NCBI GenBank assembly: GCA_011525665.1
Contig: WYAU01000043.1
Coordinates: forward strand, 1 to 64,000
Reading direction: 5' to 3'
Source: Candidatus Brocadia sp.
GTDB lineage: Bacteria; Planctomycetota; Brocadiia; Brocadiales; Brocadiaceae
DNA length: 64,000 bases
Position numbers and translations under genes: made by a program. The notes below the pieces were generated by a model. The model had not been told where the DNA came from. It did not search any database and saw only the letters and a program-made list of their open reading frames with translations. Below, piece after piece: positions 1 through 64,000 of this stretch (within the stretch, counting starts at the first letter, position 1; the number at the start of each line of letters is the position of its first letter).

Positions 1-6
1 TAACAT
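1..6 (-). CDS. 5' end of a leftward gene cut by the window edge
   Basis: Only the start codon and one further codon are inside the window. On the minus strand an AGGAGGA Shine-Dalgarno sequence (positions 14-20) sits seven bases before an ATG at 6..4, which is ideal spacing. The product cannot be inferred. Confidence 0.35.
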
Positions 7-332
7 AGCGTATTCCTCCTTTCTTGGTTTTTTTTGTTATTTACTCTTTCAACTCCAAGTATAGTGGGGAATGCGCTTTTTTTCTACCTCCGCTTATAAT
101 TTACACAATATATTTTACACTACCCTTGTACTGAAGGTATCATAACTTACCAGGAGAGGTTTCCTGTTCGCTAGGGGGATAACAATAATCTATGGCTGTT
201 ATCTGGTGGAACGTTGAGCAAACAGCGTTTACCATAGAGAAGAAGTTATCGGAAAGACTGTAGCCATTCGTAGCTTAATTGCAAACTGTGTCTGATATGT
301 TGAAAAATATTGTCTTAAAAGGAGAAATTACT
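7..332. other. Divergent intergenic region with long leader
   Basis: This gap separates the leftward partial gene from the large secreted protein. A TATAAT hexamer at 95-100 could be a -10 box for the rightward gene, but no good -35 is seen 17 bp upstream. If it is used, the transcript has a leader of about 230 nt (105-332) with several short complementary segments. I do not recognise a known riboswitch in it. Confidence 0.3.
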
Positions 333-3300
333 ATGTTTAAAATATTTACAGTTGCATTTATAGTAAGCTTGTTTTGGACGGCATCAGCCTGGGCTGCGGT
401 TACAGGTGACAAACCTGGTCTCAATGGAACTACCCACATCATGGCTTATGATAAAGACCTGAATACGTATTTTAAAAGTAGCTATGACAACTGGCAGTAT
501 ATTGAAATTGATATGGAGAATCTCGTTAATCTGCTATCTTTTCGTCGTTACATGAGTAAGGATGGCAGCAACATCAGTGGGACTCGACCTAATCAAGGCG
601 AGTCAGTCTCTTATTCGGTCGATGGTGTGACTTGGACCGAGTTGACGAAGGACACTACCCGCGGGTGGGAGAACTACCATAATTACGGCGCCCGCAATCA
701 TGCCTGGCAATCGGTGCGTTATGGCTGGTCTGATTTGTTGGTGATCAATACGCCAGTTACCGCGCGTTATGTCCGTTTTTCATGGGATGGGAATAATGAC
801 GCACTCCACGAAATAGAATTGAACTATGATCATATATTGTTTGATCAAATTTCATTTATTCGTGATGAATTAATGCCAAAAAACGCCAACAGACAGGCGC
901 ATATCTATATGGATCGCATGAGCTATGATGCGAACGATCCGGTCGCCCATGTTGTGGTCAGCTTTATAGGGGTTCCTCAAGTGCAAAACCCAGATGCAGA
1001 GATACACCTTAGGCTAATGGGGAGTCACACGGGTACAGTTACCAAGGTTATTCCCCACAGCAATAGTACTCCACAGAATTTTCAAACCTTTCTTGATCTC
1101 GCACTCCTTTCACCGGGACATTATACTCTGGAAGCCCAAATAATGTCAGGAGGGCATCCAGTGCAAAATACTCCCCTCCTCACGATTGCCTTTACGAAAA
1201 CTAGTGTCGTGCCTCCTGCGGTATCTTTTCCCACAGACGGAATCCCTCTCGTAGTACATGAACAAACACATGTTGCAAATGCGTCATACCCCATTTCAAC
1301 GGGGATCCCATTTCCGGATGGGGTTGTGAGCGACGTCAGACGTCTCGCATTATTTGAGAATGGTGTCCAAGTGCCTGCTCAGTTTGTTGTGCGGTCAACC
1401 TGGCGCCCGAAAGGTGGTTTCATCCGATGGCTTGGCCTTGATTTCACCGCTCAATACAAGGATTCTCCTGATGAAAAGGGCAATTTTCTTCCACGAAATT
1501 ATTGTCTTAAGTTGCTTCCTCAACCTTCAACATCACCAAAGAGGAATCTTATAGTTCCGAATAATCCAGATAAGATTACCATCGACACAGGCGTGATTCG
1601 CTTTGATGTGGACAAAAATCATTTTGCTGGTATAGAAAATGTTGCTTACGATATCAATAACGATCATGACTATCAGCCGACAGAGGAGATCGCATCATCT
1701 GCTGATGGAGGACCATTTCTGGTCGATCAAAAGAGTATAACTTACAAGGCAAGCAAAGGCACGTCTACAGTCTCTATTGAGGAAGAAGGAACACAGCGTG
1801 TTACGATTCGAATAAGTGGTTCGTATGCCAACGACCAGGGTAAAGAGTTGTGTAAATTCCTGACAAGGATTTCAGCCTTTGCGAAAAGCCCCGAGATTCA
1901 CGTCTCCCACCGCACTATTATTGACTATGATACAAAAGGAAATCCCATTCGCAATCTAGGATGGGATCAGGGTTTTGCTCTGACTGGAAAAGGGGCCTTT
2001 GGCGCCGACGGCAATGAAATCAATGGTGCTTATCTTGTGCAGGAAAAGGCGGATCAATTTCATGTCTTTGATCATGCCGGTAGTATTATCAAAACTGGCA
2101 CTCACTCAGACGGGTGGGTCTCGTTTGAAAAAGAAACGGCTCTCTTTCCCCCCGTCCGTGGGGTACCAGCACCTCGGGTAACCTTTGTTTTAAGGGACAT
2201 CTACCAGAAATATCCAAAAGAACTTGAGGTGTATAAGGACGGGAATATGTCACATATCGTGCTTCACTTTTGGCCCAAGCACGGGAGAACACCCTTTAAA
2301 GATATAAATGAGGATACCTCAGAGAATAATATTTATAAGCTGCGCTATGCGCATCAAGGGAAATACATGACATTGGAACTGCCTGAAGAATATAAGGATA
2401 AGTATTTTGGTTATGTTCCTGAAGATATAGGTATTAAACCTAATAGTGATATTGTAGACGGTAGGATTAAAATTACAAACGCCGAGGGGGGACAAGGTGT
2501 GGCGATCGGCAATGAGTTTGCCATACGTTTTGATCCTCCAAGTGCCCCACTCCAAACAATCGCCTCTCATGCCAGGCTGTATCAACAGAATCCCCACGCA
2601 ATTGCTGATCCGAAATGGAATGCGAGTTCTGGTGTACTCGGGCGTCTGAGCGCATCCGACCCCAACTTCGATGGCGCACTGGACAAGACCCTCAACGCAG
2701 CCGATCCCAGTTACCTAAGAAGTATCGTTGAAGCCGGAGATGAATATGGCATGTGGGTGTACGGTGATGTGCATGATACCTGGAATCCGAGCGAGGACCG
2801 TCCGGAAATACACCGTGTATGGGGCGGTTCTCACTATCAAAATGTCTGGGCGGGGTGGATGCGATATTTTCTCAATGGTAAGCCTGAGCAATGGCGCTGG
2901 GCTCAGGTCAATTCCAGCCACTATATGGATATTGCTACCAAGAACTGTGAAACTAAATTCACAGTTCCAGGCAAAAATGGCGCTCCACTTATTCAGACCA
3001 ATCATGAAGGAGAGATGTCCCATGCTGGAATACTGCTTCCGTGGGGTGGAAGAGCTTTCGGATTTAATGAACATTTTATCGATCCTGGCTCTCATTTATT
3101 ACGGTATTATCTCACAGGTGATCGTCGTGGAGATGAACTTTTTAAAGCTTGGTTTAATGTGTTTCGTGATTCGGGCTTTGTGCCTTGGTTGTGGACGTAT
3201 AGCTTTCCCATGACAAAGGAATCTCTTGCAAACTCATCTTTCCGCGACCGTGTACACAGTCTTGGAGAATTGGTGGAATATTATCGTGCAACGTGGGACC

Positions 3301-4556
3301 CGGCAGCGCTTGTGTTGATCGCAGAGCATTCTCGAGATATGCTGAATGTCCCCTTCGAGTGGACATTAGCCCCACGGGAAATGCCGATATGGGGACAACG
3401 ATGGTTTGCCCAGTTGTATGATTTGACCAGAGATCCACGCGTTGTAAGTCGGTTTATCTCCTGGGTCGGGGCCGGGCCCGGATTCGATGACTTTGCAGTC
3501 AATGCCTTTGTATACCAGGCTACCAAAGATAAGACAGTGCTCAGTCGCATGATCCCGCTCCTATATGACACGGCTCGTGTCTTTTATGATAACCCCGGCG
3601 ATCGTTATCATGGATATGGAACTTATATGAGCGCTGCCCAGAGACGATGGCTTCTAGGCGTTCCGTACTTTGTCCAGGCATGCAAGGATGCTGGGATTCC
3701 ACTTCCAATACAAAGGGGTACTCGTAGGGGCACATACCCAGGCTATCCTACATTTCTTACTGAAAACGAAATATACCTCTCAGGATACGCCCCACGTGGC
3801 TGGTCTTCATCAAGTACCATTGCATTAGTCTCAACTCCTGAAACGGCAACAATACACGTACGCCTTAATGTTAGTGGACACGCTGATAAGAGTGGGCAGT
3901 TCTGGGTACTAGAACCAGATAATAATCCGCCACCGCATAATCAACAACCAGGCACTAGCATTTTACCATCTCCGCTTCATCACGCCTCATATAACGAAGG
4001 GAGTAAGTTTCCGGTTGGATTTGATTTCACTGCAGAGAAAGACCGTCTCTACCGTGTGGAAGTTCGAGGACAAGTATCTAGTCCACTCGCACCTTACACG
4101 GATTTTACCGAGGCTGCCGTGCTCCTTCGAGAAAGGATAGATCAAAATGATGCAACAAAAGTTTTACTAGCAAATGATTACTTTGCAGTTGGTGGAAGAC
4201 AAGAGTACTATTTTCTTCCTACTCGGCCATACGACGGAACAATAACTCTACACATTGAGGCCAATAATGGAAACCGAGATCCGAAAACAGCAATGCCTGT
4301 CTATTATTGTATTGAAACTGATACTGGCGATGTACGTAGCCAAGGCTCATTATTTGCCTATGGAAGCCGGAAGTCTGTAGATGTGTCACTACCCATGCCA
4401 CCCCCAGGGAATGGAACTCCGTACAGATTCTATTCGACAACAAACTATGGGCATCGAATACAACTGATGAGCGGGGCAAATGAACTCTTACTATCTACTA
4501 ATTTAAAACATCTGAGCGCAATTCGTAATACGATTACTCCGGGAAGTACACCGTAG
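333..4556 (+). CDS. Large secreted discoidin plus rhamnogalacturonan-lyase-like (YetA/PcRGLX-type) protein
   Basis: The start at 333 is chosen over an in-frame ATG at 279 because AAAAGGAGA lies just upstream and the protein then begins with a clear signal peptide (about 22 residues, ending TASAWA). Residues about 24-170 resemble an F5/8 type C (discoidin) carbohydrate-binding domain, ending in ARYVRFSWDG. From about residue 305 a segment with STGIPFPDG, then VPAQF, then GGFIRWLGLDF matches the first (RIFT-barrel) domain of the exo-rhamnogalacturonan lyase/YetA family. A helical region at about 790-1120, rich in Trp and Tyr, fits the alpha/alpha-toroid domain. The last 250 residues look beta-rich. 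The length (1407 aa) exceeds usual family members because of added binding domains. A role in binding or cleaving extracellular acidic polysaccharide is inferred from family. No operon partner is visible; the gene stands alone. Confidence 0.7.
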   Translation: MFKIFTVAFIVSLFWTASAWAAVTGDKPGLNGTTHIMAYDKDLNTYFKSSYDNWQYIEIDMENLVNLLSFRRYMSKDGSNISGTRPNQGESVSYSVDGVTWTELTKDTTRGWENYHNYGARNHAWQSVRYGWSDLLVINTPVTARYVRFSWDGNNDALHEIELNYDHILFDQISFIRDELMPKNANRQAHIYMDRMSYDANDPVAHVVVSFIGVPQVQNPDAEIHLRLMGSHTGTVTKVIPHSNSTPQNFQTFLDLALLSPGHYTLEAQIMSGGHPVQNTPLLTIAFTKTSVVPPAVSFPTDGIPLVVHEQTHVANASYPISTGIPFPDGVVSDVRRLALFENGVQVPAQFVVRSTWRPKGGFIRWLGLDFTAQYKDSPDEKGNFLPRNYCLKLLPQPSTSPKRNLIVPNNPDKITIDTGVIRFDVDKNHFAGIENVAYDINNDHDYQPTEEIASSADGGPFLVDQKSITYKASKGTSTVSIEEEGTQRVTIRISGSYANDQGKELCKFLTRISAFAKSPEIHVSHRTIIDYDTKGNPIRNLGWDQGFALTGKGAFGADGNEINGAYLVQEKADQFHVFDHAGSIIKTGTHSDGWVSFEKETALFPPVRGVPAPRVTFVLRDIYQKYPKELEVYKDGNMSHIVLHFWPKHGRTPFKDINEDTSENNIYKLRYAHQGKYMTLELPEEYKDKYFGYVPEDIGIKPNSDIVDGRIKITNAEGGQGVAIGNEFAIRFDPPSAPLQTIASHARLYQQNPHAIADPKWNASSGVLGRLSASDPNFDGALDKTLNAADPSYLRSIVEAGDEYGMWVYGDVHDTWNPSEDRPEIHRVWGGSHYQNVWAGWMRYFLNGKPEQWRWAQVNSSHYMDIATKNCETKFTVPGKNGAPLIQTNHEGEMSHAGILLPWGGRAFGFNEHFIDPGSHLLRYYLTGDRRGDELFKAWFNVFRDSGFVPWLWTYSFPMTKESLANSSFRDRVHSLGELVEYYRATWDPAALVLIAEHSRDMLNVPFEWTLAPREMPIWGQRWFAQLYDLTRDPRVVSRFISWVGAGPGFDDFAVNAFVYQATKDKTVLSRMIPLLYDTARVFYDNPGDRYHGYGTYMSAAQRRWLLGVPYFVQACKDAGIPLPIQRGTRRGTYPGYPTFLTENEIYLSGYAPRGWSSSSTIALVSTPETATIHVRLNVSGHADKSGQFWVLEPDNNPPPHNQQPGTSILPSPLHHASYNEGSKFPVGFDFTAEKDRLYRVEVRGQVSSPLAPYTDFTEAAVLLRERIDQNDATKVLLANDYFAVGGRQEYYFLPTRPYDGTITLHIEANNGNRDPKTAMPVYYCIETDTGDVRSQGSLFAYGSRKSVDVSLPMPPPGNGTPYRFYSTTNYGHRIQLMSGANELLLSTNLKHLSAIRNTITPGSTP

Positions 4557-5445
4557 GAATATTGTAGCCAAGTTGAGGAGAAAGCAGAGGATCGCATCTT
4601 AAAAGATAAGCGTGCCCAGTGAAGGGTACAGCTTTCTAGCGGGTGAAAGTCCCGTCGTGGTAAAAGCCCGGAGCCATGTAGCTTGGATGGCAGGGGGCGA
4701 TGGAAACATTACCTTCTGAAGCCCATCGACAAAGTCTGCAATAAGGCAGGCGAGCAACTATCTGGGGAGTAACACAGCCTTGTAGGACAGACATCGCCAA
4801 CCTTCATTTTACACCATGTGGGTAATTTTTGTCGGTGTAAGCAGGAAATAGGATGGTGGAGGTCAAGCCTTCATTTTCCAATTATCAGAATTCTTTTATG
4901 TTTTCAAGTTTACATAACGCAGCAAAGCCGCACCCAAATCTCCCTTAGAAACTAGGGGGTTGTAATAAACTTGCAAGAGGAGAGGCAGTGTCACGTCTCA
5001 AATATTAAGTCTTTAGGTTGGGCGAAGTAAGTAAACCAACAAAACCATGTGTCGATGGGTTCACTTCGTTTAACCCATCCTGCTCGACTTCATGCAATTT
5101 TTATGTAGGGCAGGGCATCGCCTGCCAAATCAAACCAAACATGACGGATGGCGGATTTGATATTATCGTAAATCCAACCATGTGCCATGGTGGTAGGTCA
5201 ACCGTCCCAGGTTAATCACAAAACAAGACGTGATACCAAATAGCTGACTCAGCAACAGAGGAACACCTTACAAACCCCCTTACCAAAGGTGGCAGAGGTA
5301 GTTGTCCTTCTTTACCTTAAATTTGTTGGGTTTCGTGCCTCAAATCCAACCTGCATGGCTTTGAGATTTTGCCGTGAACTCAGTCGAACGATTGCTTTGA
5401 GCTAACGCCCTCGCAATGACAACTTTCTTTTTGCGTTTATTATAG
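4557..5445. other. Long non-coding region with intron remnant and dispersed repeats
   Basis: No gene is supported in these 889 bases. They hold a group II intron 5' fragment (from 4612) and a copy of a dispersed AAAGCCGC-type repeat (about 4917-4965; relatives at 21564 and 22491). There is also one arm of a GTAGGTCAACCGTCCC repeat (5191-5207; full hairpin at 21601) and a CTCAGTCGAACGA repeat (about 5376) that recurs at 34207 and 39230. A 65-codon open frame at 5018-5215 lies over repeat sequence and is not credible. Confidence 0.6.
4612..4800 (+). mobile_element. Group II intron 5' fragment (domain I)
   Basis: The segment begins GTGCCCAG and continues with GGGTACAGC, GGGTGAAAGTCCCG, GGTAAAAGC and GGAGCCATGTAGC in the order and spacing of domain I of a common bacterial group II intron class (5' GUG(UG)CCC, GGGUGARAGUCCCG, then a GAAGGYA-like segment). 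No reverse transcriptase frame and no domain V follow, so it is a truncated 5' end. The sequence just before it (AGGATCGCATCTTAAAAG at 4588-4605) matches one arm of an inverted repeat at 26498. A 3' intron fragment of what looks like the same class lies inverted at 22566-23060. Confidence 0.55.
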
Positions 5446-8145
5446 TCAAACGGGAAAATGTTTGCCATGAAACGTCACTATGCGTTTTACAAGCCACCGA
5501 ATAAGTGTGATGGTTATTCTAATGAAGAGTGTTATGCTGATTGTGCCCATCAAGATATCCCGATACGCCTTTTTCCCGGATACGCTGTCGAATAACGCCT
5601 TTTTGCACGCCGGATGATCAGTGGCAATTTGAATAATGGGTGTCAGAAAACCATAATAGGCGCCCCAGATGACAAACCTCCTCACTGTATGTGCATAGGG
5701 GAGGTCTTTTATGACCTCGCTGAAGCTGTCCGCATATGTTTGAAATGCCTCTCTCGATATACCAATATTGATCATGGTTTCTGCGGCCTTGATGCCCATC
5801 AGGCATGCCGAATTAACCCCTTTCCCTTTGAATGGACGAATGAGCCCGGCTGCATCGCCGATGGTGACATATCTGTCTCCATACAGGTGTTTGGCAGGTT
5901 TTATGGGAAAACAACCCCGGTGGTAATCAAGGCTTCCCAGAGATTCTCTGAAGTTTTTTGGGAGTACTTCTGAAACAGCGGGTAATTGCAAGAATTCGTC
6001 CATTGATCTGGACGAAATCTTTGCCCCGGCGATATTAATGGTATAGTGATCAGCCTTCGGTGTAATCGCGCCAAATTCTATTTCTTTTATCGAAGGTAAA
6101 AATGCGTGGATGTATCCATCCGTATCCTCCAGGTTGTGATACTTTCCTTTGGGATGGAATTTGGTTAGTATGGTCAATAAAAACTTTGGAGACCTGTAAG
6201 GGGTTTCCCTTTCAAATATCCTGTGGGTACCTTCTTCAAGGCCAAATGCGCCCACAACGACGTCAGCCCGTATGTGTTTTGTCTCGCTGTATACCGTAAC
6301 CTTGTCTTTACCAATTTCTACATCCGTGACCTTGCTCCTGATAACGGTTGCACCGGCCTCTTTTGCCTTTTGCAGGAGATAGGCATCAAACTGAATTCTC
6401 CGAAGGGCGTATGAAATTTCTCCCTCTCCATCCAGCCTGATGACATGACTGTTGGTATGAAGATAGTAACCCGGTACTTCCCTTTTCACGAGATGCCAGG
6501 GGAAGGGAATGCCCAGTTGATCCTCAATAATGTGCTCAATGGGCTGTGAGAGTACCCCAGCGCATTCGTTGTGCTCGATACCACCTTCGAAATCTTTCAG
6601 TTCAAAGACAATAACGTCCAGGTTGATATTTTGCTTTTTGGCAAGGTGTTTAAGGGTTATCGCGCAACTGGCACCTGCGGGTCCTCCGCCAATTATGGCG
6701 ACTGTTTGTCCGTCCTGCAGGGGACCCAGCCCTAAATTTCTCAAAAAGTGAAGTTTTTTCTCCTGTTCCAGGAGCGTCCGATTTTTAAAGTATTCATAGC
6801 CTTGCTTTACAGCCGCAGAGAGTATATAGGGGAACATGGCAATGTGCAGGCGGATGTCGGTAACCTTAAAAAAAATCTCTTTATAGCTTGCGTTGCCGGT
6901 AACCATATTCCACAAGATGCTGTTAATCTGGATAGATTCCCAGGCGTCCTGTCTTTTTGAAAGGCGATCAATTTGTGCGTTTACCAGGTGTTTTTTGGAC
7001 GTAGTATAATCGTGGATACCGAATATGAGATTACCAAAAAAGTTATCCTGCGCCAGAAGTTTTAAAGCAGGTTTGTAATACCCCTTCTTAAAATCTTCTT
7101 CAGAAATACCCCGCTCGAAGATTGTACGCGCCGCTAATTGTGCGGTATCAAAGGCAGATTCAATACCGTTCTTATAAGTGCGGGAGATACTGGCATCTCC
7201 GATTATTACCAGCCTGTTGGTATAGGGATGGTCGGCGTGAGTGACGGGTATTTTGGGGAAGCAGATGCAGAGGTTTTTTGGCAGTGTCCACCCCTCAGGC
7301 AGAAGCGCCCGTACCTTTGGATGTTTCATGAATTCAACCAGGTGGCCCTTCGTTATGTCCTCTCTTCCAATAAGTGAAACCGTAATATAGTCTCCCTTGG
7401 GGGTAAAGGCGGCAAACTTGATGGGTTTCATACCCAGGGCAAACACGTAAATCGTATTATGAAAACGCTCCTGAATAAAGGAACGTCCCAAGTAAAGTTC
7501 TGCATTGCATGTCCGCACCGATTGAGGCTCCCGGTAGCCGAACTCCTTGCCCACAATCCGCTTTATAAGGGCGGTATTGAGCCCAAATGCGCCCACAATG
7601 AGATCGGCAGACATCTTTTTTCTTACATCCGCTTCCCTGTAAACGATGTTTACCATATCTTGCGGATCTTTTGGCAATTCTATCTCTTCAACAACCGCCG
7701 AAGTGACCTTTACTCCTTCAGATGCTACATGCTTCAGGAGGAAGTCATCAAAACTGATATTGGTTGTCAACTCTGAAAACCGGGGACCGTTTCCGCGAAA
7801 GACCGTTATTATTCTGGGTGTATGTCCCGGTTTGGGGTGATGCAATTGGATGCCGCGTTCCTGGGTCTGAAAGTAATAGCCGTTTATTTCCTGTTGAACA
7901 CGCGTTTCGGGGAGGATGATTCCCCGGCTTTCCATTTTTCCGATGAGGGTTTCAGATAAAACGCCGGCGCACATATTACAACCAACGGGGCCCTTTTGGA
8001 TAAAGTCCCTTCCATCGAGAATGGTTACAATGATTTTGAGGCCATGCTCCTTTGCGAGCTTCAAGGCAAAGTGTGCAAAGAAACAACCCGCCGGCCCACC
8101 GCCGATTACAACAATATTTGAGAGATCTTTCAGATGCATATTCAT
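5446..8145 (-). CDS. Tandem (fused) FAD-dependent geranylgeranyl-reductase-family protein
   Basis: This 899-residue protein holds two complete copies of a roughly 420-residue flavoprotein of the geranylgeranyl reductase/digeranylgeranylglycerophospholipid reductase family. Copy one starts with the dinucleotide-binding GGGPAG near residue 15, followed by GCNMCAGVLSE, and later LVIIGDAS. Copy two starts with IIGGGPAGASCA near residue 480, then HNECAGVLSQ, and later VTIGDAAGLIRPFKGKG. The CxG(V/I)LS motif after the Rossmann fold is typical of this family, which saturates isoprenoid or other double bonds with FAD. A hydrophobic C-terminal stretch of about 20 residues may anchor it to a membrane. 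The canonical GDAAG appears only in copy two; copy one has GDASI, so that half may differ in activity. It is the last gene of the leftward block, about 100 bp after the PII gene. A role in lipid or quinone side-chain reduction is inferred. Confidence 0.8.
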   Translation of the reverse strand: MNMHLKDLSNIVVIGGGPAGCFFAHFALKLAKEHGLKIIVTILDGRDFIQKGPVGCNMCAGVLSETLIGKMESRGIILPETRVQQEINGYYFQTQERGIQLHHPKPGHTPRIITVFRGNGPRFSELTTNISFDDFLLKHVASEGVKVTSAVVEEIELPKDPQDMVNIVYREADVRKKMSADLIVGAFGLNTALIKRIVGKEFGYREPQSVRTCNAELYLGRSFIQERFHNTIYVFALGMKPIKFAAFTPKGDYITVSLIGREDITKGHLVEFMKHPKVRALLPEGWTLPKNLCICFPKIPVTHADHPYTNRLVIIGDASISRTYKNGIESAFDTAQLAARTIFERGISEEDFKKGYYKPALKLLAQDNFFGNLIFGIHDYTTSKKHLVNAQIDRLSKRQDAWESIQINSILWNMVTGNASYKEIFFKVTDIRLHIAMFPYILSAAVKQGYEYFKNRTLLEQEKKLHFLRNLGLGPLQDGQTVAIIGGGPAGASCAITLKHLAKKQNINLDVIVFELKDFEGGIEHNECAGVLSQPIEHIIEDQLGIPFPWHLVKREVPGYYLHTNSHVIRLDGEGEISYALRRIQFDAYLLQKAKEAGATVIRSKVTDVEIGKDKVTVYSETKHIRADVVVGAFGLEEGTHRIFERETPYRSPKFLLTILTKFHPKGKYHNLEDTDGYIHAFLPSIKEIEFGAITPKADHYTINIAGAKISSRSMDEFLQLPAVSEVLPKNFRESLGSLDYHRGCFPIKPAKHLYGDRYVTIGDAAGLIRPFKGKGVNSACLMGIKAAETMINIGISREAFQTYADSFSEVIKDLPYAHTVRRFVIWGAYYGFLTPIIQIATDHPACKKALFDSVSGKKAYRDILMGTISITLFIRITITLIRWLVKRIVTFHGKHFPV

Positions 8146-8242
8146 GGTACAAGGTTACATCCACCCGTTGCCGTTATCCTACGTGTTCTGGAATTCCTGC
8201 ACAAGTGAGATGCTCATTTACGGTGTGTCATAATGACGTTTA

Positions 8243-8581
8243 CTAAACGGCCTTTTCTCCCTTTTCTCCAGTACGAATCCGAACAACGTTCTCTATGGGG
8301 GAAATAAAAATCTTACCGTCTCCGATGTTTCCTGTTTTGGACTCCTTTACAATGCATTGCACGATTTTTTCGACATCCTTATCCATAACCACCAATTCCA
8401 TCTCTATTTTCTTTAAAAGATCCGTTCTGAATGTTCTTCCACGCCATTGCTCGGTAATGCCCTTTTGATGGCCGTGTCCTTTCACCTCGGTTATTGTCAT
8501 ACCCGGATACCCGATATCCAATAAAGCGTCCTTTACCATAGCAAACCTGTCTTCTCTCACAATTGCCGTAATCTTTTTCAT
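8243..8581 (-). CDS. PII family nitrogen signalling protein, Tyr51 replaced by Phe
   Basis: The 112 residues align end to end with GlnB/GlnK, including the N-terminal MKKITAIVRE, the T-loop region GHGHQKG, and the C-terminal GNIGDGKIFI followed by VVRIRTGE that forms the ATP/ADP and 2-oxoglutarate pocket. PII trimers sense energy and 2-oxoglutarate and regulate ammonium transport and nitrogen metabolism. The T-loop residue uridylylated in proteobacteria (Tyr51) is Phe51, and position 46 is Trp, so classical uridylylation is not possible here. A strong AAGGAGG precedes the ATG. The gene begins 13 bp after the PLD-like gene, so the two are likely co-transcribed. No amt or glnA gene is adjacent. 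Confidence 0.93.
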   Translation of the reverse strand: MKKITAIVREDRFAMVKDALLDIGYPGMTITEVKGHGHQKGITEQWRGRTFRTDLLKKIEMELVVMDKDVEKIVQCIVKESKTGNIGDGKIFISPIENVVRIRTGEKGEKAV

Positions 8582-8594
8582 AGTTCCTCCTTCT

Positions 8595-9617
8595 TTATTC
8601 TATAGTTCCATCATCAAGACGATAAGGGGCATTGATCCCGGAGCGGGAGACCAATTTGCCGGTGTAGGTTATAGTTCTTCCCACTCCGATGTTCATTACC
8701 TTGTTGAACATCCTCCAGTCAAAGCGTATTTCCACTTCAGCACTCTTGTTCTGCTGACGACTTACTCCAATGCGATTCCAGTCTACGCGCCCCATTCCTT
8801 TATACGATACGATCCCATGCCACCGGACATATTTACCCTTATATTTCTTCCACAATGCATTTTTTTCGGAACGAGAGAGTGTGCTCCCTTTCCCGAGTTG
8901 ATTATCTAACTCTTCGAAAGTGATATCAATAAAATCTTTCGATATGGCTGCTTCCAAAGCCGGTTCTGCAGATTTTCCGGGAGCCATCAGTTCTTTATCC
9001 GAAATAGGAACCTGAGTCGCTTGTTTAGCATCAGAGGTATCGGAGGCAGTGGCAGAAAGATGCGGATTCTTCGTTGCAACCAGTTCCTTCCCATTATTTA
9101 ACACGGGAGTGTCTTCTGCTTCGGTAAACAGGGTATAAAATGTGTTTTTGTAAGCGTGGATTTTTTCCATGTCATAGTGGAACAAGACGTCGTTGCAAAT
9201 GTTTCTTTTTTGGTAAGCAAGCCAGTTATGCACCCCGGTTACCAATATCCTGTCATCCAACAAAATAAAATCCCGTGCCTGGTTATCACGAATCCGGGTT
9301 TTAAGGATTCTGGTATCGAATCCTCTGTGAAGCAATGTTTCAGCTAGCGGGCCTCTTTTATTGTTATTACCATACTCTAAAATTACGATACGTATACGAA
9401 TACCCCTATCTCTTGCCATCTCCAGGTCTTTTACAATATCCAGGGCTGCAAAGTTGTGAATACAAATGTTTATACACCGCTTTGTGTATTCAATTCCCTC
9501 CTTCAATTGCTCATTAACAGTGCCTTTCGGGGTGTAATAGGCATTATTTTCAGCATATTCAGCATATAAGGAATGGGAGAACCACCCCAGCATAACGACG
9601 ATTAACAGTCGTTTCAT
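8595..9617 (-). CDS. Exported PLD-like protein with C-terminal OB-like domain
   Basis: The ATG at 9617 overlaps the stop of the preceding gene (ATGA), indicating translational coupling; a GTG six bases upstream is the alternative. Residues 1-20 are a signal peptide (cleavage near SLYA). Residues about 35-165 have the fold pattern of a single phospholipase D-like domain, for example ILEYGNNNKRG and DFILLDDRILVTGVHNW. The catalytic HxKxxxxD motif is not preserved: at the aligned site the His and Lys are Ala and Asp, so it is probably not a nuclease or lipase. A low-complexity linker (about 170-220) leads to a C-terminal segment with KYVRWHGIVSYKG that resembles the OB-fold tRNA_anti-like domain. 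Function unknown; it is likely periplasmic. Confidence 0.6.
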   Translation of the reverse strand: MKRLLIVVMLGWFSHSLYAEYAENNAYYTPKGTVNEQLKEGIEYTKRCINICIHNFAALDIVKDLEMARDRGIRIRIVILEYGNNNKRGPLAETLLHRGFDTRILKTRIRDNQARDFILLDDRILVTGVHNWLAYQKRNICNDVLFHYDMEKIHAYKNTFYTLFTEAEDTPVLNNGKELVATKNPHLSATASDTSDAKQATQVPISDKELMAPGKSAEPALEAAISKDFIDITFEELDNQLGKGSTLSRSEKNALWKKYKGKYVRWHGIVSYKGMGRVDWNRIGVSRQQNKSAEVEIRFDWRMFNKVMNIGVGRTITYTGKLVSRSGINAPYRLDDGTIE

Positions 9618-10492
9618 AGACACGTATTTTCTCTATAGGCCAAAAAAGCCTTCGGTAGTTTATTCAATACATCCGTGGCAAGCAGCGAAATTTCACCCAC
9701 CTCCTGTGCTGCCAGGTCTCCCGCCAGGCCATGCAGGTATACACCTAACTGTGCCGCATCAAAGGGAGTATAATTTTGTCCTAAAAAGGCCGCAATCATA
9801 CCTGTCAACACATCGCCAGCCCCGGCGGTAGCCATTCCGGGATTGCCTGTCTTGTTTATAGAGAACTTCTCTTCATTCATAACAATGGTCTGATGTCCTT
9901 TTAACACCAGCGTCACATTATCCCTGCCCTTGACAAACATCCTGGAGATGTCCAGCCGTTTAGACTGAATTTCCTGCGGAGAAGGCACACCGAGAATACG
10001 CGCCATCTCTCCGGGATGCGGCGTAAGGATGATCTGTTTTTTGATCTTATCCAATATTGCCGGATTGTCTGCCAGGGCATTAATTCCGTCGGCATCCAAT
10101 ACAACGGGGCGGTTAAGAGATTGTAACAACCAGAGCACTAACCTCTTTGTCTCAAGGTGCTGCGACAGGCCGGGGCCGATGGCTACCACATCAAACAGTT
10201 CCGAAAAATCAAGGATGTCCTGGCGTCCCAATTCGGAGAGGGTTTTTACATGCGTTTCCGGCAGTGGATGCGTCATGACGCAGGTCAGTTTGGATGCCAC
10301 GATTCCGTGCAGACTCTCCGGGATACCCAGCGTCACAAGTCCCGCCCCGGCGCGCAGCGCAGCGCTGCTGCACAGGCACGCTGCGCCCGTCATGCCGCAG
10401 GAACCTGCAAGCACCAGTATTCTGCCGTAATCTCCTTTGTGGGTGTCGGGCTTTCTGTCGGCAATCTTTGGTAATGTTTTTACTTCGTGCAT
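9614..10492 (-). CDS. nnrD: ADP-dependent (S)-NAD(P)H-hydrate dehydratase
   Basis: This is the carbohydrate-kinase-like YjeF C-terminal domain, which repairs hydrated NADH and NADPH. Diagnostic segments are KGDYGRILVLAGS, the GAGLVTL region, LTPHPGEMARILG and the ATP-site AGAGDVLTGMIAAFLG. The first ATG that gives the usual family N-terminus is at 10492 (MHEVKTLPK); the longer open frame to 10564 adds an unrelated extension. At about 292 residues it matches the stand-alone dehydratase, without the NnrE epimerase domain that is often fused. It is followed by the PLD-like and PII genes with overlap or short gaps, forming one operon. Confidence 0.93.
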   Translation of the reverse strand: MHEVKTLPKIADRKPDTHKGDYGRILVLAGSCGMTGAACLCSSAALRAGAGLVTLGIPESLHGIVASKLTCVMTHPLPETHVKTLSELGRQDILDFSELFDVVAIGPGLSQHLETKRLVLWLLQSLNRPVVLDADGINALADNPAILDKIKKQIILTPHPGEMARILGVPSPQEIQSKRLDISRMFVKGRDNVTLVLKGHQTIVMNEEKFSINKTGNPGMATAGAGDVLTGMIAAFLGQNYTPFDAAQLGVYLHGLAGDLAAQEVGEISLLATDVLNKLPKAFLAYRENTCL

Positions 10493-10565
10493 AAAAGTGT
10501 ATTGCTTAATCCTAACCCGAACGAGTCGGAAGTGAAAATAGAAATTGTAAAGTGTAAATTGCAAA

Positions 10566-10592
10566 GTAGGGGCAGGGTAACCCCGCCCCTAC
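10566..10592. repeat. GC-rich palindrome upstream of nnrD
   Basis: GTAGGGGC at one end is the exact reverse complement of GCCCCTAC at the other, with a short GGGTAACCCC core. It is one of the many GTAGGGGC or GGGGCGTA hairpins dispersed in this window (compare 32700-32740 and 34410-34437). Just upstream (10509-10533) lies CTAACCCGAACGAGTCGGAA, which recurs inverted at 34115-34134. Confidence 0.6.
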
Positions 10593-10777
10593 CATTTTTC
10601 ATTGAAATTTTTGCTAAATATGTCAAAATTATTTTTGGAAGATACTACGCCTTTCCCAAGACTGTGCTTGGGAAAGGTGGCCCTAAAGGGCAGGTATAAT
10701 TACAGCAACCTTGAACAGTTAAACCAAACCCGAAATACCAGCAGCATTACAACCCCCTTGCCCCCTGATACCTGAAA

Positions 10778-11530
10778 TCACTTCTTTGTCCGATTGATCA
10801 AGGAAGCGACATAAGCCGCTCCGAAACCGTTGTCAATATTTACAACAGAAACGCCGGAGGCGCAGCTATTCAGCATGGATAAGAGCGGAGTAATTCCGGA
10901 AAAGCTGGCGCCATAACCGATACTGGTTGGCACGCCGATGACGGGACAATCCACCAGGCCTCCAACAACGCTTGCCAGTGCGCCTTCCATCCCCGCCACG
11001 ACAATGATTACATTGGCCTTGAGTAATTCGTTATGATTTTTCATGAGCCGGTGGATACCTGCGACTCCAACGTCATACAATACCTGTACTTTATTACCCA
11101 TGATCTCTGCCGTCACCCTTGCCTCTTCAGCAACAGGGATATCAGATGTGCCCGCTGTTATAACTAAGATCAACCCCTTGGGGGGGGGCCGGCGGGTCTT
11201 TCGTATCGTAATGGTCCGTGCCTGTTCATGGTAAACGGCCTCCGGGAATCTTCCGGAAACGGCCTCATATATTTCCTTATTCGCACGGGTCGCAAGCATG
11301 TCATTATTACCTGCAACGATATGCTCAACGATCTTTACTACCTGCTCAGGGGTCTTACCGAGGCAAAAAATAACTTCCGGAAAACCGCAACGAATTTTGC
11401 GATGGCTGTCTACCTTGGCAAAACCAATATCCTTGTAAGGCAGTTCCCGGATCTTTTCCAGGACGTCGTGGAGTGACGCTTCCCCGGCCTTGTAATCTTC
11501 TAATAATCGTTTTATGACATCAATATCCAT
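10778..11530 (-). CDS. larB: LarB, nickel-pincer cofactor biosynthesis carboxylase/hydrolase
   Basis: The 250 residues match LarB: an N-terminal helical region with GFPEVIFCLGKTPEQV, then a PurE-like AIR-carboxylase core with VITAGTSDIPVAEEA, VVAGMEGALASVVGGL, VIGVPTSIGYGAS and a C-terminal NIDNGFGAAYVA. LarB carboxylates and hydrolyses nicotinic acid adenine dinucleotide to make the pyridine dicarboxylate precursor of the nickel-pincer cofactor of lactate racemase-type enzymes. LarC and LarE are not nearby, so it either serves a distant pathway or is an orphan. It was distinguished from PurE by length and by the N-terminal domain. Confidence 0.92.
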   Translation of the reverse strand: MDIDVIKRLLEDYKAGEASLHDVLEKIRELPYKDIGFAKVDSHRKIRCGFPEVIFCLGKTPEQVVKIVEHIVAGNNDMLATRANKEIYEAVSGRFPEAVYHEQARTITIRKTRRPPPKGLILVITAGTSDIPVAEEARVTAEIMGNKVQVLYDVGVAGIHRLMKNHNELLKANVIIVVAGMEGALASVVGGLVDCPVIGVPTSIGYGASFSGITPLLSMLNSCASGVSVVNIDNGFGAAYVASLINRTKK

Positions 11531-11661
11531 GATTTAATTTTATGTTCAAGGAATTTAAATTACCCCTATTTTCCCCCCAAAAAGCGGAAAAACAGAGAGG
11601 GAAGTTACCAAAGGTCAAAATTAATGACCATAACTGCATAGTCTGTTGAAATTAAAATCAA

Positions 11662-12144
11662 TTATGGTTGTAACCATTCGCCTTTGAAATCAGCGCTTCC
11701 ATTCGTTTTGAAGGTTATTTTTACGGGGTTTTTTACCTTTATGCTGGAATCTATTTCTATGTTTCCTTTTATCGTATTTCCTTTAGAGCTGCCCGAAATC
11801 TTGATTTTTTTCATTTTCAATGTGTAATCTGACGGTTTTAAACCTATTAATAATAAATTCATCTGGATTATATCGGTAATTTCCTGCTCATCTGATTCGA
11901 TTTCAAACGTATCATTTCCTGTGTCTTTCCATTCACTTTCAATTCCCAACCCTTTGCTCTTGAACTCTCCGCTATCTTCAAATATCCATGTATCCTGTCC
12001 AATTTCAATCGTATCTGCTTTGATATTTACCTTGTATTCACCTGGCACAACCCCTCCCAAAAGGGTTGTGTGATATAAAACCATCCAGAGGAATGACGGT
12101 GTAAAAATAAAACATCCTATAATGCCTTTCTTGCTCAACTTCAT
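11662..12144 (-). CDS. Membrane-anchored beta-rich protein of unknown function
   Basis: The ATG at 12144 is preceded by AGGAGGATGTG, so it is preferred over upstream in-frame starts at 12237 that run into tsaD. The protein (160 residues) has one N-terminal hydrophobic segment (about residues 8-30) and then a polar region rich in alternating hydrophobic and charged residues with repeated KIKISG-, NIKAD- and EIDSS-type strands. I do not recognise the family. It sits 70 bp after tsaD in the same direction. Confidence 0.65.
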   Translation of the reverse strand: MKLSKKGIIGCFIFTPSFLWMVLYHTTLLGGVVPGEYKVNIKADTIEIGQDTWIFEDSGEFKSKGLGIESEWKDTGNDTFEIESDEQEITDIIQMNLLLIGLKPSDYTLKMKKIKISGSSKGNTIKGNIEIDSSIKVKNPVKITFKTNGSADFKGEWLQP

Positions 12145-12214
12145 CACATCCTCCTGTTCAGAAAAGATAAATGGGACATACAATAAACGTGTTTCATTTT
12201 TGATGGCAGCCCTG

Positions 12215-13222
12215 CTAGGGAATAACCTCAATATCAAGCCCTGCGATATCTCCTGGCAAATACTTCTTATAGGCCAGCCCTGCTACCATGGCTGCATTAT
12301 CCGTGCAGAGTCGGATTGCTGGACAATACACCGGAATAGACAACTCTTTCGATGCGTCTTTGAGTCTCTGCCGGAGCCGGGAGTTTGCCGCCACACCTCC
12401 GCCCGTCAGTATTCCCCGGACGTTGTACATTTTTGCCGCCAGTGTGGTTTTATCCACCAGCACGTCGACCACCGCTTCCTGAAAACTTGCGGCAATATCT
12501 GCCGCCTTTTGATCAAACGGTGCCTTTGTATCGGTTTTTTGTGAATCCTGTCCCCGGCAGTGATATAATACTGCCGTTTTAAGTCCGCTAAAACTAAAAT
12601 CCAGCGAATCCTTCTCGAGGTACGCCCTTGGAAATGTCACTGCATGGTGATTTCCGCGTCTGGCCAGTTTGTCAATGATGGGTCCGCCGGGATAACCAAG
12701 TCCCAATATCTTTGATACCTTATCAAATGCCTCGCCTGCGGCATCGTCAATTGTCCAGCCCAATGGCACGTGTTTCGTTTCACTCTCGGATAAGAAAAGT
12801 GTGGTATGGCCTCCTGAGACGACAAGGCTGACCGCAGGATACGGTATATCATCATGTTCAAGATTATTTGCATAGATATGGGCATGGAGGTGATCTACGG
12901 CGATGAAAGGTTTGTTTAACACCATGCACAACGTCTTGGCGGCTGTCACGCCAATAAGAAGGGCGCCAATCAGCCCCGGCGTGTGTGCAACTGCAATTGC
13001 ATCAATTTCCGGAAGTTGCATCTTCGCGCCGGTCAGTGCGTTGTCAATGACCCCGATAATGGACTCTAAATGGGCGCGGCTGGCGATTTCAGGAACCACG
13101 CCTCCAAAATTACGATGTAATGCATCCTGTGACAAAATAACACTCGATAATATCTCTCTGCCATCTTTTACAAGGGAGGCAGACGTCTCATCGCAGGACG
13201 TTTCAATGCCCAGAATCAGCAT
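12215..13222 (-). CDS. tsaD: tRNA N6-adenosine threonylcarbamoyltransferase
   Basis: TsaD transfers the threonylcarbamoyl group to A37 of ANN-decoding tRNAs. The 335-residue protein has the ASKHA N-terminus LILGIETSCDETSASLV, the metal-binding VDHLHAHIYAN (HxxxH), VVSGGHTTLF, and the C-terminal GGVAANSRLRQRL and CTDNAAMVAGLAY. Length and motifs are canonical. It is followed by the small membrane protein and lies 70 bp downstream of the S41 protease gene. Confidence 0.97.
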   Translation of the reverse strand: MLILGIETSCDETSASLVKDGREILSSVILSQDALHRNFGGVVPEIASRAHLESIIGVIDNALTGAKMQLPEIDAIAVAHTPGLIGALLIGVTAAKTLCMVLNKPFIAVDHLHAHIYANNLEHDDIPYPAVSLVVSGGHTTLFLSESETKHVPLGWTIDDAAGEAFDKVSKILGLGYPGGPIIDKLARRGNHHAVTFPRAYLEKDSLDFSFSGLKTAVLYHCRGQDSQKTDTKAPFDQKAADIAASFQEAVVDVLVDKTTLAAKMYNVRGILTGGGVAANSRLRQRLKDASKELSIPVYCPAIRLCTDNAAMVAGLAYKKYLPGDIAGLDIEVIP

Positions 13223-13293
13223 GGTATAAAAAAGGCAGGAAATTTTCCTGCCTTCGTGAAAATAAAGGGAATACGGACTTCGTTTTCGATTTT

Positions 13294-14631
13294 TTAATGA
13301 GCGCGCGTGCCCTTCGCATAGACCTCTATTCCTTTCAGGATGTCGATTGCCCTTTCAAGCTGGACGTCTTCATACCCGGATTTCCCTTTTGCTTCGGCCG
13401 GGTCACTGAAGGCTGCATCCTTTTCCTTAACTTCCTGAATTTTACTTTCAATGTTCAATGCTGCCAGATGCTCGTGCAGCGCCTTTATTTCGGCGAAAGT
13501 GAGGGGTACATTTATATCGGGTTCAATGCCTTTTTCGTGAATACAAACCCCGGAAGGGGTATAATACCGCGCTGTCGTCAATTTTAAGGCGGCCTTTCCG
13601 TCTCCTACGGGAATCAGGCTTTGGACAGATCCTTTGCCAAATGTCTTGACGCCCAGCAGTAAGCCTCGTTGGTGGTCCTTCAATGCGCCTGCAACAATTT
13701 CCGATGCGCTTGCGCTTCCGTTATTTACCAATACAACCAACGGAAAATTAGGATACGTTCCTTTTTTCCGGGCATGGTAGGTATAGTTCTGTGTCTTATC
13801 TCTTCCACGCGTAGAGACAATTATCCCCTTTTCAAGGAATTTATCGGCCATATCCACGGCGGCGTTTAATAAACCGCCCGGATTAAATCTCATGTCCAGT
13901 ATCAAACCTTTCATCCCCTTCTTCAATAAATCCTGAATAGCCGTGTCCATATCCTTTGTGGTATTTTCCTGAAAATTTGATACGGCAAGGTAACCGATCT
14001 TATATTGCTCGTCGACTATTCGGGCGCCACGGATGCTGTTTACATAGATTTTTGCTCGCTCGATGGTGATGTCTGAAGGTGTCGGATCACCTTCGTGGAC
14101 AACCGTCAGGGTAATCTTTGTTCCCAATTTTCCCCGGAGCCTTTTTACCACTTCACGGATACTCATATTTTCTGTGGATTCCCCGCCAATTTTGATGATG
14201 CGGTCACCCACCAGAATGCCTGCTTTAAACGCAGGCGAATCAAGAAGGGGCGTAATCACTATCAATAACCCGTCTTTAATGATTACTTCAATTCCCAGTC
14301 CTTCAAACTCTCCCTCCGTTTCTATTTTGAGGTCTTCGAGCTCTTCCTGGCCAAAATACTGGCTGAAGGGGTCGAGTCCGGAAAGCATGCCACGATATGC
14401 ATTTGTAAGGATTGTGCTAAGCCGTATTTCATCGACATATTTATCCTGTAACTCCTTTACAACTTTTATGAATCCTTCAAACTCCTCATAGACACTTTCT
14501 TTGGTCTGCCTGGCGGCGTCTTTTTCCTCAATCTGAGAGTTTTCCGGAGGTCTCTCCTGTCCAAGCGAAACAACTCCCGGTATCAGGAGGATGATAAACA
14601 ATAAAAAAACATACAGCTTTTTTTTGATCAT
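13294..14631 (-). CDS. S41 family C-terminal processing peptidase
   Basis: The first 25 residues are a signal or anchor segment. A PDZ domain follows (about 95-185, with GLGIEVIIKDG and ILVGDRIIKIGGEST). The protease core carries the catalytic Ser in NNGSASASEIVAGAL and the Lys in KTFGKGSVQSL, as in CtpA/Prc. It cleaves exported proteins from their C-termini in the periplasm. The start overlaps the stop of the transketolase C-subunit gene (ATGA type), so translation is coupled. A 71-bp gap separates it from tsaD. Confidence 0.93.
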   Translation of the reverse strand: MIKKKLYVFLLFIILLIPGVVSLGQERPPENSQIEEKDAARQTKESVYEEFEGFIKVVKELQDKYVDEIRLSTILTNAYRGMLSGLDPFSQYFGQEELEDLKIETEGEFEGLGIEVIIKDGLLIVITPLLDSPAFKAGILVGDRIIKIGGESTENMSIREVVKRLRGKLGTKITLTVVHEGDPTPSDITIERAKIYVNSIRGARIVDEQYKIGYLAVSNFQENTTKDMDTAIQDLLKKGMKGLILDMRFNPGGLLNAAVDMADKFLEKGIIVSTRGRDKTQNYTYHARKKGTYPNFPLVVLVNNGSASASEIVAGALKDHQRGLLLGVKTFGKGSVQSLIPVGDGKAALKLTTARYYTPSGVCIHEKGIEPDINVPLTFAEIKALHEHLAALNIESKIQEVKEKDAAFSDPAEAKGKSGYEDVQLERAIDILKGIEVYAKGTRAH

Positions 14632-15569
14632 TTTTTGCGCCCCACGGCCCGTTTTGCCGCCAAGATTATATCTTCCGGCAAGAGGTGGTATTCCCTGAAG
14701 AGGATATCGGGTTCCCCCGATTGACCAAAACGATTATCAATGCCAATCATTTCGACAGGTACCGGGAAAATCCGCGCCAGTATTGATGCGACCGCGCTGC
14801 CCAAACCCCCGTCCAGCACGTGCTGTTCTGTTGTTACCACGGCCTTCGTTTGCTTTGCCACCTTCACCAGTGTTTCCTGATCTATAGGCTTTACCGTGTG
14901 CATATTCACAACGGATGCCTCTATTCCTTCTTTTGAGAGCATATCGGCTGCCGCAAGAGAATTGACCACCAATGCCCCGCAGGCGATAATCGCCACGTCA
15001 TTCCCCGTTCTGAGGATGGTTGCCTTTCCCATGGTGTACGGATCTTCCTTTTTCGTAATAACAGGTACGGGAGCTCTGCCCAGCCGGATATAGAGGGGGC
15101 CTTTATAGTCTACCGCCGCGAGAATGGCCTTTCTCGTTTCAACTGCATCACACGGCTCAATAACCGTCATGGTCGGAATCGTTCGCATCAGGGAGAGGTC
15201 TTCAATGCATTGGTGTGATGCCCCATCAGGCCCGACGGATACCCCGCTATGTGTGGCAACAATCTTTACATTTAGTCCACTGTAACAGATCGTATTTCTG
15301 ATCTGTTCCCATGCCCGACCCGTTGCAAAGATGCTGAAGCTGCTCACAAAAGGTATTTTCCCGCACGTTGCCAGCCCGGCAGCCGTATTCATCATATTGG
15401 CCTCGGCAACGCCCATATTAAAAAATCTGTCGGGATATTTCTTGCCAAATTTAGCCGTAGTTGTAGACTTTGAAAGGTCGGCGTCCAACACCACGACGTC
15501 CTTGTTTTTTTCTCCCAGTTCTAACAGTGCGTCGCCATATGCCTGACGCGTAGCCACCATTTCAGCCAT
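14628..15569 (-). CDS. Transketolase, C-terminal (pyrimidine-binding) subunit
   Basis: The 313 residues correspond to the Pyr and C-terminal domains of a split transketolase: VVLDADLSKSTTTAKF at the N-terminus, FFNMGVAEANMMNTAAGLA with the catalytic Glu of the TPP site, and GVSVGPDGASHQ. It pairs with the N-terminal subunit encoded upstream (16629-15802) to interconvert pentose-phosphate sugars. A 232-bp spacer carrying palindromic repeats separates the two halves, unusually long for an operon of obligate partners. Confidence 0.93.
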   Translation of the reverse strand: MAEMVATRQAYGDALLELGEKNKDVVVLDADLSKSTTTAKFGKKYPDRFFNMGVAEANMMNTAAGLATCGKIPFVSSFSIFATGRAWEQIRNTICYSGLNVKIVATHSGVSVGPDGASHQCIEDLSLMRTIPTMTVIEPCDAVETRKAILAAVDYKGPLYIRLGRAPVPVITKKEDPYTMGKATILRTGNDVAIIACGALVVNSLAAADMLSKEGIEASVVNMHTVKPIDQETLVKVAKQTKAVVTTEQHVLDGGLGSAVASILARIFPVPVEMIGIDNRFGQSGEPDILFREYHLLPEDIILAAKRAVGRKK

Positions 15570-15660
15570 TGTATAGTTCCCTGATTTTGTTGTATCTTTT
15601 CCCTGTGTTCTTTGTAATAGACAGTACCGCTTGCTTTAATGAATGGGAATTTCCCAAAAA

Positions 15661-15722
15661 GCTCCACCCCCTTGCCCCCGCCAGCGGGGGACAGTTGGTT
15701 GTCCTCCTCAGCGAGGAGGATT
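15661..15722. repeat. Palindromic repeats between the two transketolase genes
   Basis: Two hairpins lie side by side: CCCCCGCCAGCGGGGG (inside a longer CCACCCCCTTGCCCCC unit) and TCCTCCTCAGCGAGGAGGA. The first belongs to the same family as the inverted ends of the element at 35188-35424. Their position inside an operon suggests late insertion of a mobile palindrome; they may also act as RNA processing or attenuation sites. Confidence 0.65.
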
Positions 15723-15801
15723 ACAAGATGTGCAGATATACCATAACACACATCCAGCCACTCGTAACAGAGGGGAGCTTAAAGTTGTTGCCAGAGGCAG
15801 C

Positions 15802-16629
15802 CTAGGTTAATTCAGCCAGCGCACGTTCTGATTCTTCTTTCGAAGGTGCCTTCCCATGCCAATCGACCTGATTTTCCATGAAGGAGACTCCCTTTCCTTT
15901 CACTGTTTTTGCCACAATGACGGTTGGCCGTCCTTTTGTCTTCTCCGCCTCATCATAGGCGGCCAGGATAGATGCGTAATTATGCCCGTCAATTTCAATC
16001 ACGTGCCAGCCAAAACCCCGCCATTTATCGGGAATCGGGTGTGATGACATAATTTCATGGATAAACCCGTCAATCTGAAGTCCGTTTTGGTCGAGAATGG
16101 CGCAAAGATTATCCGCCTTGTAATGGTTTGCGGCCATTGCGGCCTCCCACACCTGCCCCTCCTCGATTTCCCCGTCACCCAGCATGACATACGTTCGATA
16201 ATTCTTTTTATCCAATTTTGCAGCCAGCGCGATTCCCAGACCGACGGAAAGGCCCTGCCCCAGAGACCCACCGGATATCTCAATCCCCGGCGTGGTTTTC
16301 ATGCAGGGATGCCCCTGAAGAATGCTGCCGAATTGTCTCAGGGTGTCAAGTTTGTCGGTACTAAAGTAACCCATTTCCGCAAGGATGGCATAAAGTGCCG
16401 GGCAGGCATGCCCTTTGGACAAAATAAATCTGTCCCTGTCCGGCCATGCGGGCTGTTGCGGGTTATGCCTCAGTCTATTATAATAAAGTGCAACCAGTAA
16501 GTCTACCGCTGAGAGTGAACTACCCGGGTGTCCGGAACCTGCTTTTGTTAGCGCCCTTATAATAGACCGCCGGATGACCTTTGCATGTTCTTCCAGGGAT
16601 TTTGTATCTAAACGCTTCACATTTATCAT
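15802..16629 (-). CDS. Transketolase, N-terminal (TPP-binding) subunit
   Basis: The 275 residues form the pyrophosphate-binding domain of a split transketolase. Signature segments are KAGSGHPGSSLSAVDLLVALY, RDRFILSKGHACPALYA, GSLGQGLSVGLG and the TPP/Mg motif GDGEIEEGQVWEAAMAANHY ending near DQNGLQIDG. It works with the C-terminal subunit downstream. Split transketolases of this type are common in bacteria and archaea outside Enterobacteria. It is the first gene of the leftward block. Confidence 0.93.
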   Translation of the reverse strand: MINVKRLDTKSLEEHAKVIRRSIIRALTKAGSGHPGSSLSAVDLLVALYYNRLRHNPQQPAWPDRDRFILSKGHACPALYAILAEMGYFSTDKLDTLRQFGSILQGHPCMKTTPGIEISGGSLGQGLSVGLGIALAAKLDKKNYRTYVMLGDGEIEEGQVWEAAMAANHYKADNLCAILDQNGLQIDGFIHEIMSSHPIPDKWRGFGWHVIEIDGHNYASILAAYDEAEKTKGRPTVIVAKTVKGKGVSFMENQVDWHGKAPSKEESERALAELT

Positions 16630-16839
16630 AATCGTAGGGATACCAGGAAAAAAGAGATTCTGGGGCTATGTCGTTACGAATAAACTGATTTTTAAAAACC
16701 AGACATTGCGCAAAGCTATTTAGTATGTCAGGAAATGAAATGAATGCAAGGCGGGAAATCGTACTGTATTGGTATTCACTGTTTGATGCAACAAAACTTT
16801 AGAACATTTTAAATCAGGTCACTTGCCTGCAAGATTACA

Positions 16840-16915
16840 TGGTGGGCAGAGCCGGGATCGAACCGGCGACACCAGGATTTTCAGTCCTGTGCTCTACCAA
16901 CTGAGCTATCTGCCC
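16840..16915 (-). tRNA. tRNA-Phe (GAA)
   Basis: The minus-strand sequence folds into a standard cloverleaf: acceptor stem GGGCAGA/TCTGCCC, D-arm AGCTCAGTTGGTAGAGC, anticodon stem-loop with GGACTGAAAATCC giving anticodon GAA, and T-arm GCCGGTTCGATCCCGGC. The 3' CCA is encoded. A run of T follows on the other side. It is a single tRNA between the transketolase operon and a small secreted protein gene. Confidence 0.97.
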
Positions 16916-17152
16916 TCTTTTTTAAATCAGCCCCCATTTTGATTTTTATTATAGAACCGGAACAGAGACAAGTCAAGGTTTTTTATTGACTCTGTTGGCA
17001 ATACGCATAATACTATGGTTGTGAAGAATTCATTAGAGCAGCATCGCCTCAATCATAAAAAGTCAGTCTATATTTGAATTTGTAATTTTGAGATTGTTTC
17101 GAATTTCGGACTTTGTGCTTCGAATTTAAAGGTTTTTTGCAGGGAGGTTACC

Positions 17153-17554
17153 ATGGTTAAAAACATTACGTTATCTTTATGCTTTGTATTTGCAAGTGTA
17201 TATCTATTTTCATACAACACGATAAACGCCCAAACTCCTACCCCCACACCGAAAGGCAGTATCTCCGGTACCGTAACGACGAAAAAATCCGGCAAACCAA
17301 TTAACCGTGCAAAAGTTTCTTTAAAGAGCAAGGAACTGGATTTTAAGGACAAAACCACCACGGATAGCGATGGTAAATATCTATTCTCAGATTTGAGCGC
17401 CGGTAATTATACCCTGAAGGTAAAGAAACAAGGCTTCAAGAATGCAAAAAAGAAAATCGAACTTGCAGAAGGGGAAAAAGAGATAGTCGATTTTCAATTG
17501 AAAAAAGAAACGAGCGATGATGGCGATGGCGGTGATGATGGTGGATACTATTAA
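17153..17554 (+). CDS. Small secreted carboxypeptidase-regulatory-like (Ig-fold) protein
   Basis: A GGGAGG precedes the ATG. Residues 1-26 are a signal peptide ending NTINAQ, followed by a short TPTPTP linker. Residues 33-115 form one CarboxypepD_reg-like beta-sandwich repeat: GSISGTVTTKKSGKPI, then DSDGKYLFSDLSAGNYTLKV, the typical pattern of this domain. The tail is acidic and Gly-rich (DDGDGGDDGGYY). Such domains stabilise or decorate extracellular proteins; a stand-alone copy has no assigned function. It is transcribed alone, away from its neighbours. Confidence 0.75.
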   Translation: MVKNITLSLCFVFASVYLFSYNTINAQTPTPTPKGSISGTVTTKKSGKPINRAKVSLKSKELDFKDKTTTDSDGKYLFSDLSAGNYTLKVKKQGFKNAKKKIELAEGEKEIVDFQLKKETSDDGDGGDDGGYY

Positions 17555-17684
17555 TACACAGGTGTTGTGCAGAAAATGGCACAATTTCGTGCCAGACGGC
17601 CAAATTCAAGGGGATCGTAACAGATATGGATGAAATAGCTGGAGAAATCTGGTTTTGACCATCTTATTTTCTACAATACTTTAT

Positions 17685-17985
17685 CTATTCATGTGGCCTG
17701 TTAATTGATATATGAAGGTGTTGCGGAATAATCTCCGGATGGTTTCTGATTTGAAGAGCGATAACACCTTTGTAACTTGATGGAGGATACGTTACTATGT
17801 CAGCAAAATCTCCATTTTAAAGAAATTAAAATCGCATCAAGTTCTTGGGCTTTTGAAATGACAACCGGATCGGACGATTCCGTAGGTATAAGATCTCTGT
17901 GTTGTAATACCTCATATCCCGCATCTCGTAATGATAGGATGATAGAATGAGGAACACAATGATCTGCGAAGAATCTCAGACTCAC
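17685..17985 (-). pseudogene. DUF5615 (PIN-like) toxin, frameshifted
   Basis: The frame from the GTG at 17985 gives RFFADHCVPHSIILSLRDAGYEV and LDAILIS, typical of DUF5615 putative PIN-like proteins paired with DUF433. It then ends early at 17800. If one A of an AAAA run near 17815 is removed the frame continues as LNGDFADIVTYPPSSYKGV and on to a stop at 17685. The family hallmark (NGDF, then YPP) is thus present but out of frame. Its start overlaps the stop of the DUF433 gene. The gene is either a decayed toxin or carries a sequencing error in the A run. Confidence 0.75.
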
Positions 17986-18209
17986 TAAGCTTCAACCTCA
18001 AATTCAGCCAATTCGCGAGCATAATCCAGACATGCAACAATATGCTCATTTTTAAGATCCGGGAACTCTGCGATTATTTCCTCTCTGCTGTATTCCGCTG
18101 CAAGATAGCCTAAAATAAGGTTTACAGGAATTCTTGTACCCTTAAAACGCGGTTTACCATGAAGCACATCAGAAGTGCTTATGATATAATCTTTCCAATC
18201 TACTTTCAT
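17985..18209 (-). CDS. DUF433 antitoxin-like protein
   Basis: The ATG at 18209 has GAAGGA upstream and is preferred to one 12 bases earlier. The 74-residue protein has the DUF433 signature GKPRFKGTRIPVNLILGYLA and EEIIAEFPDLKNEHIVACLDYA, a small helix-turn-helix-like protein usually encoded just before a PIN-like DUF5615 protein. It probably binds and represses or neutralises that partner, which here is frameshifted. Stop and start codons of the pair overlap (TAGTG). Confidence 0.85.
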   Translation of the reverse strand: MKVDWKDYIISTSDVLHGKPRFKGTRIPVNLILGYLAAEYSREEIIAEFPDLKNEHIVACLDYARELAEFEVEA

Positions 18210-18390
18210 TTTATCCTTCATAATAATTATAATAAATTTTTTGGACAGTTCACCGATATACTAAGTAATTGCCAAAGGAATGTCAAGTTTTAGGCAAAGT
18301 GTTGATAAAAGAGATCATACACGCTGTTTTTCAGGAGCACGGCCATTCCCGGGTTTTCCAAGGCTCAAGGCGTGCCCTATTTCTCCAAAC

Positions 18391-19161
18391 TTACGACACG
18401 ATACCTTTCCAGTCCCACTCCACAATCTTTTTTTGCATGGAGTAATCTGTCAGGTCGTAACGCAGAGGAGTAATGGAGATATAACCCTCGTTGATCGTAT
18501 TGATATCCGTGTCTTCCTCACGATGGCGGGTCTTGTCGGCGCCTATTAACCAATAGTATGCCTTTCCGTTCGGGTCTATACGTTTCTCAAAGTTTTCCTT
18601 AAAATCCCGGGCATATTGCCGCGTTATTTTTATTCCCTTGATTCGATCAGGCGGGATTGAAGGAATATTTATGTTGAGCAACGACCCACTGGGTAACTTG
18701 TGCGCCAGAATGCGTTCTATAACGCCCCTGGCAACCTTCGCTGCGCTATGGATATCAGCATATTGGCCGGAAATCTCAAATGAAACGGCAATGGAGGGAA
18801 ATCCCATGATGGCGGCCTCAACAGCGGCGGCTACGGTTCCGGAATACAGGATATGGATACCCACATTGGAACCCATGTTGATGCCTGAGATAACTACATC
18901 CGGTTTATATTTCACAACCTCATAAATGGCCAGTTTTACACAATCGGCCGGAGAACCGTTTACACTGTAACCAATAAAGTTATTATCTAAGTAGGCCTCT
19001 CTGATTCGTAATGGGTGGCTGAAGGTAATGGAGTGTCCCACGCCACTCTGCTCGATGTCGGGCGCTACCACGGTAACTTGTCCCAGGTCTTGAATATTCT
19101 GCTTCAGGGCAGCAATCCCCGGGGCATAGATGCCGTCGTCGTTAGTCAACAATATCTGCAT
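18391..19161 (-). CDS. surE: 5'/3'-nucleotidase SurE
   Basis: SurE is a metal-dependent survival phosphatase acting on nucleoside monophosphates. The N-terminus has the metal-binding LLTNDDGIYAPGI (Asp8, Asp9), then EQSGVGHSITF and GYSVNGSPADCVKLA with the Ser and Asn ligands, and VVISGINMGSNVG. At 256 residues it is canonical. A broken glycosyltransferase gene ends 6 bp upstream, in the same direction, and was probably once its operon partner. Confidence 0.96.
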   Translation of the reverse strand: MQILLTNDDGIYAPGIAALKQNIQDLGQVTVVAPDIEQSGVGHSITFSHPLRIREAYLDNNFIGYSVNGSPADCVKLAIYEVVKYKPDVVISGINMGSNVGIHILYSGTVAAAVEAAIMGFPSIAVSFEISGQYADIHSAAKVARGVIERILAHKLPSGSLLNINIPSIPPDRIKGIKITRQYARDFKENFEKRIDPNGKAYYWLIGADKTRHREEDTDINTINEGYISITPLRYDLTDYSMQKKIVEWDWKGIVS

Positions 19162-19166
19162 GATTT

Positions 19167-19523
19167 TTACCTCGTGTCATCATAAAAACGTTTAATGGTT
19201 TGTATATCTATACCAGCCCAATATGCAAGAACTACGAACTTATTAATAAGCAATTGCCTCAGTACTCCTTTTTTGATAAATCTTCTTGCGGAAGGAATCA
19301 CAGGCCTTTAAATCAGGATAACCTTTCCCTGTCCACTCGGTCTTTTATAGAAATCGTAATCTTCCATAATGGGCATTTCTTTATATCTGTGGAGTTTTTG
19401 AAAAGGTGCTTTGTCTTGCAAAATACCCTGATCGCCAAAGTAAAAGGGTCTGAAATGGAATCTCGTTATAAATGAAATTCCTTTCAGTAATTTTAGCCAT
19501 TTTGTATGCAGAATCAACAGCAA
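19167..19523 (-). pseudogene. Family 2 glycosyltransferase (TIGR04283-like), C-terminal remnant
   Basis: Read on the minus strand, YFGDQGIL, then a KEMPIMEDYDF segment, then SARRFIKKGVLRQLL and AYWAGIDIQTIKRFY match the C-terminal half of the rSAM-associated type glycosyltransferase family 2. An in-frame TAA at about 19308 interrupts the frame after KVILI; the same frame resumes directly and ends at 19167. The N-terminal half with the nucleotide-sugar site is missing. It is therefore a truncated gene with a nonsense mutation. Confidence 0.65.
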
Positions 19524-19715
19524 ATAGAATGGGTAATTTTTATTTTATTTGTCTGTATGGGTGATGTATAATCCAACAAATTTTAAAATAAATTAATCAA
19601 AAGGCAAGATTTAGAAATTTACCGAGTAAGATTGGATACCAATTTGTGATACTTGTCAAAAGCCTCTTAGGGCGTTTTAGGGGTCTATTACATAATTAGG
19701 GCACAAGGGGTGGCA

Positions 19716-19778
19716 ATGCCTGTAATATCGATGTTTTTTGGGATTATTATATTGAAGAAAATTGACCCCCTGGAGTAA
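19716..19778 (+). pseudogene. DUF4160 protein with large internal deletion
   Basis: A 20-residue frame begins MPVISMFFGIII, the canonical start of DUF4160 proteins, and jumps straight to LKKIDPLE, which looks like the usual C-terminus. The middle (about 50-60 residues) is gone without disturbing the frame. It is followed five bases later by the DUF2442 gene, its normal partner. Confidence 0.6.
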
Positions 19779-19783
19779 GAATT

Positions 19784-20070
19784 ATGTGGGAACTGAATGA
19801 TGGTGTCAGTATTGAATATAAAAAGATTATATTTACGAAATTGAGTTTGATGACGGCCTTTCTGGGTGTGCTGCCTTTAGGAAATGGCTGGATAAATGTC
19901 CTGTCTTCAAAAAGCTTAGAGATTTAAACTTGTTTAAAAAAGCCCAAATTGAAGTCGGAACAATTACGCGGCCAGCTGGTGTCGATATTGCTCCTGAAAC
20001 AATTTATGAAGGAATTGAAAATGCCCTAACAAGTCATTCAAACAGACGTTCTAAAGACAGGATAAAATGA
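19784..20070 (+). pseudogene. DUF2442 protein, frameshifted
   Basis: The frame from the ATG at 19784 (GGAG upstream) gives MWELNDGVSIEYKK and then breaks. With one A restored in the AAAAAG run at about 19826 it continues DYIYEIEFDDGLSGCAAF, then RPAGVDIAPETIYEGIENAL and a stop at 20070. That is DUF2442, whose hallmark is the terminal G(A/V)DIAPE(T/W)LY. DUF4160-DUF2442 pairs behave like toxin-antitoxin-type accessory genes; both members are broken here. Confidence 0.7.
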
Positions 20071-20452
20071 CCCATTCAATTTATATTCTTAGGTCTTGCC
20101 ACGTACCGTAATCTATCAATTCGTTAATCCATATTCCCAATAACCCAACCCTGTCATGTCGGGCGTTATTGCAAACCAGCGCAATAAGCGAAAAAAAGAG
20201 ATAGATTATTTTTAAAATAGAGGTAAAATTATTCCTTATTTTAGACACAGATGAGCGCGGACTTTGTCGTGATGGTTCGACAGGCATGTCATGAGTTTAT
20301 CGAAGGACTCACTATGAACGGTGCTACACCCTGATCCTTTCGAATGGCTATTCGAGCGATTGACTGTTTGTAGGGGCACGGTGCACCGTGCCCTGGCAGC
20401 TTGAACAAAACAATGTGCTCGTAAAAATTATGGATTATACGGAGATGAATAG
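20071..20452. other. Intergenic region before leuB
   Basis: No gene is supported. A perfect 20-bp palindrome GGGCACGGTGCACCGTGCCC lies at 20374-20393. A GAGATGAAT about eight bases before the leuB ATG is a weak ribosome-binding site. Confidence 0.5.
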
Positions 20453-21559
20453 ATGAAGAAACGCATTGCGGTACTGGCCGGGGATGGGATTGGCCCGGAG
20501 ATCATGAAGGAAGGGCGGAAGGTGTTGGATGCAGTCGCAAGGAAATTCGGCCATACCTTTGAATATAAAGAGGCATTGGTAGGCGGATGTGCTTATGATA
20601 CGTATTGCCATCCATTGCCCGATGAAACAAAGAAGGTTTGTGATAGTGCCGATGCCATTTATTTCGGTGCGGTGGGGGGGCCGAAATGGGAGAACTTGCC
20701 CGCAGAATTAACCCCCGAACGGGGGGCGTTGTTACCCCTGAGGGCCATGTACGGTTTGTTTGCAAACTTGCGTCCGGCAGTAATCTTCGGTCCATTGGCA
20801 GACGCGGCATCCCTGAAATCAGAACGACTGAAAGGGGGGTTGGATATCCTCATTGTGCGGGAATTGACAGGGGGGGTGTATTTCGGCAAGAACAAGGTCG
20901 AATCCATTACCCTGAAGGAAGGGGCGATTCAGGGAGATTATGCCGTAGATTATATGATCTATTCAGTCCCGGAAATCCAGAGGATCACAAAGGTCGCCTG
21001 CGATGTGGCCATGAAACGCAATAAGAAGCTGACCTCCATCGATAAGGCAAACGTCCTGGAAAGCTCAAAATTATGGAGAAAGGTGGTCATTGATTACGTT
21101 CAAAGAAATTACCCACAGATACAACTCAACCATATGTACGTGGATAATGCTGCTATGCAACTGGCGACAAACCCGAAACAGTTTGATGTGATCGTTACCG
21201 AAAACATGTTTGGGGATATCCTGTCCGACCTGGCATCGGCCATTACCGGTTCCATAGGCATGCTTCCCAGCGCCAGCCTCTCGGAGACGGGTTTTGGGCT
21301 CTTTGAGCCCATCCACGGTTCAGCGCCGGATATTGCAGGACAAGGCAAGGCCAACCCCTTAGCCCTGATTTTGTCTGGCGCCATGATGCTGAAATATGCC
21401 TTTGGCCTTAGCAAAGAATCAGATGCCATTGAACAGTCCATTATGTCTGCATTGGAATCCGGGTATCGGACGGGTGACATTGCCTCTGTCGGCACACCGA
21501 ATGATAAGATCCTTTCAACATCGGGCATGGGGGATAAGGTGGCGGAGTATCTAAAATAA
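20453..21559 (+). CDS. leuB: 3-isopropylmalate dehydrogenase
   Basis: LeuB oxidatively decarboxylates 3-isopropylmalate in leucine synthesis, using NAD+ and a divalent metal. The 368 residues contain the N-terminal AVLAGDGIGPEIM, the substrate-binding VRELTGGVYFG, the metal-binding VTENMFGDILSDLAS and the NAD-site HGSAPDIAGQGKANP. Length and motifs are standard. No other leu genes are adjacent. Confidence 0.96.
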   Translation: MKKRIAVLAGDGIGPEIMKEGRKVLDAVARKFGHTFEYKEALVGGCAYDTYCHPLPDETKKVCDSADAIYFGAVGGPKWENLPAELTPERGALLPLRAMYGLFANLRPAVIFGPLADAASLKSERLKGGLDILIVRELTGGVYFGKNKVESITLKEGAIQGDYAVDYMIYSVPEIQRITKVACDVAMKRNKKLTSIDKANVLESSKLWRKVVIDYVQRNYPQIQLNHMYVDNAAMQLATNPKQFDVIVTENMFGDILSDLASAITGSIGMLPSASLSETGFGLFEPIHGSAPDIAGQGKANPLALILSGAMMLKYAFGLSKESDAIEQSIMSALESGYRTGDIASVGTPNDKILSTSGMGDKVAEYLK

Positions 21560-21600
21560 CGACATAACACGGCAAAGCCGCATCCAAATTCCCCTTATCG

Positions 21601-21657
21601 GTAGGTCAACCGTCCCCGCTTGCCCTGTATAATGTCAACCGGGGACAATCGACCTAC
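21601..21657. repeat. Long hairpin repeat downstream of leuB
   Basis: The arm GTAGGTCAACCGTCCCC pairs imperfectly with GGGGACAATCGACCTAC across a 23-base loop. One arm also occurs at 5191-5207. It may act as a terminator-like structure, but the T tract is poor. It is preceded by a GGCAAAGCCGC repeat (about 21569). Confidence 0.6.
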
Positions 21658-21840
21658 CTTATGGGATTTCGGGGTGTGTTGAAAAAGGTACATAAAGAAA
21701 GTTTTCATGAAGTAATCCTATTAAGAATAATTCTATAAGCCAGTACATCATTCCTCTGGAAAAAGGAATCCAGGCTTTTCCGTGAAAAAAAATACAATTC
21801 CTTTCTTTGTACCTTCACAACACCACAGAGGAGGATAACT

Positions 21841-22491
21841 ATGTTCATCAAGCGATTACCCGTGTTTATTGCCGGTCTTGCCATACTCATTGGCCTCTTG
21901 GTTGTAGATTCCTGGATTTTCTCACATTGGCTTAATACAACATACATCCAATGGTGTCTGGAGAATGGACTAAGCATCGGTGTGGTTACTTCACTGGTAT
22001 CATTGGCCTGGGATGAGATGGAAGAATCGCATACAGGATTGATATCACCGCACCCTTTTCATTATATCGGCTCCTGTCTCCAATTGGTAGGTCTCCCGAC
22101 GTATGCACTGGGCACCCACTTGAAAGGCAATAAAGTCTTTTCTGCGCCGCAAGCCGTATTTGATTTCATATTGACAGTCCCTTTTTTCTTGATTCTGGTT
22201 GGAGTAATGATTATCTGGATTGTCGTGGTTGTTCCTTTTCAGTATTTCGTTTATTTAATTTGCGGCGCGCCGGTCCGATTTATGTTGCTATCGAAACGCC
22301 AACCCGTTGCTCAGTTAAAAGGAACACAAATAAACGTCCGTGAAATCAGCAAGGACGAAAAAGCGCCCGAAGGCTGGTGGAGTGCAAGCATTATCAGGAA
22401 ACCAATTGCCATTACCAATCTCTTTGTTTCGCTATTTTTTCTTATGGCGAATCTGCTGATAGATAAATTCAAGATACTCAATATTTCCTAG
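21841..22491 (+). CDS. Integral membrane protein of unknown function
   Basis: A strong GAGGAGGA precedes the ATG. The 216 residues contain three or four hydrophobic segments (about 8-28, 96-135 as one or two helices, and 190-208). A polar middle section has LSKRQPVAQLKG and a DEKAPEGWW motif. I do not recognise the family. It stands between leuB and a group II intron remnant. Confidence 0.65.
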   Translation: MFIKRLPVFIAGLAILIGLLVVDSWIFSHWLNTTYIQWCLENGLSIGVVTSLVSLAWDEMEESHTGLISPHPFHYIGSCLQLVGLPTYALGTHLKGNKVFSAPQAVFDFILTVPFFLILVGVMIIWIVVVVPFQYFVYLICGAPVRFMLLSKRQPVAQLKGTQINVREISKDEKAPEGWWSASIIRKPIAITNLFVSLFFLMANLLIDKFKILNIS

Positions 22492-22565
22492 CGCGGCAAA
22501 GCCGCAACCAAATCCCCTCTATCGAGGGTCAAATCAAAGGGGTCACGTTAAATTAAAAGCCTTCT

Positions 22566-23060
22566 GCCGAGTAGATCAATGGAACTTCCCCATTAATCCC
22601 TCACGGAACCGTACGTGAACCGCTCGGCTCATACGGCTCGTAGTAATCAACCTTAAAAACTTCTAACAAGTTTCCAGTGAGAAAATAGGTGTTTATTGCT
22701 ATAAGCTATTCTTCTCCACCACTTCAAAGTCCTTTTTAAACTCGTTCTAAGCTTTTTGAATTTCCCTTGAGACCAGCGAATTAGTATTTTATCCAATTGA
22801 AAGAATAATGAGTATAAAGCGGATTTGTGGTACTTCCCATAAAAGTTTATCCATCCTCTCATTGCAGGATTTATTTTCTTTGCAATTTCGATAAAAGACA
22901 GATTCGTTTTACGGTGTAATTTCCAAGATTTTATCTCTTCCATTATTTTACTTTTGGCTTTATTACTCACGGCAGGTGTGAAATTTAAAAATATTCCCCC
23001 ATACCTGTCTCTTGCTTTTCTTGGCCTGAAAGTATAACCGAGAAAATCAAAACTACTGCT
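22566..23060 (-). mobile_element. Group II intron 3' fragment (maturase end, domains V and VI)
   Basis: On the minus strand the element runs from a maturase C-terminus into a 34-nt domain V at 22639..22606, beginning GAGCCGTATG and ending ACGTACGGTTC with a perfectly paired terminal helix and the AGC triad. A domain VI-like hairpin follows, and the fragment ends with CTACTCGGC. The conserved order and the CTACTCG end fit the same bacterial class as the 5' fragment at 4612. The 5' half, including most of the reverse transcriptase, is missing. The break is five bases from the start codon of the mazE-like gene. Confidence 0.8.
22653..23060 (-). pseudogene. Group II intron-encoded reverse transcriptase/maturase, C-terminal remnant
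   Basis: The minus-strand frame begins in the last RT block, SFDFLGYTFRPRKARDRYG, and continues through the maturase (X) domain with PAMRGWINFYGKYHKSALYSLF and the basic LIRWSQGKFKKLR. The stop lies 14 bases before domain V, as in intact introns. About 300 N-terminal residues, including the YADD active site, are absent, so it cannot act alone. Confidence 0.85.
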
Positions 23061-23064
23061 ACGT

Positions 23065-23301
23065 GTGAAAATAGCAATATCAATCCCATATCCCATTTTC
23101 AAAACCGCAGAGCAAGTAGCCAAAAAACTCGGAATATCCCGCAGCGAGCTTTATACTAAGGCGTTAAAAGAATACCTGGAAACGTATCATCATACGGACG
23201 TAACACAAAAATTAAACGAAATCTATGCTGGTGAGTCAAGTCAACTAGATCGAGAATTAAACAAGATCCAGTCAGCCTCTCTCGAAGTGGAAGATTGGTA
23301 A
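23065..23301 (+). CDS. MazE-like ribbon-helix-helix antitoxin
   Basis: The protein starts at a GTG (MKIAISIPYPIFKTAEQVAK) and continues KLGISRSELYTKALKEYLE, the RHH DNA-binding pattern of MazE-type antitoxins. The C-terminal region (YAGESSQLDRELNKIQ) is where such antitoxins contact MazF. The stop overlaps the mazF start (TAATG). The region upstream has been replaced by a group II intron fragment whose broken edge is at the start codon, so the native promoter and ribosome-binding site are probably lost. Confidence 0.8.
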   Translation: MKIAISIPYPIFKTAEQVAKKLGISRSELYTKALKEYLETYHHTDVTQKLNEIYAGESSQLDRELNKIQSASLEVEDW

Positions 23302-23438
23302 TGAATCGGGGCGAAATTTGGTGGGCAAACTTACCAGACCCTCAAGGATCAGAACCAGGATATCGACGTCCGATAATAATCATTTCTTCAGATGCTTTTT
23401 ATCGGAATGTGCCGGTATCGTACCAGCCAAATTACTAA
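23301..23438 (+). pseudogene. MazF/PemK toxin, N-terminal remnant
   Basis: The reading frame gives NRGEIWWANLPDPQGSEPGY, RRPIIIISSDAFYRN and then a stop after 45 residues. This is the conserved first third of MazF-type endoribonucleases, which are normally about 110 residues. The rest cannot be found downstream. Without the C-terminal strands and active-site Ser/Thr region it should be inactive. Confidence 0.85.
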
Positions 23439-23697
23439 AGATGATTGAGTTTGGGTTACGTTTGGTAATGGATTTGTAACAAAACAAGAGAAATGGTGGG
23501 GTTGACTATAGTGCATGAGCATGGAAAAAAATGATTACGAGAAAAACTGAAATGGGGCAGGCTAGGGTCAGTGACATGCTTTGCGTAATGGTTAACATGC
23601 AGCACCAGGGCAAGATCATTACGATTAGAATATGAAGGGGCTTTTTATCAAATACCTCAAGAGACCATCTGAGAGACAGAATATTCTTTGATGGTAA

Positions 23698-23860
23698 AGA
23701 CAGGGAAAAGAATACAGAATTTGGGAGGTATTTTGGTATACAGGGGTCGACAGGACGTGAAGCTCTTAAGAGAGGAAAAACCAGGATAAAAAGTGAAACG
23801 AAATTCAGGAAAGAAATTGAAGTATTAAAAAACAATTCGTTATTGAATAATGAAGGTGCG
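23698..23860 (+). pseudogene. REP-associated (Y1) transposase, C-terminal remnant
   Basis: The plus frame reads EFGRYFGIQGS, then EALKRGKTRIKSETKFRKEIEVL. It matches the helix-turn-helix tail of the broken transposase at 35462-36366 (FGVKGST, then SETLKR, then KFQKEIEKL). The catalytic domain is absent. The copy ends in AATGAAGGTGCGACCCTC, close to the AATGAAGGGCTGACCCTTG that ends the copy at 35.5 kb, suggesting a conserved element terminus. Confidence 0.6.
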
Positions 23861-23923
23861 ACCCTCAGACACTCGTTGAATAATGAAGGTGCGACCCTCA
23901 GACACTCGCGACCCTCAGACACT
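23843..23923 (+). repeat. 33-bp tandem duplication at a transposase terminus
   Basis: The unit starting TTGAATAATGAAGG and ending CAGACACTCG occurs at 23843-23875 and 23876-23908 with no mismatch. It is followed by a 15-base partial third copy, CGACCCTCAGACACT. There are no spacers, so it is not a CRISPR array. Confidence 0.9.
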
Positions 23924-24228
23924 AATAATATTTCCTGCCTGTGCGTAAACGCACGCAACCAGGGAAAGGTGGATTCGTTATCGCTTAATCCAAGCTACAG
24001 CGAACAGGACGCCTTCTGAAGAACCTTTCATTACGATTGGAATATGAAGATCCCTTATATCTTGCCCCTTTCATTGACCATGACTCCTGCATGGCCCAAA
24101 AATCTCTATTCTCAGGCATCCTGGTAACTATGAATTATACTTGCTTGACAGCAGTAAAAGGTCTTGATATATTCAGTTCATTGATTTTTCCCTATTTGAT
24201 TTAAAGCGCTTTACGAAAGGAGTGAATG

Positions 24229-24411
24229 ATGGACACTCAATTTATAGTAGATGAATCAGGTAACAAGACAGCTGTTATTTTACCGCTTGAGGATTATGAA
24301 GAGCTGTTAGAAGATATTCATGATCTGACAGTCATAGCAGAGCGCAAAAACGAACCAGCTATTAGTCTTGAAGAACTTAAAAAAAGGTTAAAAGCCGATG
24401 GGCTCTTATAA
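24229..24411 (+). CDS. RelB/Phd-type antitoxin
   Basis: The second of two adjacent ATGs (24229) has better spacing to AAGGAG. The 60-residue protein, [32 protein letters not shown], is the short Phd/YefM-like antitoxin N-terminus, followed by a helical toxin-binding tail ([15 protein letters not shown]). It overlaps the RelE gene by 14 bases. Together they form the most complete toxin-antitoxin pair in this zone. Confidence 0.85.
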
Positions 24412-24661
24412 AATTGAGCCAAGAGGTTCGTTAGAACACGATCTGAGAAAAATTGACAGACAATTCATTCCAAAGATTCTTGATGCTATTGGAGGACTTG
24501 CTGATAACCCTTTTCCAGCTCAATCCAGAAAAATGAAAGGCTCGGAGACAAGCTATCGTTTGCGAATTGGAGATTATCGTGTAATTTATCAGGTTGACAC
24601 TGAAAATAAGGCCGTAGTTATTTATCATGTTCGACATAGAAAGGATGCCTATAAATGGTAA
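24398..24661 (+). CDS. RelE-type ribosome-dependent endoribonuclease toxin
   Basis: The 87 residues show the RelE fold signature: [16 protein letters not shown], then [30 protein letters not shown] and the C-terminal [10 protein letters not shown]. The basic and aromatic residues of the active site (Arg in RIGDYR, and the terminal RHRKDAY) are present. It appears intact, unlike most toxins nearby. Its start lies inside the antitoxin gene, so the two are translationally coupled. Confidence 0.9.
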
Positions 24662-24732
24662 CCCGATTTCTTGATTGTTATACCAACCTGTACTCCATAA
24701 AAGATAGATTAATAAACCACGATTTAGTATTC

Positions 24733-24870
24733 ATGAGAACATAGGCATAAACTTCAACCTCAAACCTGTCCGATATTTTTTCCAAAATTTCCAGAAACGA
24801 AATGCGGTCATCATTATCACTAAAAATATTTCTTCTCTTATTTTCCCGTGATAAAGACTTCGGGATGCTG
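24733..24870 (-). pseudogene. REP-associated (Y1) transposase, internal remnant
   Basis: The minus strand reads SDNDDRISFLEILEKISDRF and then EVEVYAYVLMN, which is the segment just before the HUH motif in REP-associated transposases (compare DKNVFLELL at 38.7 kb and REKFLDILRRTKERYGYLLHAYAL at 36.3 kb). The HUH and catalytic Tyr regions are gone. Confidence 0.55.
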
Positions 24871-24881
24871 GTTTTTCAGCT

Positions 24882-25184
24882 TTATCCAACCTTCGTATAT
24901 ATCTGTACTTCCTGCTCCAATCGTTCGCCAGGCTTCTCAGCAGTAACATCTAAATCGTACTGTGCTTGTAAACCAAGCCAGAACTCCGCAGATGTTCCAA
25001 AAAACCTTGCGAGTCTGAGGGCGGTATCAGCAGTTACTCCACGCTTGCCAAGGACAATTTCATTAATCCTCCGCGCTGGCACACCAACATTAAGCGCGAG
25101 GCTGTTCTGACTTATATCCATTGGCTTGAGGAATTCTTCCAAAAGGACTTCGCCGGGATGTACAGGATGTAACTTTTTCTTCAT
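24882..25184 (-). CDS. higA: HigA-family antitoxin (XRE helix-turn-helix)
   Basis: The 100 residues begin KKKLHPVHPGEVLLEEFLKP and continue with a helix-turn-helix (SQNSLALNVGVPARRINEIV) and ADTALRLARFFGTSAEFWL, diagnostic of HigA. A GAGAGGAG ribosome-binding site precedes the ATG. HigA represses its operon and neutralises HigB; the toxin gene upstream is truncated, leaving this antitoxin orphaned. Confidence 0.93.
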   Translation of the reverse strand: MKKKLHPVHPGEVLLEEFLKPMDISQNSLALNVGVPARRINEIVLGKRGVTADTALRLARFFGTSAEFWLGLQAQYDLDVTAEKPGERLEQEVQIYTKVG

Positions 25185-25197
25185 GACACTCCTCTCT

Positions 25198-25332
25198 CCA
25201 ATGATAGTCCGCTATTTCTACTTCATAGGCATCCACGTCCCGCCATATGAAACAGATGCGCCACTGATCATTGATTCTGATACTAAATTGACCTTTGCGG
25301 TTGCCTTTCAGTATTTCCAGTCTGTTCCCTGT
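25198..25332 (-). pseudogene. HigB toxin, 5'-truncated
   Basis: The minus strand reads NRLEILKGNRKGQFSIRIND, QWRICFIW, then DAYEVEIADYH, the C-terminal half of HigB. The first roughly 50 residues are missing and the sequence before Asn is unrelated. Where a stop would be expected after ADYH the codon is TGG, so the open frame runs on into higA in another frame until 25090. Confidence 0.8.
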
Positions 25333-25384
25333 GTTAAAAAGGCAAGGCAATGGTGATAGGGGTCAACATTTTTAAAAACTTCAT

Positions 25385-25505
25385 CCGTGGGTTCAAGTTT
25401 TCAACTGAGCCCATGCTTTATACTGCTTACTGTGCTATCGATTGTATACAGCGCTATTCTCCATATAAACTCATGGGTTCAGGTTATAAACCTGAACCCG
25501 CCGAA
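25385..25505 (+). repeat. Direct repeat of about 120 bp, copy 1
   Basis: This segment matches 26819-26940 over its whole length with few differences. Each copy opens with GGGTTCAAG and a short hairpin, has a central TTTATACTGCTTACTGTGC, and closes with the hairpin GGGTTCAGGTTATAAACCTGAACCC. The outer ends are inverted repeats of each other, giving a MITE-like structure. The pair brackets a toxin-antitoxin module. Confidence 0.9.
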
Positions 25506-25905
25506 GTTTTTGCAATCATTCTTTATTCAATCTCCCTTCGTCAAGAAAGGTCTTTATGGTTGTCCATAGATGGGGAGCCGATTTTAAAACGGCGGTAAGG
25601 ACGGCGGCGTTAAGGGCTGCTTCTCCCGATTGACGGGCAATATCGGACCAACCGATAAATACCCTTAATTTAAGCCGTGTCTTTCGGGATTAAATTTATA
25701 TTTGATAATTTCCATCAGTGGGTTAATGTTGCCTGCTTGTGTGCAGTTACGCACAGACATGCAAACTTGAGCCTGCCGTAATTAAGCAAAGAATCGCGCT
25801 GATAAATTAAGCGAAGCATTGATTTTTTTATGTTGATAGAGGAGGCAATGATGACAATTATCAAAAATTAGTTATAGCACTCAAGGCAATTATGAATAAA
25901 AAGAT
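25506..25905. other. Non-coding stretch with an orphan ribosome-binding site
   Basis: No gene is supported. At about 25840-25871 a strong GAGGAGGCA precedes ATGATG, but the frame closes after seven codons (MMTIIKN), which looks like a gene start left by a deletion. Confidence 0.4.
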
Positions 25906-26190
25906 TTAACTTGCCGGTGGAAAATCCTGCTTGCAATGAATTAGTGCGAGGATTTCAATTTTATCGGGTGATATTTCGTAGATAAGACGATATGAGTAGA
26001 CAATCACTTCCCGAATATTCGCTTCACCAATTTCGGGAACAACTCTTCCAATTTTGGGAAATTTATGTAACAGTTCAGATTTTTCTACAATGTCCTGTGA
26101 AACCTTTTCTGCATAATATTTCGAGTCCCTTGCTATGTAATCATATATCTTCTTCAAATCCTGTTTTGCAGGAATAGACCAGATTACCAT
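25906..26190 (-). CDS. ParE/RelE-family toxin
   Basis: The 94 residues have the ParE pattern: VIWSIPAKQDLKKIYDYIARDS, helical YYAEKVSQDIVEK, LHKFPKIGRVVPE, NIREVIVYSYRLIYEI and the terminal ILALIHCKQDFPPA. The frame is intact. The start overlaps the 3' end of the upstream antitoxin gene. ParE toxins act on DNA gyrase and RelE toxins on mRNA; the sequence alone does not decide which. Confidence 0.85.
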   Translation of the reverse strand: MVIWSIPAKQDLKKIYDYIARDSKYYAEKVSQDIVEKSELLHKFPKIGRVVPEIGEANIREVIVYSYRLIYEISPDKIEILALIHCKQDFPPAS

Positions 26191-26363
26191 GATTTCATTT
26201 CTTTTTTCAATTCTTCAACTGAAATGATTTTACCGTCTTTTATCGCTTCTTGCCCTTTTCTAATTTTATCTAAAACATAAAGATGATACATAATATCGTC
26301 CATATTGGCAGAATCGGGCAGCCTGGAAATTACTTCCAGCGCCTCTTTCTTTATCGTTATCAT
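26184..26363 (-). CDS. Short antitoxin of the ParE/RelE pair
   Basis: A 59-codon frame begins ATG at 26363 and ends TAA at 26186..26184, overlapping the toxin start. The product, MITIKKEALEVISRLPDSAN and so on to VEELKKEMKSW, resembles the small antitoxins (often 60-75 residues, with GQEAIKDGKIISVEEL) that pair with ParE-like toxins. The position, overlap and motif support it as a real gene despite its size. Confidence 0.8.
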   Translation of the reverse strand: MITIKKEALEVISRLPDSANMDDIMYHLYVLDKIRKGQEAIKDGKIISVEELKKEMKSW

Positions 26364-26497
26364 AATTTTAACTCCGTAATTATTTCAATCTTTTTGCTTT
26401 ACTGTACGCATGTGTTTATGTTTACTTAATTGTAAAACATTTGTCAATGGAAAATTACTGGTAAGCTTGACATAGAGAAGTTCACAGGCTCGGGAAA

Positions 26498-26591
26498 AGG
26501 GTCGCATCTTAAAAGTTAAAATCGCACAATTAATTTACCATTTAAGATGTAACCCTAAAACTTTCTGGCTTAATATTTAAGATACGACCCC
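26498..26591. repeat. AGGGTCGCATCTTAAA inverted repeats (three arms)
   Basis: The arm at 26498-26513 pairs with TTTAAGATGTAACCCT at 26541-26556 (14 of 16 positions) and with TTTAAGATACGACCCC at 26576-26591. A single arm also lies at 4588-4605, immediately before the group II intron fragment. The set resembles REP-type hairpins recognised by REP-associated transposases, remnants of which surround it. Confidence 0.65.
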
Positions 26592-26818
26592 CAAGTCTCC
26601 TCAAGCCTCAATTCCAGGAACACAACACATAATCATTCCCCTTCTTCACTTGAATAACTGAGAATTGAGTATGGTGTCCCCGGAATTCCTGGAGGACTGC
26701 AAGAAATCGTTTATATTGCATTTTAATATCTTTGAACCATTTCTCTATATGCCTTGTTCTTATCGTTTCCATCAAAATGAGAAAGAATAGGCTCTGTACG
26801 TAACCACACTGGTGATAT

Positions 26819-26940
26819 CCGCGGGTTCAAGTTTACAACTTGAACCCATGCTTTATACTGCTTACTGTGCTATCGAATGTATACAGCGCCATTCTCCATA
26901 TAAACTCACGGGTTCAGGTTATAAACCTGAACCCGCCGAA
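26819..26940 (+). repeat. Direct repeat of about 120 bp, copy 2
   Basis: This copy has better-preserved hairpins than copy 1: GGGTTCAAGTTTACAACTTG closing on itself at the left end and GGGTTCAGGTTATAAACC closing at the right end. Confidence 0.9.
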
Positions 26941-27036
26941 AGCATATTTGTTTTTTTGATTTCAATAAACTAATCACTAATCAAGGTGCGACCCCAAGCC
27001 TCCTTCGTAAGTCCTAATTTTCTTTAGGCTGTCATT

Positions 27037-27378
27037 TTATTCAGGAATTTTTGGAATTATTTTAACTTTAAAATCCGCTACTCCCAATTTAGATTTTTTG
27101 ATAGCCGCTATTGGATCATCATCAGGTTCACGTAACGGATGCCAATCAGGACTACTATCTTTATCTTTTTGACATTCAAGTATTCCATATCGTTGGTGCA
27201 AATACCTAACTCTTCCAGATGGATCACACAATTTTATTATCCTATCTGATGGCCCAAGTCTACAAATAACAGCTTTTATAGTAACTGGATTAAACTCATA
27301 ATGAGCTTCAGGGTTTTTAATTTCTTGAAGCTCAAAATTTAATTTTCTTTCTTCTTCCGTTATTTCTATTGGATACAT
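27037..27378 (-). CDS. Small protein of unknown function next to the SIR2 cassette
   Basis: The 113 residues have no signal peptide or membrane segment. The beginning is acidic (YPIEITEEERKLNFEL), the middle has a strand-rich VRYLHQRYGILECQK and the end is PIAAIKKSKLGVADFKVKII. GGAAAGGA lies upstream of the ATG. I do not recognise it. It follows the SIR2-like gene after a 318-bp gap, so membership of the cassette is uncertain. Confidence 0.55.
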   Translation of the reverse strand: MYPIEITEEERKLNFELQEIKNPEAHYEFNPVTIKAVICRLGPSDRIIKLCDPSGRVRYLHQRYGILECQKDKDSSPDWHPLREPDDDPIAAIKKSKLGVADFKVKIIPKIPE

Positions 27379-27696
27379 AAATATAACATCCTTTCCTATT
27401 TTAATTTTTTACGCATTTTTCAACCAACCTCAATTGTTCAGATAACCCCATTCCGTTGACCTTTTTTCAACAGAAAATGTTTTTGTCAACTTACCAATGC
27501 ATTCTGTAAAATCTATAAATCATCATTTGAATAGTTAATTTAAAAGTTACTTTTGGTTTTAGTACAAAACTTGAATTTTATCTTGTGATTGTTACTATTA
27601 AGAGAGGCTGTCAAAAAACAATCTTAATTTTCTTCAAAATATTCGGTCAAATATGATAGTTGTCACCATCCAATTATGATCTATACGTACTTTCTA
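27379..27696. other. AT-rich intergenic region
   Basis: I see no gene, strong hairpin or repeat in these 318 bases. The low GC matches the neighbouring cassette rather than the housekeeping genes. Confidence 0.4.
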
Positions 27697-28965
27697 CTAT
27701 AGTGTAGTTAAAAAACTAATTATTTTATCTCCATGATTTTTTATGGCATCTTTAAATCCACAAAGATATAGGTGTGCACATCCATCTTCAGAAATAATTG
27801 GATTTTGAAATTTACTGGATTTAAAGGGTATAGGATCGCGAAATATTGAAGCTATAAATTTGAGTGTATTATGGTTTGTTGGCCAGCCCATAACTTGAGG
27901 ATCTGTGTGCCAGTTGTCTTTGCCGTTGGGAAAATATGTAATGAGAACCACCCGTCTGTTTGCCCCATGTAGTCTTGTAATTTTTTCTAACAGTGCATTA
28001 AAATGTAAGTCGCCAAAAGAATACCCAGCAATTAGTAAACGCGGACTTTGCATAATAGCTTGTTGTAATGCATAATGATATGAGTTGTACGGATAGTACA
28101 ATAATTTATCTGTCTTCCTCAAACCAGTAATAATAGGACCAACAACAGTTTCTTCCTGTGATTGCGAATTATTAGTGCCTCTGCCAAGCCATGTCTCTTT
28201 TGCACGCTCATAAGTGTCAAATTTATAAATATCCTCAAATGCATCTTCAAATAAATATTTATTTGGGTCTGGATGGTGAGCATAGCCATACAATATACAA
28301 CCGTGAAGATGAAGAACTTTAGAATTGTTTGATGATATAAGCTTTCTGGGATTAAACCTGTATAAACCTTGTCCATCAATTTCTTCATATCCATCTTCAA
28401 TAATTTTGTTACTAACACTTTTCTCTATACTGTAATCATAATTTAATGTTGCTATATCCCATGCACATTCATTAAGCGCATCATTCCAAAAGTTCGCAAA
28501 CCAACGATGCTTATCATTTGAATCAAAACTTTCCATATATTTAAAAATTCGTGTTGCCACTACCTCAAGAATATCTTTTTTTGCTGTTATAAGTTTACCA
28601 ATACTAAGTTCATACTCATCTCGTCCTTTATCTGTGAGCCATTTATCGCAATTAAGCGTTATGAATGCTCCCAATGGAGGTTTATATTGTTTACCAATAA
28701 TATGTTTTTGCCGTCCTCTAAAATAAGAACTTATCATTTCTAAAGCATGGAATATTTCTTCAAAGTTGCAAACATCCGGATTATAATAAGAATCCAATCG
28801 CTTGATAATCTCTTCTACAAATTCAAAAGTGGATTCTCTCATTTGTTTTGTAAGAAAGTCTGAAGACTGTGGTTTAATCTTACGAACTAAATCAGTCAAT
28901 TCTTTTGTTAAAGGCCCACCAATATCTAGACATGCACCGGCACCTAAAAAAGCTGTTACTCTCAT
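27697..28965 (-). CDS. SIR2-like (probable NAD+-hydrolysing) effector
   Basis: The ATG at 28965 has AGGA upstream and is preferred to one nine bases earlier. Numbered from the longer start, residues 8-15 read AFLGAGAC followed by GGP, the SIR2 NAD-binding GAG loop. TLNYD (176-180) takes the place of the sirtuin TQNxD, and LHLHGC (221-226) carries the catalytic-type His. RLLIAGYSFGDLHFNALLEK (from 312) closes the fold. No sirtuin zinc-binding Cys quartet is seen, so it is of the SIR2_2/SIR2-like group, whose members in phage-defence systems deplete NAD+. The region after about 340 has no recognisable domain. It lies 26 bp after the nuclease/membrane gene and is probably co-transcribed with it. 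Confidence 0.75.
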   Translation of the reverse strand: MRVTAFLGAGACLDIGGPLTKELTDLVRKIKPQSSDFLTKQMRESTFEFVEEIIKRLDSYYNPDVCNFEEIFHALEMISSYFRGRQKHIIGKQYKPPLGAFITLNCDKWLTDKGRDEYELSIGKLITAKKDILEVVATRIFKYMESFDSNDKHRWFANFWNDALNECAWDIATLNYDYSIEKSVSNKIIEDGYEEIDGQGLYRFNPRKLISSNNSKVLHLHGCILYGYAHHPDPNKYLFEDAFEDIYKFDTYERAKETWLGRGTNNSQSQEETVVGPIITGLRKTDKLLYYPYNSYHYALQQAIMQSPRLLIAGYSFGDLHFNALLEKITRLHGANRRVVLITYFPNGKDNWHTDPQVMGWPTNHNTLKFIASIFRDPIPFKSSKFQNPIISEDGCAHLYLCGFKDAIKNHGDKIISFLTTL

Positions 28966-29000
28966 AAAAATCATCCTATAAAATTATTTCATAAACGAAA

Positions 29001-30140
29001 TTATTCGTGTAATTTTTCACAAATATTTTTCATTTCATCATTACACGCTTTATTTGCATCTTCCAATTGTTTATATATTTTATGCGAATCTTGCATTTCT
29101 CTTAACCAATCCGCAAAATACCTTTGACATCCGTAACTATTAACGACAAAATTAATATATGATTCTTGCACGTCGGTACATAACGAAATATCTTGTAATA
29201 TTTCTTTATAAGCCCCTTTTCCAAATGCTGGAGCTATAAGTTTGTCTAACCCATATCCTACTAATATTAATACAGGGATTGTTATCGGAGCGCCAATTCC
29301 AGCGGGTATCGCTATCGATTGTATAACAACATTTATTCCTGCAATTGCACCGCCTGACGTTGCTCCATAAGCTGAATCTTTTAAAACTTCTTTCCAAAAC
29401 TCATCTCCGGTAATTTCTCCATTTTTCCATCGCTTATAATTTGTGAATGTACTCACAGTGGCTTGAACAACTGCACCTATAACAACGCCATATCCAACTT
29501 CTTTTAAGACACCAGGAATAGTATACCCTGCCGACACAGTTCCTGATTTAGCCATACTAACTCGTTCCTGAGTAGCTTTTGCAAGTTGCTTATCAGAAAT
29601 ATGATCAATTGGATTAGCAATTCCTGCCTTTCGTGCTTCAATAGCAAGTTTTTCATTAGCAACAATTTTATGACCAGGATATTTGTCTTCTAATGTTCTT
29701 AAAACACTGTTGATAGAATTATCTGTCGTGGCAGTTTTTACCTGCACAGGCGTCTCAGAACCAGAGGCTAAATGGCGTATGTATGCATCCGCTTTTCCAG
29801 TTACATTCTTTGATAATTTTGCTGTCTTCCATTTATCAAATGGTATATGAAAACCTTGGTTCTGAGAATTGTTATTAAACATTCGAATAAAATCCCATTC
29901 AGCGCCTTTTCCCTGAATCAACTTTTCCCCATACGTTGGGTGTCTGTTTAGCCAATTAGATAAACCTTCATTAAATACCTTTGGGTAAGAATTTTTCATC
30001 CACTTCCAGTATTCAACATTATCAACATATTTATAGCCTTGATTAAAAATCAATTTTGAACCACCTACTCCTGCTACTTTTTCTATAAAATCTTTAAATT
30101 CTTCAGGTTTTATCTTGTCTATATTCATTGTTTTATCCAT
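29001..30140 (-). CDS. PD-(D/E)XK-like nuclease domain fused to a glycine-rich membrane region
   Basis: AAGGAG lies upstream of the ATG. Residues about 70-140 carry Glu81 (GAEWDFIRMF), Asp118 (GKADAYIR) and Gln133-Val-Lys135 (VQVKTAT). This order and spacing fit a restriction-endonuclease-like E-D-(Q/E)xK active site. Residues about 205-305 are hydrophobic and glycine-rich (GYGVVIGAVVQA, GATSGGAIAGINVVI, ITIPVLILVGYGL), suggesting membrane insertion. The C-terminus is helical. I do not recognise a named family; the nuclease call rests on these few residues. The combination of nuclease-like and membrane-active parts suggests an effector. It sits between the propeller protein and the SIR2-like protein with gaps of 52 and 26 bp. 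Confidence 0.55.
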   Translation of the reverse strand: MDKTMNIDKIKPEEFKDFIEKVAGVGGSKLIFNQGYKYVDNVEYWKWMKNSYPKVFNEGLSNWLNRHPTYGEKLIQGKGAEWDFIRMFNNNSQNQGFHIPFDKWKTAKLSKNVTGKADAYIRHLASGSETPVQVKTATTDNSINSVLRTLEDKYPGHKIVANEKLAIEARKAGIANPIDHISDKQLAKATQERVSMAKSGTVSAGYTIPGVLKEVGYGVVIGAVVQATVSTFTNYKRWKNGEITGDEFWKEVLKDSAYGATSGGAIAGINVVIQSIAIPAGIGAPITIPVLILVGYGLDKLIAPAFGKGAYKEILQDISLCTDVQESYINFVVNSYGCQRYFADWLREMQDSHKIYKQLEDANKACNDEMKNICEKLHE

Positions 30141-30192
30141 TAATATTCTCCTTTTCTTTCTTAACCAATAAAACGTTTATAAAGGGTATCTC

Positions 30193-32428
30193 TTATAATG
30201 TTGCAATTCTTAATGCACGTAATTCACCTGGTAAAGACAAATACACTTCATCGCCAGATGCCTTCATATCGTAAATATCTTTATCAACTTCATATACTCC
30301 AAGACGTTCACCTGTTTCAGGATTTACGCAATAAATTTTCCTATCTGAGGAAGCAAAAAATATTTTATTTTTATACAAAAAGCACTGTCCTCTTATTGGC
30401 CCATCTGACTTATGCTTCCACCTCAATTTTCCATCCTCACTTACGGCATAAAAGAATGAATCTTCCGAACCAAAGAATATGGTTCTGTGTTCTTTATTTT
30501 TGTCCTCGTTAATAACGGGACTTTGAATAAGCGGTCCCCCCTGTCTTAAAGGCCCATAATTTTTTTATATGATGACTATAGTCTAGATTCCTATGCATAA
30601 AAGAAGCAGAATTTACCTTTATACCAAATTTTGTGGCAATGTAATCCGCATTTGCACGCCAAAATGAATAATGCGCAATAGCGTATAATTTTCCATCATT
30701 ACAGGTAAAATAATATACACTTTCGTTTTTCAGATCGTCGGTTGTAGGAAGCAACCCCTTCCATATTGTAGATTCTATTTTTGCCGGTTTATAGCATACA
30801 TTTCCTTCGACCAATAACTCAAATTTTGTTTTTTTATTAAAAGGATGAGGCGAAAAAAGAACCTTATCTCCACAAGACACGATATCAATTCCATTGGAAT
30901 GGATATATAAAACGCGCACTGTCCCTGTTTCTCCACTATTGATTGCCTCGCAGGTATGACCTTTTTCTGCAGGTTTATTCACGGTCGACTTCTTTGCCCA
31001 AGACGTTGCATTAGAAATATTTGGATAACGATAAAAAGTTTTACTTGTACAGCCTATAAAAAGATCTTGGCCATAAATATATGGTTCGGTAAAAGAATTA
31101 TTACTGCCAAAAAAATCATTCCATACACATTCGTTTATTTCTAAATTATAGCTATATAGATAAGCATTATCTGTGTATAATAATAAATGTTTAAGTTCAA
31201 GAACAGATGGTCTTGTATCATACATCCGTCCTTCTTTGCCATCATAGTTAATTGGCAAAAACCTTTCCTCTGTACCATTGTTTTTGTGCAGTCTATAGAG
31301 GGTTTTCGGCACAATAAAACTAATATGTTTTTCTGTAATTTCCATATTACTGCATATGTTCCCATTGAAGGGATAACGCCACAATTTATCAAATAAACTT
31401 TTCCCGTGGATGTTAATTCCTGTTAAATTGCTAGTAGCTATTGGACTTTGAATAGTTCCTGTTAGACTCTCTCCTTTATTTTCTCTTTCAAGATATTTGT
31501 TTGTGATAACATCAACATCTGTTAAGCTCCTTACAATATCTTCAACATGCAATTCTTCATCTATCATAATACCCTTGTCTTGAAGTTCACTTAGTATAAA
31601 TTTATTAAAGTCAACTAGCTTTTTCTTATAATCAGGAAGAGCGACAAAATTTATTAGACATCCTATTCCCCTTAATATTGGGTTGTAGGGATCATACAAC
31701 GCAGCGCCAAATCTATCTTTCAGCTTGATTGCACAATTATTTGTAATCTGCTTCTGTAAATTATAAAGGAATGTTTTTAAGGTTAGAGACGGCTTAAGTA
31801 TTTTATCTTGTAAAGATTTGGCTAACAAAAAACGTTTCTTGTCGTCCATGCAGGTCTTTGTTTCAAAAACATCGTCTATTATCTTCAAAACCGCATATTC
31901 TGAAGGGTATTCATCGTAGTATCCCTTATCAATCAATTGTATAATTTGTGCAAAATCCAAGTCATTTCCGACATGATACATTTTATCGATCAACGATTTA
32001 AATGTTGTTATGACTGTTTCCTGAAATACACCAAGGTCGTAACGTATACCAATTATTTTGTGATGAATATCCTTTACGGCCTCCGCTAATATAATATCTC
32101 TCGATACAGCCAAGTTCATCATATATATCGCTATTTTCTGCACTTTTAGCAGGTTTGTTTGATTTTCCTGTGCCAATGCTTTATTCTTACCAGTAATTGT
32201 TTTCCAAATTCGACTATAGAATCTTTGACTTCTGATATTTTCTAAATTTCGCTCTGAAATAGTTAGTAAAGACAAGGCATCTTGCACCATATCAGTGATT
32301 TTCCCTTTATCATTACCGAACTCCTCAAAAATCTTTTTCGCATAGTCCTGCAAGGACTCGTACTCATCGTCTTCGAAACACCTTGTTCCTATATTAGTAT
32401 CGATGGACTTCATATCTAACGCTTGCAT
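30193..32428 (-). CDS. Helical plus PQQ-like propeller protein, split by a G6 frameshift
   Basis: The start at 32428 has GAGGAG upstream. Residues 1-330 are predicted helical (for example [18 protein letters not shown], then [20 protein letters not shown]), with no known domain I can name. From about residue 350 strand-rich repeats typical of PQQ/WD-like propellers begin. The first frame ends at 30509 with [14 protein letters not shown]. If one base of a GGGGGG tract (30536-30541) is skipped, the other frame continues [47 protein letters not shown] and ends at 30193. The full product is about 750 residues. The propeller would be a sensor or scaffold; the function is unknown. The frameshift may be programmed, phase-variable or an error. 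Confidence 0.6.
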
Positions 32429-32494
32429 TATATCTCCTCTCTTATTGTACGTTTTTCCCCTATAAACTACACACATCGTTCAAATATTGCTAAA

Positions 32495-32587
32495 TTATTT
32501 TTTCATTATACGACTACCATTACAGGATGGACATACTTCGTTCGTGTATCTACGACCGTCACACACGCCACAATCACGAGCAGCCAT
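32495..32587 (-). CDS. 30-residue zinc-ribbon microprotein
   Basis: A short minus-strand frame encodes MAARDCGVCDGRRYTNEVCP, then SCNGSRIMKK and a stop. Four Cys form two CxxC knuckles (Cys6/9 and Cys19/22), the second with the CPSCNG pattern of DnaJ-type zinc fingers. AAGGGG lies upstream of the ATG. It is 66 bp ahead of the propeller gene in the same direction and would head that operon. Its size makes it easy to miss; the four-Cys pattern is the main support. Confidence 0.6.
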   Translation of the reverse strand: MAARDCGVCDGRRYTNEVCPSCNGSRIMKK

Positions 32588-32631
32588 ATTTAACCCCTTT
32601 CATTGAAAAAGTAAAAATAATTTTTTTTGCA

Positions 32632-32820
32632 TCTGAAGAAAGCAGGAAAGGCAGGAAAAAAGATTTTATTTTACACAGGGACTTAAGAAATAGGGAAATC
32701 AAAAAATGTACGGGTGTATTGCAATACGCCCCTACCGGTTTTATTTTCCTGCCATTCTTGCTTTCCTCAGATGGTTTTAAGTCCTTTTTCTCTTTCCCGC
32801 CGTTCCTGTTTTCCTCAGCG
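32632..32820. repeat. Long-hairpin repeat family, copy A
   Basis: The left arm GAAGAAAGCAGGAAAGGCAG pairs with two successive right arms, TTTCCTGCCATTCTTGC and the later CCGCCGTTCCTG, each ending TTTCCTCAG. A central GGGTGTATTGCAATACGCCC hairpin lies between. Copies B and C are at 33256 and 34379. The outer arm closes over the 3' end of the GxxExxY gene. Confidence 0.75.
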
Positions 32821-33210
32821 ATGTTGTTCTGTACAAATCACCCTCTTTATCTCCAAAGTTGGCTTAGCGAAATTTAATATCAAACCGTGTCTTTGGTTTA
32901 CTGCCCTTAAATAGGAACGTACAATTGCAAAATGTTCATTTGTTATTTCCTTTATGGCCTTTAGTTCAACCACGAATTTCTCAAAGACAAACATATCCAA
33001 CCGATGTTTACCTACTTCTTTTCCGTTGTAAAATACGGACGTCTCCCACTGTCTTTTGTAAGGAATGCCACGGGACTCAAACTCTAATGAAAGCGCATTT
33101 TCGTAAATAGTTTCAAGAAAGCCAGGGCACAGAACCTTGTGAACTTCTATTGTCGATGAAATTATTTTTTCCGTCTCTTCTGCAAATTCCAGATCAATAT
33201 TTTCTGCCAT
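32815..33210 (-). CDS. GxxExxY family protein
   Basis: The 131 residues contain the family hallmark in CPGFLETIYENALSLEFESR (G-x-x-E-x-x-Y) and then VELKAIKEITNEHFAIVRSY near the C-terminus. The latter resembles a PD-(D/E)XK-type core (ELKA) and suggests a nuclease-like fold, though activity is unproven. The gene is flanked on both sides by copies of the same long-hairpin repeat (A and B). Its last codons lie within copy A. Confidence 0.85.
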   Translation of the reverse strand: MAENIDLEFAEETEKIISSTIEVHKVLCPGFLETIYENALSLEFESRGIPYKRQWETSVFYNGKEVGKHRLDMFVFEKFVVELKAIKEITNEHFAIVRSYLRAVNQRHGLILNFAKPTLEIKRVICTEQHR

Positions 33211-33255
33211 TTATTTTCCTCGGTAAAAAATTCGTTAAATGGATAAATTATCATG

Positions 33256-33354
33256 GAACATCTGAGGAAGGCAGGAAGATCAGGAAATATAGGGGGCGTA
33301 TAACAATACATCCCTACTGATTTTTTTCCTGCCTCTCCTGCTTTCCTTAGCCGA
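33256..33354. repeat. Long-hairpin repeat family, copy B
   Basis: CTGAGGAAGGCAGGAAGATC and GGAAATATAG on the left pair with TTTCCTGCCTCTCC and TGCTTTCCTTAG on the right around a GGGGCGTATAACAATACATCCC core. It has a single right arm, unlike copies A and C. Confidence 0.75.
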
Positions 33355-33358
33355 AGAA

Positions 33359-33973
33359 TTAAAAAGAAAGACCCGGTTCCATTGATACGTCCTTTTTTGA
33401 CACAATCGCCCCAACATCATTGATGATGTCTCCCAATGTCCCTGCCAGCTTCAGTTTAATCGTGACCCTGCCCTCCTCGCATTTCAGGTATTGTATGGTG
33501 AGGTATTTCAGGAACGGGCTGTTCAGTATCTTGTTGTTTCTGAGTGAAGGTATTTCGTTCAGGTGGCAGGTGACCAGTCTTGTGTCATCAGCGTCTTTTG
33601 AGATTTTAATGAATGGATATTTTATAGGAAGCGCAAGTAATGCCGGTTTCAGGTAAAATGGCTTGAGGTCTAAGAGTTTGATGATTACCGCCTTCGTATT
33701 TTTACGAAAATCGCACGAATCATACGCACAGGTGATCTCGATCTTCTTTGCTATCGGTACGAGGTCTACCGCTTTATAAACAAGATGCCCATCGTGCAAT
33801 TCGACCGAGTGGTTTTGTGTGAATTCGCTGATGCAGTCATTGATAAAACCTTCCGTCAGCGTGATTTCACCATCTGTAAGCTTTTTGATTTCCTGTACTA
33901 CCCAGTCCTTCGCCTTGCCTACACTGCCCAACTTCTCTTTTGCAATATCTACGACTTTCCTGATCTTACTCAT
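33359..33973 (-). CDS. Cytosolic protein of unknown function between hairpin repeats
   Basis: The ATG at 33973 has AAGGAGGG upstream. The 204-residue product begins SKIRKVVDIAKEKLGSVGKA, has a helical N-terminal third and a strand-rich C-terminal two thirds (VELHDGHLVYKAVDLVP, GRVTIKLKLAGTLGD). There is no signal peptide or membrane segment. I do not recognise the family. It is bracketed by hairpin copies B and C. Confidence 0.6.
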   Translation of the reverse strand: MSKIRKVVDIAKEKLGSVGKAKDWVVQEIKKLTDGEITLTEGFINDCISEFTQNHSVELHDGHLVYKAVDLVPIAKKIEITCAYDSCDFRKNTKAVIIKLLDLKPFYLKPALLALPIKYPFIKISKDADDTRLVTCHLNEIPSLRNNKILNSPFLKYLTIQYLKCEEGRVTIKLKLAGTLGDIINDVGAIVSKKDVSMEPGLSF

Positions 33974-34048
33974 CAAAAAACCCTCCTTCATATGTATAGT
34001 ATCCTATAAAAAATATTTGACGTATTTAGCAAAAATATGAGCAAAATT

Positions 34049-34081
34049 AACCCTGTCAGGGTTTAAAACCCTGACAGGGTT
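34049..34081. repeat. AACCCTGTCAGGGTT palindrome
   Basis: AACCCTGTCAGGGTTT is followed directly by its near-exact reverse complement, giving a 33-base hairpin in which each arm is itself a palindrome. It lies upstream of the gene at 33973 and could be a regulatory or REP-like element. Confidence 0.75.
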
Positions 34082-34378
34082 GACTCACAAATTTTGTGCT
34101 TCGGATTTTTCTTTTCCGACTCGTTCGGGTTAGGAATATTCATTTTATTTATGCTTTTTTGCTGGTAGTAGCATGCATAAAATCCCCCTTAGACTTCGTC
34201 GTGAGCTCAGTCGAACGAAAAGGGGGAACAGGGGGTTGTAAAAACTCAGGAAAACACAACCCCCCTAAATCCCCCCTTATTAAGGGGGACTTAATGGGAC
34301 TTACCCGAAAAACCCCTTTTCGCTGAACTATTTGTCCAATTATCGATTTTGTTAAAAAGCACACTTCTACTGCCTTTC

Positions 34379-34518
34379 GCATCTGAGGAAGGCAGGAAGG
34401 ACAGGAAATGTACGGGCGTATGCTATACGCCCCTACCGAATTTCTTTTCCTGCTGTTCATGTCTTCCTTAGATCTTCTACCCTTTTTTTTCTTTCCTGCC
34501 ATTCCTGCTTTCCTCAGC
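34379..34518. repeat. Long-hairpin repeat family, copy C
   Basis: The left arm CTGAGGAAGGCAGGAAGGAC is followed by the core GGGCGTATGCTATACGCCCC, a first right arm with TTTTCCTGC and CTTCCTTAG, and a second right arm TTTCCTGCCATTCCTGC with CTTTCCTCAG. The doubled right arm is shared with copy A. A 34175-34310 block of CCCCCTTA/TAAGGGGG repeats lies just before it. Confidence 0.75.
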
Positions 34519-34565
34519 TAATTTTGATATTTCCGCTTCGCCTGACCCAGCCTACTCTTTGAAGT

Positions 34566-34727
34566 TTAAAACGGCACTGCTTCCAGTCTGTTTTTCAATT
34601 TTCCTATCCACGTATCTTCATCTATTTCAATCTGATTTGAAGGGTCGAAGGAATTCAGAAATCCTGCAATCTCCTCATTACACTTTACGCAGTGATATAA
34701 TTTCCCTCGCACATTGAGCCATGACAT
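34566..34727 (-). CDS. Small CxxC protein of unknown function
   Basis: A 53-codon minus-strand frame encodes MSWLNVRGKLYHCVKCNEEI, then an acidic IEIDEDTWIGKLKNRL and a stop. One CxxC knuckle could bind metal in a dimer. It lies 10 bp downstream of the secreted coiled-coil protein gene in the same direction, which supports it. No ribosome-binding site better than moderate is visible. Confidence 0.5.
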   Translation of the reverse strand: MSWLNVRGKLYHCVKCNEEIAGFLNSFDPSNQIEIDEDTWIGKLKNRLEAVPF

Positions 34728-34737
34728 AATTGGTTTC

Positions 34738-35139
34738 CTATTGGTGGTTGTTGCTGTTTAACGATGCATCCAGAAATGCAGCCTCAATCTTTTTTAAAAT
34801 ATCCAGTATCTTACCGCGCTTTGTTGTTTTTTGTGTCTCTCGTGCTTCCTGAGTTTTTTGTGTTTGTAGAGTTTCCTGGGTTCGTTTCGTCTGCCGGGTA
34901 GTCGTACCGCTTAAAAGTTTTTGTGTCTCTACAGCAGAGGATTTTGCAGAATAATACACTTCGGCTGCCTTAGACATCGTATTTGATATGGCGTCTGTCT
35001 GTTCTTTTGACACGGAACTGTTTATTGCATCGTTTACAACCCCATTGATTACCGGCTCAAAACCGCTCCGGGCAAGAATTGTATTCATATGGCAGGTAGA
35101 AAGGAATAACGTTACTGTGAACAGATACATTTTGTTCAT
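34738..35139 (-). CDS. Small exported coiled-coil protein
   Basis: The protein has an N-terminal signal peptide (about 20 residues: NKMYLFTVTLFLSTCHM). A short region SGFEPVINGVVNDAINSSV follows, then a Gln/Thr-rich repetitive stretch with tandem TQxTQETxxTQKT units, and a basic amphipathic C-terminus (ILDILKKIEAAFL). A lipobox is not clear. It is not a recognised family. Low complexity suggests a fast-evolving surface or scaffold protein. Confidence 0.5.
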   Translation of the reverse strand: MNKMYLFTVTLFLSTCHMNTILARSGFEPVINGVVNDAINSSVSKEQTDAISNTMSKAAEVYYSAKSSAVETQKLLSGTTTRQTKRTQETLQTQKTQEARETQKTTKRGKILDILKKIEAAFLDASLNSNNHQ

Positions 35140-35187
35140 ATCAATGATTCTTCTCAATAATCACTGTTAATCTCTTCTTTGTATTGA

Positions 35188-35424
35188 ATCCTTTATGTCC
35201 CCCGCTGGCGGGGGTGCAGGGGGTGGATTGGGCTTCTTCCCCACTTCAACTACCCTTTATCATGAATACAAGTTTTCATCTTGAACCCTATGGCAATGGT
35301 TCACCAATCATTGCAGAGTAACTGTCTAAACAAACGTATGGATATGCAGATTATAAAACTACCGGAATTTTCACTCATGCCATTCCACCCCCTTAATCCC
35401 CCGCCAGCGGGGAACATAAAGTGC
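35188..35424. mobile_element. MITE-like element with GC-rich inverted ends
   Basis: CTTTATGTCCCCCGCTGGCG and AGGGGGTGGA at the left end are mirrored at the right end, with only a few mismatches over about 38 bases. The interior of about 160 bases has no gene. A single end of the same type sits between the transketolase genes (15661-15690). The structure fits a non-autonomous palindromic element. Confidence 0.65.
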
Positions 35425-35461
35425 AACATCTCCGGCAGTTTTCATACCCTGGTCACAAGGG

Positions 35462-36366
35462 TCAGCCCTTCATTGTTCGGTAAATATTTGTTTTTTTTAA
35501 TTTTTCAATTTCTTTCTGGAATTTTTTCTCTCTTTTCATACGGATTTCTACTCGCTTCAGCGTTTCACTTATTGTTGACCCCTTTACTCCAAAATATCTC
35601 CAATGTCTCTGTTGTTTGTATTACTCATTGTTTTTGACACATAGATTACTGTTTGTCTTTCCATTTTTCCTGAGCCTTTCTTTAATAACTCTTCTTCCCT
35701 TTTACCGTAATAATTACAACAAACATTTGTTACTTTCTCTACAGGAATTATTTTCATGAGTTTTTTTAGCTGAGGAATATTTTCGTCAGGCTTCATACAC
35801 TGTAACCATGTTTTTTATCTTTGCCACGAATATTTTACTGCCAAGAAGAACTCCTGCTTCCATATCTTCCAGAGGATTATTTCTTTCTTCCGCACCTTCC
35901 ATGACAAACTCTTTGTATGCCTTTATTGCAGTTGCCTTTGTCTTTGAAAAGTATGAAAGGGTTTCTGCTGTATCTACTATTGATTCTTTTCCCTCATAAG
36001 TGCCGATATATTCCCTATAACTTGTCCATTTATAATCATCCGTCTTTTTCACAATTCCGGCTCGCACAGGATTTAAGTGGATATATCTGGACAGAACAAT
36101 CAGGTAGGTTTCTTTGTCCACGATTATACCCTTAAATCTCCCCTGGAAAAGATGACCAAATCTTTTCTGTCTTTTGTTTATATAAACTGTATAACTTGTG
36201 TTGATATTCTGCATGATCCGGGAGATATTTGCCTTTGGTGTTTTCCGAAAAAGCTGATAGTGATTTTCCACAAGGCATAAGCATGGAGCAGATATCCATA
36301 CCGTTCCTTTGTTCTTCTTAAGATATCCAAAAACTTTTCTCTGTCTTCTGACCCCTTGCCCCTTGA
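35462..36366 (-). pseudogene. REP-associated (Y1) transposase, three frameshifts
   Basis: Four successive frames on the minus strand together give a nearly full transposase: EDREKFLDILRRTKERYGY, ENHYQLFRKTP, GHLFQGRFKGIIVDKETYL, LSRYIHLNPVRAG, then the C-terminal helix-turn-helix with VKGSTISETLKR. Frameshifts lie near 36265, 35795 and 35590. The HUH motif reads NHYQL, so the second His is already Gln. The N-terminus with the RGNER motif is replaced by the end of a relE gene. It ends with AATGAAGGGCTGACCC. Confidence 0.8.
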
Positions 36367-36367
36367 T

Positions 36368-36635
36368 TTATGGAAAATACTTGTATATATCTTTTCTGTG
36401 TAAAAATCTTGAGAGAATAACCTTGTCCTCCACGAACTCAATACCAACTCTAAAATCTCCAATTTTTATACGATAGTACGTCTCATATCCTTTTAATTTC
36501 TCCAAACTTCTAATCTCCTTCAGGGTTTCTTGCGTTCTTTATTTCGTCAATAATTTCTTTTACTTTCCTTAGCCGTTTTTTATCATCGATCGAACGTAGG
36601 TCCTTTTCGAAACTTTCCTCAAAATAAAGTTCCAT
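36368..36635 (-). pseudogene. RelE-type toxin, frameshifted
   Basis: From the ATG at 36635 the frame gives MELYFEESFEKDLRSIDDKK and later NPEGD before a stop. Moving one base within AGAAACCC restores TLKEIRSLEKLKGYETYYRI, KIGDFRVGIEFV and the terminal LHRKDIYKYFP at 36368. The RelE signature is thus complete but out of frame. The antitoxin remnant precedes it and a transposase remnant follows directly. Confidence 0.8.
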
Positions 36636-36637
36636 TT

Positions 36638-36722
36638 CTAGTCTTTCAAAAAATTTAGAATTTTATCTTCAGTAACAAATTTATTTTTTCTCCCTTCTTT
36701 AATGGCGTTTGCCAATCCTACT
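36638..36722 (-). pseudogene. Antitoxin C-terminal remnant
   Basis: The minus strand reads GLANAIKEGRKNKFVTEDKI, then LNFLKD and a stop two bases before the relE start, as for a RelB-like antitoxin tail. Its N-terminal DNA-binding part is missing; a 40-bp perfect palindrome begins there instead. Confidence 0.65.
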
Positions 36723-36728
36723 TCCTCC

Positions 36729-36768
36729 TGATGTGTACCCCATTGTCTAGACAATGGGGTACACATCA
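36729..36768. repeat. Perfect 40-bp palindrome
   Basis: TGATGTGTACCCCATTGTCT is followed without a loop by its exact reverse complement. Such perfect symmetry is what two abutted terminal inverted repeats of an insertion sequence would give after loss of the interior, and it interrupts the antitoxin gene. Confidence 0.9.
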
Positions 36769-36910
36769 TGCATATTGAACATTTAAAAACCAAAATGTGC
36801 TACATTATTACCTGTAAAAAGTTCTTGCAAGTTTTTCACCTCCCCTTCATCCCTTCCTTGCAAAGGAGGGAAAAGAGGGGTGGTTGTCTTTGATTGGGCT
36901 ATGAAGTGCT
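36769..36910. repeat. CCTTGCAAAGG palindromic repeat in a short gap
   Basis: At 36838-36886 the sequence CCCTTCCTTGCAAAGGAGGG is followed by a GAGGGGTGGTTG tail. The same unit occurs inside the helicase-nuclease gene at 57220-57258. Confidence 0.7.
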
Positions 36911-37060
36911 TTGGAAATAAATCATGTTGGTATTACAAATAAGGGCGAAGAGCAGGCGATACTGCTCTATCAGGATTTTTTGGGTTTTGAAAAGACAAGA
37001 GAAATCCTCCTGGCCCCGGAACTTTCAAAGGGGGAGACAAAGGGGTCATTTGTTAACCCA
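36911..37060 (+). pseudogene. VOC/glyoxalase-fold protein, N-terminal remnant
   Basis: From a TTG the frame reads EINHVGITNKGEEQAILLYQ, then DFLGFEKTREILLAPEL. This is the first strand-helix-strand of a glyoxalase/bleomycin-resistance (VOC) protein with the metal-ligand His. It then runs into repeat sequence containing CCCAACTTTCGCAGAAAGTTGGG (37059-37081) and stops. The rest of the gene is absent. Confidence 0.5.
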
Positions 37061-37231
37061 ACTTTCGCAGAAAGTTGGGCTAGGTTAGGGTACGGAATAT
37101 AGAAGTCGGAAGAGAGAGACGAGGGACGAGGAAAGACGGAGGGCTGGAGGCAGAATGAAAAGATCGCGGATACGTGTTCGTGATGACATGACGACATTCA
37201 TTCATAAAATGAATTTGCCGAAGCTCCAAGG

Positions 37232-37587
37232 TCAATCTAACGCGAGATGAACTTTCAAGGCTAGACGAATGGATTCTCTCGGGGTTTTGTTTTGAATTGC
37301 CCCATACACATCCGTTAAACGGTTCTTGGAAATGGTTCTGATTTGATGTGCCATAACGATAGAGTCTTCAGGCAATCCGGCAGTACCTTTCGGCAATAGG
37401 ACTTCGTTGGGATAGACGAGCGTCCTGGTTTACGCGAAGTTAAGGGTAGGATAGTAACTACAGGCATGAGCTCGTTAAAATCCTCATCGCTTACCACAAG
37501 AACAGGTCTTGTCCCGCGCTGCTCAGAACCTGTGACAGGATCAAGGGTTGCTCGAAAGATGTGCCATTGATAGTTCTTAAAGCTCAT
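37232..37587 (-). pseudogene. MazF/PemK toxin, frameshifted
   Basis: The frame from 37587 gives YQWHIFRATLDPVTGSEQRG, TRPVLVVSDEDFNELMPVVT and LPLTSRKPGR, a good MazF N-terminal two thirds. Shifting one base at about 37425 restores LVYPNEVLLPKGTAGLPEDS, IVMAHQIRTISKNRL and a stop at 37232, the remaining third with the usual catalytic-region residues. The toxin is therefore complete except for a one-base indel. Its start overlaps the antitoxin stop. Confidence 0.85.
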
Positions 37588-37856
37588 GGATGCTTTTCCA
37601 GGCTTTCGCAGTCGGTATCCTGGAAATCGCATTGAGATTTCTCAATGTCGTCAAGAAAAAGCGGATCGCGGCTCGCCGCCAAAAGCTGGTGTTTTATCGC
37701 TTTTTTGCGATGTCGTTTTATCATTTCACCAATTGCGGCTTCGACAAAGTCATTAAGAGAGGGATATTCAGCTTCAAGGGCAATTTCTTTTGCATCTTTT
37801 AGAATTGTTTTGTCTAAGGCAAAAGTTGTCTTTTTTCTTCGGTGTTGTGTCGCCAT
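37584..37856 (-). CDS. Antitoxin of the MazF module (RHH-like)
   Basis: CGGAGG lies upstream of the ATG. The 90 residues begin ATQHRRKKTTFALDKTILKD and continue with helices (LEAEYPSLNDFVEAAIGEMI), typical of ribbon-helix-helix antitoxins, then a basic stretch and an acidic C-terminal tail (RDPLFLDDIEK) of the kind that binds MazF. Intact, with ATGA overlap to the broken toxin. Confidence 0.8.
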   Translation of the reverse strand: MATQHRRKKTTFALDKTILKDAKEIALEAEYPSLNDFVEAAIGEMIKRHRKKAIKHQLLAASRDPLFLDDIEKSQCDFQDTDCESLEKHP

Positions 37857-37988
37857 AAATCACTACCTCCGGTAAAATGTAAATGATACATGCAAAAAAG
37901 GCAACAGAATATTACAGGCTTTTTATGTGGTAATGAGGCTGAGCCGGGTAGGTTGGGTTTCACTCAGTTTTACCCAACTTTATACCCG

Positions 37989-38260
37989 CTAGCGGTAAAT
38001 ATCCTTACGATGGCCTATTCGTATAATGTGAACTATTTTTTGGGAAGAATGTACTTCGTAGATAATGCGGTAATCTCCACTTCGTAAGGAATAGCAACCT
38101 TGTTTTCACCTTTGAGATGTTTACCCGAATAGGGGTTGAATGATAGGGAGTCAATAATCTTAATGATGCGTTTGGTTACGGTAGGATTTGCATGCTGAAG
38201 TTTTTTGATGTCACGGCTTGCTTTTGGGTCAACCTTAATTTCGAATTTGCTTAAGTTCAC
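37989..38260 (-). pseudogene. RelE/ParE-type toxin, frameshifted
   Basis: From 38260 the frame reads FEIKVDPKASRDIKKLQHAN and SFNPYSGKHLKGENK, then diverges. Adding one base restores CYSLRSGDYRIIYEVHSSQK and the terminal HIIRIGHRKDIYR with a stop at 37989. All RelE hallmarks are thus present in two frames. The start overlaps the antitoxin by 26 bases. Confidence 0.85.
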
Positions 38261-38450
38261 GCTTCAATGTTTCCCAGGATATGGTCTTGCCCTTGCAGAA
38301 ACGTTTCCTCGCCTGAGTAATCTCACGGTCCAACTTTGGAGTTGGTGTATATCCAGCTTCTTCAAGCAGGGCAAGATATTCTTCCATAGGAATTAAAACC
38401 ATCGGTTTATCAATGGTAACGGGATGCATTGAAATTGTTTTTTGCGCCAT
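38235..38450 (-). CDS. Phd/RelB-type antitoxin
   Basis: The 71 residues, MAQKTISMHPVTIDKPMVLI and then PMEEYLALLEEAG, match the short Phd/YefM-like antitoxins. The C-terminal part (DREITQARKRFCKGKTISWE) is the toxin-binding segment. It is intact while the partner toxin is frameshifted. Confidence 0.85.
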   Translation of the reverse strand: MAQKTISMHPVTIDKPMVLIPMEEYLALLEEAGYTPTPKLDREITQARKRFCKGKTISWETLKRELKQIRN

Positions 38451-38582
38451 TGTTCACTATAATAAATAACCTAACAAACAAGTCATAGACTGTCAAGGTA
38501 AAAGGAAAGTCAGAGAAAAGGTCAGAGAAAAGGGCCAATTTTTTACAGGTAATAATCTGTCTGTCTCTAGTATGATGGTGTA

Positions 38583-39093
38583 ATGACACGACCATTACGA
38601 GTACAGTACGAAGGTGCAGTGTACCATATGACCTGTCGCGGTAACGAGAGGAAGACGATCTTTAAGGATGACCAGGATAAAAACGTGTTTCTTGAGTTAT
38701 TGAGCGATGGCGTGAAGACATATAACATTATCCTGTACTGCTATATCCTCATGGACAATCATTTCCGCCTGCTCCTGGAAACTCCCTTGGGCAACCTGGG
38801 CGTGTTTATGAGGTGGTTTAATATTACCTATACCTCGCATTACAACAGGAGACACAAAAGGGCCGGTCATTTGTATCAGGGAAGATACAAGAGTATCCTT
38901 ATGGAAAAGGAGGGCTATTTGCATGTTTTATCCCGGTATATCCACCTGAACCCTGTCAGGACGAGGCAAAAAGAAAAGGTGTCTTTGGCGGAAAAGAAGA
39001 AATATTTAAGAAATTATCCGTGGAGCAGTCTTTTGGCTTATATCGATGATACGAAAAAAAAGCGCTTTTATTGATTATGCTCAGGTCCTTTAG
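38583..39093 (+). pseudogene. REP-associated (Y1) transposase, HUH-mutant and frameshifted
   Basis: The frame starts MTRPLRVQYEGAVYHMTCRG and NERKTIF, the canonical N-terminus, and continues to GHLYQGRYKSILMEKEGYLH and LSRYIHLNPVR. In the HUH motif MDNHFRLLLET the second His is Arg. After the AAAAAAAA run at 39054-39061 the frame is lost; one shift gives SAFIDYAQVL and a stop at 39093. The C-terminal helix-turn-helix part is missing, so the copy is doubly inactive. Confidence 0.85.
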
Positions 39094-39557
39094 AGGTTGA
39101 ACTGTATATTTTGACAAGGCGTATTTTGTGAAGTATACGCCAAAACCCTTGAATAATTGGGTATTTCCTGAGAGGATGATTTCCCGCCGAAGAAAGTTAC
39201 CTCACGCGGGTTCGGACTTCGGCGTGAGTGCTCAGTCGAACGATTATGCCAGAGCGAATCCGCCTTTTCCGGAGATAGCATTGATGGATTTGGCGTAAAA
39301 ACCAACGCCTTAATCCACCCTCTCATAACTTGTCGAGGTAATGAGAGGAAGGTAGTCTTGGGGGTTGAGCGAGATAAGGATGTACTTCTTGAGTTCCTGA
39401 AAGTTAATTTGAAAAACGTACCATATCACCCTGTAATGCCGGAATGAAAAGTGCAAATTGGAAAATGCAAAATAGCAAAAAAATCTTTCAGAATAAATAT
39501 TTGAAAAGTTGATATACTCAAAAGGCTCACAATTTGTATTTTGATATTTTCATTATT
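39094..39557. other. Non-coding region with a second transposase N-terminal scrap
   Basis: At 39328-39400 the plus strand reads TCRGNERKVVLGVERDKDVL and LEFL, an N-terminal piece of another REP-associated transposase. A CTCAGTCGAACGA repeat lies at about 39230, and ATACTCAAAAGGCTCACA at 39516 recurs at 45620. No gene is supported. Confidence 0.5.
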
Positions 39558-40538
39558 TTACGGTGCCCATAAGTACATAAAAGATGGCGTGCCTGAATTG
39601 ACGAATGATTTTAGGTCGATGTTGAGAAGGTTGATGGTGCCAAAACCGGGACCGCCGAGTTGGGAATAAATATTGTTCTTGTAAGCCCTGGGCCTGTGAT
39701 ACATGACGACGCGTGCCTCTGCTAGCCCTGCATTTTCCTTTGCCAGCAAAATGGCCTCATCGAGATAACCGATCTGATCAATAAGCCCGTATTCCAATGC
39801 CTGCCGGGCAGTATAAATCCTGCCGTCGGCGAGTGATCGCAGCTTTTCTGGAGTTAATTCTTTCCTGTTCTCTGCTATGACCGCCAAAAATCTTTCGTAC
39901 AGGGTATCCATTACACCCTGAAATATCTTTTGTTCCTCTTCTGACATCGTTTTCAATGGTGACCCCATATCCTTATATTCACCGGCCTTTATGGAGGTAT
40001 CTTTCACGCCGATTTTGTGGAGGAGTCCTTCAGCGTTGAGATTGAGCATAATAACGCCAATGCTGCCGGTAACTGTAGTGGGATGTGCTATAATCTTATC
40101 AGCAGAAACGGCCACGTAATAACCGCCCGATGCCCCCAAATCCATAATGCACGCAATAATCCTTGTGTCAGTTTTTTCCTTAAATTGCTCGATTTCATGA
40201 TAAATCATATCTGAGGCTGTAACTGTGCCGCCCGGGCTATTGATGCGCAGGATGATGGCCTTGATATGTTTGTCTCTGGCTGCCATCTTAAGCTCTTCTT
40301 TAATACGGGCAACCATATCAGGCTCGTCCGAAAGTCCTGCAAGACCGCGCTTCCGCTCTTCAGAAATAATGCCGGAAATGTCCATAATGAGTATCTTGTC
40401 TTTTCCGCTTCCTGAGACCTTTGTTTCCTTTAGTGGTTCGACAGATGGGACCAGGGAAACTGATATAAAACTACAGCCCGATGAAATAATCAGGCAAAAA
40501 ACAAAAATAGAAATATAAGAAAAAAAATTGTTTTTCAT
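39558..40538 (-). CDS. sppA: Signal peptide peptidase SppA (S49), lipoprotein-type
   Basis: SppA degrades cleaved signal peptides at the membrane. The 326 residues start with a hydrophobic segment ending in the lipobox-like ISSGC. They carry RINSPGGTVTASDMIYHEI, the catalytic Ser in DLGASGGYYVAVSADKI and the general-base Lys in KAGEYKDMGSPLK, the Bacillus-type single-domain arrangement. SVIGVIML-like segments (GSIGVIM) complete the core. It is oriented away from the zinc-ribbon gene. Confidence 0.93.
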   Translation of the reverse strand: MKNNFFSYISIFVFCLIISSGCSFISVSLVPSVEPLKETKVSGSGKDKILIMDISGIISEERKRGLAGLSDEPDMVARIKEELKMAARDKHIKAIILRINSPGGTVTASDMIYHEIEQFKEKTDTRIIACIMDLGASGGYYVAVSADKIIAHPTTVTGSIGVIMLNLNAEGLLHKIGVKDTSIKAGEYKDMGSPLKTMSEEEQKIFQGVMDTLYERFLAVIAENRKELTPEKLRSLADGRIYTARQALEYGLIDQIGYLDEAILLAKENAGLAEARVVMYHRPRAYKNNIYSQLGGPGFGTINLLNIDLKSFVNSGTPSFMYLWAP

Positions 40539-40675
40539 ACAAGTATCATTGTACTTGTCTTTTCCATGCTTTCAAGGTAATTTCCGATTTACAATACCTG
40601 AAAAGACAACAATCATGCATTGTCTTATTCTCCAAAAGTCAGACATAAGAAAAAAGGTTTTTTTCGATATTATGC

Positions 40676-40703
40676 TTGTGTAATTTTTTTTATATGGTAT
40701 ACT
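40676..40703 (+). promoter_or_regulatory. Extended -10 promoter before the hairpin leader
   Basis: TTGTGT (40676-40681) and TATACT (40698-40703) are separated by 16 bp, and TGG just before the -10 gives an extended -10. Transcription would begin near 40709, a dozen bases before the strong hairpin. Confidence 0.55.
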
Positions 40704-40720
40704 TATCACCTATTACATTT

Positions 40721-40775
40721 AAAGGCTTCGTTCACAGTACACCTTTCCATGTACTGTGAACGAAGCCTTTTTTAT
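40721..40775 (+). terminator. Perfect 21-bp-stem terminator or attenuator
   Basis: AAAGGCTTCGTTCACAGTAC plus A pairs perfectly with the segment 40750-40770 across an eight-base loop, and TTTTTT follows. It lies between a promoter and the zinc-ribbon gene, so it would end a short RNA of about 65 nt or attenuate the gene. It is too close to the promoter to be the end of any rightward gene, and sppA runs the other way. Confidence 0.75.
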
Positions 40776-40896
40776 TTCATCTGGATACAGGGAAACACCC
40801 TCCTTCCCCTTCTCAGCCTTCTTGAAAATTTTTCAGAAAAATTAATTCGTAGTGAATATTTATATTTTAAAATATTTTAAAGAAAGGAGGTTGCCA

Positions 40897-41175
40897 ATGA
40901 ACACATTTTTTGTATGTCCTAAGTGTGGTAATGATAAAGAATTTAATATCTTTACCAGTAATTTTCAGGCTATCAAACAATCACCTGAACTTGGGAAGCG
41001 TATAGACGAAAGCGATGTATTACCCAGTTTGCGACACAACGGTACGTATGTTGAATGTAAGTGTTGTTTTCAAAGAATAGAATACGACAGTGCAGCGTCT
41101 ACAGGTAAAAAATACATCCAATTTTCTTGCCTAAAGCAGATAACAACGCATTTTAACAGTCCCTTCCGCATTTAG
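40897..41175 (+). CDS. Zinc-ribbon protein of unknown function
   Basis: AAAGGAGG lies seven bases before the ATG at 40897; the longer open frame from 40852 lacks one. The 92 residues have CPKCGNDKEF at the N-terminus and VECKCCFQRIEYD in the middle, together a four-Cys zinc ribbon of the kind seen in small DNA- or RNA-binding proteins. The C-terminus overlaps the end of rtcA by 45 bases on the opposite strand. Expression may be attenuated by the hairpin upstream. Confidence 0.75.
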   Translation: MNTFFVCPKCGNDKEFNIFTSNFQAIKQSPELGKRIDESDVLPSLRHNGTYVECKCCFQRIEYDSAASTGKKYIQFSCLKQITTHFNSPFRI

Positions 41176-42177
41176 ATTTCCGGAGATGTTGACAGTTACC
41201 GGTAAAAATAATTTTACAATTTCAATATTCGTGAGCAGATGTTGTGTAACCCTGGGTGTGATAAATTGTGATGCCCCTTTCGAAAGGGCAAGGGGAATGA
41301 TGATCTGGTCGGCAAGATGCTCATCAATGACGCCGTTGGTTTCGAGGAAAGAGAAGAATTCATTACACGCCTCATCGGCAACGGTTTCTGCACGCTTACC
41401 AATGGCGCCTAAACTAAAATAGCAACACTGGCTGTGTTCGAAATTCCCCAGCAGGAATAACATGGTACCCTTTCCCATGGCGGGCGTTTCTCCCACCGAT
41501 ATTTCGTGAGGTATATTTTGCTCTAACAATTTTTTCTTTGCCTGTGTTTGCTGCCGAAGGGCGATATTTATATCCAGATTGCTTACCGTGGATATTCCCT
41601 TCACCTGAATGAGTTTTCCTCTGTCTTCGATCCGTAACGGATGCTGTGGTCTTGCCGGATTGATGTGGATCAAAACCTCACCGCCGCCGCGAGGATAATA
41701 TCCCGCTCTCAGCGTTTGTATTTCAGCATCAAAGCCAATTTTTTTGAGAAAATAGAGCCACTGTTGCGAGAGGTAATCTATACAGGGACTGTGGCTGACG
41801 TGTGTTCCTCCAATGATGGTAACCGAAGAAGGCTTATTCTCCAGACTCAGGGGATAAAATATGGTTTGTAAAACGAGAGAAACGGAGCCGGCAGTTCCAA
41901 TGTCCAAATGATACGTACCTGCTTTTACCTCTTCTGGGTAGAATTTAAGGTCTGTGGATCGTAGCTGATTCCCGATGGTTTCGGCATTGCAGATTTGGGC
42001 TGTGGCGTTTACCGCTTGAAGGTGCTGATGGCTGAGTCCCGGTATTTTCCTGTTCGCCCGTATGTTAAAAATCTCAAAGGGCTTTTTTGTAATAGCCGAT
42101 AATGAAAGGGCTGTACGCAGGATTTGTCCACCCCCTTCACCGAACGAACCGTCGATTTTGATAATGTCGTTACTCAT
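41131..42177 (-). CDS. rtcA: RNA 3'-terminal phosphate cyclase
   Basis: RtcA converts RNA 3'-phosphate to a 2',3'-cyclic phosphate through an adenylated enzyme. The 348 residues begin IKIDGSFGEGGGQILRTALS and include IPGLSHQHLQAV, DIGTAGSVSLVLQT, YYPRGGGEV, EHLADQIIIPLAL and VTQHLLTNIEIV, the last holding the His that is adenylated in the Escherichia coli enzyme. No rtcB or rtcR is adjacent. Confidence 0.95.
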   Translation of the reverse strand: MSNDIIKIDGSFGEGGGQILRTALSLSAITKKPFEIFNIRANRKIPGLSHQHLQAVNATAQICNAETIGNQLRSTDLKFYPEEVKAGTYHLDIGTAGSVSLVLQTIFYPLSLENKPSSVTIIGGTHVSHSPCIDYLSQQWLYFLKKIGFDAEIQTLRAGYYPRGGGEVLIHINPARPQHPLRIEDRGKLIQVKGISTVSNLDINIALRQQTQAKKKLLEQNIPHEISVGETPAMGKGTMLFLLGNFEHSQCCYFSLGAIGKRAETVADEACNEFFSFLETNGVIDEHLADQIIIPLALSKGASQFITPRVTQHLLTNIEIVKLFLPVTVNISGNLNAEGTVKMRCYLL

Positions 42178-42205
42178 GTTTTATTCCAATTTTATTCCAA
42201 AAAAG

Positions 42206-42238
42206 AAAGGGTAGGACACGAAAATGTCCTACCCTTTT
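42206..42238 (-). terminator. Terminator of the cytochrome c gene
   Basis: On the minus strand AAAAGGGTAGGACA pairs with TGTCCTACCCTTT across a six-base loop, followed by TCTTTTTT. It lies 36 bp after the stop of the cytochrome c gene and before rtcA. Confidence 0.75.
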
Positions 42239-42274
42239 GATTCCATTACCCCTGAAACCTATTTGCAGGTTGAG

Positions 42275-42622
42275 TTATTTACCACCAAATTCCCTAACCA
42301 ACTTGACGAGCGGTTCAAGATCAGCGGCGTCAACCCCAAGGTCTGAGAGTTTTACATAATTGGGATTCTTTGTGCCATTGGTCATTGATTCCTTCATCTG
42401 TTCATCAGTTCTGGAGTTTTGATAATCAGGATTCGTGAAGTCAGGAACACCAAATTGCTTTCCCGCTTCGCTGCCTTTTCCATCTGTGCCATGGCACAAT
42501 TCACAGGTGTCCTTGTAAATCTTTTTAATATCCCCGGCATTTGCGGTAAAAGTGGGAAAGCCGAGATATATACCGAATACCGTTGCCACAGGAATTGCAC
42601 AATAATTTAAAAACCTTTTCAA
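42275..42622 (-). CDS. Exported monohaem c-type cytochrome
   Basis: AGGAGG lies upstream. Residues 1-29 are a signal peptide ending TANA. The haem site CELCH is at residues 40-44, followed by GTDGKGSEAGKQFGVPDF, typical of class I cytochrome c. Candidate axial Met residues lie in EQMKESMTNGTKNPNY. At 115 residues it is a small soluble electron carrier of the periplasm (or of the anammoxosome, if the host is an anammox bacterium). It has its own terminator and is probably monocistronic. Confidence 0.92.
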   Translation of the reverse strand: MKRFLNYCAIPVATVFGIYLGFPTFTANAGDIKKIYKDTCELCHGTDGKGSEAGKQFGVPDFTNPDYQNSRTDEQMKESMTNGTKNPNYVKLSDLGVDAADLEPLVKLVREFGGK

Positions 42623-42729
42623 CGAAATTTCCTCCTAAAAAATTTTTGTTTGTTGATACATGTTACGAAATATGTCTTTATACAAATCCCAAAGTATTTT
42701 TCCGAAATACTCATCACCTCCCGTCGAAG

Positions 42730-43311
42730 TCATCCCATCTTTATCTTTGATTCTATAAAATTTATGACGTTATTCAAATCATTTTTATGAAAAACAGGTA
42801 TCTGAGACCGTATCTTCATGGTGGTGGCGGTGATTTTTATATGGTTCTTGTATTTTTTGTTTGCCGGCATTACCCGGTAAGGGGAATTTTGGACTTCAAT
42901 ATAAGGATACCGCCAATTCTTGTAGCCTTCGACGAGCACGATATCAACGTTCTGATAATGGGTTTTTATGATATCTTTTATTGTCGGAGGCTTTCGTTCA
43001 AACCTTTTTATCATAGCCAGCTTTTTTGGTGAAGATATGGAGACAACATCGGCCCCTGCATGATAATGTCTGTACGTATCCTTCCCTTCATAATCGATTT
43101 CAAATGAAGGGACATTATACTTGATAGTGCCTACCTTGTACCCCTTTCGCCTGAGCAAAGGTATAATACGCTCGATAAGTGTGGTCTTGCCGGCGTTTTG
43201 TTTGCCAATGATCGAGATGACGGGTATATTTTTTGACAACGTTTCTTGACTGTCATATTTATTCCCACAATAACCGGAGGAGTCTTTCTTTTGATAATCC
43301 AACGATGGCAA
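42730..43311 (-). CDS. mobB: Molybdopterin-guanine dinucleotide biosynthesis protein B
   Basis: The protein has the P-loop ISIIGKQNAGKTTLIERIIP, the switch-like GTIKYNVPSFEIDYEGKDTY, GADVVSISSPKKLAMIKRF and VDIVLVEGYKNWRYPYIEV, diagnostic of the MobB GTPase that supports MGD cofactor assembly. The open frame starts at a TTG; no ATG precedes the P-loop, and another TTG at 43239 (LSKNIPVIS) gives a start nearer the family norm, so the start is uncertain. MobA is not adjacent. Confidence 0.88.
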   Translation of the reverse strand: MPSLDYQKKDSSGYCGNKYDSQETLSKNIPVISIIGKQNAGKTTLIERIIPLLRRKGYKVGTIKYNVPSFEIDYEGKDTYRHYHAGADVVSISSPKKLAMIKRFERKPPTIKDIIKTHYQNVDIVLVEGYKNWRYPYIEVQNSPYRVMPANKKYKNHIKITATTMKIRSQIPVFHKNDLNNVINFIESKIKMG

Positions 43312-43512
43312 AAGGGAGAAGAATTTTACCGGCTTGCCGGGAATTTAGCAAAAATAAATTGTTTAAGAACAACATACCTGTTAGTATGTCCGCATGCACC
43401 ATTTACTTAAGGCATTTCAGCATAAAGTTAAAACGATTTTTAAACTCAAATAGTAGCATCAAATCCAGACGGTGTCAAGCACTTTCCTTCTGATGTGAAA
43501 GTGAGAAATACA

Positions 43513-43541
43513 TGTTTTAAATTAAATAAATCTGGTATAAT
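43513..43541 (+). promoter_or_regulatory. Promoter candidate for the moxR-bat operon
   Basis: A TGG-TATAAT extended -10 (43533-43541) lies about 140 bp before the moxR start. The -35 (TGTTTT at 43513) is weak. This gap of 367 bp is otherwise empty and separates divergent genes. Confidence 0.45.
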
Positions 43542-43678
43542 GTTTCGTCCTGTGACGGGCCGGCAGGCATCTCTTGTGGCCCTGCTTATGAAAAGGAACA
43601 AATTCCCCGGGATTATCTGTTTAATAGCATTATATGATTTTAATTTCGAGCAATTGACAATTTGTGGTGGAGGGATAG

Positions 43679-44668
43679 ATGGAATCGGATGTTAAGAATA
43701 TTACAGAAAGGGTAAAACGGGAAAGTGACTTCGTAAATACCCTGATGTATGAGGTCGGGAAGGTGATTGTGGGGCAGAAATATTTGATTGAAAGACTATT
43801 GATTGGTATCCTTTCCAACGGCCACGTCCTCCTGGAAGGTGTACCCGGCTTGGCAAAGACGATGTCGGTCATGACCCTTGCCAGAGCATTGCAGGCCAGC
43901 TTTCAGCGGATACAATTTACGCCGGACTTACTTCCTGCCGATTTGATCGGCACCCTCATCTATAATCCCAAAAACGGGGATTTCACCGTCCGAAAGGGGC
44001 CTATCTTTACCAATATTGTCCTTGCCGATGAGATTAACCGCGCCCCGGCAAAGGTACAGAGCGCGCTTCTGGAGGCAATGCAGGACAGGCAGGTTACCAT
44101 CGGAGATCAGACCTTTCCGCTGGAAGACCCGTTTCTCGTGCTGGCCACACAAAATCCCATCGAGCACGAGGGAACGTATCCACTACCCGAGGCTCAGGTA
44201 GACCGCTTTATGTTAAAATTAAACGTTACGTATCCTGATAAGAAGGAAGAACGTGAGATTATGGAACGCATGGCATTGACAAAAAAGGATTTTCGGGTAA
44301 ATCCGGTAATTTCTCCCGCAGACATCCTGCGTTTGCGTTCCTTGGTCGACGAGATTTATCTGGATGACAAAATCAAGGATTACATTATTGATGTTGTATT
44401 TGCATCGAGGGACCCGAAGGCCTATAACCTGGCATTGGATGAATTCATAGAATACGGCGCATCCCCGCGTGCGACAATTTTTCTTACCCTCGCCGCCAAG
44501 GCGCATGCCTTTCTAAAGGGTAGGGGGTTTGTGACGCCGCAGGACGTGAAGTCCATCGGGATGGACGTGCTTCGCCACAGGGTTATTATCACCTATGAGG
44601 CCGAGGCTGAAGAGATAAGTGCAGAGGATCTTGTGCAAAAAATATTTGATACGGTGGAAGTGCCGTAA
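43679..44668 (+). CDS. MoxR-type AAA+ ATPase
   Basis: The 329 residues contain the Walker A VLLEGVPGLAKTMSVM, Walker B NIVLADEINRAPAKVQSALL followed by EAMQDRQVTIG, and sensor 1 LVLATQNPIEHEGTYPLPEAQ. MoxR ATPases act as chaperones with the VWA-domain proteins encoded next to them. GGTGGAGGG precedes the ATG. It is the first gene of the Bat cluster. Confidence 0.95.
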   Translation: MESDVKNITERVKRESDFVNTLMYEVGKVIVGQKYLIERLLIGILSNGHVLLEGVPGLAKTMSVMTLARALQASFQRIQFTPDLLPADLIGTLIYNPKNGDFTVRKGPIFTNIVLADEINRAPAKVQSALLEAMQDRQVTIGDQTFPLEDPFLVLATQNPIEHEGTYPLPEAQVDRFMLKLNVTYPDKKEEREIMERMALTKKDFRVNPVISPADILRLRSLVDEIYLDDKIKDYIIDVVFASRDPKAYNLALDEFIEYGASPRATIFLTLAAKAHAFLKGRGFVTPQDVKSIGMDVLRHRVIITYEAEAEEISAEDLVQKIFDTVEVP

Positions 44669-44688
44669 TAAAACCTGCGATTAAGCTG

Positions 44689-44725
44689 CTTAAACGGTTT
44701 AAACGGCTTAAACAGCTTAAGCCGT
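44689..44725 (+). repeat. Four-fold 9-bp repeat between moxR and the DUF58 gene
   Basis: CTTAAACGG, TTTAAACGG, CTTAAACAG and CTTAAGCCG follow one another just before the ribosome-binding site of the DUF58 gene. The array contains TTAAGC/GCTTAA symmetry and could form alternative hairpins. Confidence 0.6.
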
Positions 44726-44739
44726 TCAGAGAGATATTT

Positions 44740-45615
44740 ATGATCTCAAAAGATATAGTGAAAAAAATCCAGCAGATAGAGATTCATACCCGCCGTCTTG
44801 TCAATGAGTCATTTATTGGGGAATATCACAGCGTTTTTAAAGGGAGGGGGATGGAATTCGATGAGGTGCGGGAATATCAACCCGGAGATGAAATTCGAAC
44901 GATTGACTGGAACGTAACGGCGCGTATGGGACGCCCCTTTATTAAACGATATGTGGAAGAGCGGGAGTTGACGGTGATGCTCCTTGTGGATGTAAGCGCT
45001 TCCGGAAATTTTGGGTCAATAAAGCAGTTGAAAAATGAAATTGCCATCGAGATCTGCGCACTGCTGGCATTTTCTGCCATAAAGAATAATGATAAGGTGG
45101 GCGTGATCATGTTTACGGATAAAATTGAAAAATTTATCCCCCCGAAAAAAGGAACAAAACATGTGCTGCGGGTCATCAGGGAACTCCTGTGTTCTGAGCC
45201 CTCCGGAAAAGGGACAAATATTCCCGTTGCCCTGGAGTATATGAACAAAATATCCTCCCGCCGCACGATTTCTTTTATTGTATCTGATTTTATAGCAGAT
45301 GATTATGCACAAGCATTACGCATTGCAAATAAGAAGCATGATGTAATTGCCATTACGGTCGTAGATCCCCGGGAACAGGAATTACCAAACGTAGGGTTTA
45401 TCGAATTACAGGATGCGGAATCAGGCGAGATGGTTTTGGTCGATACGGCAAACCCGCTTGCCAGAAAAGAATTTAGCGCCCTGAATACAAAGCAAAAACA
45501 GGAACGGTCAAAGTTGTTCCGCTCAATAGGTGTCGATGAAATTATAATCAACACCGGCAGAAACTATGTGGAACCCGTTATTCGTTTTTTCCGGATAAGG
45601 GAAAAGAGGTATTAG
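44740..45615 (+). CDS. DUF58 protein of the MoxR/Bat cluster
   Basis: The 291 residues show the DUF58 signature GRGMEFDEVREYQPGDEIRT and IDWNVTARMGRPFIK, followed by a VWA-like fold with the metal-site LLVDVSASGNFG and SFIVSDFI. Such proteins are partners of MoxR ATPases. AGAGATATTT precedes the ATG. The next gene is 275 bp downstream, a gap that contains only short dispersed repeats. Confidence 0.92.
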   Translation: MISKDIVKKIQQIEIHTRRLVNESFIGEYHSVFKGRGMEFDEVREYQPGDEIRTIDWNVTARMGRPFIKRYVEERELTVMLLVDVSASGNFGSIKQLKNEIAIEICALLAFSAIKNNDKVGVIMFTDKIEKFIPPKKGTKHVLRVIRELLCSEPSGKGTNIPVALEYMNKISSRRTISFIVSDFIADDYAQALRIANKKHDVIAITVVDPREQELPNVGFIELQDAESGEMVLVDTANPLARKEFSALNTKQKQERSKLFRSIGVDEIIINTGRNYVEPVIRFFRIREKRY

Positions 45616-45890
45616 TTATACTCAAAAGGTTCACAGTTTACCGTTTATCAAATTGATACCGAGCATCCGTTCCCGAAGGGTAGCGCGGACAAGTTTTGCT
45701 TGCCCCTGATCAGGTTCACCACGGATAAACAGGATTTGTCCATGTCACCCCCTGAAAATTAACATTTTATGAGTATCTTGTGTATAGATTGGTGAAATGT
45801 CTGACAAGAAATTATCATTTCTGATTTAACGTGTACGATTTTGAGATTTAAAATCATAAATTATGAAATTATTTCCGGATTTGAATTCTT

Positions 45891-46919
45891 ATGGTCAGGT
45901 TGAAAATGGGTATAAAGCGTCATAGCCTGCTCCTGGATACCTTCTTGATATTAGAATTGCTTGTCTCTGTGCTGATACCTTTGAAGGGCGCAGCCTTTGC
46001 CTTGGAAACAGGGGACACGGGGGAAACGGCCTTGGCAGAGGCAAGTGCATTTACCGAGAGAGATGAGGCGACGATCGGTGACAAGATAAGATTGGGAATT
46101 CGTGTGAAATACCGGGGAGACCTTACCGTAGAATTTCCTCAAATTAATCAACAACTTGGCGTATTTACGGTAAAAAAAACGGGAGATGCCGTAGGACCCA
46201 CAGAGGATAAGGACGGATACTTTGCTGTGGAGCAATACTATGTGCTGAGTTCCTACGAAATCGGACGGCACACAATCCCGCCGGTGAAAATAAAATACAA
46301 GGGGAATCAAGGAATGGGTGAGGTTGCTACGAATGAAATTCCTATTAATATCAAAGGGGTGATAAGAGAAGGAGAAACTGCCGCTGATATAAAAGATATC
46401 ATTCCGCCCGTAGATGTGCCCGCAAGTCTCAAGCGGCTGCTGTTTTGGATATACATCGGGCTTGCAACTCTCTTGTTATGGGGCGTTGTCTCCTGGTTAA
46501 TCAGCAAACGCAAGAAGGGTTACAAAAAACAGGAACAGCAAATAATAGTAAGATCTCCCCATGAGATTGCCTATGAGTTACTGGAAATTCTGGCGAGAGA
46601 AGATCTGATAGCAAAAGGGTTAATCAAGGAGTATTATTATCGCATAACAGACATCGTGCGGCATTATCTTGAAAAGAGGTTTGGTTTATTGGCGCCGGAG
46701 CGGACAACGGAGGAATTTCTCGGGGAAATGGCGTATACAAATAAATTGGACGACTCCCACAAGCGGTTGATCCGTGAATTCCTTGAGCGTTGTGATTTGG
46801 TGAAATACGCGAAGTACGGGCCCTCCAGGGCGGAAATTCAGGAAACCTATGACGCTGCAAGACGGTTCATTGATGAAACGAGAGAACGGGTTGAGGAAAA
46901 GGAGGTGATTGCGCAGTAA
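45891..46919 (+). CDS. Membrane protein with BatD-like N-terminal domain
   Basis: The protein has a signal or anchor segment (residues about 10-38), an Ig-like domain with DEATIGDKIRLGIRVKYRGD and EQYYVLSSYEIGRHTIPPVK (the pattern of BatD modules), a transmembrane helix at about 183-205 (RLLFWIYIGLATLLLWGVV), and a cytosolic helical domain (LARGEDL-like helices, ERTTEEFLGEM) resembling DUF4381 partners. It likely assists the VWA proteins at the membrane. The start may be at 45891 or 45906 (MGIKRH); neither has a good ribosome-binding site. Confidence 0.75.
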   Translation: MVRLKMGIKRHSLLLDTFLILELLVSVLIPLKGAAFALETGDTGETALAEASAFTERDEATIGDKIRLGIRVKYRGDLTVEFPQINQQLGVFTVKKTGDAVGPTEDKDGYFAVEQYYVLSSYEIGRHTIPPVKIKYKGNQGMGEVATNEIPINIKGVIREGETAADIKDIIPPVDVPASLKRLLFWIYIGLATLLLWGVVSWLISKRKKGYKKQEQQIIVRSPHEIAYELLEILAREDLIAKGLIKEYYYRITDIVRHYLEKRFGLLAPERTTEEFLGEMAYTNKLDDSHKRLIREFLERCDLVKYAKYGPSRAEIQETYDAARRFIDETRERVEEKEVIAQ

Positions 46920-47018
46920 ATGCATGGAATCTCAGGATGTCATCTTTTTTTCATGGGTGTCATTTGGTTTTTTTTAAATCATTCGGTTTCTTGTAAACCT
47001 TTTTAAAAGGGTGATAAA

Positions 47019-47540
47019 ATGGTAAAAGCGCCTGAAAAATTTTTGGATGAATATTTAAGTCATGAAAAAGGTTCAGGGAATAAGGCAGGCACAAGGCCGT
47101 CAGGATCGCAAATACGTAAGGTTTCCGGGGAAGAGCTTGCTAGACTTAAACAAAATCTACAAACGTTGTGGGGCATCTATTGCACTCCGGAGATCAAAGA
47201 AATCCTTTCCCGGAAACATAAAATTCATTTTTTGGATATAGAAGGTGCCGGTGCAAACTTAAAGCTCAGTTATGTGGATAAGGGCATTTCCCTGGAATAT
47301 GAGCTAGATATGGGCAGTAAAAAGGAGCTTGCAGGGGCTCATATATATAAACAGGGAGAAATGAATATAAACAGGTATTTTACCTCTGTAGCAGGGGTGG
47401 AAGAACTTCTCAAAACAAACAATGCTGTACTCCAGCCTATCGTGGATGTTTTGATAGAGAAAGAGATAGCCGAGACAGATATGTGGAATATTATCGCAAA
47501 AGGGGGGCAGGTGCATCTGTCATCCGTATCGTACTTTTAG
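47019..47540 (+). CDS. Cytosolic protein of unknown function inside the Bat cluster
   Basis: AAAGGGTG precedes the ATG. The 173 residues have no signal or membrane segment. The N-terminal 35 residues are polar, followed by VSGEELARLKQNLQTLWGIY, a beta-rich middle (IHFLDIEGAGANLKLSYVDK) and a helical end. I do not recognise it. Its position between the BatD-like protein and the first VWA gene suggests a related role. Confidence 0.6.
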   Translation: MVKAPEKFLDEYLSHEKGSGNKAGTRPSGSQIRKVSGEELARLKQNLQTLWGIYCTPEIKEILSRKHKIHFLDIEGAGANLKLSYVDKGISLEYELDMGSKKELAGAHIYKQGEMNINRYFTSVAGVEELLKTNNAVLQPIVDVLIEKEIAETDMWNIIAKGGQVHLSSVSYF

Positions 47541-47621
47541 CACACACTGTGTAAATCTTCATGAATTGGGAATTTATTAAACCTGTTTTTTTGAGTTGTC
47601 TGGATTAGGATAAAGGTTTCT

Positions 47622-48617
47622 ATGACCTTCCATAACCCTTTATTACTGCTCGTACTTGTTATTGTTCCGCCGTTAATTTATTGGTATTTTCGCCGCAGGG
47701 GAGCAAGCCCGGTTCCCTTTCCTTCGATCGGGATAGTAAAAAAACTCAAACCCTCATTCTGGCAAAGGCGCAGGCACATAGTAATTATCCTTCGGTCTGT
47801 CGCTATCGTGCTCCTGGTGATTGCTCTGGCGCGGCCCCGGTACGGAAATGAACAAACAAAGGTAACGACTGAAGGGATAGATATTGTTCTTGCCGTAGAT
47901 GTTTCGGGGAGTATGCTGGCGGAGGACTTTGAAATCGGGGGCAGAAGGTATAACCGGCTTTACGTCATTAAACAGGTGGTGAAAGATTTTATCCATAAAC
48001 GCACAAACGACCGTATAGGCCTGGTTGTTTTTGCAGGACGGGCGTACACGCAGTGCCCAATGACGCTTGATTACGGGATGCTCTTACAACTCCTGGAAAA
48101 AGTGGAGATCGGTATGGTTGAAGACGGCACAGCTATTGGTTCTGCCATTGGTTCGTCTGTGGACAGACTCAAGAGTACGAAGGCGAAAAGCAAGGTAATT
48201 GTCCTTCTGACGGACGGAAGAAATAATGCAGGCGAGATTGATCCGTTTACGGCGGCAGAAATAGCAAGGACATTTGGGATTAAGATTTATGCGATAGGCG
48301 CCGGTACAAAGGGTCTGGCCCCGTTTCCGGCTGCAGACCTGTTCGGGAATAGGATAATGAAGCAGGTAAAGATTGATATTGACGATGATGCACTTAATGA
48401 AATTGCAAAGATTACAGACGGCAAATATTACCGTGCGACAGATACCGAATCGCTGAAAGAAATTTATCGTCAAATAGATGAACTTGAAAAAACAGAAACC
48501 GAGATAACCCAGTATACGGAATACCATGAAGTGTTTCATTATTTTTTATTGCCAGCCTTCGGGTTGTTATTATGTGAGCTGTGTTTAAAGAAAACAAAAT
48601 TCAGGAAAATACCTTAA
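47622..48617 (+). CDS. BatA-type VWA membrane protein
   Basis: Two N-terminal hydrophobic segments (about 1-20 and 57-77) precede a von Willebrand A domain with the MIDAS motif AVDVSGSMLAEDF, then MVEDGTAIGSAIGSSVDRLK and VIVLLTDGRNNAGE. A final membrane helix (YFLLPAFGLLLCEL) closes the protein. This is the BatA arrangement: a membrane-tethered periplasmic VWA domain. Its neighbour BatB is its usual partner. Confidence 0.92.
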   Translation: MTFHNPLLLLVLVIVPPLIYWYFRRRGASPVPFPSIGIVKKLKPSFWQRRRHIVIILRSVAIVLLVIALARPRYGNEQTKVTTEGIDIVLAVDVSGSMLAEDFEIGGRRYNRLYVIKQVVKDFIHKRTNDRIGLVVFAGRAYTQCPMTLDYGMLLQLLEKVEIGMVEDGTAIGSAIGSSVDRLKSTKAKSKVIVLLTDGRNNAGEIDPFTAAEIARTFGIKIYAIGAGTKGLAPFPAADLFGNRIMKQVKIDIDDDALNEIAKITDGKYYRATDTESLKEIYRQIDELEKTETEITQYTEYHEVFHYFLLPAFGLLLCELCLKKTKFRKIP

Positions 48618-48704
48618 TGGGGACGCAGGATTCCCCGGATACGCGCAGATAATGAATTTTAATTTTTATACTCTGCATTCATCGGTACCCAAATATTACC
48701 ATTT

Positions 48705-49742
48705 ATGAAGTACGGAAATCTTAATTACCTTTATTTGCTTCCTGTTATTCCAATTCTCATAATCGGGTACATCCTCGTCTTCAGAAAGAAGATGAATGAC
48801 CTGAACACATTTGCAAACAGAGAATTATTGGAAAAGACAGGGCTTGTGCTCAGCCAAAAGAGGCAGTGGTTCAAGGCCGGTTTGATGATTGCGGGGATGC
48901 TCTTCCTCATATTTACCCTTATCGAGCCGAAGTGGGGCTATCGATGGGAGGAAGTGGAGAAGAAGGGGATTGACATCGTGGTCGCCATGGATACCTCGCG
49001 AAGTATGCTGGCTGACGACGTGAAACCAAATCGGCTGGAAGTGGCAAAAAGGGAGGTTGAAGATTTGTTGAAGGTTTTGGAAGGAGACCGTATTGGTCTT
49101 GTCGCATTTGCAGGATCGGCTTTTACATACTGCCCGCTGACGTCTGACTACGGCGCCTTTCGTCTTTTTCTGGATGACGTAAACACCAGCATCATTCCGC
49201 TCGGCGGCACCGCGCTGGCAGAGGCAATAAGGAAAGGTATCTTAACCTTTGAGGCGAATTCAAAAAACCATAAGGTTATTATATTGATTACCGATGGTGA
49301 AAACCACGACGATGATCCTTTAAAAGCTGCCGCAGACGCCGAAGAGCAGGGTATCGTTATCTATACGGTAGGCGTTGGCAAGAAGGATGGCTCCTATATC
49401 AGGATGAAGGATGAAAGCGGCCAGGAAAGATTGCTGAAAGACAGACAAGGTCAGGTTGTTAAATCACGATTAGACGAGATAACGTTAAATAAAATTGCAT
49501 TGGAGACGGGGGGACTTTATACGCCGGCTTACGGAACAAAATGGGGCTTGGAAAAGATTTACCGGGATAGTATTGCAAAAATAGAGGAGTCTGCCTATAA
49601 AACGCAGCGCGTGAAGAGATATATGAATCGCTATCAGATTCCTCTTTTTATTGCGATTGTACTCATAACCCTGGAGGGTTTCTTATTGGATAGAAAAAAA
49701 GGCAACTCCATGAATTCCTCACTTAATCGGCAAACCCCATGA
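48705..49742 (+). CDS. BatB-type VWA membrane protein
   Basis: The architecture is as in BatA, with N-terminal helices (LYLLPVIPILIIGYILVF and AGLMIAGMLFLIFTLI). The VWA MIDAS is AMDTSRSMLADDVKPNRLEV and the domain continues with FAGSAFTYCPLTSDYGAFRL and ILITDGENHDDDP. A C-terminal helix (IPLFIAIVLITLEGFLL) anchors it. The short DSRS-type MIDAS and the KPNRLEVAKRE segment are typical of BatB. Confidence 0.92.
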   Translation: MKYGNLNYLYLLPVIPILIIGYILVFRKKMNDLNTFANRELLEKTGLVLSQKRQWFKAGLMIAGMLFLIFTLIEPKWGYRWEEVEKKGIDIVVAMDTSRSMLADDVKPNRLEVAKREVEDLLKVLEGDRIGLVAFAGSAFTYCPLTSDYGAFRLFLDDVNTSIIPLGGTALAEAIRKGILTFEANSKNHKVIILITDGENHDDDPLKAAADAEEQGIVIYTVGVGKKDGSYIRMKDESGQERLLKDRQGQVVKSRLDEITLNKIALETGGLYTPAYGTKWGLEKIYRDSIAKIEESAYKTQRVKRYMNRYQIPLFIAIVLITLEGFLLDRKKGNSMNSSLNRQTP

Positions 49743-49917
49743 TCTATCGAGAAAGAGACTGTCGTTATAGTATTGCCTTGTAAAAACTTTTTTTGAAGGA
49801 TTTTTATCTGTCCCTGATCCTTCGGCAAGCGTTCGAATGGGCGTGCGCCGGGGATTCAGGATGGAGCTCCGTTCCTGTTTGTATTGTATGGTTATTATGC
49901 TGATGGTTAACTGGTTA

Positions 49918-50790
49918 ATGAATATCTTCAACAAAAAAATGAAGCATTGCAAATTGAGTTTTTTTGTAGTGGTATTATTTGGAGGGGTGTCGCTAGGGTG
50001 GATAGACCCCCTTGCAGACAAGGTAAGGGAGGGAAATAAACTTTATCATGCAACTAAATACGACGAGGCATTAGATAAATACGTAAATGCGCAGGTCGAT
50101 TCACCCGATGCCTTCCAATTAGATTTTAATATAGCTAATGCTCAATACAAAAGAAACAAATACCATGAAGCCGCCCGCTTGTATGAGAAGGTATTTAGCT
50201 CCGACGACCGTGAAATGAAGGCGAAATCGAGTTTTAATATGGGAAATACCCTGTACCGCCAGGGCAAGATGAAAGAGGCGCTGGAGTGGTATAAGAAAAC
50301 GGTTGATTTTATTGATGAAATTGAAAACAGAACCGGCCACGAACTCGATACGCTGAAAAATGATGCAAAATATAACTATGAGTACGTCGAGCGAAAGATG
50401 CAGGAAAACGAACAAAAGCAGCAAGATCAGGATGAAAAAGACCGGCAGCAGGAAGAACAGAATGAAAACGACGAACAACAATCGGGTAACAATAAGGACG
50501 GGGAGGGAGAAAGCCAGGAATCGCAGAAAGACAAGCAGGAGCACGGTCAGGAGAATAACGGAAAAGAGCATAAGGACGAGAAAGAAGATAACCGGGAGCA
50601 ACCGGATAATGAGAAACAAAAAGACACTCATTCGGGGCAGCAGCAACCCCAGCCCAGGGGTCAAAGGCAGATGACAAAAGAGGAAGCAGAACGGTTTCTG
50701 GAGGCATTAAACCATGCAGAAAAAGAGACACGGCTTATAAAAAGGGATAACCAGCGTTCACAGCATAAATCCGTTGAAAAGGATTGGTGA
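49918..50790 (+). CDS. BatC-type TPR protein
   Basis: The start is uncertain: the open frame begins at 49837, but starts at 49918 (MNIFNKKMKHCK) or 49939 place a hydrophobic signal segment (LSFFVVVLFGGVSLGW) at the N-terminus, as expected. TPR units follow (GNKLYHATKYDEALDKYVNA, QYKRNKYHEAARLYEKVF, GNTLYRQGKMKEALEWYKK). A long highly charged Gln/Glu/Lys/Asp-rich tail with almost no hydrophobic residues comes next, ending in TKEEAERFLEAL, the typical BatC layout. It is a scaffold for the BatA/BatB complex. Confidence 0.85.
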   Translation: MNIFNKKMKHCKLSFFVVVLFGGVSLGWIDPLADKVREGNKLYHATKYDEALDKYVNAQVDSPDAFQLDFNIANAQYKRNKYHEAARLYEKVFSSDDREMKAKSSFNMGNTLYRQGKMKEALEWYKKTVDFIDEIENRTGHELDTLKNDAKYNYEYVERKMQENEQKQQDQDEKDRQQEEQNENDEQQSGNNKDGEGESQESQKDKQEHGQENNGKEHKDEKEDNREQPDNEKQKDTHSGQQQPQPRGQRQMTKEEAERFLEALNHAEKETRLIKRDNQRSQHKSVEKDW

Positions 50791-50824
50791 TGATTTTTAA
50801 AAAGAGTGAGGTTACGGTTAAGAA

Positions 50825-52690
50825 ATGAGACATAAATTAAGTGGGATGATAAAGATATATTATCGGTATTTTTATATTTTGTTTTTTGCCATTATCATCT
50901 TTGCGAGCACCGGAAAGACGTTTGCTCAGGATATTCGCTTAACGGCGACTGTTGATCAAAATGTCTTAACCATAAATGATCAATTAAAGTTAACCGTAAC
51001 TGTTTATGGCACACAGGATACCGCGCCACCTGCATTCCCGAATATTGATGGTTTTACCCTGCTCTTCGGCCCGCAAATCTCTGCACAAACGAGAATTCTC
51101 AATGGAGATGTTTCTGTAAGCAAAGGCTATACCTACGTATTGCAGCCTACAGCGAAAGGCAGGTTCACCATTGGTCCGTCTACCGTAGAGTACCAGGGAA
51201 ATATTTATTCTTCCGACCCCATAACGGTGGAAGTGGTAGAGATAACCCGCTCGCCGGCCTCACAAACACCGGACTTTGAAAAGCTCGTCTTCGTGGAGCT
51301 GAGTACGGATAAGCTTGAGCCATATATATATGAACAGGTGGTGCTGTCATTCAAATTCTATTTTCAAAAGGGATTGCCGGTCAGTGATATAGATTATGCA
51401 GCGCCGGCCACAAAGAATTTTATGGAGGAAAAGCTTGGTGACCAAAGGCAATACGAAGAAATCCGGGACGGCATCATATACAACGTCCTGGAACTCCGCA
51501 CGGCGCTTTTTCCGATGGTATCCGGAGAACTCACTATATCGCCTGCGAAAGTGACATGTAATTTAATCATCCGTCAGCGGAAAGATCGGCGGAATACGTC
51601 TCCTGACAGTATTTTTGATGATGCGTTTTTTGATGATTTCTTCAGCAGGGAGCAGAAGAGGTATCCCATTGAGAGGTCAACGCGTTCGATACATTTAACG
51701 GTTAAACCACTGCCAGAACACGGAAAGCCCGGCGATTTTAAGGGCGCAGTAGGGACTTACCATATGGAAGTTTCAACACGGGCGCAGCAGGTAAAGGTTG
51801 GTGACCCAATTACCCTTTCCATGTCTGTATACGGGGAAGGAAACATTCAAACAATCAGTGAGCCTGTATTGATCTTGAATAATGAGCGCGATTTTAAGCT
51901 GTACCCTGCGGAGTCTCACACGCAAATCACCAACAGAGAAGAATTGATTCGCGGACGAAAAATGTTTAGCAAGGTTATAGAACCACAAACGACGGATGTG
52001 AAATTTACACCGGCAATAGTGTTTAGCTTTTTTGATCCGCGCACCGGTCAATATAAAACAATTACGAAAGAACCTATGCCCATTATTGTTGAGGCGGGGG
52101 AACAAGAAGTCCCCATTCAGTTGACTTTTTCTTCCGATAAAACACTACTGCTGAAACAACAGCCTCGAATATTAACACACGATATTCTCCCTATCATGAC
52201 GAATATATCTTCGCTGCAGGAGCAGGGAAACAGGGTTTATAAAAATCCCTTCGTCATCGCGTGTCTTTCTATCCCCTCGATTGCCGTCATCGCCTCTTTT
52301 GTGATAACGAAGAATAAAGAACGATTGCAGACGGATACCGGTTATGCCAGGAAAAAACGGGCGCATGCGGCAGTCAAAAGGAGATTGGAAGGGGCACAAT
52401 CAATACTTTGTCAGAATCGCCCCGCTGAGTTTTATTCGTGCCTCTCGAAGGCAGTGTCAGATTACCTGGCCGATAAATTGAATATCCCTCCCGCAAGCGC
52501 CTCAGAGGATAGGGTAGGCGCCTTATTAAGGCAAAGGGGGGTGGGAGACGATACCATAGCGGAGGTCTCCCGCTGTTTGATTGACCTCGATCATCGGCGC
52601 TTCTCTAAAGAGGGAGGAACAGAGGGTGAGAGGGCGCATTTTTTGAGGCTTGCTGAGGGACTCATCACAAAACTGGAGAAACAACTATAA
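50825..52690 (+). CDS. BatD-type membrane protein
   Basis: The protein has a signal peptide (about 37 residues, ending TFAQ) and successive Ig-like modules, as in BatD oxygen-tolerance proteins (TVDQNVLTINDQLKLTVTVY, GYTYVLQPTAKGRFTIGPST, PVSDIDYAAPATKNF). A transmembrane helix at about 475-497 (PFVIACLSIPSIAVIASFVI) is followed by a cytosolic helical domain (AHAAVKRRLEGAQ, FYSCLSKAVSDYLADKLNIP). At 621 residues it is a full-length member. Its stop overlaps the start of batE (TAATG). Confidence 0.9.
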   Translation: MRHKLSGMIKIYYRYFYILFFAIIIFASTGKTFAQDIRLTATVDQNVLTINDQLKLTVTVYGTQDTAPPAFPNIDGFTLLFGPQISAQTRILNGDVSVSKGYTYVLQPTAKGRFTIGPSTVEYQGNIYSSDPITVEVVEITRSPASQTPDFEKLVFVELSTDKLEPYIYEQVVLSFKFYFQKGLPVSDIDYAAPATKNFMEEKLGDQRQYEEIRDGIIYNVLELRTALFPMVSGELTISPAKVTCNLIIRQRKDRRNTSPDSIFDDAFFDDFFSREQKRYPIERSTRSIHLTVKPLPEHGKPGDFKGAVGTYHMEVSTRAQQVKVGDPITLSMSVYGEGNIQTISEPVLILNNERDFKLYPAESHTQITNREELIRGRKMFSKVIEPQTTDVKFTPAIVFSFFDPRTGQYKTITKEPMPIIVEAGEQEVPIQLTFSSDKTLLLKQQPRILTHDILPIMTNISSLQEQGNRVYKNPFVIACLSIPSIAVIASFVITKNKERLQTDTGYARKKRAHAAVKRRLEGAQSILCQNRPAEFYSCLSKAVSDYLADKLNIPPASASEDRVGALLRQRGVGDDTIAEVSRCLIDLDHRRFSKEGGTEGERAHFLRLAEGLITKLEKQL

Positions 52691-53577
52691 TGAAAATATA
52701 TTTATGGGTTCTGGTTTTGTGTATAATTCCTTTTTGGGATTTCGGAATACAGAATGCGCATTGCGGATCAGTGAAATCTGAAATTTCAAGTGATGATGCA
52801 ATAAAATTATTTACCGATGCAAACGAAAAATACCTGCAGGCAACAAAAGATATCGCGGCAAAAAATCTTCAGGAGGCAGAACAGAAGCTAAAAGGAGCGG
52901 CCTTACAATACGAGGCGATCGTGGGTGGTGGGTTCAAAAACGGCCAAATATATTATAATCTGGGAAACGCGTACTATCGTCTGGGAGAATTTGGAAAGGC
53001 CATCCTGAACTATCGGAAGGCCGAACGGCTTATACCGAGAAATGCGGATCTGCATGCAAACCTGAAACTGGTAAAAGACCTTACGGAAGATAAAGAATCG
53101 TCACATGGAATTCCGGTTGCAGCCCGAAGGATATTCTTTTGGGTTTTCCTGCTGAACCAGAGCGAACTGACGATAATAGCCGTTTCCCTTTATGGTGTAC
53201 TGATGGCATTACTCTTCGTTCTGATCTCCTTTCGATATGCATGGCTGAAAAGGATAATTACAGGTTTTTCTGCCTGCTTATTCGTTGTGGTGATATCCCT
53301 GGCTATCAAGGTCTATGTGGAACAGTGTGTGAACCATGGAGTGATCATTACCACAAAGTGCGTAGTACGCTACGGACCCGGAGAAGAGTATGAACCAAAG
53401 TTTGAAATACATAGTGGCGCGGAATGCATCATTGAAGAGGAAAGGGATAACTGGTATCGAGTGTATGTAAATGTAGGTGTGAAACAAGATACCGGTTCAG
53501 AAACGGGTGCGGAAGAAAAGGTGAGTAAGGACGTCCGAAGGGGCTGGTTGCAAAAGAAGCATGTGGATGTGATTTAG
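52690..53577 (+). CDS. BatE-type TPR plus SH3-like membrane protein
   Basis: A signal peptide is followed by TPR-like units (NGQIYYNLGNAYYRLGEFGK, AILNYRKAERLIPRNADLHA), two membrane helices (ELTIIAVSLYGVLMALLFVL and IITGFSACLFVVVISLAIKV) and a C-terminal bacterial SH3-like domain (VVRYGPGEEYEPKFEIHSGA, then NWYRVYV and GWLQKKHVDVI). This matches BatE. Translation is coupled to batD. Confidence 0.9.
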   Translation: MKIYLWVLVLCIIPFWDFGIQNAHCGSVKSEISSDDAIKLFTDANEKYLQATKDIAAKNLQEAEQKLKGAALQYEAIVGGGFKNGQIYYNLGNAYYRLGEFGKAILNYRKAERLIPRNADLHANLKLVKDLTEDKESSHGIPVAARRIFFWVFLLNQSELTIIAVSLYGVLMALLFVLISFRYAWLKRIITGFSACLFVVVISLAIKVYVEQCVNHGVIITTKCVVRYGPGEEYEPKFEIHSGAECIIEEERDNWYRVYVNVGVKQDTGSETGAEEKVSKDVRRGWLQKKHVDVI

Positions 53578-53586
53578 GAGGGTAAA

Positions 53587-53760
53587 ATGGGTGGATTATA
53601 TGGGAAGTTGTTGATCACTGCATTTATTGTATTTTGCGCCATCCTGTTGGGTTTTATTTTGATGTGCGTTGTTTTTGGGAGAAGGCGAAACGAGGTTTCA
53701 TGTGAAAATCAGATAAAACCTTTCCAACCCGAAACTCATGGTGGCAATGTAAGTGGATAG
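53587..53760 (+). CDS. 57-residue single-helix membrane protein
   Basis: TAGGAGGG precedes the ATG and the gene starts nine bases after batE. The product, MGGLYGKLLITAFIVFCAIL and LGFILMCVVFGRRRNEV, has one membrane helix (about residues 6-31) followed by an RRR stop-transfer sequence and a polar tail (NQIKPFQPETHGGNVSG). No known family. The position and ribosome-binding site argue that it belongs to the Bat operon. Confidence 0.75.
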   Translation: MGGLYGKLLITAFIVFCAILLGFILMCVVFGRRRNEVSCENQIKPFQPETHGGNVSG

Positions 53761-53837
53761 AAATTTGAAAGATAGCAGACCTCTCTGTTATTCATACCAG
53801 CCTCGTCACTCATATCTTTTCTGCCGTTCAAATAATC

Positions 53838-56800
53838 ATGCCAAAACCCATTGATAATGATATAAGAGAACTTGCCGTATCTGAACTGGATAAAAACATT
53901 GTTGTGACGGCGGGCGCGGGAACCGGTAAGACCACACTTCTGGTGAACCGAATGCTGCACCTGCTGCTGGGCCACAAAAGATTCCAAAAAGATGAAAGCC
54001 CCATCCTCAAAATTGTGGCCATGACCTTTACGGAAAAGGCCGCCGGTGAAATGAAGGTCAGACTAATGGGGGAATTAGAAAAGATTGTAGCCGTCATTAA
54101 TGGAAATACCCCCGAAGAAGAGAAAAAAAAGGGAGAAAAATTCCTTATGCATATCCGGGATAGTTACCAGACGACTTACCGTGAGATCGAACGCCGTGCA
54201 AGAAAATCCCTTGAGGATATGGATAAGGCCATTATCGGAACTATTCACAGCTTCGCCGCCTATATCCTGCGCTTGTATCCTGTTGAGGCCGGAGTAGTGC
54301 CTGGCTTTACAGTGGACGACGGTGATGCCTTTGATGAACTTTTTGGTAAAGAATGGACAAAGTGGCTGGATGCAGAGCTTGCCCTTGCTTCACCGAACGC
54401 AGATACCTGGAAGAGTGTGCTCAGGCGGTTAGACCTCGAGTCGCTCAAGAACCTGGCCAGGCGGTTATCGGGGTTTACTATCCCTTTAGATTCTCTTACG
54501 GTTGCGGTGGGTAATAAATCTGTAATCGCTCACCCCCACGTTCCCCCCTCCGGGGAGAGTGAATCTGGTAATCGAACACCACATGTACACCTCTCCCCTG
54601 GCGGGAGAGGGCTGGGAGGAGGGGGTGCGGCATTGTTACATCCACCGGATATCCAATCCCTGATAGATCCATTATCTGATAAAATCGTTGAGGTTGTCAC
54701 CTGTTGTGAAAAATCCCGGAACAACCTCCTTTCACAATTGCAGGAATTGGCGAATATTCTTGATTCTATAAAAAATCAGGGTCTTGGTTATCTGAACAAT
54801 TTAGAGTATGATCTCAACAAAAACCCTTCAACTGCAAAGACCGGTTGGGCCGATGAAGCATTTAAAACCGCGCAGGAATTGGTAAAAGAGTGCCATACCC
54901 TCTTAAAGAAGTTAAAGACCGTTGATGATGTCTTTATTGCGACTACAATAAATCTCATTCTTCCTTTTGCAAAGTCATTTCGGCAGACATATTTATCCCA
55001 CGGATATGTCTCTTTTGACGGACTCCTTACCCTTACCAGGGATTTACTGCAAAAGAAAGAATACCGGTATATCCGTGAGAAACTCAAGAAAGAGTTTAGA
55101 GCGACACTCGTCGATGAGTTCCAGGATACAGACCCCCTCCAGTATGAGATCGTCCTCTTCCTCTCTGAGTCATTGGAATATTACAGCACAGATGCCAGAA
55201 AGGTAACCCTTGAGACGGGAAAACTCTTTATTGTGGGTGATCCCAAACAGTCCATTTATGCCTTTCGCAGGGCAGATATAGAGGCTTATGAACAAGTGGT
55301 ACAGCAGGTGTACGGACAGGATGAGACTTTAAAGTTACAGGAAAATTTCAGGAGTCATTCCGGTATCATTGAGGTTGTAAACCAGCTATTTGACGGAAGG
55401 ATCATGGTTGAACAACCAGGTTTGCAGGCACGGTACGTTCCTATTCACGCAAACAGGCCAAAGAGCCGCCCAACCCAAAAAGTTGAGATTGTCCTGGTTT
55501 CTGATAAAGAAGGAGAAGGGCTAAAGGCGGATGAGGCAAGGGAGGCTGAGGCAGAGTGGATTGCACGATGGATAATAAAGCACGTGAATGACGAGGTCAT
55601 CGAAGATGAATTTGCGGAAAACGGACATCGTCAGCTTAAATACAGGGACGTTGTATTGCTTCTGCGGGCATTTACCCAGGTGAGACCTTATGTTGAGGCG
55701 CTCAAAAGGTACGGTATCCCTTATATTGTAGAAGGCGAAAAATACTTCTACACAACCCAGGAAATCCTCGATTTCATGAATCTCCTGCGTGCCATAGAGA
55801 ATCCCCATGATACGATTGCCCTGGTGGGTGTACTGCGTTCTCCTGTGGTAGGCTTAACCGACCGTGAGATATATGAACTTAAAATAAACCACATATTAGA
55901 TTACCGCAATAACATTTCGGGTGAAGTCCCCAGGTCATGTGAACTCACACCAAAGGATAAAGATACCCCACCAAAATCCCTCCCCTTCGAAGGGGAGGGG
56001 GGGAGAGTAAAAAAACTATCCACGGATTTAAAAAAAATTGTGGAACCATTCTATGGTTTTTTAAGAAAAACCCATGCCCGCTCAGGCGTAGTCCCTGTTT
56101 CGCAACTTATTGCAGAGATTATTGACAATACCCATATTGCAGAGATTACGGCATGTGCATGGCATGGTGAACAAAAACTGGCCAACCTCTGGAAACTCCA
56201 CCAGATGGCTTGCGACATGGAACAGTCCGAGTGTATTTCACTGAAAAACTTTATAGACCGCATCAAGGCACGCATAAAGGAGGCCAGGGAAGAGGGAGAA
56301 AGTCCTCTTTCGGATGAGACGCTGGATGTCGTGAAAATCCTGACCATCCATAAATCCAAGGGCCTTGAATTTCCCGTCGTCATCCTGGGCAATCTGCACG
56401 GGGAAGTGAGGAACGACAAAGAGGTGTTAGACTCAGCGGTATTTGATTGGTCTGCGTCGATGACGGGCATTGTGATTGGTAAGGGGGATCAAAAGGTAAG
56501 AAATCTTCAAAGTATCATCATTGAAAAGAAATTGAACGCCCGTTCGTGGGAGGAGGAGAAACGTGTCCTGTATGTTGCCATGACCAGGGCCAGGGAACGA
56601 TTGATCCTTACGGGTTCACCGAAGGACGACGATAAATCTTACATGGGACTGATTACAAGATCAGTGAGAGATGTGACAGGCATCGGGCTTGGCGATGAAA
56701 CATTCACGAACCCCGGTTACACAAAAGAAAATGAAAATTTATCATCCTCCCCCAACCCATCCCATTCCTTCGGCTTTGTTCTGGACAATCAGGGGAGGGG

Positions 56801-57899
56801 AAATAGCGGAGAATCTCCGTCAAGGGAGGAGAATATAACATACGAGGGAAAAAACCCAATTGGAGAAAAATCCCCTTTCCCCTTGCGGGAAAGGGTCAGG
56901 GGCACTTCCCAAGGAAAATTCCCTTTAGGAAATACAGAGGTCTTTGTAGAACATTTTAAATTTGATGGTACACATCGTCCCCCAAAGCCTCCGAAAGAGA
57001 AGACCTGGGATGTCGACTGGACAGCCTTTGCCGAACTGTGGAAAGGAAGAGATATTGCAATGGCTGAGGCAGCGAAGAACCCCCTCTTTGTCTCTCCAAC
57101 GACAATGGTACCCGAAGAAACAATGAAAAAAGGCATATCCATAGCGCCGGGCAGGGCCGAAAGGACGCCTCGTTGTCATCCGGATGAATTTGAACAGCAA
57201 CGTGCGGAAAACTACTCTTTTTCCCCTCCTTGCAAAGGAGGGGAAAAAGGGGTGGTTATAAAATCCAAAGAAATTAAACCTGATACGGAACAATCACAGC
57301 CAGAACATGCCACATTTATCGGTTCCATCTGCCACCGCGTACTGGAGGAATGGGATTTTCACGGGACTTCCCCGGAACTTCAAAGGTCAGTCGAGTCAGC
57401 CGTAAAATGGGCCGTTGCCTTTGAAAGTGCTAAGGGAGAATCATCTGCCCAATTTCACAGAGAAGACCTTGCAGATCAAGGAGAAAGTGTTTCCCCCCCT
57501 TACGAAGAACACAAGGAAATACTCTTTGATGTGAAACAACTTCATGATGTGGAATATATAAAAGCGGAGGTAGTAAAAATACTCTCAGAATTCATCGGTT
57601 CAGAGGCATATAAAGAACTACAGGCCGCTCAGATACTCGGACGCGAGGTACCCATCCTGCTCAACTGGGATGGGCAGATCATGCGGGGTATCATTGATAT
57701 CCTCTATAAAACAGACGACCACATTATTATTGCCGATTATAAGGCCGATCATGTTACAATAACCGATTTACCAATGAAAGCAGAAAAATACCAGCGTCAA
57801 AAAGAGGTCTATGTTGAGGCCGTCAAGCGCTGTCTGAAAACAGACAACCCCGAATTTAAACTCATTTTTTTAAGGGTAGGTAAGGCAGTATCACCGTGA
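53838..57899 (+). CDS. AddA/UvrD-family helicase-nuclease with in-frame repeat insertions
   Basis: The 1353-residue protein has the superfamily 1A helicase motifs: Walker A TAGAGTGKTTLL (24-35), Walker B LVDEFQDTDPLQYEIVL, GDPKQSIYAFRRADIEAYEQ, HKSKGLEFPVVIL and VLYVAMTRARERLIL. A C-terminal PD-(D/E)XK nuclease follows (GSICHRVLEEW, then GIIDILY, then IIIADYKAD). The order matches AddA of AddAB double-strand break repair. At least four segments (about residues 231-268, 713-725, 970-1030 and 1126-1142) are translated palindromic repeats of the intergenic type. AddB is not seen next to it; the upstream neighbours are the Bat genes. The start lacks a good ribosome-binding site. Confidence 0.88.
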   Translation: MPKPIDNDIRELAVSELDKNIVVTAGAGTGKTTLLVNRMLHLLLGHKRFQKDESPILKIVAMTFTEKAAGEMKVRLMGELEKIVAVINGNTPEEEKKKGEKFLMHIRDSYQTTYREIERRARKSLEDMDKAIIGTIHSFAAYILRLYPVEAGVVPGFTVDDGDAFDELFGKEWTKWLDAELALASPNADTWKSVLRRLDLESLKNLARRLSGFTIPLDSLTVAVGNKSVIAHPHVPPSGESESGNRTPHVHLSPGGRGLGGGGAALLHPPDIQSLIDPLSDKIVEVVTCCEKSRNNLLSQLQELANILDSIKNQGLGYLNNLEYDLNKNPSTAKTGWADEAFKTAQELVKECHTLLKKLKTVDDVFIATTINLILPFAKSFRQTYLSHGYVSFDGLLTLTRDLLQKKEYRYIREKLKKEFRATLVDEFQDTDPLQYEIVLFLSESLEYYSTDARKVTLETGKLFIVGDPKQSIYAFRRADIEAYEQVVQQVYGQDETLKLQENFRSHSGIIEVVNQLFDGRIMVEQPGLQARYVPIHANRPKSRPTQKVEIVLVSDKEGEGLKADEAREAEAEWIARWIIKHVNDEVIEDEFAENGHRQLKYRDVVLLLRAFTQVRPYVEALKRYGIPYIVEGEKYFYTTQEILDFMNLLRAIENPHDTIALVGVLRSPVVGLTDREIYELKINHILDYRNNISGEVPRSCELTPKDKDTPPKSLPFEGEGGRVKKLSTDLKKIVEPFYGFLRKTHARSGVVPVSQLIAEIIDNTHIAEITACAWHGEQKLANLWKLHQMACDMEQSECISLKNFIDRIKARIKEAREEGESPLSDETLDVVKILTIHKSKGLEFPVVILGNLHGEVRNDKEVLDSAVFDWSASMTGIVIGKGDQKVRNLQSIIIEKKLNARSWEEEKRVLYVAMTRARERLILTGSPKDDDKSYMGLITRSVRDVTGIGLGDETFTNPGYTKENENLSSSPNPSHSFGFVLDNQGRGNSGESPSREENITYEGKNPIGEKSPFPLRERVRGTSQGKFPLGNTEVFVEHFKFDGTHRPPKPPKEKTWDVDWTAFAELWKGRDIAMAEAAKNPLFVSPTTMVPEETMKKGISIAPGRAERTPRCHPDEFEQQRAENYSFSPPCKGGEKGVVIKSKEIKPDTEQSQPEHATFIGSICHRVLEEWDFHGTSPELQRSVESAVKWAVAFESAKGESSAQFHREDLADQGESVSPPYEEHKEILFDVKQLHDVEYIKAEVVKILSEFIGSEAYKELQAAQILGREVPILLNWDGQIMRGIIDILYKTDDHIIIADYKADHVTITDLPMKAEKYQRQKEVYVEAVKRCLKTDNPEFKLIFLRVGKAVSP
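54528..54641. repeat. Intergenic-type palindrome inside the helicase gene (1)
   Basis: CTCTCCCCTGGCGGGAGAGG and flanking CACCCCCACG/GAGGGGGTG arms form a hairpin unit. It is translated in frame as a Gly/Pro-rich loop (HVPPSGESESGNR, HLSPGGRGLGGGG) unlike any helicase sequence. Confidence 0.75.
55978..55999. repeat. Palindrome inside the helicase gene (2)
   Basis: CCTCCCCTTCGAAGGGGAGG lies within a perfect 22-base palindrome, translated in frame as SLPFEGEGGR. It extends the segment between helicase motifs without breaking the frame. Confidence 0.8.
56744..56901. repeat. Palindromic inserts inside the helicase gene (3)
   Basis: Two hairpin-prone units, CCTCCCCCAAC with its AGGGGAGGGG partner and CCCCTTTCCCCTTGCGGGAA with AGGG, lie about 70 bases apart. 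Their translation is Ser/Pro/Gly-rich (SSSPNPSHSF, EKSPFPLRERVRG). Confidence 0.65.
57220..57258. repeat. Palindromic insert inside the helicase gene (4)
   Basis: TTTCCCCTCCTTGCAAAGGA continues with GGGGAAAAAGGGGTGGTTA. Nearly the same unit occurs in a non-coding gap at 36838-36886, showing that a mobile intergenic repeat is read in frame here (SFSPPCKGGEKGVV). Confidence 0.85.
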
Positions 57900-58239
57900 T
57901 ACTTCAGAAGAGGGTTTTTCGTAGTTCTCTGCTTAAGCACAATTTTTTCGACGTGTTCGGATAGATATTCACCTGCCCAGTGATGTTGCAATAGTGGGCT
58001 GCCGGGATTCACACCGAGCGTTCTGGTTTTTGGAATGATAACCAAAGAACATGGAAAAACAGGGAAAATGAGAAAAAAAGCTTCCTTTTGCCAAAAGTCT
58101 CGCAGCAAATTCCTGGAAAAGATTTTTGTAAGCGTAAAACCGCCCCGCCGCTTTTTTAAAAAGGCGTGTTTTCGCTCAGACACTAAATTCTCATTCGGCA
58201 AATAACCTGCTTTTTTACTGATCTGGGCATCCCCCCTTG
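57900..58239. other. Gap between convergent genes
   Basis: I see no gene, repeat family or clear terminator hairpin with a T tract in this 340-bp stretch. Two short inverted repeats around CCGCCCCGCCGC are the only structure. Confidence 0.4.
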
Positions 58240-58497
58240 TCAGGCAACGGGGGCAACTGCGTTTTTAGATGTATTAAAGTTGCAGGTTTCACAATCCACG
58301 GCAATACCCCTGTTTTTCTTTTCCTTTAATGCAGCCCGAAGCTTTGTTATCTGGCCTGCATCGATAATTTTTTCTCTTTGTAACGTCAATAATTTGACGC
58401 GGATCCGCCTTGTCTTCCTTATGCTCGGACATTTTGTTTTAATCATACCCACGGGGCAGATACCTACAATTTTCTTTTTGTTGATTCTCTTGGACAT
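58240..58497 (-). CDS. Small basic Cys-containing protein downstream of rnc
   Basis: AAAGGAG lies upstream of the ATG. The 85 residues are strongly basic at the start (SKRINKKKIVGICPVGMIKT, then SIRKTRRIRVKLLTLQ) and carry CPVGM and CETCNF motifs, which could bind metal or nucleic acid. No family is recognised. It follows rnc by 24 bp in the same direction, where bacteria often carry small ribosome- or RNA-related genes. It is not ribosomal protein L32, since the L32 motif is missing. Confidence 0.6.
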   Translation of the reverse strand: MSKRINKKKIVGICPVGMIKTKCPSIRKTRRIRVKLLTLQREKIIDAGQITKLRAALKEKKNRGIAVDCETCNFNTSKNAVAPVA

Positions 58498-58521
58498 AAT
58501 GATGAAACTCCTTTCGTCCTT

Positions 58522-59262
58522 TTAAATGCAAGATCTATTATCGTTTTCGTGAAGTAAATCGGGGACAATAATCTTTACAGTCTCCTTTGCGGCAGATTGC
58601 TCTGCTTCTTTTTTACTTTTGCCCCATCCTCTGCCATATTCAATACCCTTTATAATAACGCTTACTTCGAATGACTTTCCATGGTCCGGTCCGATTTGCT
58701 GCAGAATCCGGTAACTTGGTGTAACGCCGTATTCCTTTTGGCTATACTGTTGAAGGATGGATTTGTAATTCTTCTCGTGCTGGTCCTTGCAGACTATGTC
58801 CACCTCTTTTTTTAAATACTTTACCGTAAAATTATAGGCGGGATCAAGGCCTCCGTCAAGATATATCGCGGCAACAACTGCTTCAAATACATTGGCAAGC
58901 AGCGATTTCGGAAGAAAATTCCGGTCGTTTAGACCCCTTCCCACAGAAAGAAAGTCTTGTAAATTCGCTTCCATGCTAACTTTGGCAAGAGTCGCTTGGC
59001 TTACCACGACAGACTTTATCTTTGTTAACTCGCCCTCGCTGCAGTGTGGTAGCATCTTGTAAAGATAGTCGGAGATGATCATGCCCAATATGGCGTCTCC
59101 TAAAAATTCTAAGCGTTCATTGGAAAAATTATTTTCCAATTTGCAGGAAGTATGGGTTAATGCCCTTTCAAGCACAACGGTATTATTGAAAGAATATCCT
59201 ATTGCCAACTGACATTCGCTGAGTTTCTCCGGATCTTTGTGGCTATTCGTTTGGAGTATCAT
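58522..59262 (-). CDS. rnc: Ribonuclease III
   Basis: RNase III cleaves double-stranded RNA in rRNA and mRNA processing. The 246 residues have the signature NERLEFLGDAILGMIISDYL with catalytic Asp/Glu, ALTHTSCKLENNFSNERLEF before it, and LLANVFEAVVAAIYLDGG with the second metal-site Glu. A C-terminal double-stranded RNA-binding domain follows (NYKSILQQYSQKEYGVTPSY, then GWGKSKKEAEQSAAKE). Its start overlaps the end of the NYN-domain gene by 20 bases. Confidence 0.96.
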   Translation of the reverse strand: MILQTNSHKDPEKLSECQLAIGYSFNNTVVLERALTHTSCKLENNFSNERLEFLGDAILGMIISDYLYKMLPHCSEGELTKIKSVVVSQATLAKVSMEANLQDFLSVGRGLNDRNFLPKSLLANVFEAVVAAIYLDGGLDPAYNFTVKYLKKEVDIVCKDQHEKNYKSILQQYSQKEYGVTPSYRILQQIGPDHGKSFEVSVIIKGIEYGRGWGKSKKEAEQSAAKETVKIIVPDLLHENDNRSCI

Positions 59263-59779
59263 TTTTTTGGAATTTTTTTTCCTTAAACAGCATCGATTCC
59301 TCTATGGCGGTGTATTTTGTGGCGGCATCAATAAGCTCAATGGCTGTACTTCGTCTGAAAGAGACCACTTCTACCCGGCAACCATGCGCCTTCAGCATTT
59401 CCACAAGCGGTGCAAAATCTCCGTCCCCGCTGACGAGCACCACCGTATCCAACTTCGGCGCAATTGCGATAGAGTCGATGGCAATGCCCATGTCCCAATC
59501 CCCTTTTGCAGTTCCGTCGGGTCTCAATCGGAGTTCCTTCGATTTAATTTCATATCCTAAGCGGCTTAATGCATCTGTAAAACTGGATTGGTCCACATCG
59601 GGTTTTTGTACAACGTATGCGATTGCACGAATCAGATTTCTGTCGCCAACAATTTCTAATAAAAGTTTACTGTAATCAATTTTTGATTGATGTAGCGCCT
59701 TAGCCGAATAAAACATATTTTGGACATCAACGAATATCCCGATCCTTTGCTGTGATCCTTTAATTCGTCCACCTACCAT
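59243..59779 (-). CDS. NYN-domain (LabA/DUF88-like) putative ribonuclease
   Basis: The 178 residues form a PIN-like NYN domain: QRIGIFVDVQNMFYSAKALH with the first acidic residue, then GDWDMGIAIDSIAIA and VVLVSGDGDFAPLVEMLKAH with the SGDGDF metal motif. LabA-like proteins are suspected RNases. The last 20 bases overlap rnc, so the two RNA-processing genes are co-transcribed and translationally coupled. Confidence 0.9.
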   Translation of the reverse strand: MVGGRIKGSQQRIGIFVDVQNMFYSAKALHQSKIDYSKLLLEIVGDRNLIRAIAYVVQKPDVDQSSFTDALSRLGYEIKSKELRLRPDGTAKGDWDMGIAIDSIAIAPKLDTVVLVSGDGDFAPLVEMLKAHGCRVEVVSFRRSTAIELIDAATKYTAIEESMLFKEKKFQKNDTPNE

Positions 59780-60168
59780 GTATATCTTCCTTTCTGATAA
59801 TGACTTAATATCATGAAGATTACATAATAAATATAAATACCTAAACTCAAAAAAAGTGAATATAAAAAACGCAGAGAAAATTTAGGTAGGTTTATTAAAA
59901 ATACACAATAAGAAGTTCAAAGAGCGTAAGGCATCCATGACAAATTCGTCATAAAGTACCTTTTTGCAAACTATTAGAGCAAAGCTAAACCACCTTCTTT
60001 AAATATTTTAACAACCTTTTATTGACTGTCAATTAAAAAATGAAATAACTTAATTTTATTGACTCTTCCAGCGAATTCTGATAAATTTACCACTTAATTA
60101 TCTAAATGCTTTGGAGTCAATAACTAAACATAAAATTAAGATAGATCGGGAATTACCTAAATTTCGTT
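59780..60168. promoter_or_regulatory. Divergent control region with repeated TTTTATTGACT
   Basis: This AT-rich gap lies between divergent genes. TTTTATTGACT occurs twice 37 bp apart (60017 and 60054). Each contains a TTGACT -35-like hexamer; downstream of the second, TAAATT at 60082 (17 bp spacing) is a plausible -10 for pheA. No gene is supported. Confidence 0.4.
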
Positions 60169-61251
60169 ATGGATATAGCCCTTCTGCGAAAAGAAATTGA
60201 CAGGTTGGATTCAAAGATTGTTGAGTTGTTGAATGAAAGGGCCAAAATAGTGTTGAAGATTGGTGAAATTAAACAACAACATGGGTCGCAGGTTTATGTT
60301 CCTAACAGGGAGCAAGAGGTGTATTCACGCATTACATCGCAAAATACGGGTCCTTTGACCAACGAATGTTTGATGGCGATATACCGCGAATTGATGGCCG
60401 GCTCATTAGTATTGGAAAAGGCCATAAAAGTGTCATACCTCGGCCCTGAAGGAACTTTTAGTTACTTTGCCGCCAGGCAGAAATTTGGTTCATCCGTTGA
60501 ATACGTTCCGGTAAGGGGTATTGATGATGTTTTCAGGGATGTAGTAGCCGGGAGAAGCGATTATGGAATAGTGCCTGTTGAAAATTCCACGGAGGGTGGT
60601 ATCAGGGAGACATTAAATCTGTTCGTGGAGTTTGATGTCAAAGTGTGTGCCGAAATTATTTTGCCGATTCACCATAATTTAATGGCGCACTGTTCGAAGG
60701 AAGAGATTAAAAAGGTGTGTTCAAAACCACAGATTTTGTCTCAATGTAAAAATTGGCTGGCAAGTAACCTCCCCGGTGCGGAGTTAATCGAAGTCAGTAG
60801 CAGCGCCGAGGCTGCCCGCATCGTTGCAGAGGCTGTAAAATCAGGAAAAGAGGGGGAATATTGTGCAGTAATTGCCAATGCGGAGATAGCACAGCAGTAC
60901 GGATTGAATATCCTTTGTAAAAACATTGAAGACAACCCGAACAATGTGACAAGGTTCTTCGTTTTGAGCAAAGAATACGGCGCTCCCAGTGAAAAGGACA
61001 GGACTGCGGTGATGTGCTACATAAAAAACCGTGCCGGTGCGTTACTGGAAATACTGGAGCCTTTTAAGACGTACAATATCAATCTTACAAATATTGAGGC
61101 ATTGCCTACCAGGAAAAAGGCGTGGGAGTATTGTTTTTACCTGGATTTCGAAGGGCATGCGTCAAATGAAACGATAAAAAAGGCACTCGCCGAGATGTCT
61201 AAGAGATGTTCCGATATGAAGATTTTAGGATCATTTCCCAAGTGTGATTAA
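60169..61251 (+). CDS. pheA: Bifunctional chorismate mutase/prephenate dehydratase
   Basis: The enzyme makes phenylpyruvate for phenylalanine synthesis. Residues 1-80 are an AroQ chorismate mutase (LRKEIDRLDSKIVELLNERA, KIVLKIGEIKQ). Residues about 85-270 are prephenate dehydratase (YLGPEGTFSYFAARQ, VPVENSTEGGIRETLN, NNVTRFFVL with the catalytic TRF). A C-terminal ACT domain (AGALLEILEPFKTYNINLTN) gives feedback control by Phe. The usual ESRP motif of the ACT domain reads EALP here, which may weaken Phe binding. Confidence 0.96.
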   Translation: MDIALLRKEIDRLDSKIVELLNERAKIVLKIGEIKQQHGSQVYVPNREQEVYSRITSQNTGPLTNECLMAIYRELMAGSLVLEKAIKVSYLGPEGTFSYFAARQKFGSSVEYVPVRGIDDVFRDVVAGRSDYGIVPVENSTEGGIRETLNLFVEFDVKVCAEIILPIHHNLMAHCSKEEIKKVCSKPQILSQCKNWLASNLPGAELIEVSSSAEAARIVAEAVKSGKEGEYCAVIANAEIAQQYGLNILCKNIEDNPNNVTRFFVLSKEYGAPSEKDRTAVMCYIKNRAGALLEILEPFKTYNINLTNIEALPTRKKAWEYCFYLDFEGHASNETIKKALAEMSKRCSDMKILGSFPKCD

Positions 61252-61271
61252 GGGGGTAGAATTCTTAAACA

Positions 61272-62036
61272 ATGATAAAAAAGCCTTTTATCGTAGGAAA
61301 TTGGAAGATGAATCTTACGCAGAGGGAAGGAGTAGAATTTGCTGAATCGCTGAGACACGGGTTGAGTGGCAGGGATCGGATAATCTGCGGAATTTGTCCT
61401 TCTTTCGTCTTTTTGAAAGATATTTGTAAGGTTCTGGAAGGCTCTTGTATCCATGTGGCTGCCCAGAACATTCACAGTGAAAAAAGCGGCGCTTACACGG
61501 GTGAAGTTTCCGCATCCATGGTAAAAGAAGCCGGTTGTACTCATGTGCTTATCGGCCATTCCGAACGGAGGCGTATCTTTAAGGAGACAAATTCTTTTAT
61601 CAATGCCAAGATAAAGGCGGCGTTGTCCGTCAGGCTAAAACCGGTTTTTTGTATCGGAGAGACATTAGAGGAAAGAGAGGATGGAAAAACAAACTATGTG
61701 ATTTACAATCAATTAAAAGAGGGTTTGCAGGGAATTAGCTCCGGGCAGATGCATGAGATGGTGATTGCTTATGAGCCTGTATGGGCTATCGGTACGGGGA
61801 AAACCGCTTTCCCTGAGCAGGCCAATGAAGTTCATTCCTTTATCAGGGGGTTTTTAACGGATGAATATGGTAACGATATTGCGCATAGCTTGACTATTCA
61901 ATATGGGGGAAGTGTAAAACCGGAGAATGCAGGAGAGTTGATGGCGCAGCCGGAGATTGATGGACTTCTGGTGGGTGGCGCGAGTATTCAGTTGGAGTCC
62001 TTTTTGAAAATTGTTGAGGTCGCATCAGCGCCGTAA
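61272..62036 (+). CDS. tpiA: Triosephosphate isomerase
   Basis: The 254 residues carry FIVGNWKMNLTQREGVEF with the catalytic Lys, VLIGHSERRRIFKET with the His, and AYEPVWAIGTGKTAFPEQAN with the catalytic Glu and loop 6. It ends IDGLLVGGASIQLESFLKIV. Length and motifs are standard. It starts 20 bp after pheA and 33 bp before secG, so the three are likely one operon. Confidence 0.97.
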   Translation: MIKKPFIVGNWKMNLTQREGVEFAESLRHGLSGRDRIICGICPSFVFLKDICKVLEGSCIHVAAQNIHSEKSGAYTGEVSASMVKEAGCTHVLIGHSERRRIFKETNSFINAKIKAALSVRLKPVFCIGETLEEREDGKTNYVIYNQLKEGLQGISSGQMHEMVIAYEPVWAIGTGKTAFPEQANEVHSFIRGFLTDEYGNDIAHSLTIQYGGSVKPENAGELMAQPEIDGLLVGGASIQLESFLKIVEVASAP

Positions 62037-62069
62037 TGTTTTTGATATTTTTTTTATCGGGAGAGTTAC

Positions 62070-62672
62070 ATGGTAAAGGCTGAAAAGGCATTTAAATGGG
62101 GAATCGCGATCATTGTTATCTTTGGAATATTAAATGCATTCTATTTCTTAAATTTAGTCATTGCGTTAAAGGTTGCGTTGCCCGTATTGTGTGTGTTCCT
62201 GATTGGGTCTATCTTGCTGCAATCGGGCAAAGGCGGAGGACTGGCGGCTATTGGTGGATTGGGAGACCAGACTGCCTTTGGTACGAGAACGAGTACCTTT
62301 TTAACGAAAATCACGTATCTCATAGGCGCTGCATTTATCGTTGCCACTGTCTTTTTGTTTAAATTATCCATCCCCACACAAGCGATAAATACAATGGTTC
62401 CCCGGGAAATTCCTGAAGCGCAGCACACGCATACACATCCTGCGCATGAGGAGCCGCACGCACATGGCGAGCTTCCCCTTACAGGAGCAAAGAGTGACGA
62501 TACCTCCGCGGTGGGCATGAAAAATGTCGAAGCGCCGGGCAAGCCGGCAGGGGACGGGCAGTCTCATCAAACGGGAATGAAAGGGGGGGCATCGGAGGGG
62601 CAGCCAACGGGTATGAATCCCGTTCGTGAGGGCGAACAACCGTCAGGCGTTGCGTTGCCGGGAAGTCCTTAG
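62070..62672 (+). CDS. secG: Preprotein translocase subunit SecG with long hydrophilic tail
   Basis: Residues 8-105 form a normal SecG: a first membrane helix, then CVFLIGSILLQSGKGGGLAA, IGGLGDQTAFGTRTSTFLTK and a second helix IGAAFIVATVFLF. After residue 110 a 90-residue tail follows, first His-rich (HTHTHPAHEEPHAHGE), then Gly/Pro/Gln-rich. SecG of most bacteria stops near 75-120 residues, so the tail is an addition with possible metal-binding ability. Confidence 0.92.
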   Translation: MVKAEKAFKWGIAIIVIFGILNAFYFLNLVIALKVALPVLCVFLIGSILLQSGKGGGLAAIGGLGDQTAFGTRTSTFLTKITYLIGAAFIVATVFLFKLSIPTQAINTMVPREIPEAQHTHTHPAHEEPHAHGELPLTGAKSDDTSAVGMKNVEAPGKPAGDGQSHQTGMKGGASEGQPTGMNPVREGEQPSGVALPGSP

Positions 62673-62737
62673 AGCAAAACGAGTCAGATGAAAATTCAAA
62701 TAAATAGCCAGAGGACGCAAGGGTTCCGGTGATCGTG

Positions 62738-63622
62738 ATGCTCAAAAGTATGACGGGATTCGGCATAGCTGAATATAAAGACGAAGAACGCACCGTACGG
62801 GTGGAATTGCGTTCGGTTAATAACCGGTTTTTGAAGGTAGATACGCGGCTGCCGGACATATTGCAAGCCTTTGAAAGCGAAATCGAACGTCGCATCAGGG
62901 AAAAAATCAATCGTGGTACGGTTCTTTTAAATATAAACTATCAATCGCTCCGGCAGGAATCTGAGTACGTCCTGAACAGCGAGAAGTTAAAGGACTATTA
63001 TCATTTACTGAACGATATTAAAAAAGAGATAGATTCCCGGGAAAGGATATCCGTTAATTCATTGATACTGCTGCCGGGTGTGCTGCAAAAAGGGAAAAAC
63101 CACGCGGAGAATGCCGATGTCCTGTTATCCATATGCGCCTCTCTTGTGGATGATGCCCTGAAAAAAATGCTTGAAATGAGGGCTGTTGAAGGAAGGCATC
63201 TGGGAAAAGATCTTGAACAGCGAAAAGAACATATTCTTTCGATACTCGATAAGATTGAAACAAGGGCGCCAATCGTTGTTCAGGAATACAACAAGCGTTT
63301 ACAGAACAGACTTGCCTCACTCCTGGCGGGGACTACTGTTGAGTTAACCGATAGCAACCTCTGCCGGGAGATTGCTATCTTTGCCGAACGATGTGATATT
63401 ACCGAAGAAGTCAGCCGCCTGAAAAGTCACTTATACCAACTGCAGGAAGCAATACATTCGGACGAACCCATAGGGAGAAAGCTTGATTTTATTGTTCAGG
63501 AAATGTTCCGTGAGACGAACACCATGTGTTCAAAGGCAAACGACAGTGTGATGCTGAAGGATTTGGTGGACATAAAAACCGAAATTGAGAAAATTCGGGA
63601 GCAGATATTTAATATTGAATAG
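62738..63622 (+). CDS. yicC: YicC-family endoribonuclease
   Basis: The ATG at 62738 gives MLKSMTGFGIAEY, the family N-terminus; a GTG at 62729 adds three residues. Other conserved segments are ELRSVNNRFLKVDTRLPD, REIAIFAERCDITEEVSRLK and GRKLDFIVQEMFRETNTMCS near the C-terminus. YicC proteins are endoribonucleases linked to RNA turnover. The next gene is gmk, as in many genomes. Confidence 0.93.
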   Translation: MLKSMTGFGIAEYKDEERTVRVELRSVNNRFLKVDTRLPDILQAFESEIERRIREKINRGTVLLNINYQSLRQESEYVLNSEKLKDYYHLLNDIKKEIDSRERISVNSLILLPGVLQKGKNHAENADVLLSICASLVDDALKKMLEMRAVEGRHLGKDLEQRKEHILSILDKIETRAPIVVQEYNKRLQNRLASLLAGTTVELTDSNLCREIAIFAERCDITEEVSRLKSHLYQLQEAIHSDEPIGRKLDFIVQEMFRETNTMCSKANDSVMLKDLVDIKTEIEKIREQIFNIE

Positions 63623-63817
63623 AAATTTGTAATGTGCTCAATTTCCGGTAAAACATAAGTCCAATAAATGGCTAAACGTTTATAGGGCAGGATAGTTATT
63701 GGCCCTATAACCATATCAACCATTTTCACCGAATCTTTGGTTGCTGCGGTTGCTCGTGAAAACCTGACTCGAATGGGAATATTTATCTTCAAGAAATATT
63801 TTTAAGTAGCGCGAGTG

Positions 63818-64000
63818 ATGGGAAAGATCGTAATCATTTCAGGGCCTTCAGGATCAGGGAAGACGACGGTATGCAAACTGCTTGAAAAAGACCCGCAGGT
63901 GAAAAAATCGGTATCTATGACTACACGCCTGCCCCGCCAGAATGAGAAAAACGGCGAGGCCTACCATTTTGTATCGACAGTTAAATTCGAGGAAATGATT
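63818..64000 (+). CDS. gmk: Guanylate kinase, 5' part (cut by window edge)
   Basis: From the ATG at 63818 the frame gives GKIVIISGPSGSGKTTVCKL with the P-loop, then VSMTTRLPRQNEKNGEAYHF of the GMP-binding domain, and runs off the window. It converts GMP to GDP. It lies 195 bp after yicC; the gap contains no supported gene. Confidence 0.95.
   Translation, partial: MGKIVIISGPSGSGKTTVCKLLEKDPQVKKSVSMTTRLPRQNEKNGEAYHFVSTVKFEEMI

Follow-up and report, generated by a model that had tools for sequence, protein, structure and literature searches.

A single gene encodes two GGR-superfamily domains

In the window, by which we mean the whole 64,000-nucleotide stretch of DNA that was analyzed, the ORF list and translation show a single uninterrupted open reading frame (ORF) of 899 amino acids (aa), with an ATG start, on the minus strand at positions 5446-8145. 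As assessed by sequence and fold comparison, this chain consists of two complete geranylgeranyl-reductase (GGR)-superfamily domains. An earlier note made from the sequence alone had said as much, and the ORF, together with matches of both halves to TIGR02032 and 3oz2, bears it out. The motif GGGPAG is present twice (residues 15-20 and 486-491), GxGxxG being kept in both halves, and the GD motif reads GDASI (316-320) in the N half versus GDAAG (763-767) in the C half, or GDASIS and GDAAGL with one residue more. This GDASI-type alteration, which the note had also spotted, is conserved among relatives of the window gene, which excludes a sequencing accident. The note's description of an altered first FAD motif needs amending: the alteration lies in the second FAD motif (GD) of copy one, whose GxGxxG is intact. 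The protein ends in a hydrophobic stretch (residues 863-882, with a Kyte-Doolittle peak of 2.06 at 864-882) that is helical in the model. The features of the locus are as follows.

5446-8145, minus strand: fused double GGR-like flavoprotein gene, 899 aa (ORF and translation; homologues of the same architecture)
6751-8145, minus strand: N-type domain, residues 1-465, diverged GGR-like half (AF2 model, 3oz2 match, tree)
5449-6750, minus strand: C-type domain, residues 466-899, GGR-like, FAD contacts intact (TIGR02032 89.9 bits; 3oz2 Z 31.6)
8086-8103, minus strand: first GGGPAG dinucleotide-binding motif, residues 15-20 (G15, G17 and G20 in all rows with letters)
7969-7980, minus strand: N-half CNMC, residues 56-59 (C56 in 68/68 and C59 in 54/69 N-type rows with letters)
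7261-7269, minus strand: N-half CIC, residues 293-295 (both Cys in 70/70 N-type and 0/54 C-type domains)
7183-7200, minus strand: altered GD motif GDASIS, residues 316-321 (motif comparison)
7171-7182, minus strand: RTYK, residues 322-325 (R and K invariant, 124/124 domains)
6718-6729, minus strand: inter-domain linker LGPL, residues 473-476 (G474, P475 and L476 invariant in 10 aligned fusions)
6673-6690, minus strand: second GGGPAG, residues 486-491 (motif alignment)
6553-6564, minus strand: C-half CAGV, residues 528-531, presumed equivalent of the GGR catalytic Cys, SaGGR Cys47 (CGGG-like context only)
6385-6399, minus strand: C-half RxxFD FAD-contact motif, residues 583-587 (the N half lacks the Arg)
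6058-6075, minus strand: FGAITP, residues 691-696, where GGR has the cavity motif YxWxFP (motif alignment)
5845-5859, minus strand: canonical GDAAG, residues 763-767 (motif alignment)
5827-5838, minus strand: RPFK, residues 770-773 (R and K invariant, 124/124 domains)
5500-5559, minus strand: hydrophobic C-terminal stretch, residues 863-882, possible membrane contact (Kyte-Doolittle, model helix)
8243-8581, minus strand: PII regulator gene, 112 aa, directly upstream with a 97-bp gap (Pfam P-II)

Evidence that each half is a separately translated protein, which the note had named as a refutation, did not emerge. From residue 438 to residue 489, the window gene has neither ATG nor GTG, and the one TTG, at residue 468, is preceded by AGGAG 15 bases before, a gap unusually long for a start site. 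When 24 of the 35 fused ORFs other than that of the window were checked (11 were missed by the motif search), nine had no ATG, GTG or TTG in the 36-codon junction stretch. These sequences do not support separately translated halves; a C-half start at TTG 468 would still be compatible with them.

Both halves are under strong purifying selection of about equal strength. In six pairwise comparisons, with dS of 0.57-1.6 and near saturation in several, dN/dS was 0.05-0.07 for the N half and 0.06-0.09 for the C half, the similarity of which indicates that the N half is not decaying in Brocadia. An assembly or annotation artefact, or a decaying duplicate, could be suspected from the few genomes in which the gene is broken by a frameshift or a contig end (G003, G007; G002, G019). 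It is refuted by conserved intact ORFs in many genomes and by dN/dS of 0.05-0.09 for both halves, and we give it almost no credence. The fusion is intact in the complete genome of Brocadia pituitae (AP021856, L079) and in many independent genomes.

Both halves are predicted to adopt a GGR fold

TIGR02032 (GG-red-SF, NCBIfam) matches the N half with 62.0 bits and the C half with 89.9 bits over nearly the whole model length; its curated cut-off of 158.8 bits is reached by neither half nor by the whole protein (147.9 bits, two stretches together). Structure prediction, which the earlier note had proposed along with a phylogeny of each half, gave a pLDDT of 89.5 and a pTM of 0.90 for the N half modeled alone by AlphaFold2 (AF2) from 70 sequences. 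The full-length AF2 model (10 sequences) has a pLDDT of 79.2 and a pTM of 0.52, so it places the halves relative to each other with low confidence. For both halves, the best match among solved structures is 3oz2, the Thermoplasma GGR (TaGGR), with Z 31.7, 364 aligned residues and rmsd 3.1 for the predicted N-half fold, and Z 31.6, 357 aligned residues and rmsd 3.1 for the predicted C-half fold (residues 478-879, taken from the full-length model). The N half also matches 7ctq_A (Z 26.9).

FAD-contact motifs are degenerate in the N half and intact in the C half

Motifs were counted in 124 domains, 70 N-type (36 fused, 34 standalone) and 54 C-type (36 fused, 18 standalone), from the window and loci L069-L120, L136, L137 and L170-L189. 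Loci L009-L068, in which many of the same genomes are repeated, were left out, as were the broken or partial fused ORFs L086, L093, L098 and L099, the split L110, L113 (no ORF match), short fragments in L089 and L105, and L186 (G249, no BLAST match); the partial L100 was kept. Alignment A1 comprised 10 of the 30 loci L009-L038.

The RxxFD arginine is found in 47/54 C-type domains (36/36 of those that are fused) versus 0/70 N-type domains, and all seven C-type domains without it are genes of one family of Brocadiales, f2. The GD aspartate is present in 54/54 C-type (D764) versus 55/70 N-type domains, having been lost in 15/36 fused N halves and in none of the 34 standalone N-type proteins. These losses correspond to L079 and to 14 of the 15 Scalindua-type fusions, among which L088 is counted, and the standalone N-type gene lying beside a Scalindua-type fusion keeps the aspartate in 13/13 cases. 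N-type domains have cysteines of their own, C293 and C295 (70/70), C56 (68/68 with letters) and C213 (64/70); in C-type domains there is no cysteine at the C293, C295 and C213 places, and four of 53 have one at the C56 place. The GGR-type cysteine is found in 46/53 C-type (C528) and 54/69 N-type rows (C59); both stand in CAGV in the window protein, their putative equivalence to GGR Cys47 being by sequence context only. In the f2 C-type proteins, this cysteine is replaced by R in 7/7 and the RxxFD Arg by N in 7/7. Common to both types are R770 and K773 (R322 and K325 in the N half; 124/124 domains) and AFG, with F at 634 (122/124). The GGR cavity motif PxxYxWxFP is without its tryptophan in 124/124 domains, and the window protein has FxAxTP at that place in both halves, which cautions against calling it a GGR. 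In its FAD-contact motifs, the N half is degenerate and the C half intact.

These counts bear on a bifunctional prenyl reductase, in which both halves would carry FAD and saturate, one after another, the double bonds of a menaquinone side chain, a polyprenyl lipid or a ladderane precursor. Such an enzyme would fit GxGxxG in both halves, GGR as the best structural match of both, and the GD aspartate and CAGV cysteine that both halves keep in the window and most Brocadiaceae. Because AF_PR, an archaeal menaquinone prenyl reductase, also lacks the GGR motifs according to the available text of PMC10821996, their absence is compatible with prenyl reduction. However, no domain of either type has the PxxYxWxFP tryptophan and the family is not confined to anammox bacteria. 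Moreover, since every N-type domain lacks the RxxFD Arg and 15 of the 36 fused ones have lost the GD Asp, sequential reductions by two equal sites are unlikely, and we consider this explanation improbable. The earlier note had offered either diverged catalytic and structural roles or sequential reductions; divergence is what the motifs bear out, and the second option fares poorly.

The fusion is the usual form in Brocadiales outside one family

Named relatives are Brocadia, Jettenia, Kuenenia, Loosdrechtia, Anammoxibacter and Scalindua. The host is an anammox relative in the genus Brocadia, so the anammox host that the note had raised conditionally was a correct guess. Counting against it, the genome of the window has no match to the hydrazine synthase alpha model PF18582. 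This model finds a match in 40/62 genomes of the order, including 6/9 of f2, plus two outside the order (G064, G065), and is thus neither complete nor specific.

In a survey of the class (75 genomes, 62 of them Brocadiales), a match crosses the N/C junction in 48/62 Brocadiales genomes, i.e. 29/33 in f1 (the family of the window), 16/17 in f4, 2/2 in f5, 1/1 in f3 and 0/9 in f2, making the fusion the usual form outside f2 (48/53 genomes). In f2, full C-type genes are separate (7/9 genomes) from N-type genes (9/9), the two being unlinked, on different contigs. The fused form was not found in G010, G012, G016, G027 and G044, absences that may be gaps. That in G010 is weak evidence of dispensability because the neighbor gene NNRD is missing there too; NNRD is present in G012 and G027, which have no match, and in G016, which has an N-type match only. 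The 13 non-Brocadiales genomes of the class gave no match at 1e-15.

Across Planctomycetota, 35/392 genomes matched at 1e-30, 34 of them Brocadiales. Beyond this phylum, members of the family are found in Aminicenantes, Glassbacteria, Electryonea and Nitrospinota. In Aminicenantes, 13/149 sampled genomes matched at 1e-40, and four rows spanned the model, three as single ORFs (L196, L197, L199) and one as two adjacent genes (L198). In Nitrospinota, 24/77 genomes matched, with N-type in two, one of them beside C-type, and a separate search found both types in a further genome (G085). As Nitrospinota mostly have C-type without N-type, the N partner is dispensable at least there. In Aminicenantes JdFR-78 (L106) and Glassbacteria (L116), the N- and C-type genes lie side by side and overlap; they form an adjacent pair in L198 and a divergent one in L200, and are fused in L103, L196, L197 and L199. 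The note had called the fusion unusual, which holds in that it is not common across bacteria (35/392 Planctomycetota genomes with a match, 34 of these being Brocadiales; 3/149 Aminicenantes fused) and fails in that it is not peculiar to the window genome (48/53 Brocadiales outside f2). A role in ladderanes alone would be too strong a claim, since the family is also found in Nitrospinota and Aminicenantes.

The halves are old paralogues that were joined or split repeatedly

In a tree of 77 hand-picked rows (71 of the 124 domains and six outgroup rows), N-type and C-type form separate sister clades, each with several phyla, with SH-aLRT support of 99 for N and 83 for C, and long branches flagged. 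Phylogeny of each half thus yields two old clades, which indicates that the fusion joined old paralogues and rules out a recent tandem duplication within the gene. On a second tree, of 34 C-type and three N rows, also hand-picked, the fused state needs five changes, three of which are forced by starred branches. A single clade of all 19 fused rows was rejected with p-AU 0.0064, in a test that presupposes a group chosen before any tree is seen; here the choice followed the first tree, and some branches are long. The rejection implies that the same partners were joined or split repeatedly, and splitting may account for some of the changes in fusion state. In f2, the N-type gene clusters with standalone N-type genes of Brocadiaceae, apart from fused N halves, which is consistent with f2 having lost its N half. 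Two domains that act together would be expected to be joined repeatedly.

Gene neighborhood suggests regulation without naming a substrate

In the window, PII is followed by the fused gene, an order that recurs in other Brocadia loci, and this neighbor cluster is found at six loci, counting the window; in L098, the PII cluster is not immediately adjacent to the fused gene. A gene of a histidine-kinase cluster lies downstream, co-directional, in 14/15 Scalindua-type loci (one being a contig-end fragment), its annotation as a kinase coming from the L095 representative only, a dCache-PAS histidine kinase 9 bp downstream. In L073, the start of the fusion is overlapped by a response-regulator-HD gene, and in Kuenenia neither PII nor a kinase is directly beside the fused gene. 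Upstream in Scalindua L095 are genes for a Rieske protein, a flavoprotein with iron-sulfur motifs, cytochrome b and multihaem cytochromes. A general link to an HAO-like/Rieske cluster was rejected, as such genes accompany Scalindua loci such as L095 and are not beside the Brocadia or Kuenenia gene; in L106, a multihaem gene is separated from the N/C pair by an opposite-strand gene. A RarA-like gene beside the f2 N-type gene was likewise set aside as a functional partner, since it looks like a chance housekeeping neighbor. Among the annotated subset of neighbors, we found no Fix/ETF partner gene or ferredoxin-like gene. The window's genome also has a third paralogue, with a cyclic-nucleotide-binding domain, two genes from a kinase. 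With no neighbor common to all loci, the surroundings suggest regulation and do not name a substrate.

Such neighbors would suit a flavin redox sensor or electron-transfer adaptor that senses a quinone or redox state and signals through two-component, PII or cyclic-nucleotide pathways, or passes electrons to respiratory complexes. The kinase-cluster gene that follows most Scalindua-type fusions, the response-regulator-HD overlap in L073, the adjoining PII in Brocadia, the cyclic-nucleotide-binding domain of the third paralogue and the Rieske/cytochrome b cluster of L095 all point this way, as does the electron-transfer flavoprotein subunit 7koe_C, which ranks second among the structural matches of the N half. 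However, neighbors differ between genera, which makes none of them obligatory. The GGR-type cysteine and FAD contacts are retained in the C half of the fusions, and kinase genes are probably abundant in such genomes generally. We rate this role unlikely, on a par with the bifunctional prenyl reductase.

Discussion

The explanation that we favor, with confidence about evenly divided, is that the protein is an intramolecular heterodimer, i.e. two anciently diverged GGR-superfamily flavoproteins working as one unit, the C half being of the catalytic type and the N half its partner. The C half would be the catalytic-type subunit, with GxGxxG, the GGR-type cysteine, RxxFD and GDAAG, and with an acidic residue after its second strand that we take to be for ribose binding. 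It would bind FAD and, by hydride transfer at the membrane surface, reduce an unsaturated substrate of lipid-like nature. The N half would have kept its fold with a flavin site that is weakened, and in Scalindua probably lost, and with its own invariant cysteine set might be a substrate-holding, docking or electron-delivery partner. We infer the heterodimer contacts, FAD occupancy, membrane binding and reductase chemistry, and a reductase acting on an unsaturated lipid-like molecule would account most simply for the fold, the cysteine and the anaerobic host. By likeness to the C-terminal amphipathic helices of SaGGR, thought to mediate membrane association (PMC10821996, available text), the hydrophobic C-terminal stretch suggests membrane contact.

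Several observations count against a heterodimer. The N partner is dispensable in Nitrospinota, the unlinked C-type of f2 has lost both the cysteine and the RxxFD Arg, neither half has the GGR cavity motif, and no ferredoxin gene is among the annotated neighbors. The low pTM of the full-length model and the TTG at residue 468 count on the same side, as does the choice of the group for the AU test after the first tree. The role in lipids or quinones put forward in the earlier note is a candidate one, the cavity motif being absent from both halves and the family being found also in non-anammox organisms.

A bolder version of the heterodimer, which we regard as a long shot and less probable than either functional alternative above, is a two-part lipid hydrogenase. 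A flavin-poor or flavin-free N half with a thiol or metal relay (invariant C56, C293 and C295; near-invariant C213) would feed electrons to, or gate, the catalytic C half, and the Scalindua N half would be a true pseudo-flavoprotein, while the FAD site is kept by an additional standalone N-type gene next to it. If true, this would be, to our knowledge, the first reductase of the GGR type to be heteromeric, and a candidate for a part in the membrane or quinone chemistry of anammox bacteria.

The protein is retained in most of the anammox genomes examined (48/62), with both halves tightly conserved. Its chemistry is an entry point to which double bonds anammox bacteria reduce in membranes or quinones, and the repeated joining or splitting of the same two domains makes it a testable case of a heterodimeric GGR-type flavoenzyme. 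Among the matches listed from the anammox, Kuenenia, ladderane and GGR-fusion literature, as covered by titles and opening lines with subscription papers mostly outside, no published description of the fused protein was found. Geranylgeranyl is not mentioned in the available portions of the 2009 ladderane gene paper and of the Nitrospina genome paper.

Comparison with known systems

QhpG, a peptidyl tryptophan dihydroxylase, and flavin halogenases belong to the same flavoprotein superfamily as the Brocadia protein. They use O2, whereas anammox hosts are anaerobes, and the QhpG model scores 56.7 bits on the C half, far under its cut-off of 240 bits; on the N half, the structural match from this group is 7ctq_A. 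The FixC/ETF-quinone oxidoreductase-like subunit 7koe_C matches the N half with Z 30.7, second to 3oz2. The set upstream of the fusion in Scalindua L095 appears to resemble the Rieske/cytochrome b complex Kuste4569-4574 of Kuenenia, as given in the accessible part of PMC12954380.

The closest comparison is with archaeal GGR (TaGGR 3oz2, SaGGR 3atq), whose fold is common to each half (Z about 29-32) at 13-20% identity in structural alignments. GxGxxG, the GGR-type cysteine, the GD motif and a hydrophobic C-terminal stretch are also found in the Brocadia protein. According to the available text of PMC10821996, the RxxFD arginine contacts FAD in Thermoplasma GGR, SaGGR itself lacks RxxFD, and Cys47 is the catalytic Cys of SaGGR; in the fusion, the C half has RxxFD and the N half lacks its Arg. 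The canonical GGR of an f2 genome (L140) has ADG where domains of the fusion family have AFG. Unlike archaeal GGR, the Brocadia protein has no PxxYxWxFP cavity motif, carries RPFK/RTYK adjoining the GD motif, and unites two domains in one chain.

The hydrazine synthase alpha model PF18582 (HZS_alpha), taken alone, is an unsafe marker of anammox, because it matches two genomes of the same class that lie outside the order Brocadiales (11 matches in G064 and 16 in G065) and misses the window's own genome, in which a model search returned no PF18582 match.

At loci of two other Brocadiales families, f3 and f4 (L037, the Scalindua-type L088, L096, and others), the fusion of N-type and C-type geranylgeranyl reductase (GGR)-like halves has a standalone N-type gene immediately before it, in the same frame. 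In L037 and L088, ORF reading places a stop between this gene and the fusion, with which the open frames of ∼1400 aa reported for these f3-f4 loci are at odds.

Window positions 279-4556 encode a 1425-aa protein that has a PcRGLX-like β-sandwich domain at its centre and also matches F5/8 type C weakly. Elsewhere in the same genome, a third GGR-like paralogue (L170:6533-8446, contig G000:C41) carries a cyclic-nucleotide-binding domain at its C terminus, and is followed by genes for an ABC substrate-binding protein and a histidine kinase.

In two Nitrospinota loci (L108:8402-11257 and L109:6655-11275), the C-type gene follows an NAD(P)-binding NmrA-DUF2867 gene, an annotation made on the L108 copy, and a metallo-β-lactamase-fold gene lies upstream. 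In L109, the C-type and NmrA-DUF2867 genes overlap, and a formate/nitrite transporter gene precedes.

Follow-up and report, generated by a model that had tools for sequence, protein, structure and literature searches.

In-frame palindromic repeats in an AddA-type helicase-nuclease gene and in unrelated genes of Candidatus Brocadia and its relatives

Results

The window, by which we mean the whole 64,000-nt stretch of DNA analysed here, derives from a Candidatus Brocadia genome of 3.63 Mb in 111 contigs and contains a gene for an AddA/RecB-type helicase-nuclease (Table 1). The encoded protein matches Pfam PF00580, PF13361 and PF12705, the AddA chain 3u44_A is its best match in the PDB (E = 1e-58), and its matches among named relatives are from Candidatus Brocadia sp. 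BIN37, Ca. Brocadia carolinensis and Ca. Brocadia sapporoensis. AlphaFold modelling in two parts (aa 1-760 and aa 761-1353) with 10-row alignments gave poor models (pLDDT 40 and 34), too weak to place the inserts in surface loops. A first-pass annotation, made from the letters of the window, had described hairpin repeats read in frame within this gene. Indeed, in-frame hairpins with perfect arms of 15 bp and 11 bp are present at 57217-57249 and 55978-55999, respectively, as are a weaker one at 56873-56895 (score 9) and more degenerate ones at about 54589-54611, 56740-56806 and 57488-57510. These hairpin repeats lie in five in-frame insert regions, which together amount to about 230 codons. The annotation had also placed the repeats in linkers between motifs. 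This is correct for inserts 3 and 4 only, which fall in the plain linker that joins the helicase domain to the nuclease domain; the other three (1, 2 and 5) fall inside Pfam domain spans, where homologues have a short loop.

Table 1 Features of the window that bear on the in-frame repeats
Feature	Position	Strand	Protein position or evidence
AddA/RecB-type helicase-nuclease gene, host of the inserts	53838..57899	+	1353 aa; Pfam UvrD-helicase, UvrD_C, PDDEXK_1
Insert 1, composite family-B hairpin (...HPHVPPSG...HLSPGGRGLGGGG...)	54522..54647	+	aa 229-270
Insert 2, hairpin CCCTCCCCTTCGAAGGGGAGGG at 55978-55999	55929..56018	+	about aa 698-727
Insert 3, two hairpins (SPNPSH...QGRGN; SPFPLRERVRG)	56706..56915	+	about aa 957-1026
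Insert 4, family-A hairpin 57212-57256, coding tail VIKSKEIKPDTEQ	57165..57284	+	about aa 1110-1149
Insert 5, decayed family-A copy (SVSPPYEE)	57426..57536	+	about aa 1197-1233
Y1/HUH (RAYT-like) transposase remnant by the extragenic copy, HUH motif HYQ	35786..36271	-	PF01797; frames
Extragenic family-A copy	36838..36884 (36838-36886 as compared with the AddA copy)	+	nhmmer, E 2e-12
Second Y1/HUH (RAYT-like) transposase gene, HUH motif HFR	38583..39074	+	PF01797, 45 bits; translation

Alignment of AddA across 34 genomes revealed clean insertions at all five regions, each of which is missing from several close relatives in which both flanks are well aligned. Insert 1 is missing from genomes G007, G008, G010, G030, G032 and G014, and the interval that measures 156 nt in the window is 30 nt in the first five of these; in G029 and G031 it takes a shorter form with a single hairpin. 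G010, G016 and G023 do not have insert 2, and its site holds PPFLKGDQGGLKEN-type repeats in G022 and G026 and PFGKGELRGISKGE-type repeats in G008 and G014. Insert 3 is missing from G014, G007, G008 and G010 and is represented by another repeat family in G015 and G023. Insert 4 is orthologous in G002, G005, G009, G007 and G003 and missing from G006, G008 and G031, while insert 5 is missing from G024 and G030 and has a better kept hairpin in G009, G007 and G029. Amino-acid constraint in the inserts is weak, with dN/dS values of 0.5-0.9 compared to 0.11-0.15 for the rest of the protein. In G004 the AddA gene (L031, G004:C1:171800-177000) is split into two frames, broken at or just past the insert-2 repeat, which could be a real loss or an assembly homopolymer error.

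The repeat at 57220 belongs to a family, here family A, that is dispersed through the genome. Its core (CCCCTCCTTNNNAAGGAGGGG) matches 73 genome sites with no more than 3 mismatches, compared to 1 for the reversed control, and the genomes of the bacterial family contain from 1 to 78 copies each. Family A is thus a dispersed palindromic family with many copies, one of the marks of repeats like the Rickettsia palindromic elements (RPEs). The AddA copy had been called nearly identical to the extragenic copy in the window; the two share 40 of 49 positions (82%). Many extragenic copies (L121, L135, L141, L150 and others) have common long flanks on both sides (TAAAAACTTCTTTTTT...AAGTTTTTACC and GGTGGTCAATTTGGTTGCGGCTATGCTGCGC), and because these flanks are shared they suggest a longer, three-hairpin element of about 130 bp.

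In 619 kb of genome stretches, 464 kb of which were picked regardless of repeats, we counted 61 family-A copies and scored a copy as in-gene when it lay in a reading frame of at least 180 aa. Sixteen copies did so, in 12 genes. By Pfam these encode AddA, a U32 peptidase (three sites), a GT9 glycosyltransferase, a HAO-like multihaem cytochrome, PriA, a spermine-synthase-domain protein, two TPR proteins, a YfhO protein, a radical-SAM protein, SelA and a PDZ protein. The proposed search for in-frame copies in other genes was therefore productive, as 11 genes besides AddA carry them in the 619 kb examined. Within the 464 kb picked regardless of repeats, in-frame copies occur in AddA, U32 (three sites) and GT9, and the other matches are mostly intergenic. 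Clean inserts are present in PriA (~65 aa; 213-267 nt between conserved codons in G002, G003 and G005 versus 57 nt in G004, G006, G007, G008 and G010) and in SelA (~26 aa; 135-159 nt versus 78 nt at the empty site). At the U32 sites the repeat is present, absent or from a different family among relatives, and in both AddA and U32 unrelated repeat families occupy the same linker in different lineages. No empty site was obtained for the GT9 insert, the homologues compared being too distant. A further property of RPE-like repeats is thus observed here: they insert in frame in conserved genes that are unrelated to one another, and relatives have the empty sites. The HAO-like gene (L120:638-2446, G000:C84) has two in-frame family-A repeats close to its N-terminus.

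The 16 in-gene copies all share a single reading frame, which encodes SPPxxGG, whichever the orientation of the hairpin. Among 90 extragenic copies the core is open in this frame in 65; the counts for the two remaining frames are 47 and 48, so that stop codons are not the sole cause of the single frame; were usage proportional to openness, the probability of one frame in 12 of 12 genes would be about 2e-5 (0.41 to the 12th power). Because the other frames encode LLAKEG or SLRRR peptides, selection against these peptides is the likely cause.

Six in-gene copies of unrelated genes also have in common, gap-free, the 44 nt past the hairpin, with 18-31 of 44 positions identical per pair compared to 12-15 after shuffling. 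A profile of this tail, built from coding copies, was searched against 33 genomes. Among the matches listed, 38 extend to the tail's end, and 33 of these lie in frames of at least 500 aa, about 14 long-frame matches being at places outside the building set; the remaining five are in short frames, one of them plainly intergenic (G030, locus L263). Of the other matches listed, ~112 by eye count, two are in frames of at least 300 aa. Some further long-frame tail matches may be orthologues of genes already counted. A 592-aa protein in G016 has a tail-bearing copy similar to that of the HAO-like gene, and this match is probably an orthologue of that gene.

Within orthologous copies the hairpin arms differ less than their surroundings. 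In U32, inner arms, tail and upstream DNA differ at 2%, 30% and 46% of positions, in PriA at 7%, 67% and 23%, and in AddA insert 4 at 20%, 47% and 29%, respectively; since the comparison was ungapped, some flank distances are inflated by indels. In U32, G000, G009 and G030 have the loop CGC, whereas G029 and G031 have GCG, on arms that otherwise match, a change that fits better with inversion or replacement of the hairpin than with point mutation. Synonymous sites of the AddA inserts have diverged less than those of the core in six of six comparisons (0.24 versus 0.40 with G009), which runs against the prediction of plain vertical neutral drift.

Y1 transposase genes are present in 33 of 33 genomes of the family, and RAYTs belong to the Y1/HUH transposase class. 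The Y1 gene beside the extragenic copy was considered as the mobilising transposase but finds no support in that role: it is truncated, without the N-terminus and without the second His of the HUH motif. Among seven Y1 loci examined, one has a family-A copy nearby, the Y1 gene of which looks broken, and no intact Y1 gene was found with family-A repeats at its flanks; the Y1 proteins of two loci in this genome (L067, L069) look intact. We therefore treat RAYT mobilisation of family A as a reasonable guess, somewhat short of an even chance. No target-site duplication is evident at the PriA site, a weak test because the insertions are old. The window holds other palindromes: a perfect 40-bp one at 36729-36768 (TGATGTGTACCCCATTGTCTAGACAATGGGGTACACATCA), in the gap that separates the Y1 remnant from the extragenic repeat; a hairpin at 40721-40770, the arms of which match perfectly over 21 bp around a loop of 8 nt; and three copies of another repeat (GGGTTCA(G/A)GTT...AAC(C/T)TGAACCC) at 25475-25499, 26823-26847 and 26909-26935.

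Discussion

The genomes contain a palindromic repeat family that is cleanly present or absent at its sites, is read in a single frame, has many host genes and is under weak amino-acid constraint. Very probably, these are mobile hairpin repeats that inserted in frame in tolerant linkers and then drifted near-neutrally. As we picture it, non-autonomous palindromic repeats (REP/MITE-like, 50-130 bp) would insert in genes and between genes; an insertion would survive in a tolerant linker, in the sole frame whose product is flexible and rich in Pro and Gly (SPPxxGG); the host protein would stay functional, and the insert would then drift at a near-neutral amino-acid rate. Two of these steps we infer: that the inserts are neutral for the host protein, and that a Y1/HUH (RAYT-type) transposase moves the repeats in trans by acting on their hairpins in single-stranded form. 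Judging from sequence, the in-frame repeats of AddA and of no fewer than 11 further genes probably become part of the proteins, as linkers that these tolerate.

The alternative that the inserts are native, fast-evolving linker segments, in which palindromic DNA arose by chance or codon bias, could draw on orthologues that keep the residues despite a decayed palindrome (G005, G007). However, relatives that have no palindrome do not have the residues either, which argues for insertions, and the same DNA is present in unrelated genes and between genes. Moreover, the protein sequence does not by itself account for the palindromes, as 60 synonymous-codon shuffles of AddA lost them (a mean of 0.03 palindromes scoring at least 11, maximum 1, versus 2 observed, and none scoring 15). 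We consider native segments ruled out. Also improbable is that the in-gene hairpins are retained for a function in mRNA structure, protein binding or DNA-repair regulation. The inner arms do vary less than the downstream insert DNA (p-distance 0.02 versus 0.30 in U32, 0.07 versus 0.67 in PriA and 0.20 versus 0.47 in AddA), and two of the 12 host genes encode recombination/replication helicases (AddA and PriA). Yet the hairpins have decayed in several orthologues (G005, G007, G003) and are absent from many species, the host genes are unrelated in function, and amino-acid constraint is weak. The frozen arms, the change of the loop and the low synonymous divergence of the AddA inserts could be due to any one of gene conversion between copies, correction of palindromes by template switching, renewed insertion, or selection that acts on the hairpin.

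Within the mobile-repeat explanation, there are two readings of the coding tail. It is possible, if on balance unlikely, that the tail-bearing copies are a repeat subfamily specialised for genes, present almost exclusively within long genes, in which the 44-nt tail extends the frame (GVVIKSxEIPxDxEQLP) and the hairpin is refreshed at its site through recombination or template switching that would invert the loop and leave the arms unchanged, so that the element spreads as a protein linker. Somewhat more plausible, while still short of probable, is that the coding copies with tails date from an older generation and have survived, their hairpins being kept perfect by recombination with younger copies; extragenic copies would have been freely deleted, and coding copies could be lost by exact in-frame deletion only. 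Survival from an older generation is consistent with tails that have diverged to 18-31 of 44 identical positions beside cores that stay near consensus, with U32 orthologue loops of CGC or GCG on nearly unchanged arms, with the low synonymous divergence in the inserts and with the five tail-bearing matches outside long frames, one clearly intergenic (G030). Against it, no direct conversion tract was seen, and some of the in-frame copies, those in GT9, TPR and YfhO, match the extragenic type.

In-frame palindromic insertions had been described chiefly from Rickettsia and Wolbachia, with REP-bearing repair genes as scattered further cases. The present insertions lie in core enzymes across an entire family of free-living anammox bacteria, and our literature search on palindromic repeats in anammox bacteria or Brocadia brought up no earlier description of such insertions. 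Dozens of genomes offer empty and filled sites, with which one can test how protein segments are added by selfish DNA, whether insertion favours repair genes, and what keeps hairpins perfect within coding sequence. In annotation, these segments should be taken as inserts rather than as functional domains; this extends to those in a HAO-like cytochrome that may matter for anammox. The specialised subfamily, if true, would be a mobile element spreading as a protein linker.

The phenomenon itself is known, from RPEs and from intragenic REPs including that of Xanthomonas recB. ERIC, Correia and other bacterial MITEs, for which coding fusions are known (PMC2229807), resemble the Brocadia repeats as non-autonomous hairpins, ~100-150 bp long, whose open frames are fused with host genes; as a difference, terminal inverted repeats and the accompanying target-site duplication were not identified in the Brocadia repeats. 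Di Nocera et al. 2013 described REPs inside genes of several species, many of them replication/repair genes, with Xanthomonas recB holding REPs that differ but occupy roughly one position, and suggested a function for REP-tagged repair genes (PMC3733652). These GTAG and CGTC super-families are likewise short palindromes in genes, and Xanthomonas recB is the closest parallel to AddA; the Brocadia AddA differs in having multiple sites and multiple families in one gene, across a whole bacterial family. By sequence, family A is not a GTAG or CGTC REP: by eye, neither tag was found at the ends of 61 listed copies, which read ACC(A/T)CCCC...GGGG(A/T)GGT.

The likeness to RPEs drawn in the first-pass annotation is upheld by the empty sites and the many hosts, as a likeness of behaviour. 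RPEs are protein-coding palindromes (Ogata et al. 2000; described in PMC10969869 and PMC2229807), and a guanylate kinase carrying one is reported to stay active (PMC2229807). Like the Brocadia repeats they are palindromic, lie both between genes and in frame inside unrelated conserved genes, are tolerated, form several families and, at about 105-150 bp, encode a recurrent peptide. The Brocadia core hairpin is shorter (about 50 bp, with optional flanks), the resemblance drawn here is one of behaviour, and the host of RPEs is obligate intracellular, whereas Brocadia is a free-living anammox bacterium of a different phylum. By this analogy, the Brocadia repeats may be seen as a free-living counterpart of the protein-coding palindromes of Rickettsia.
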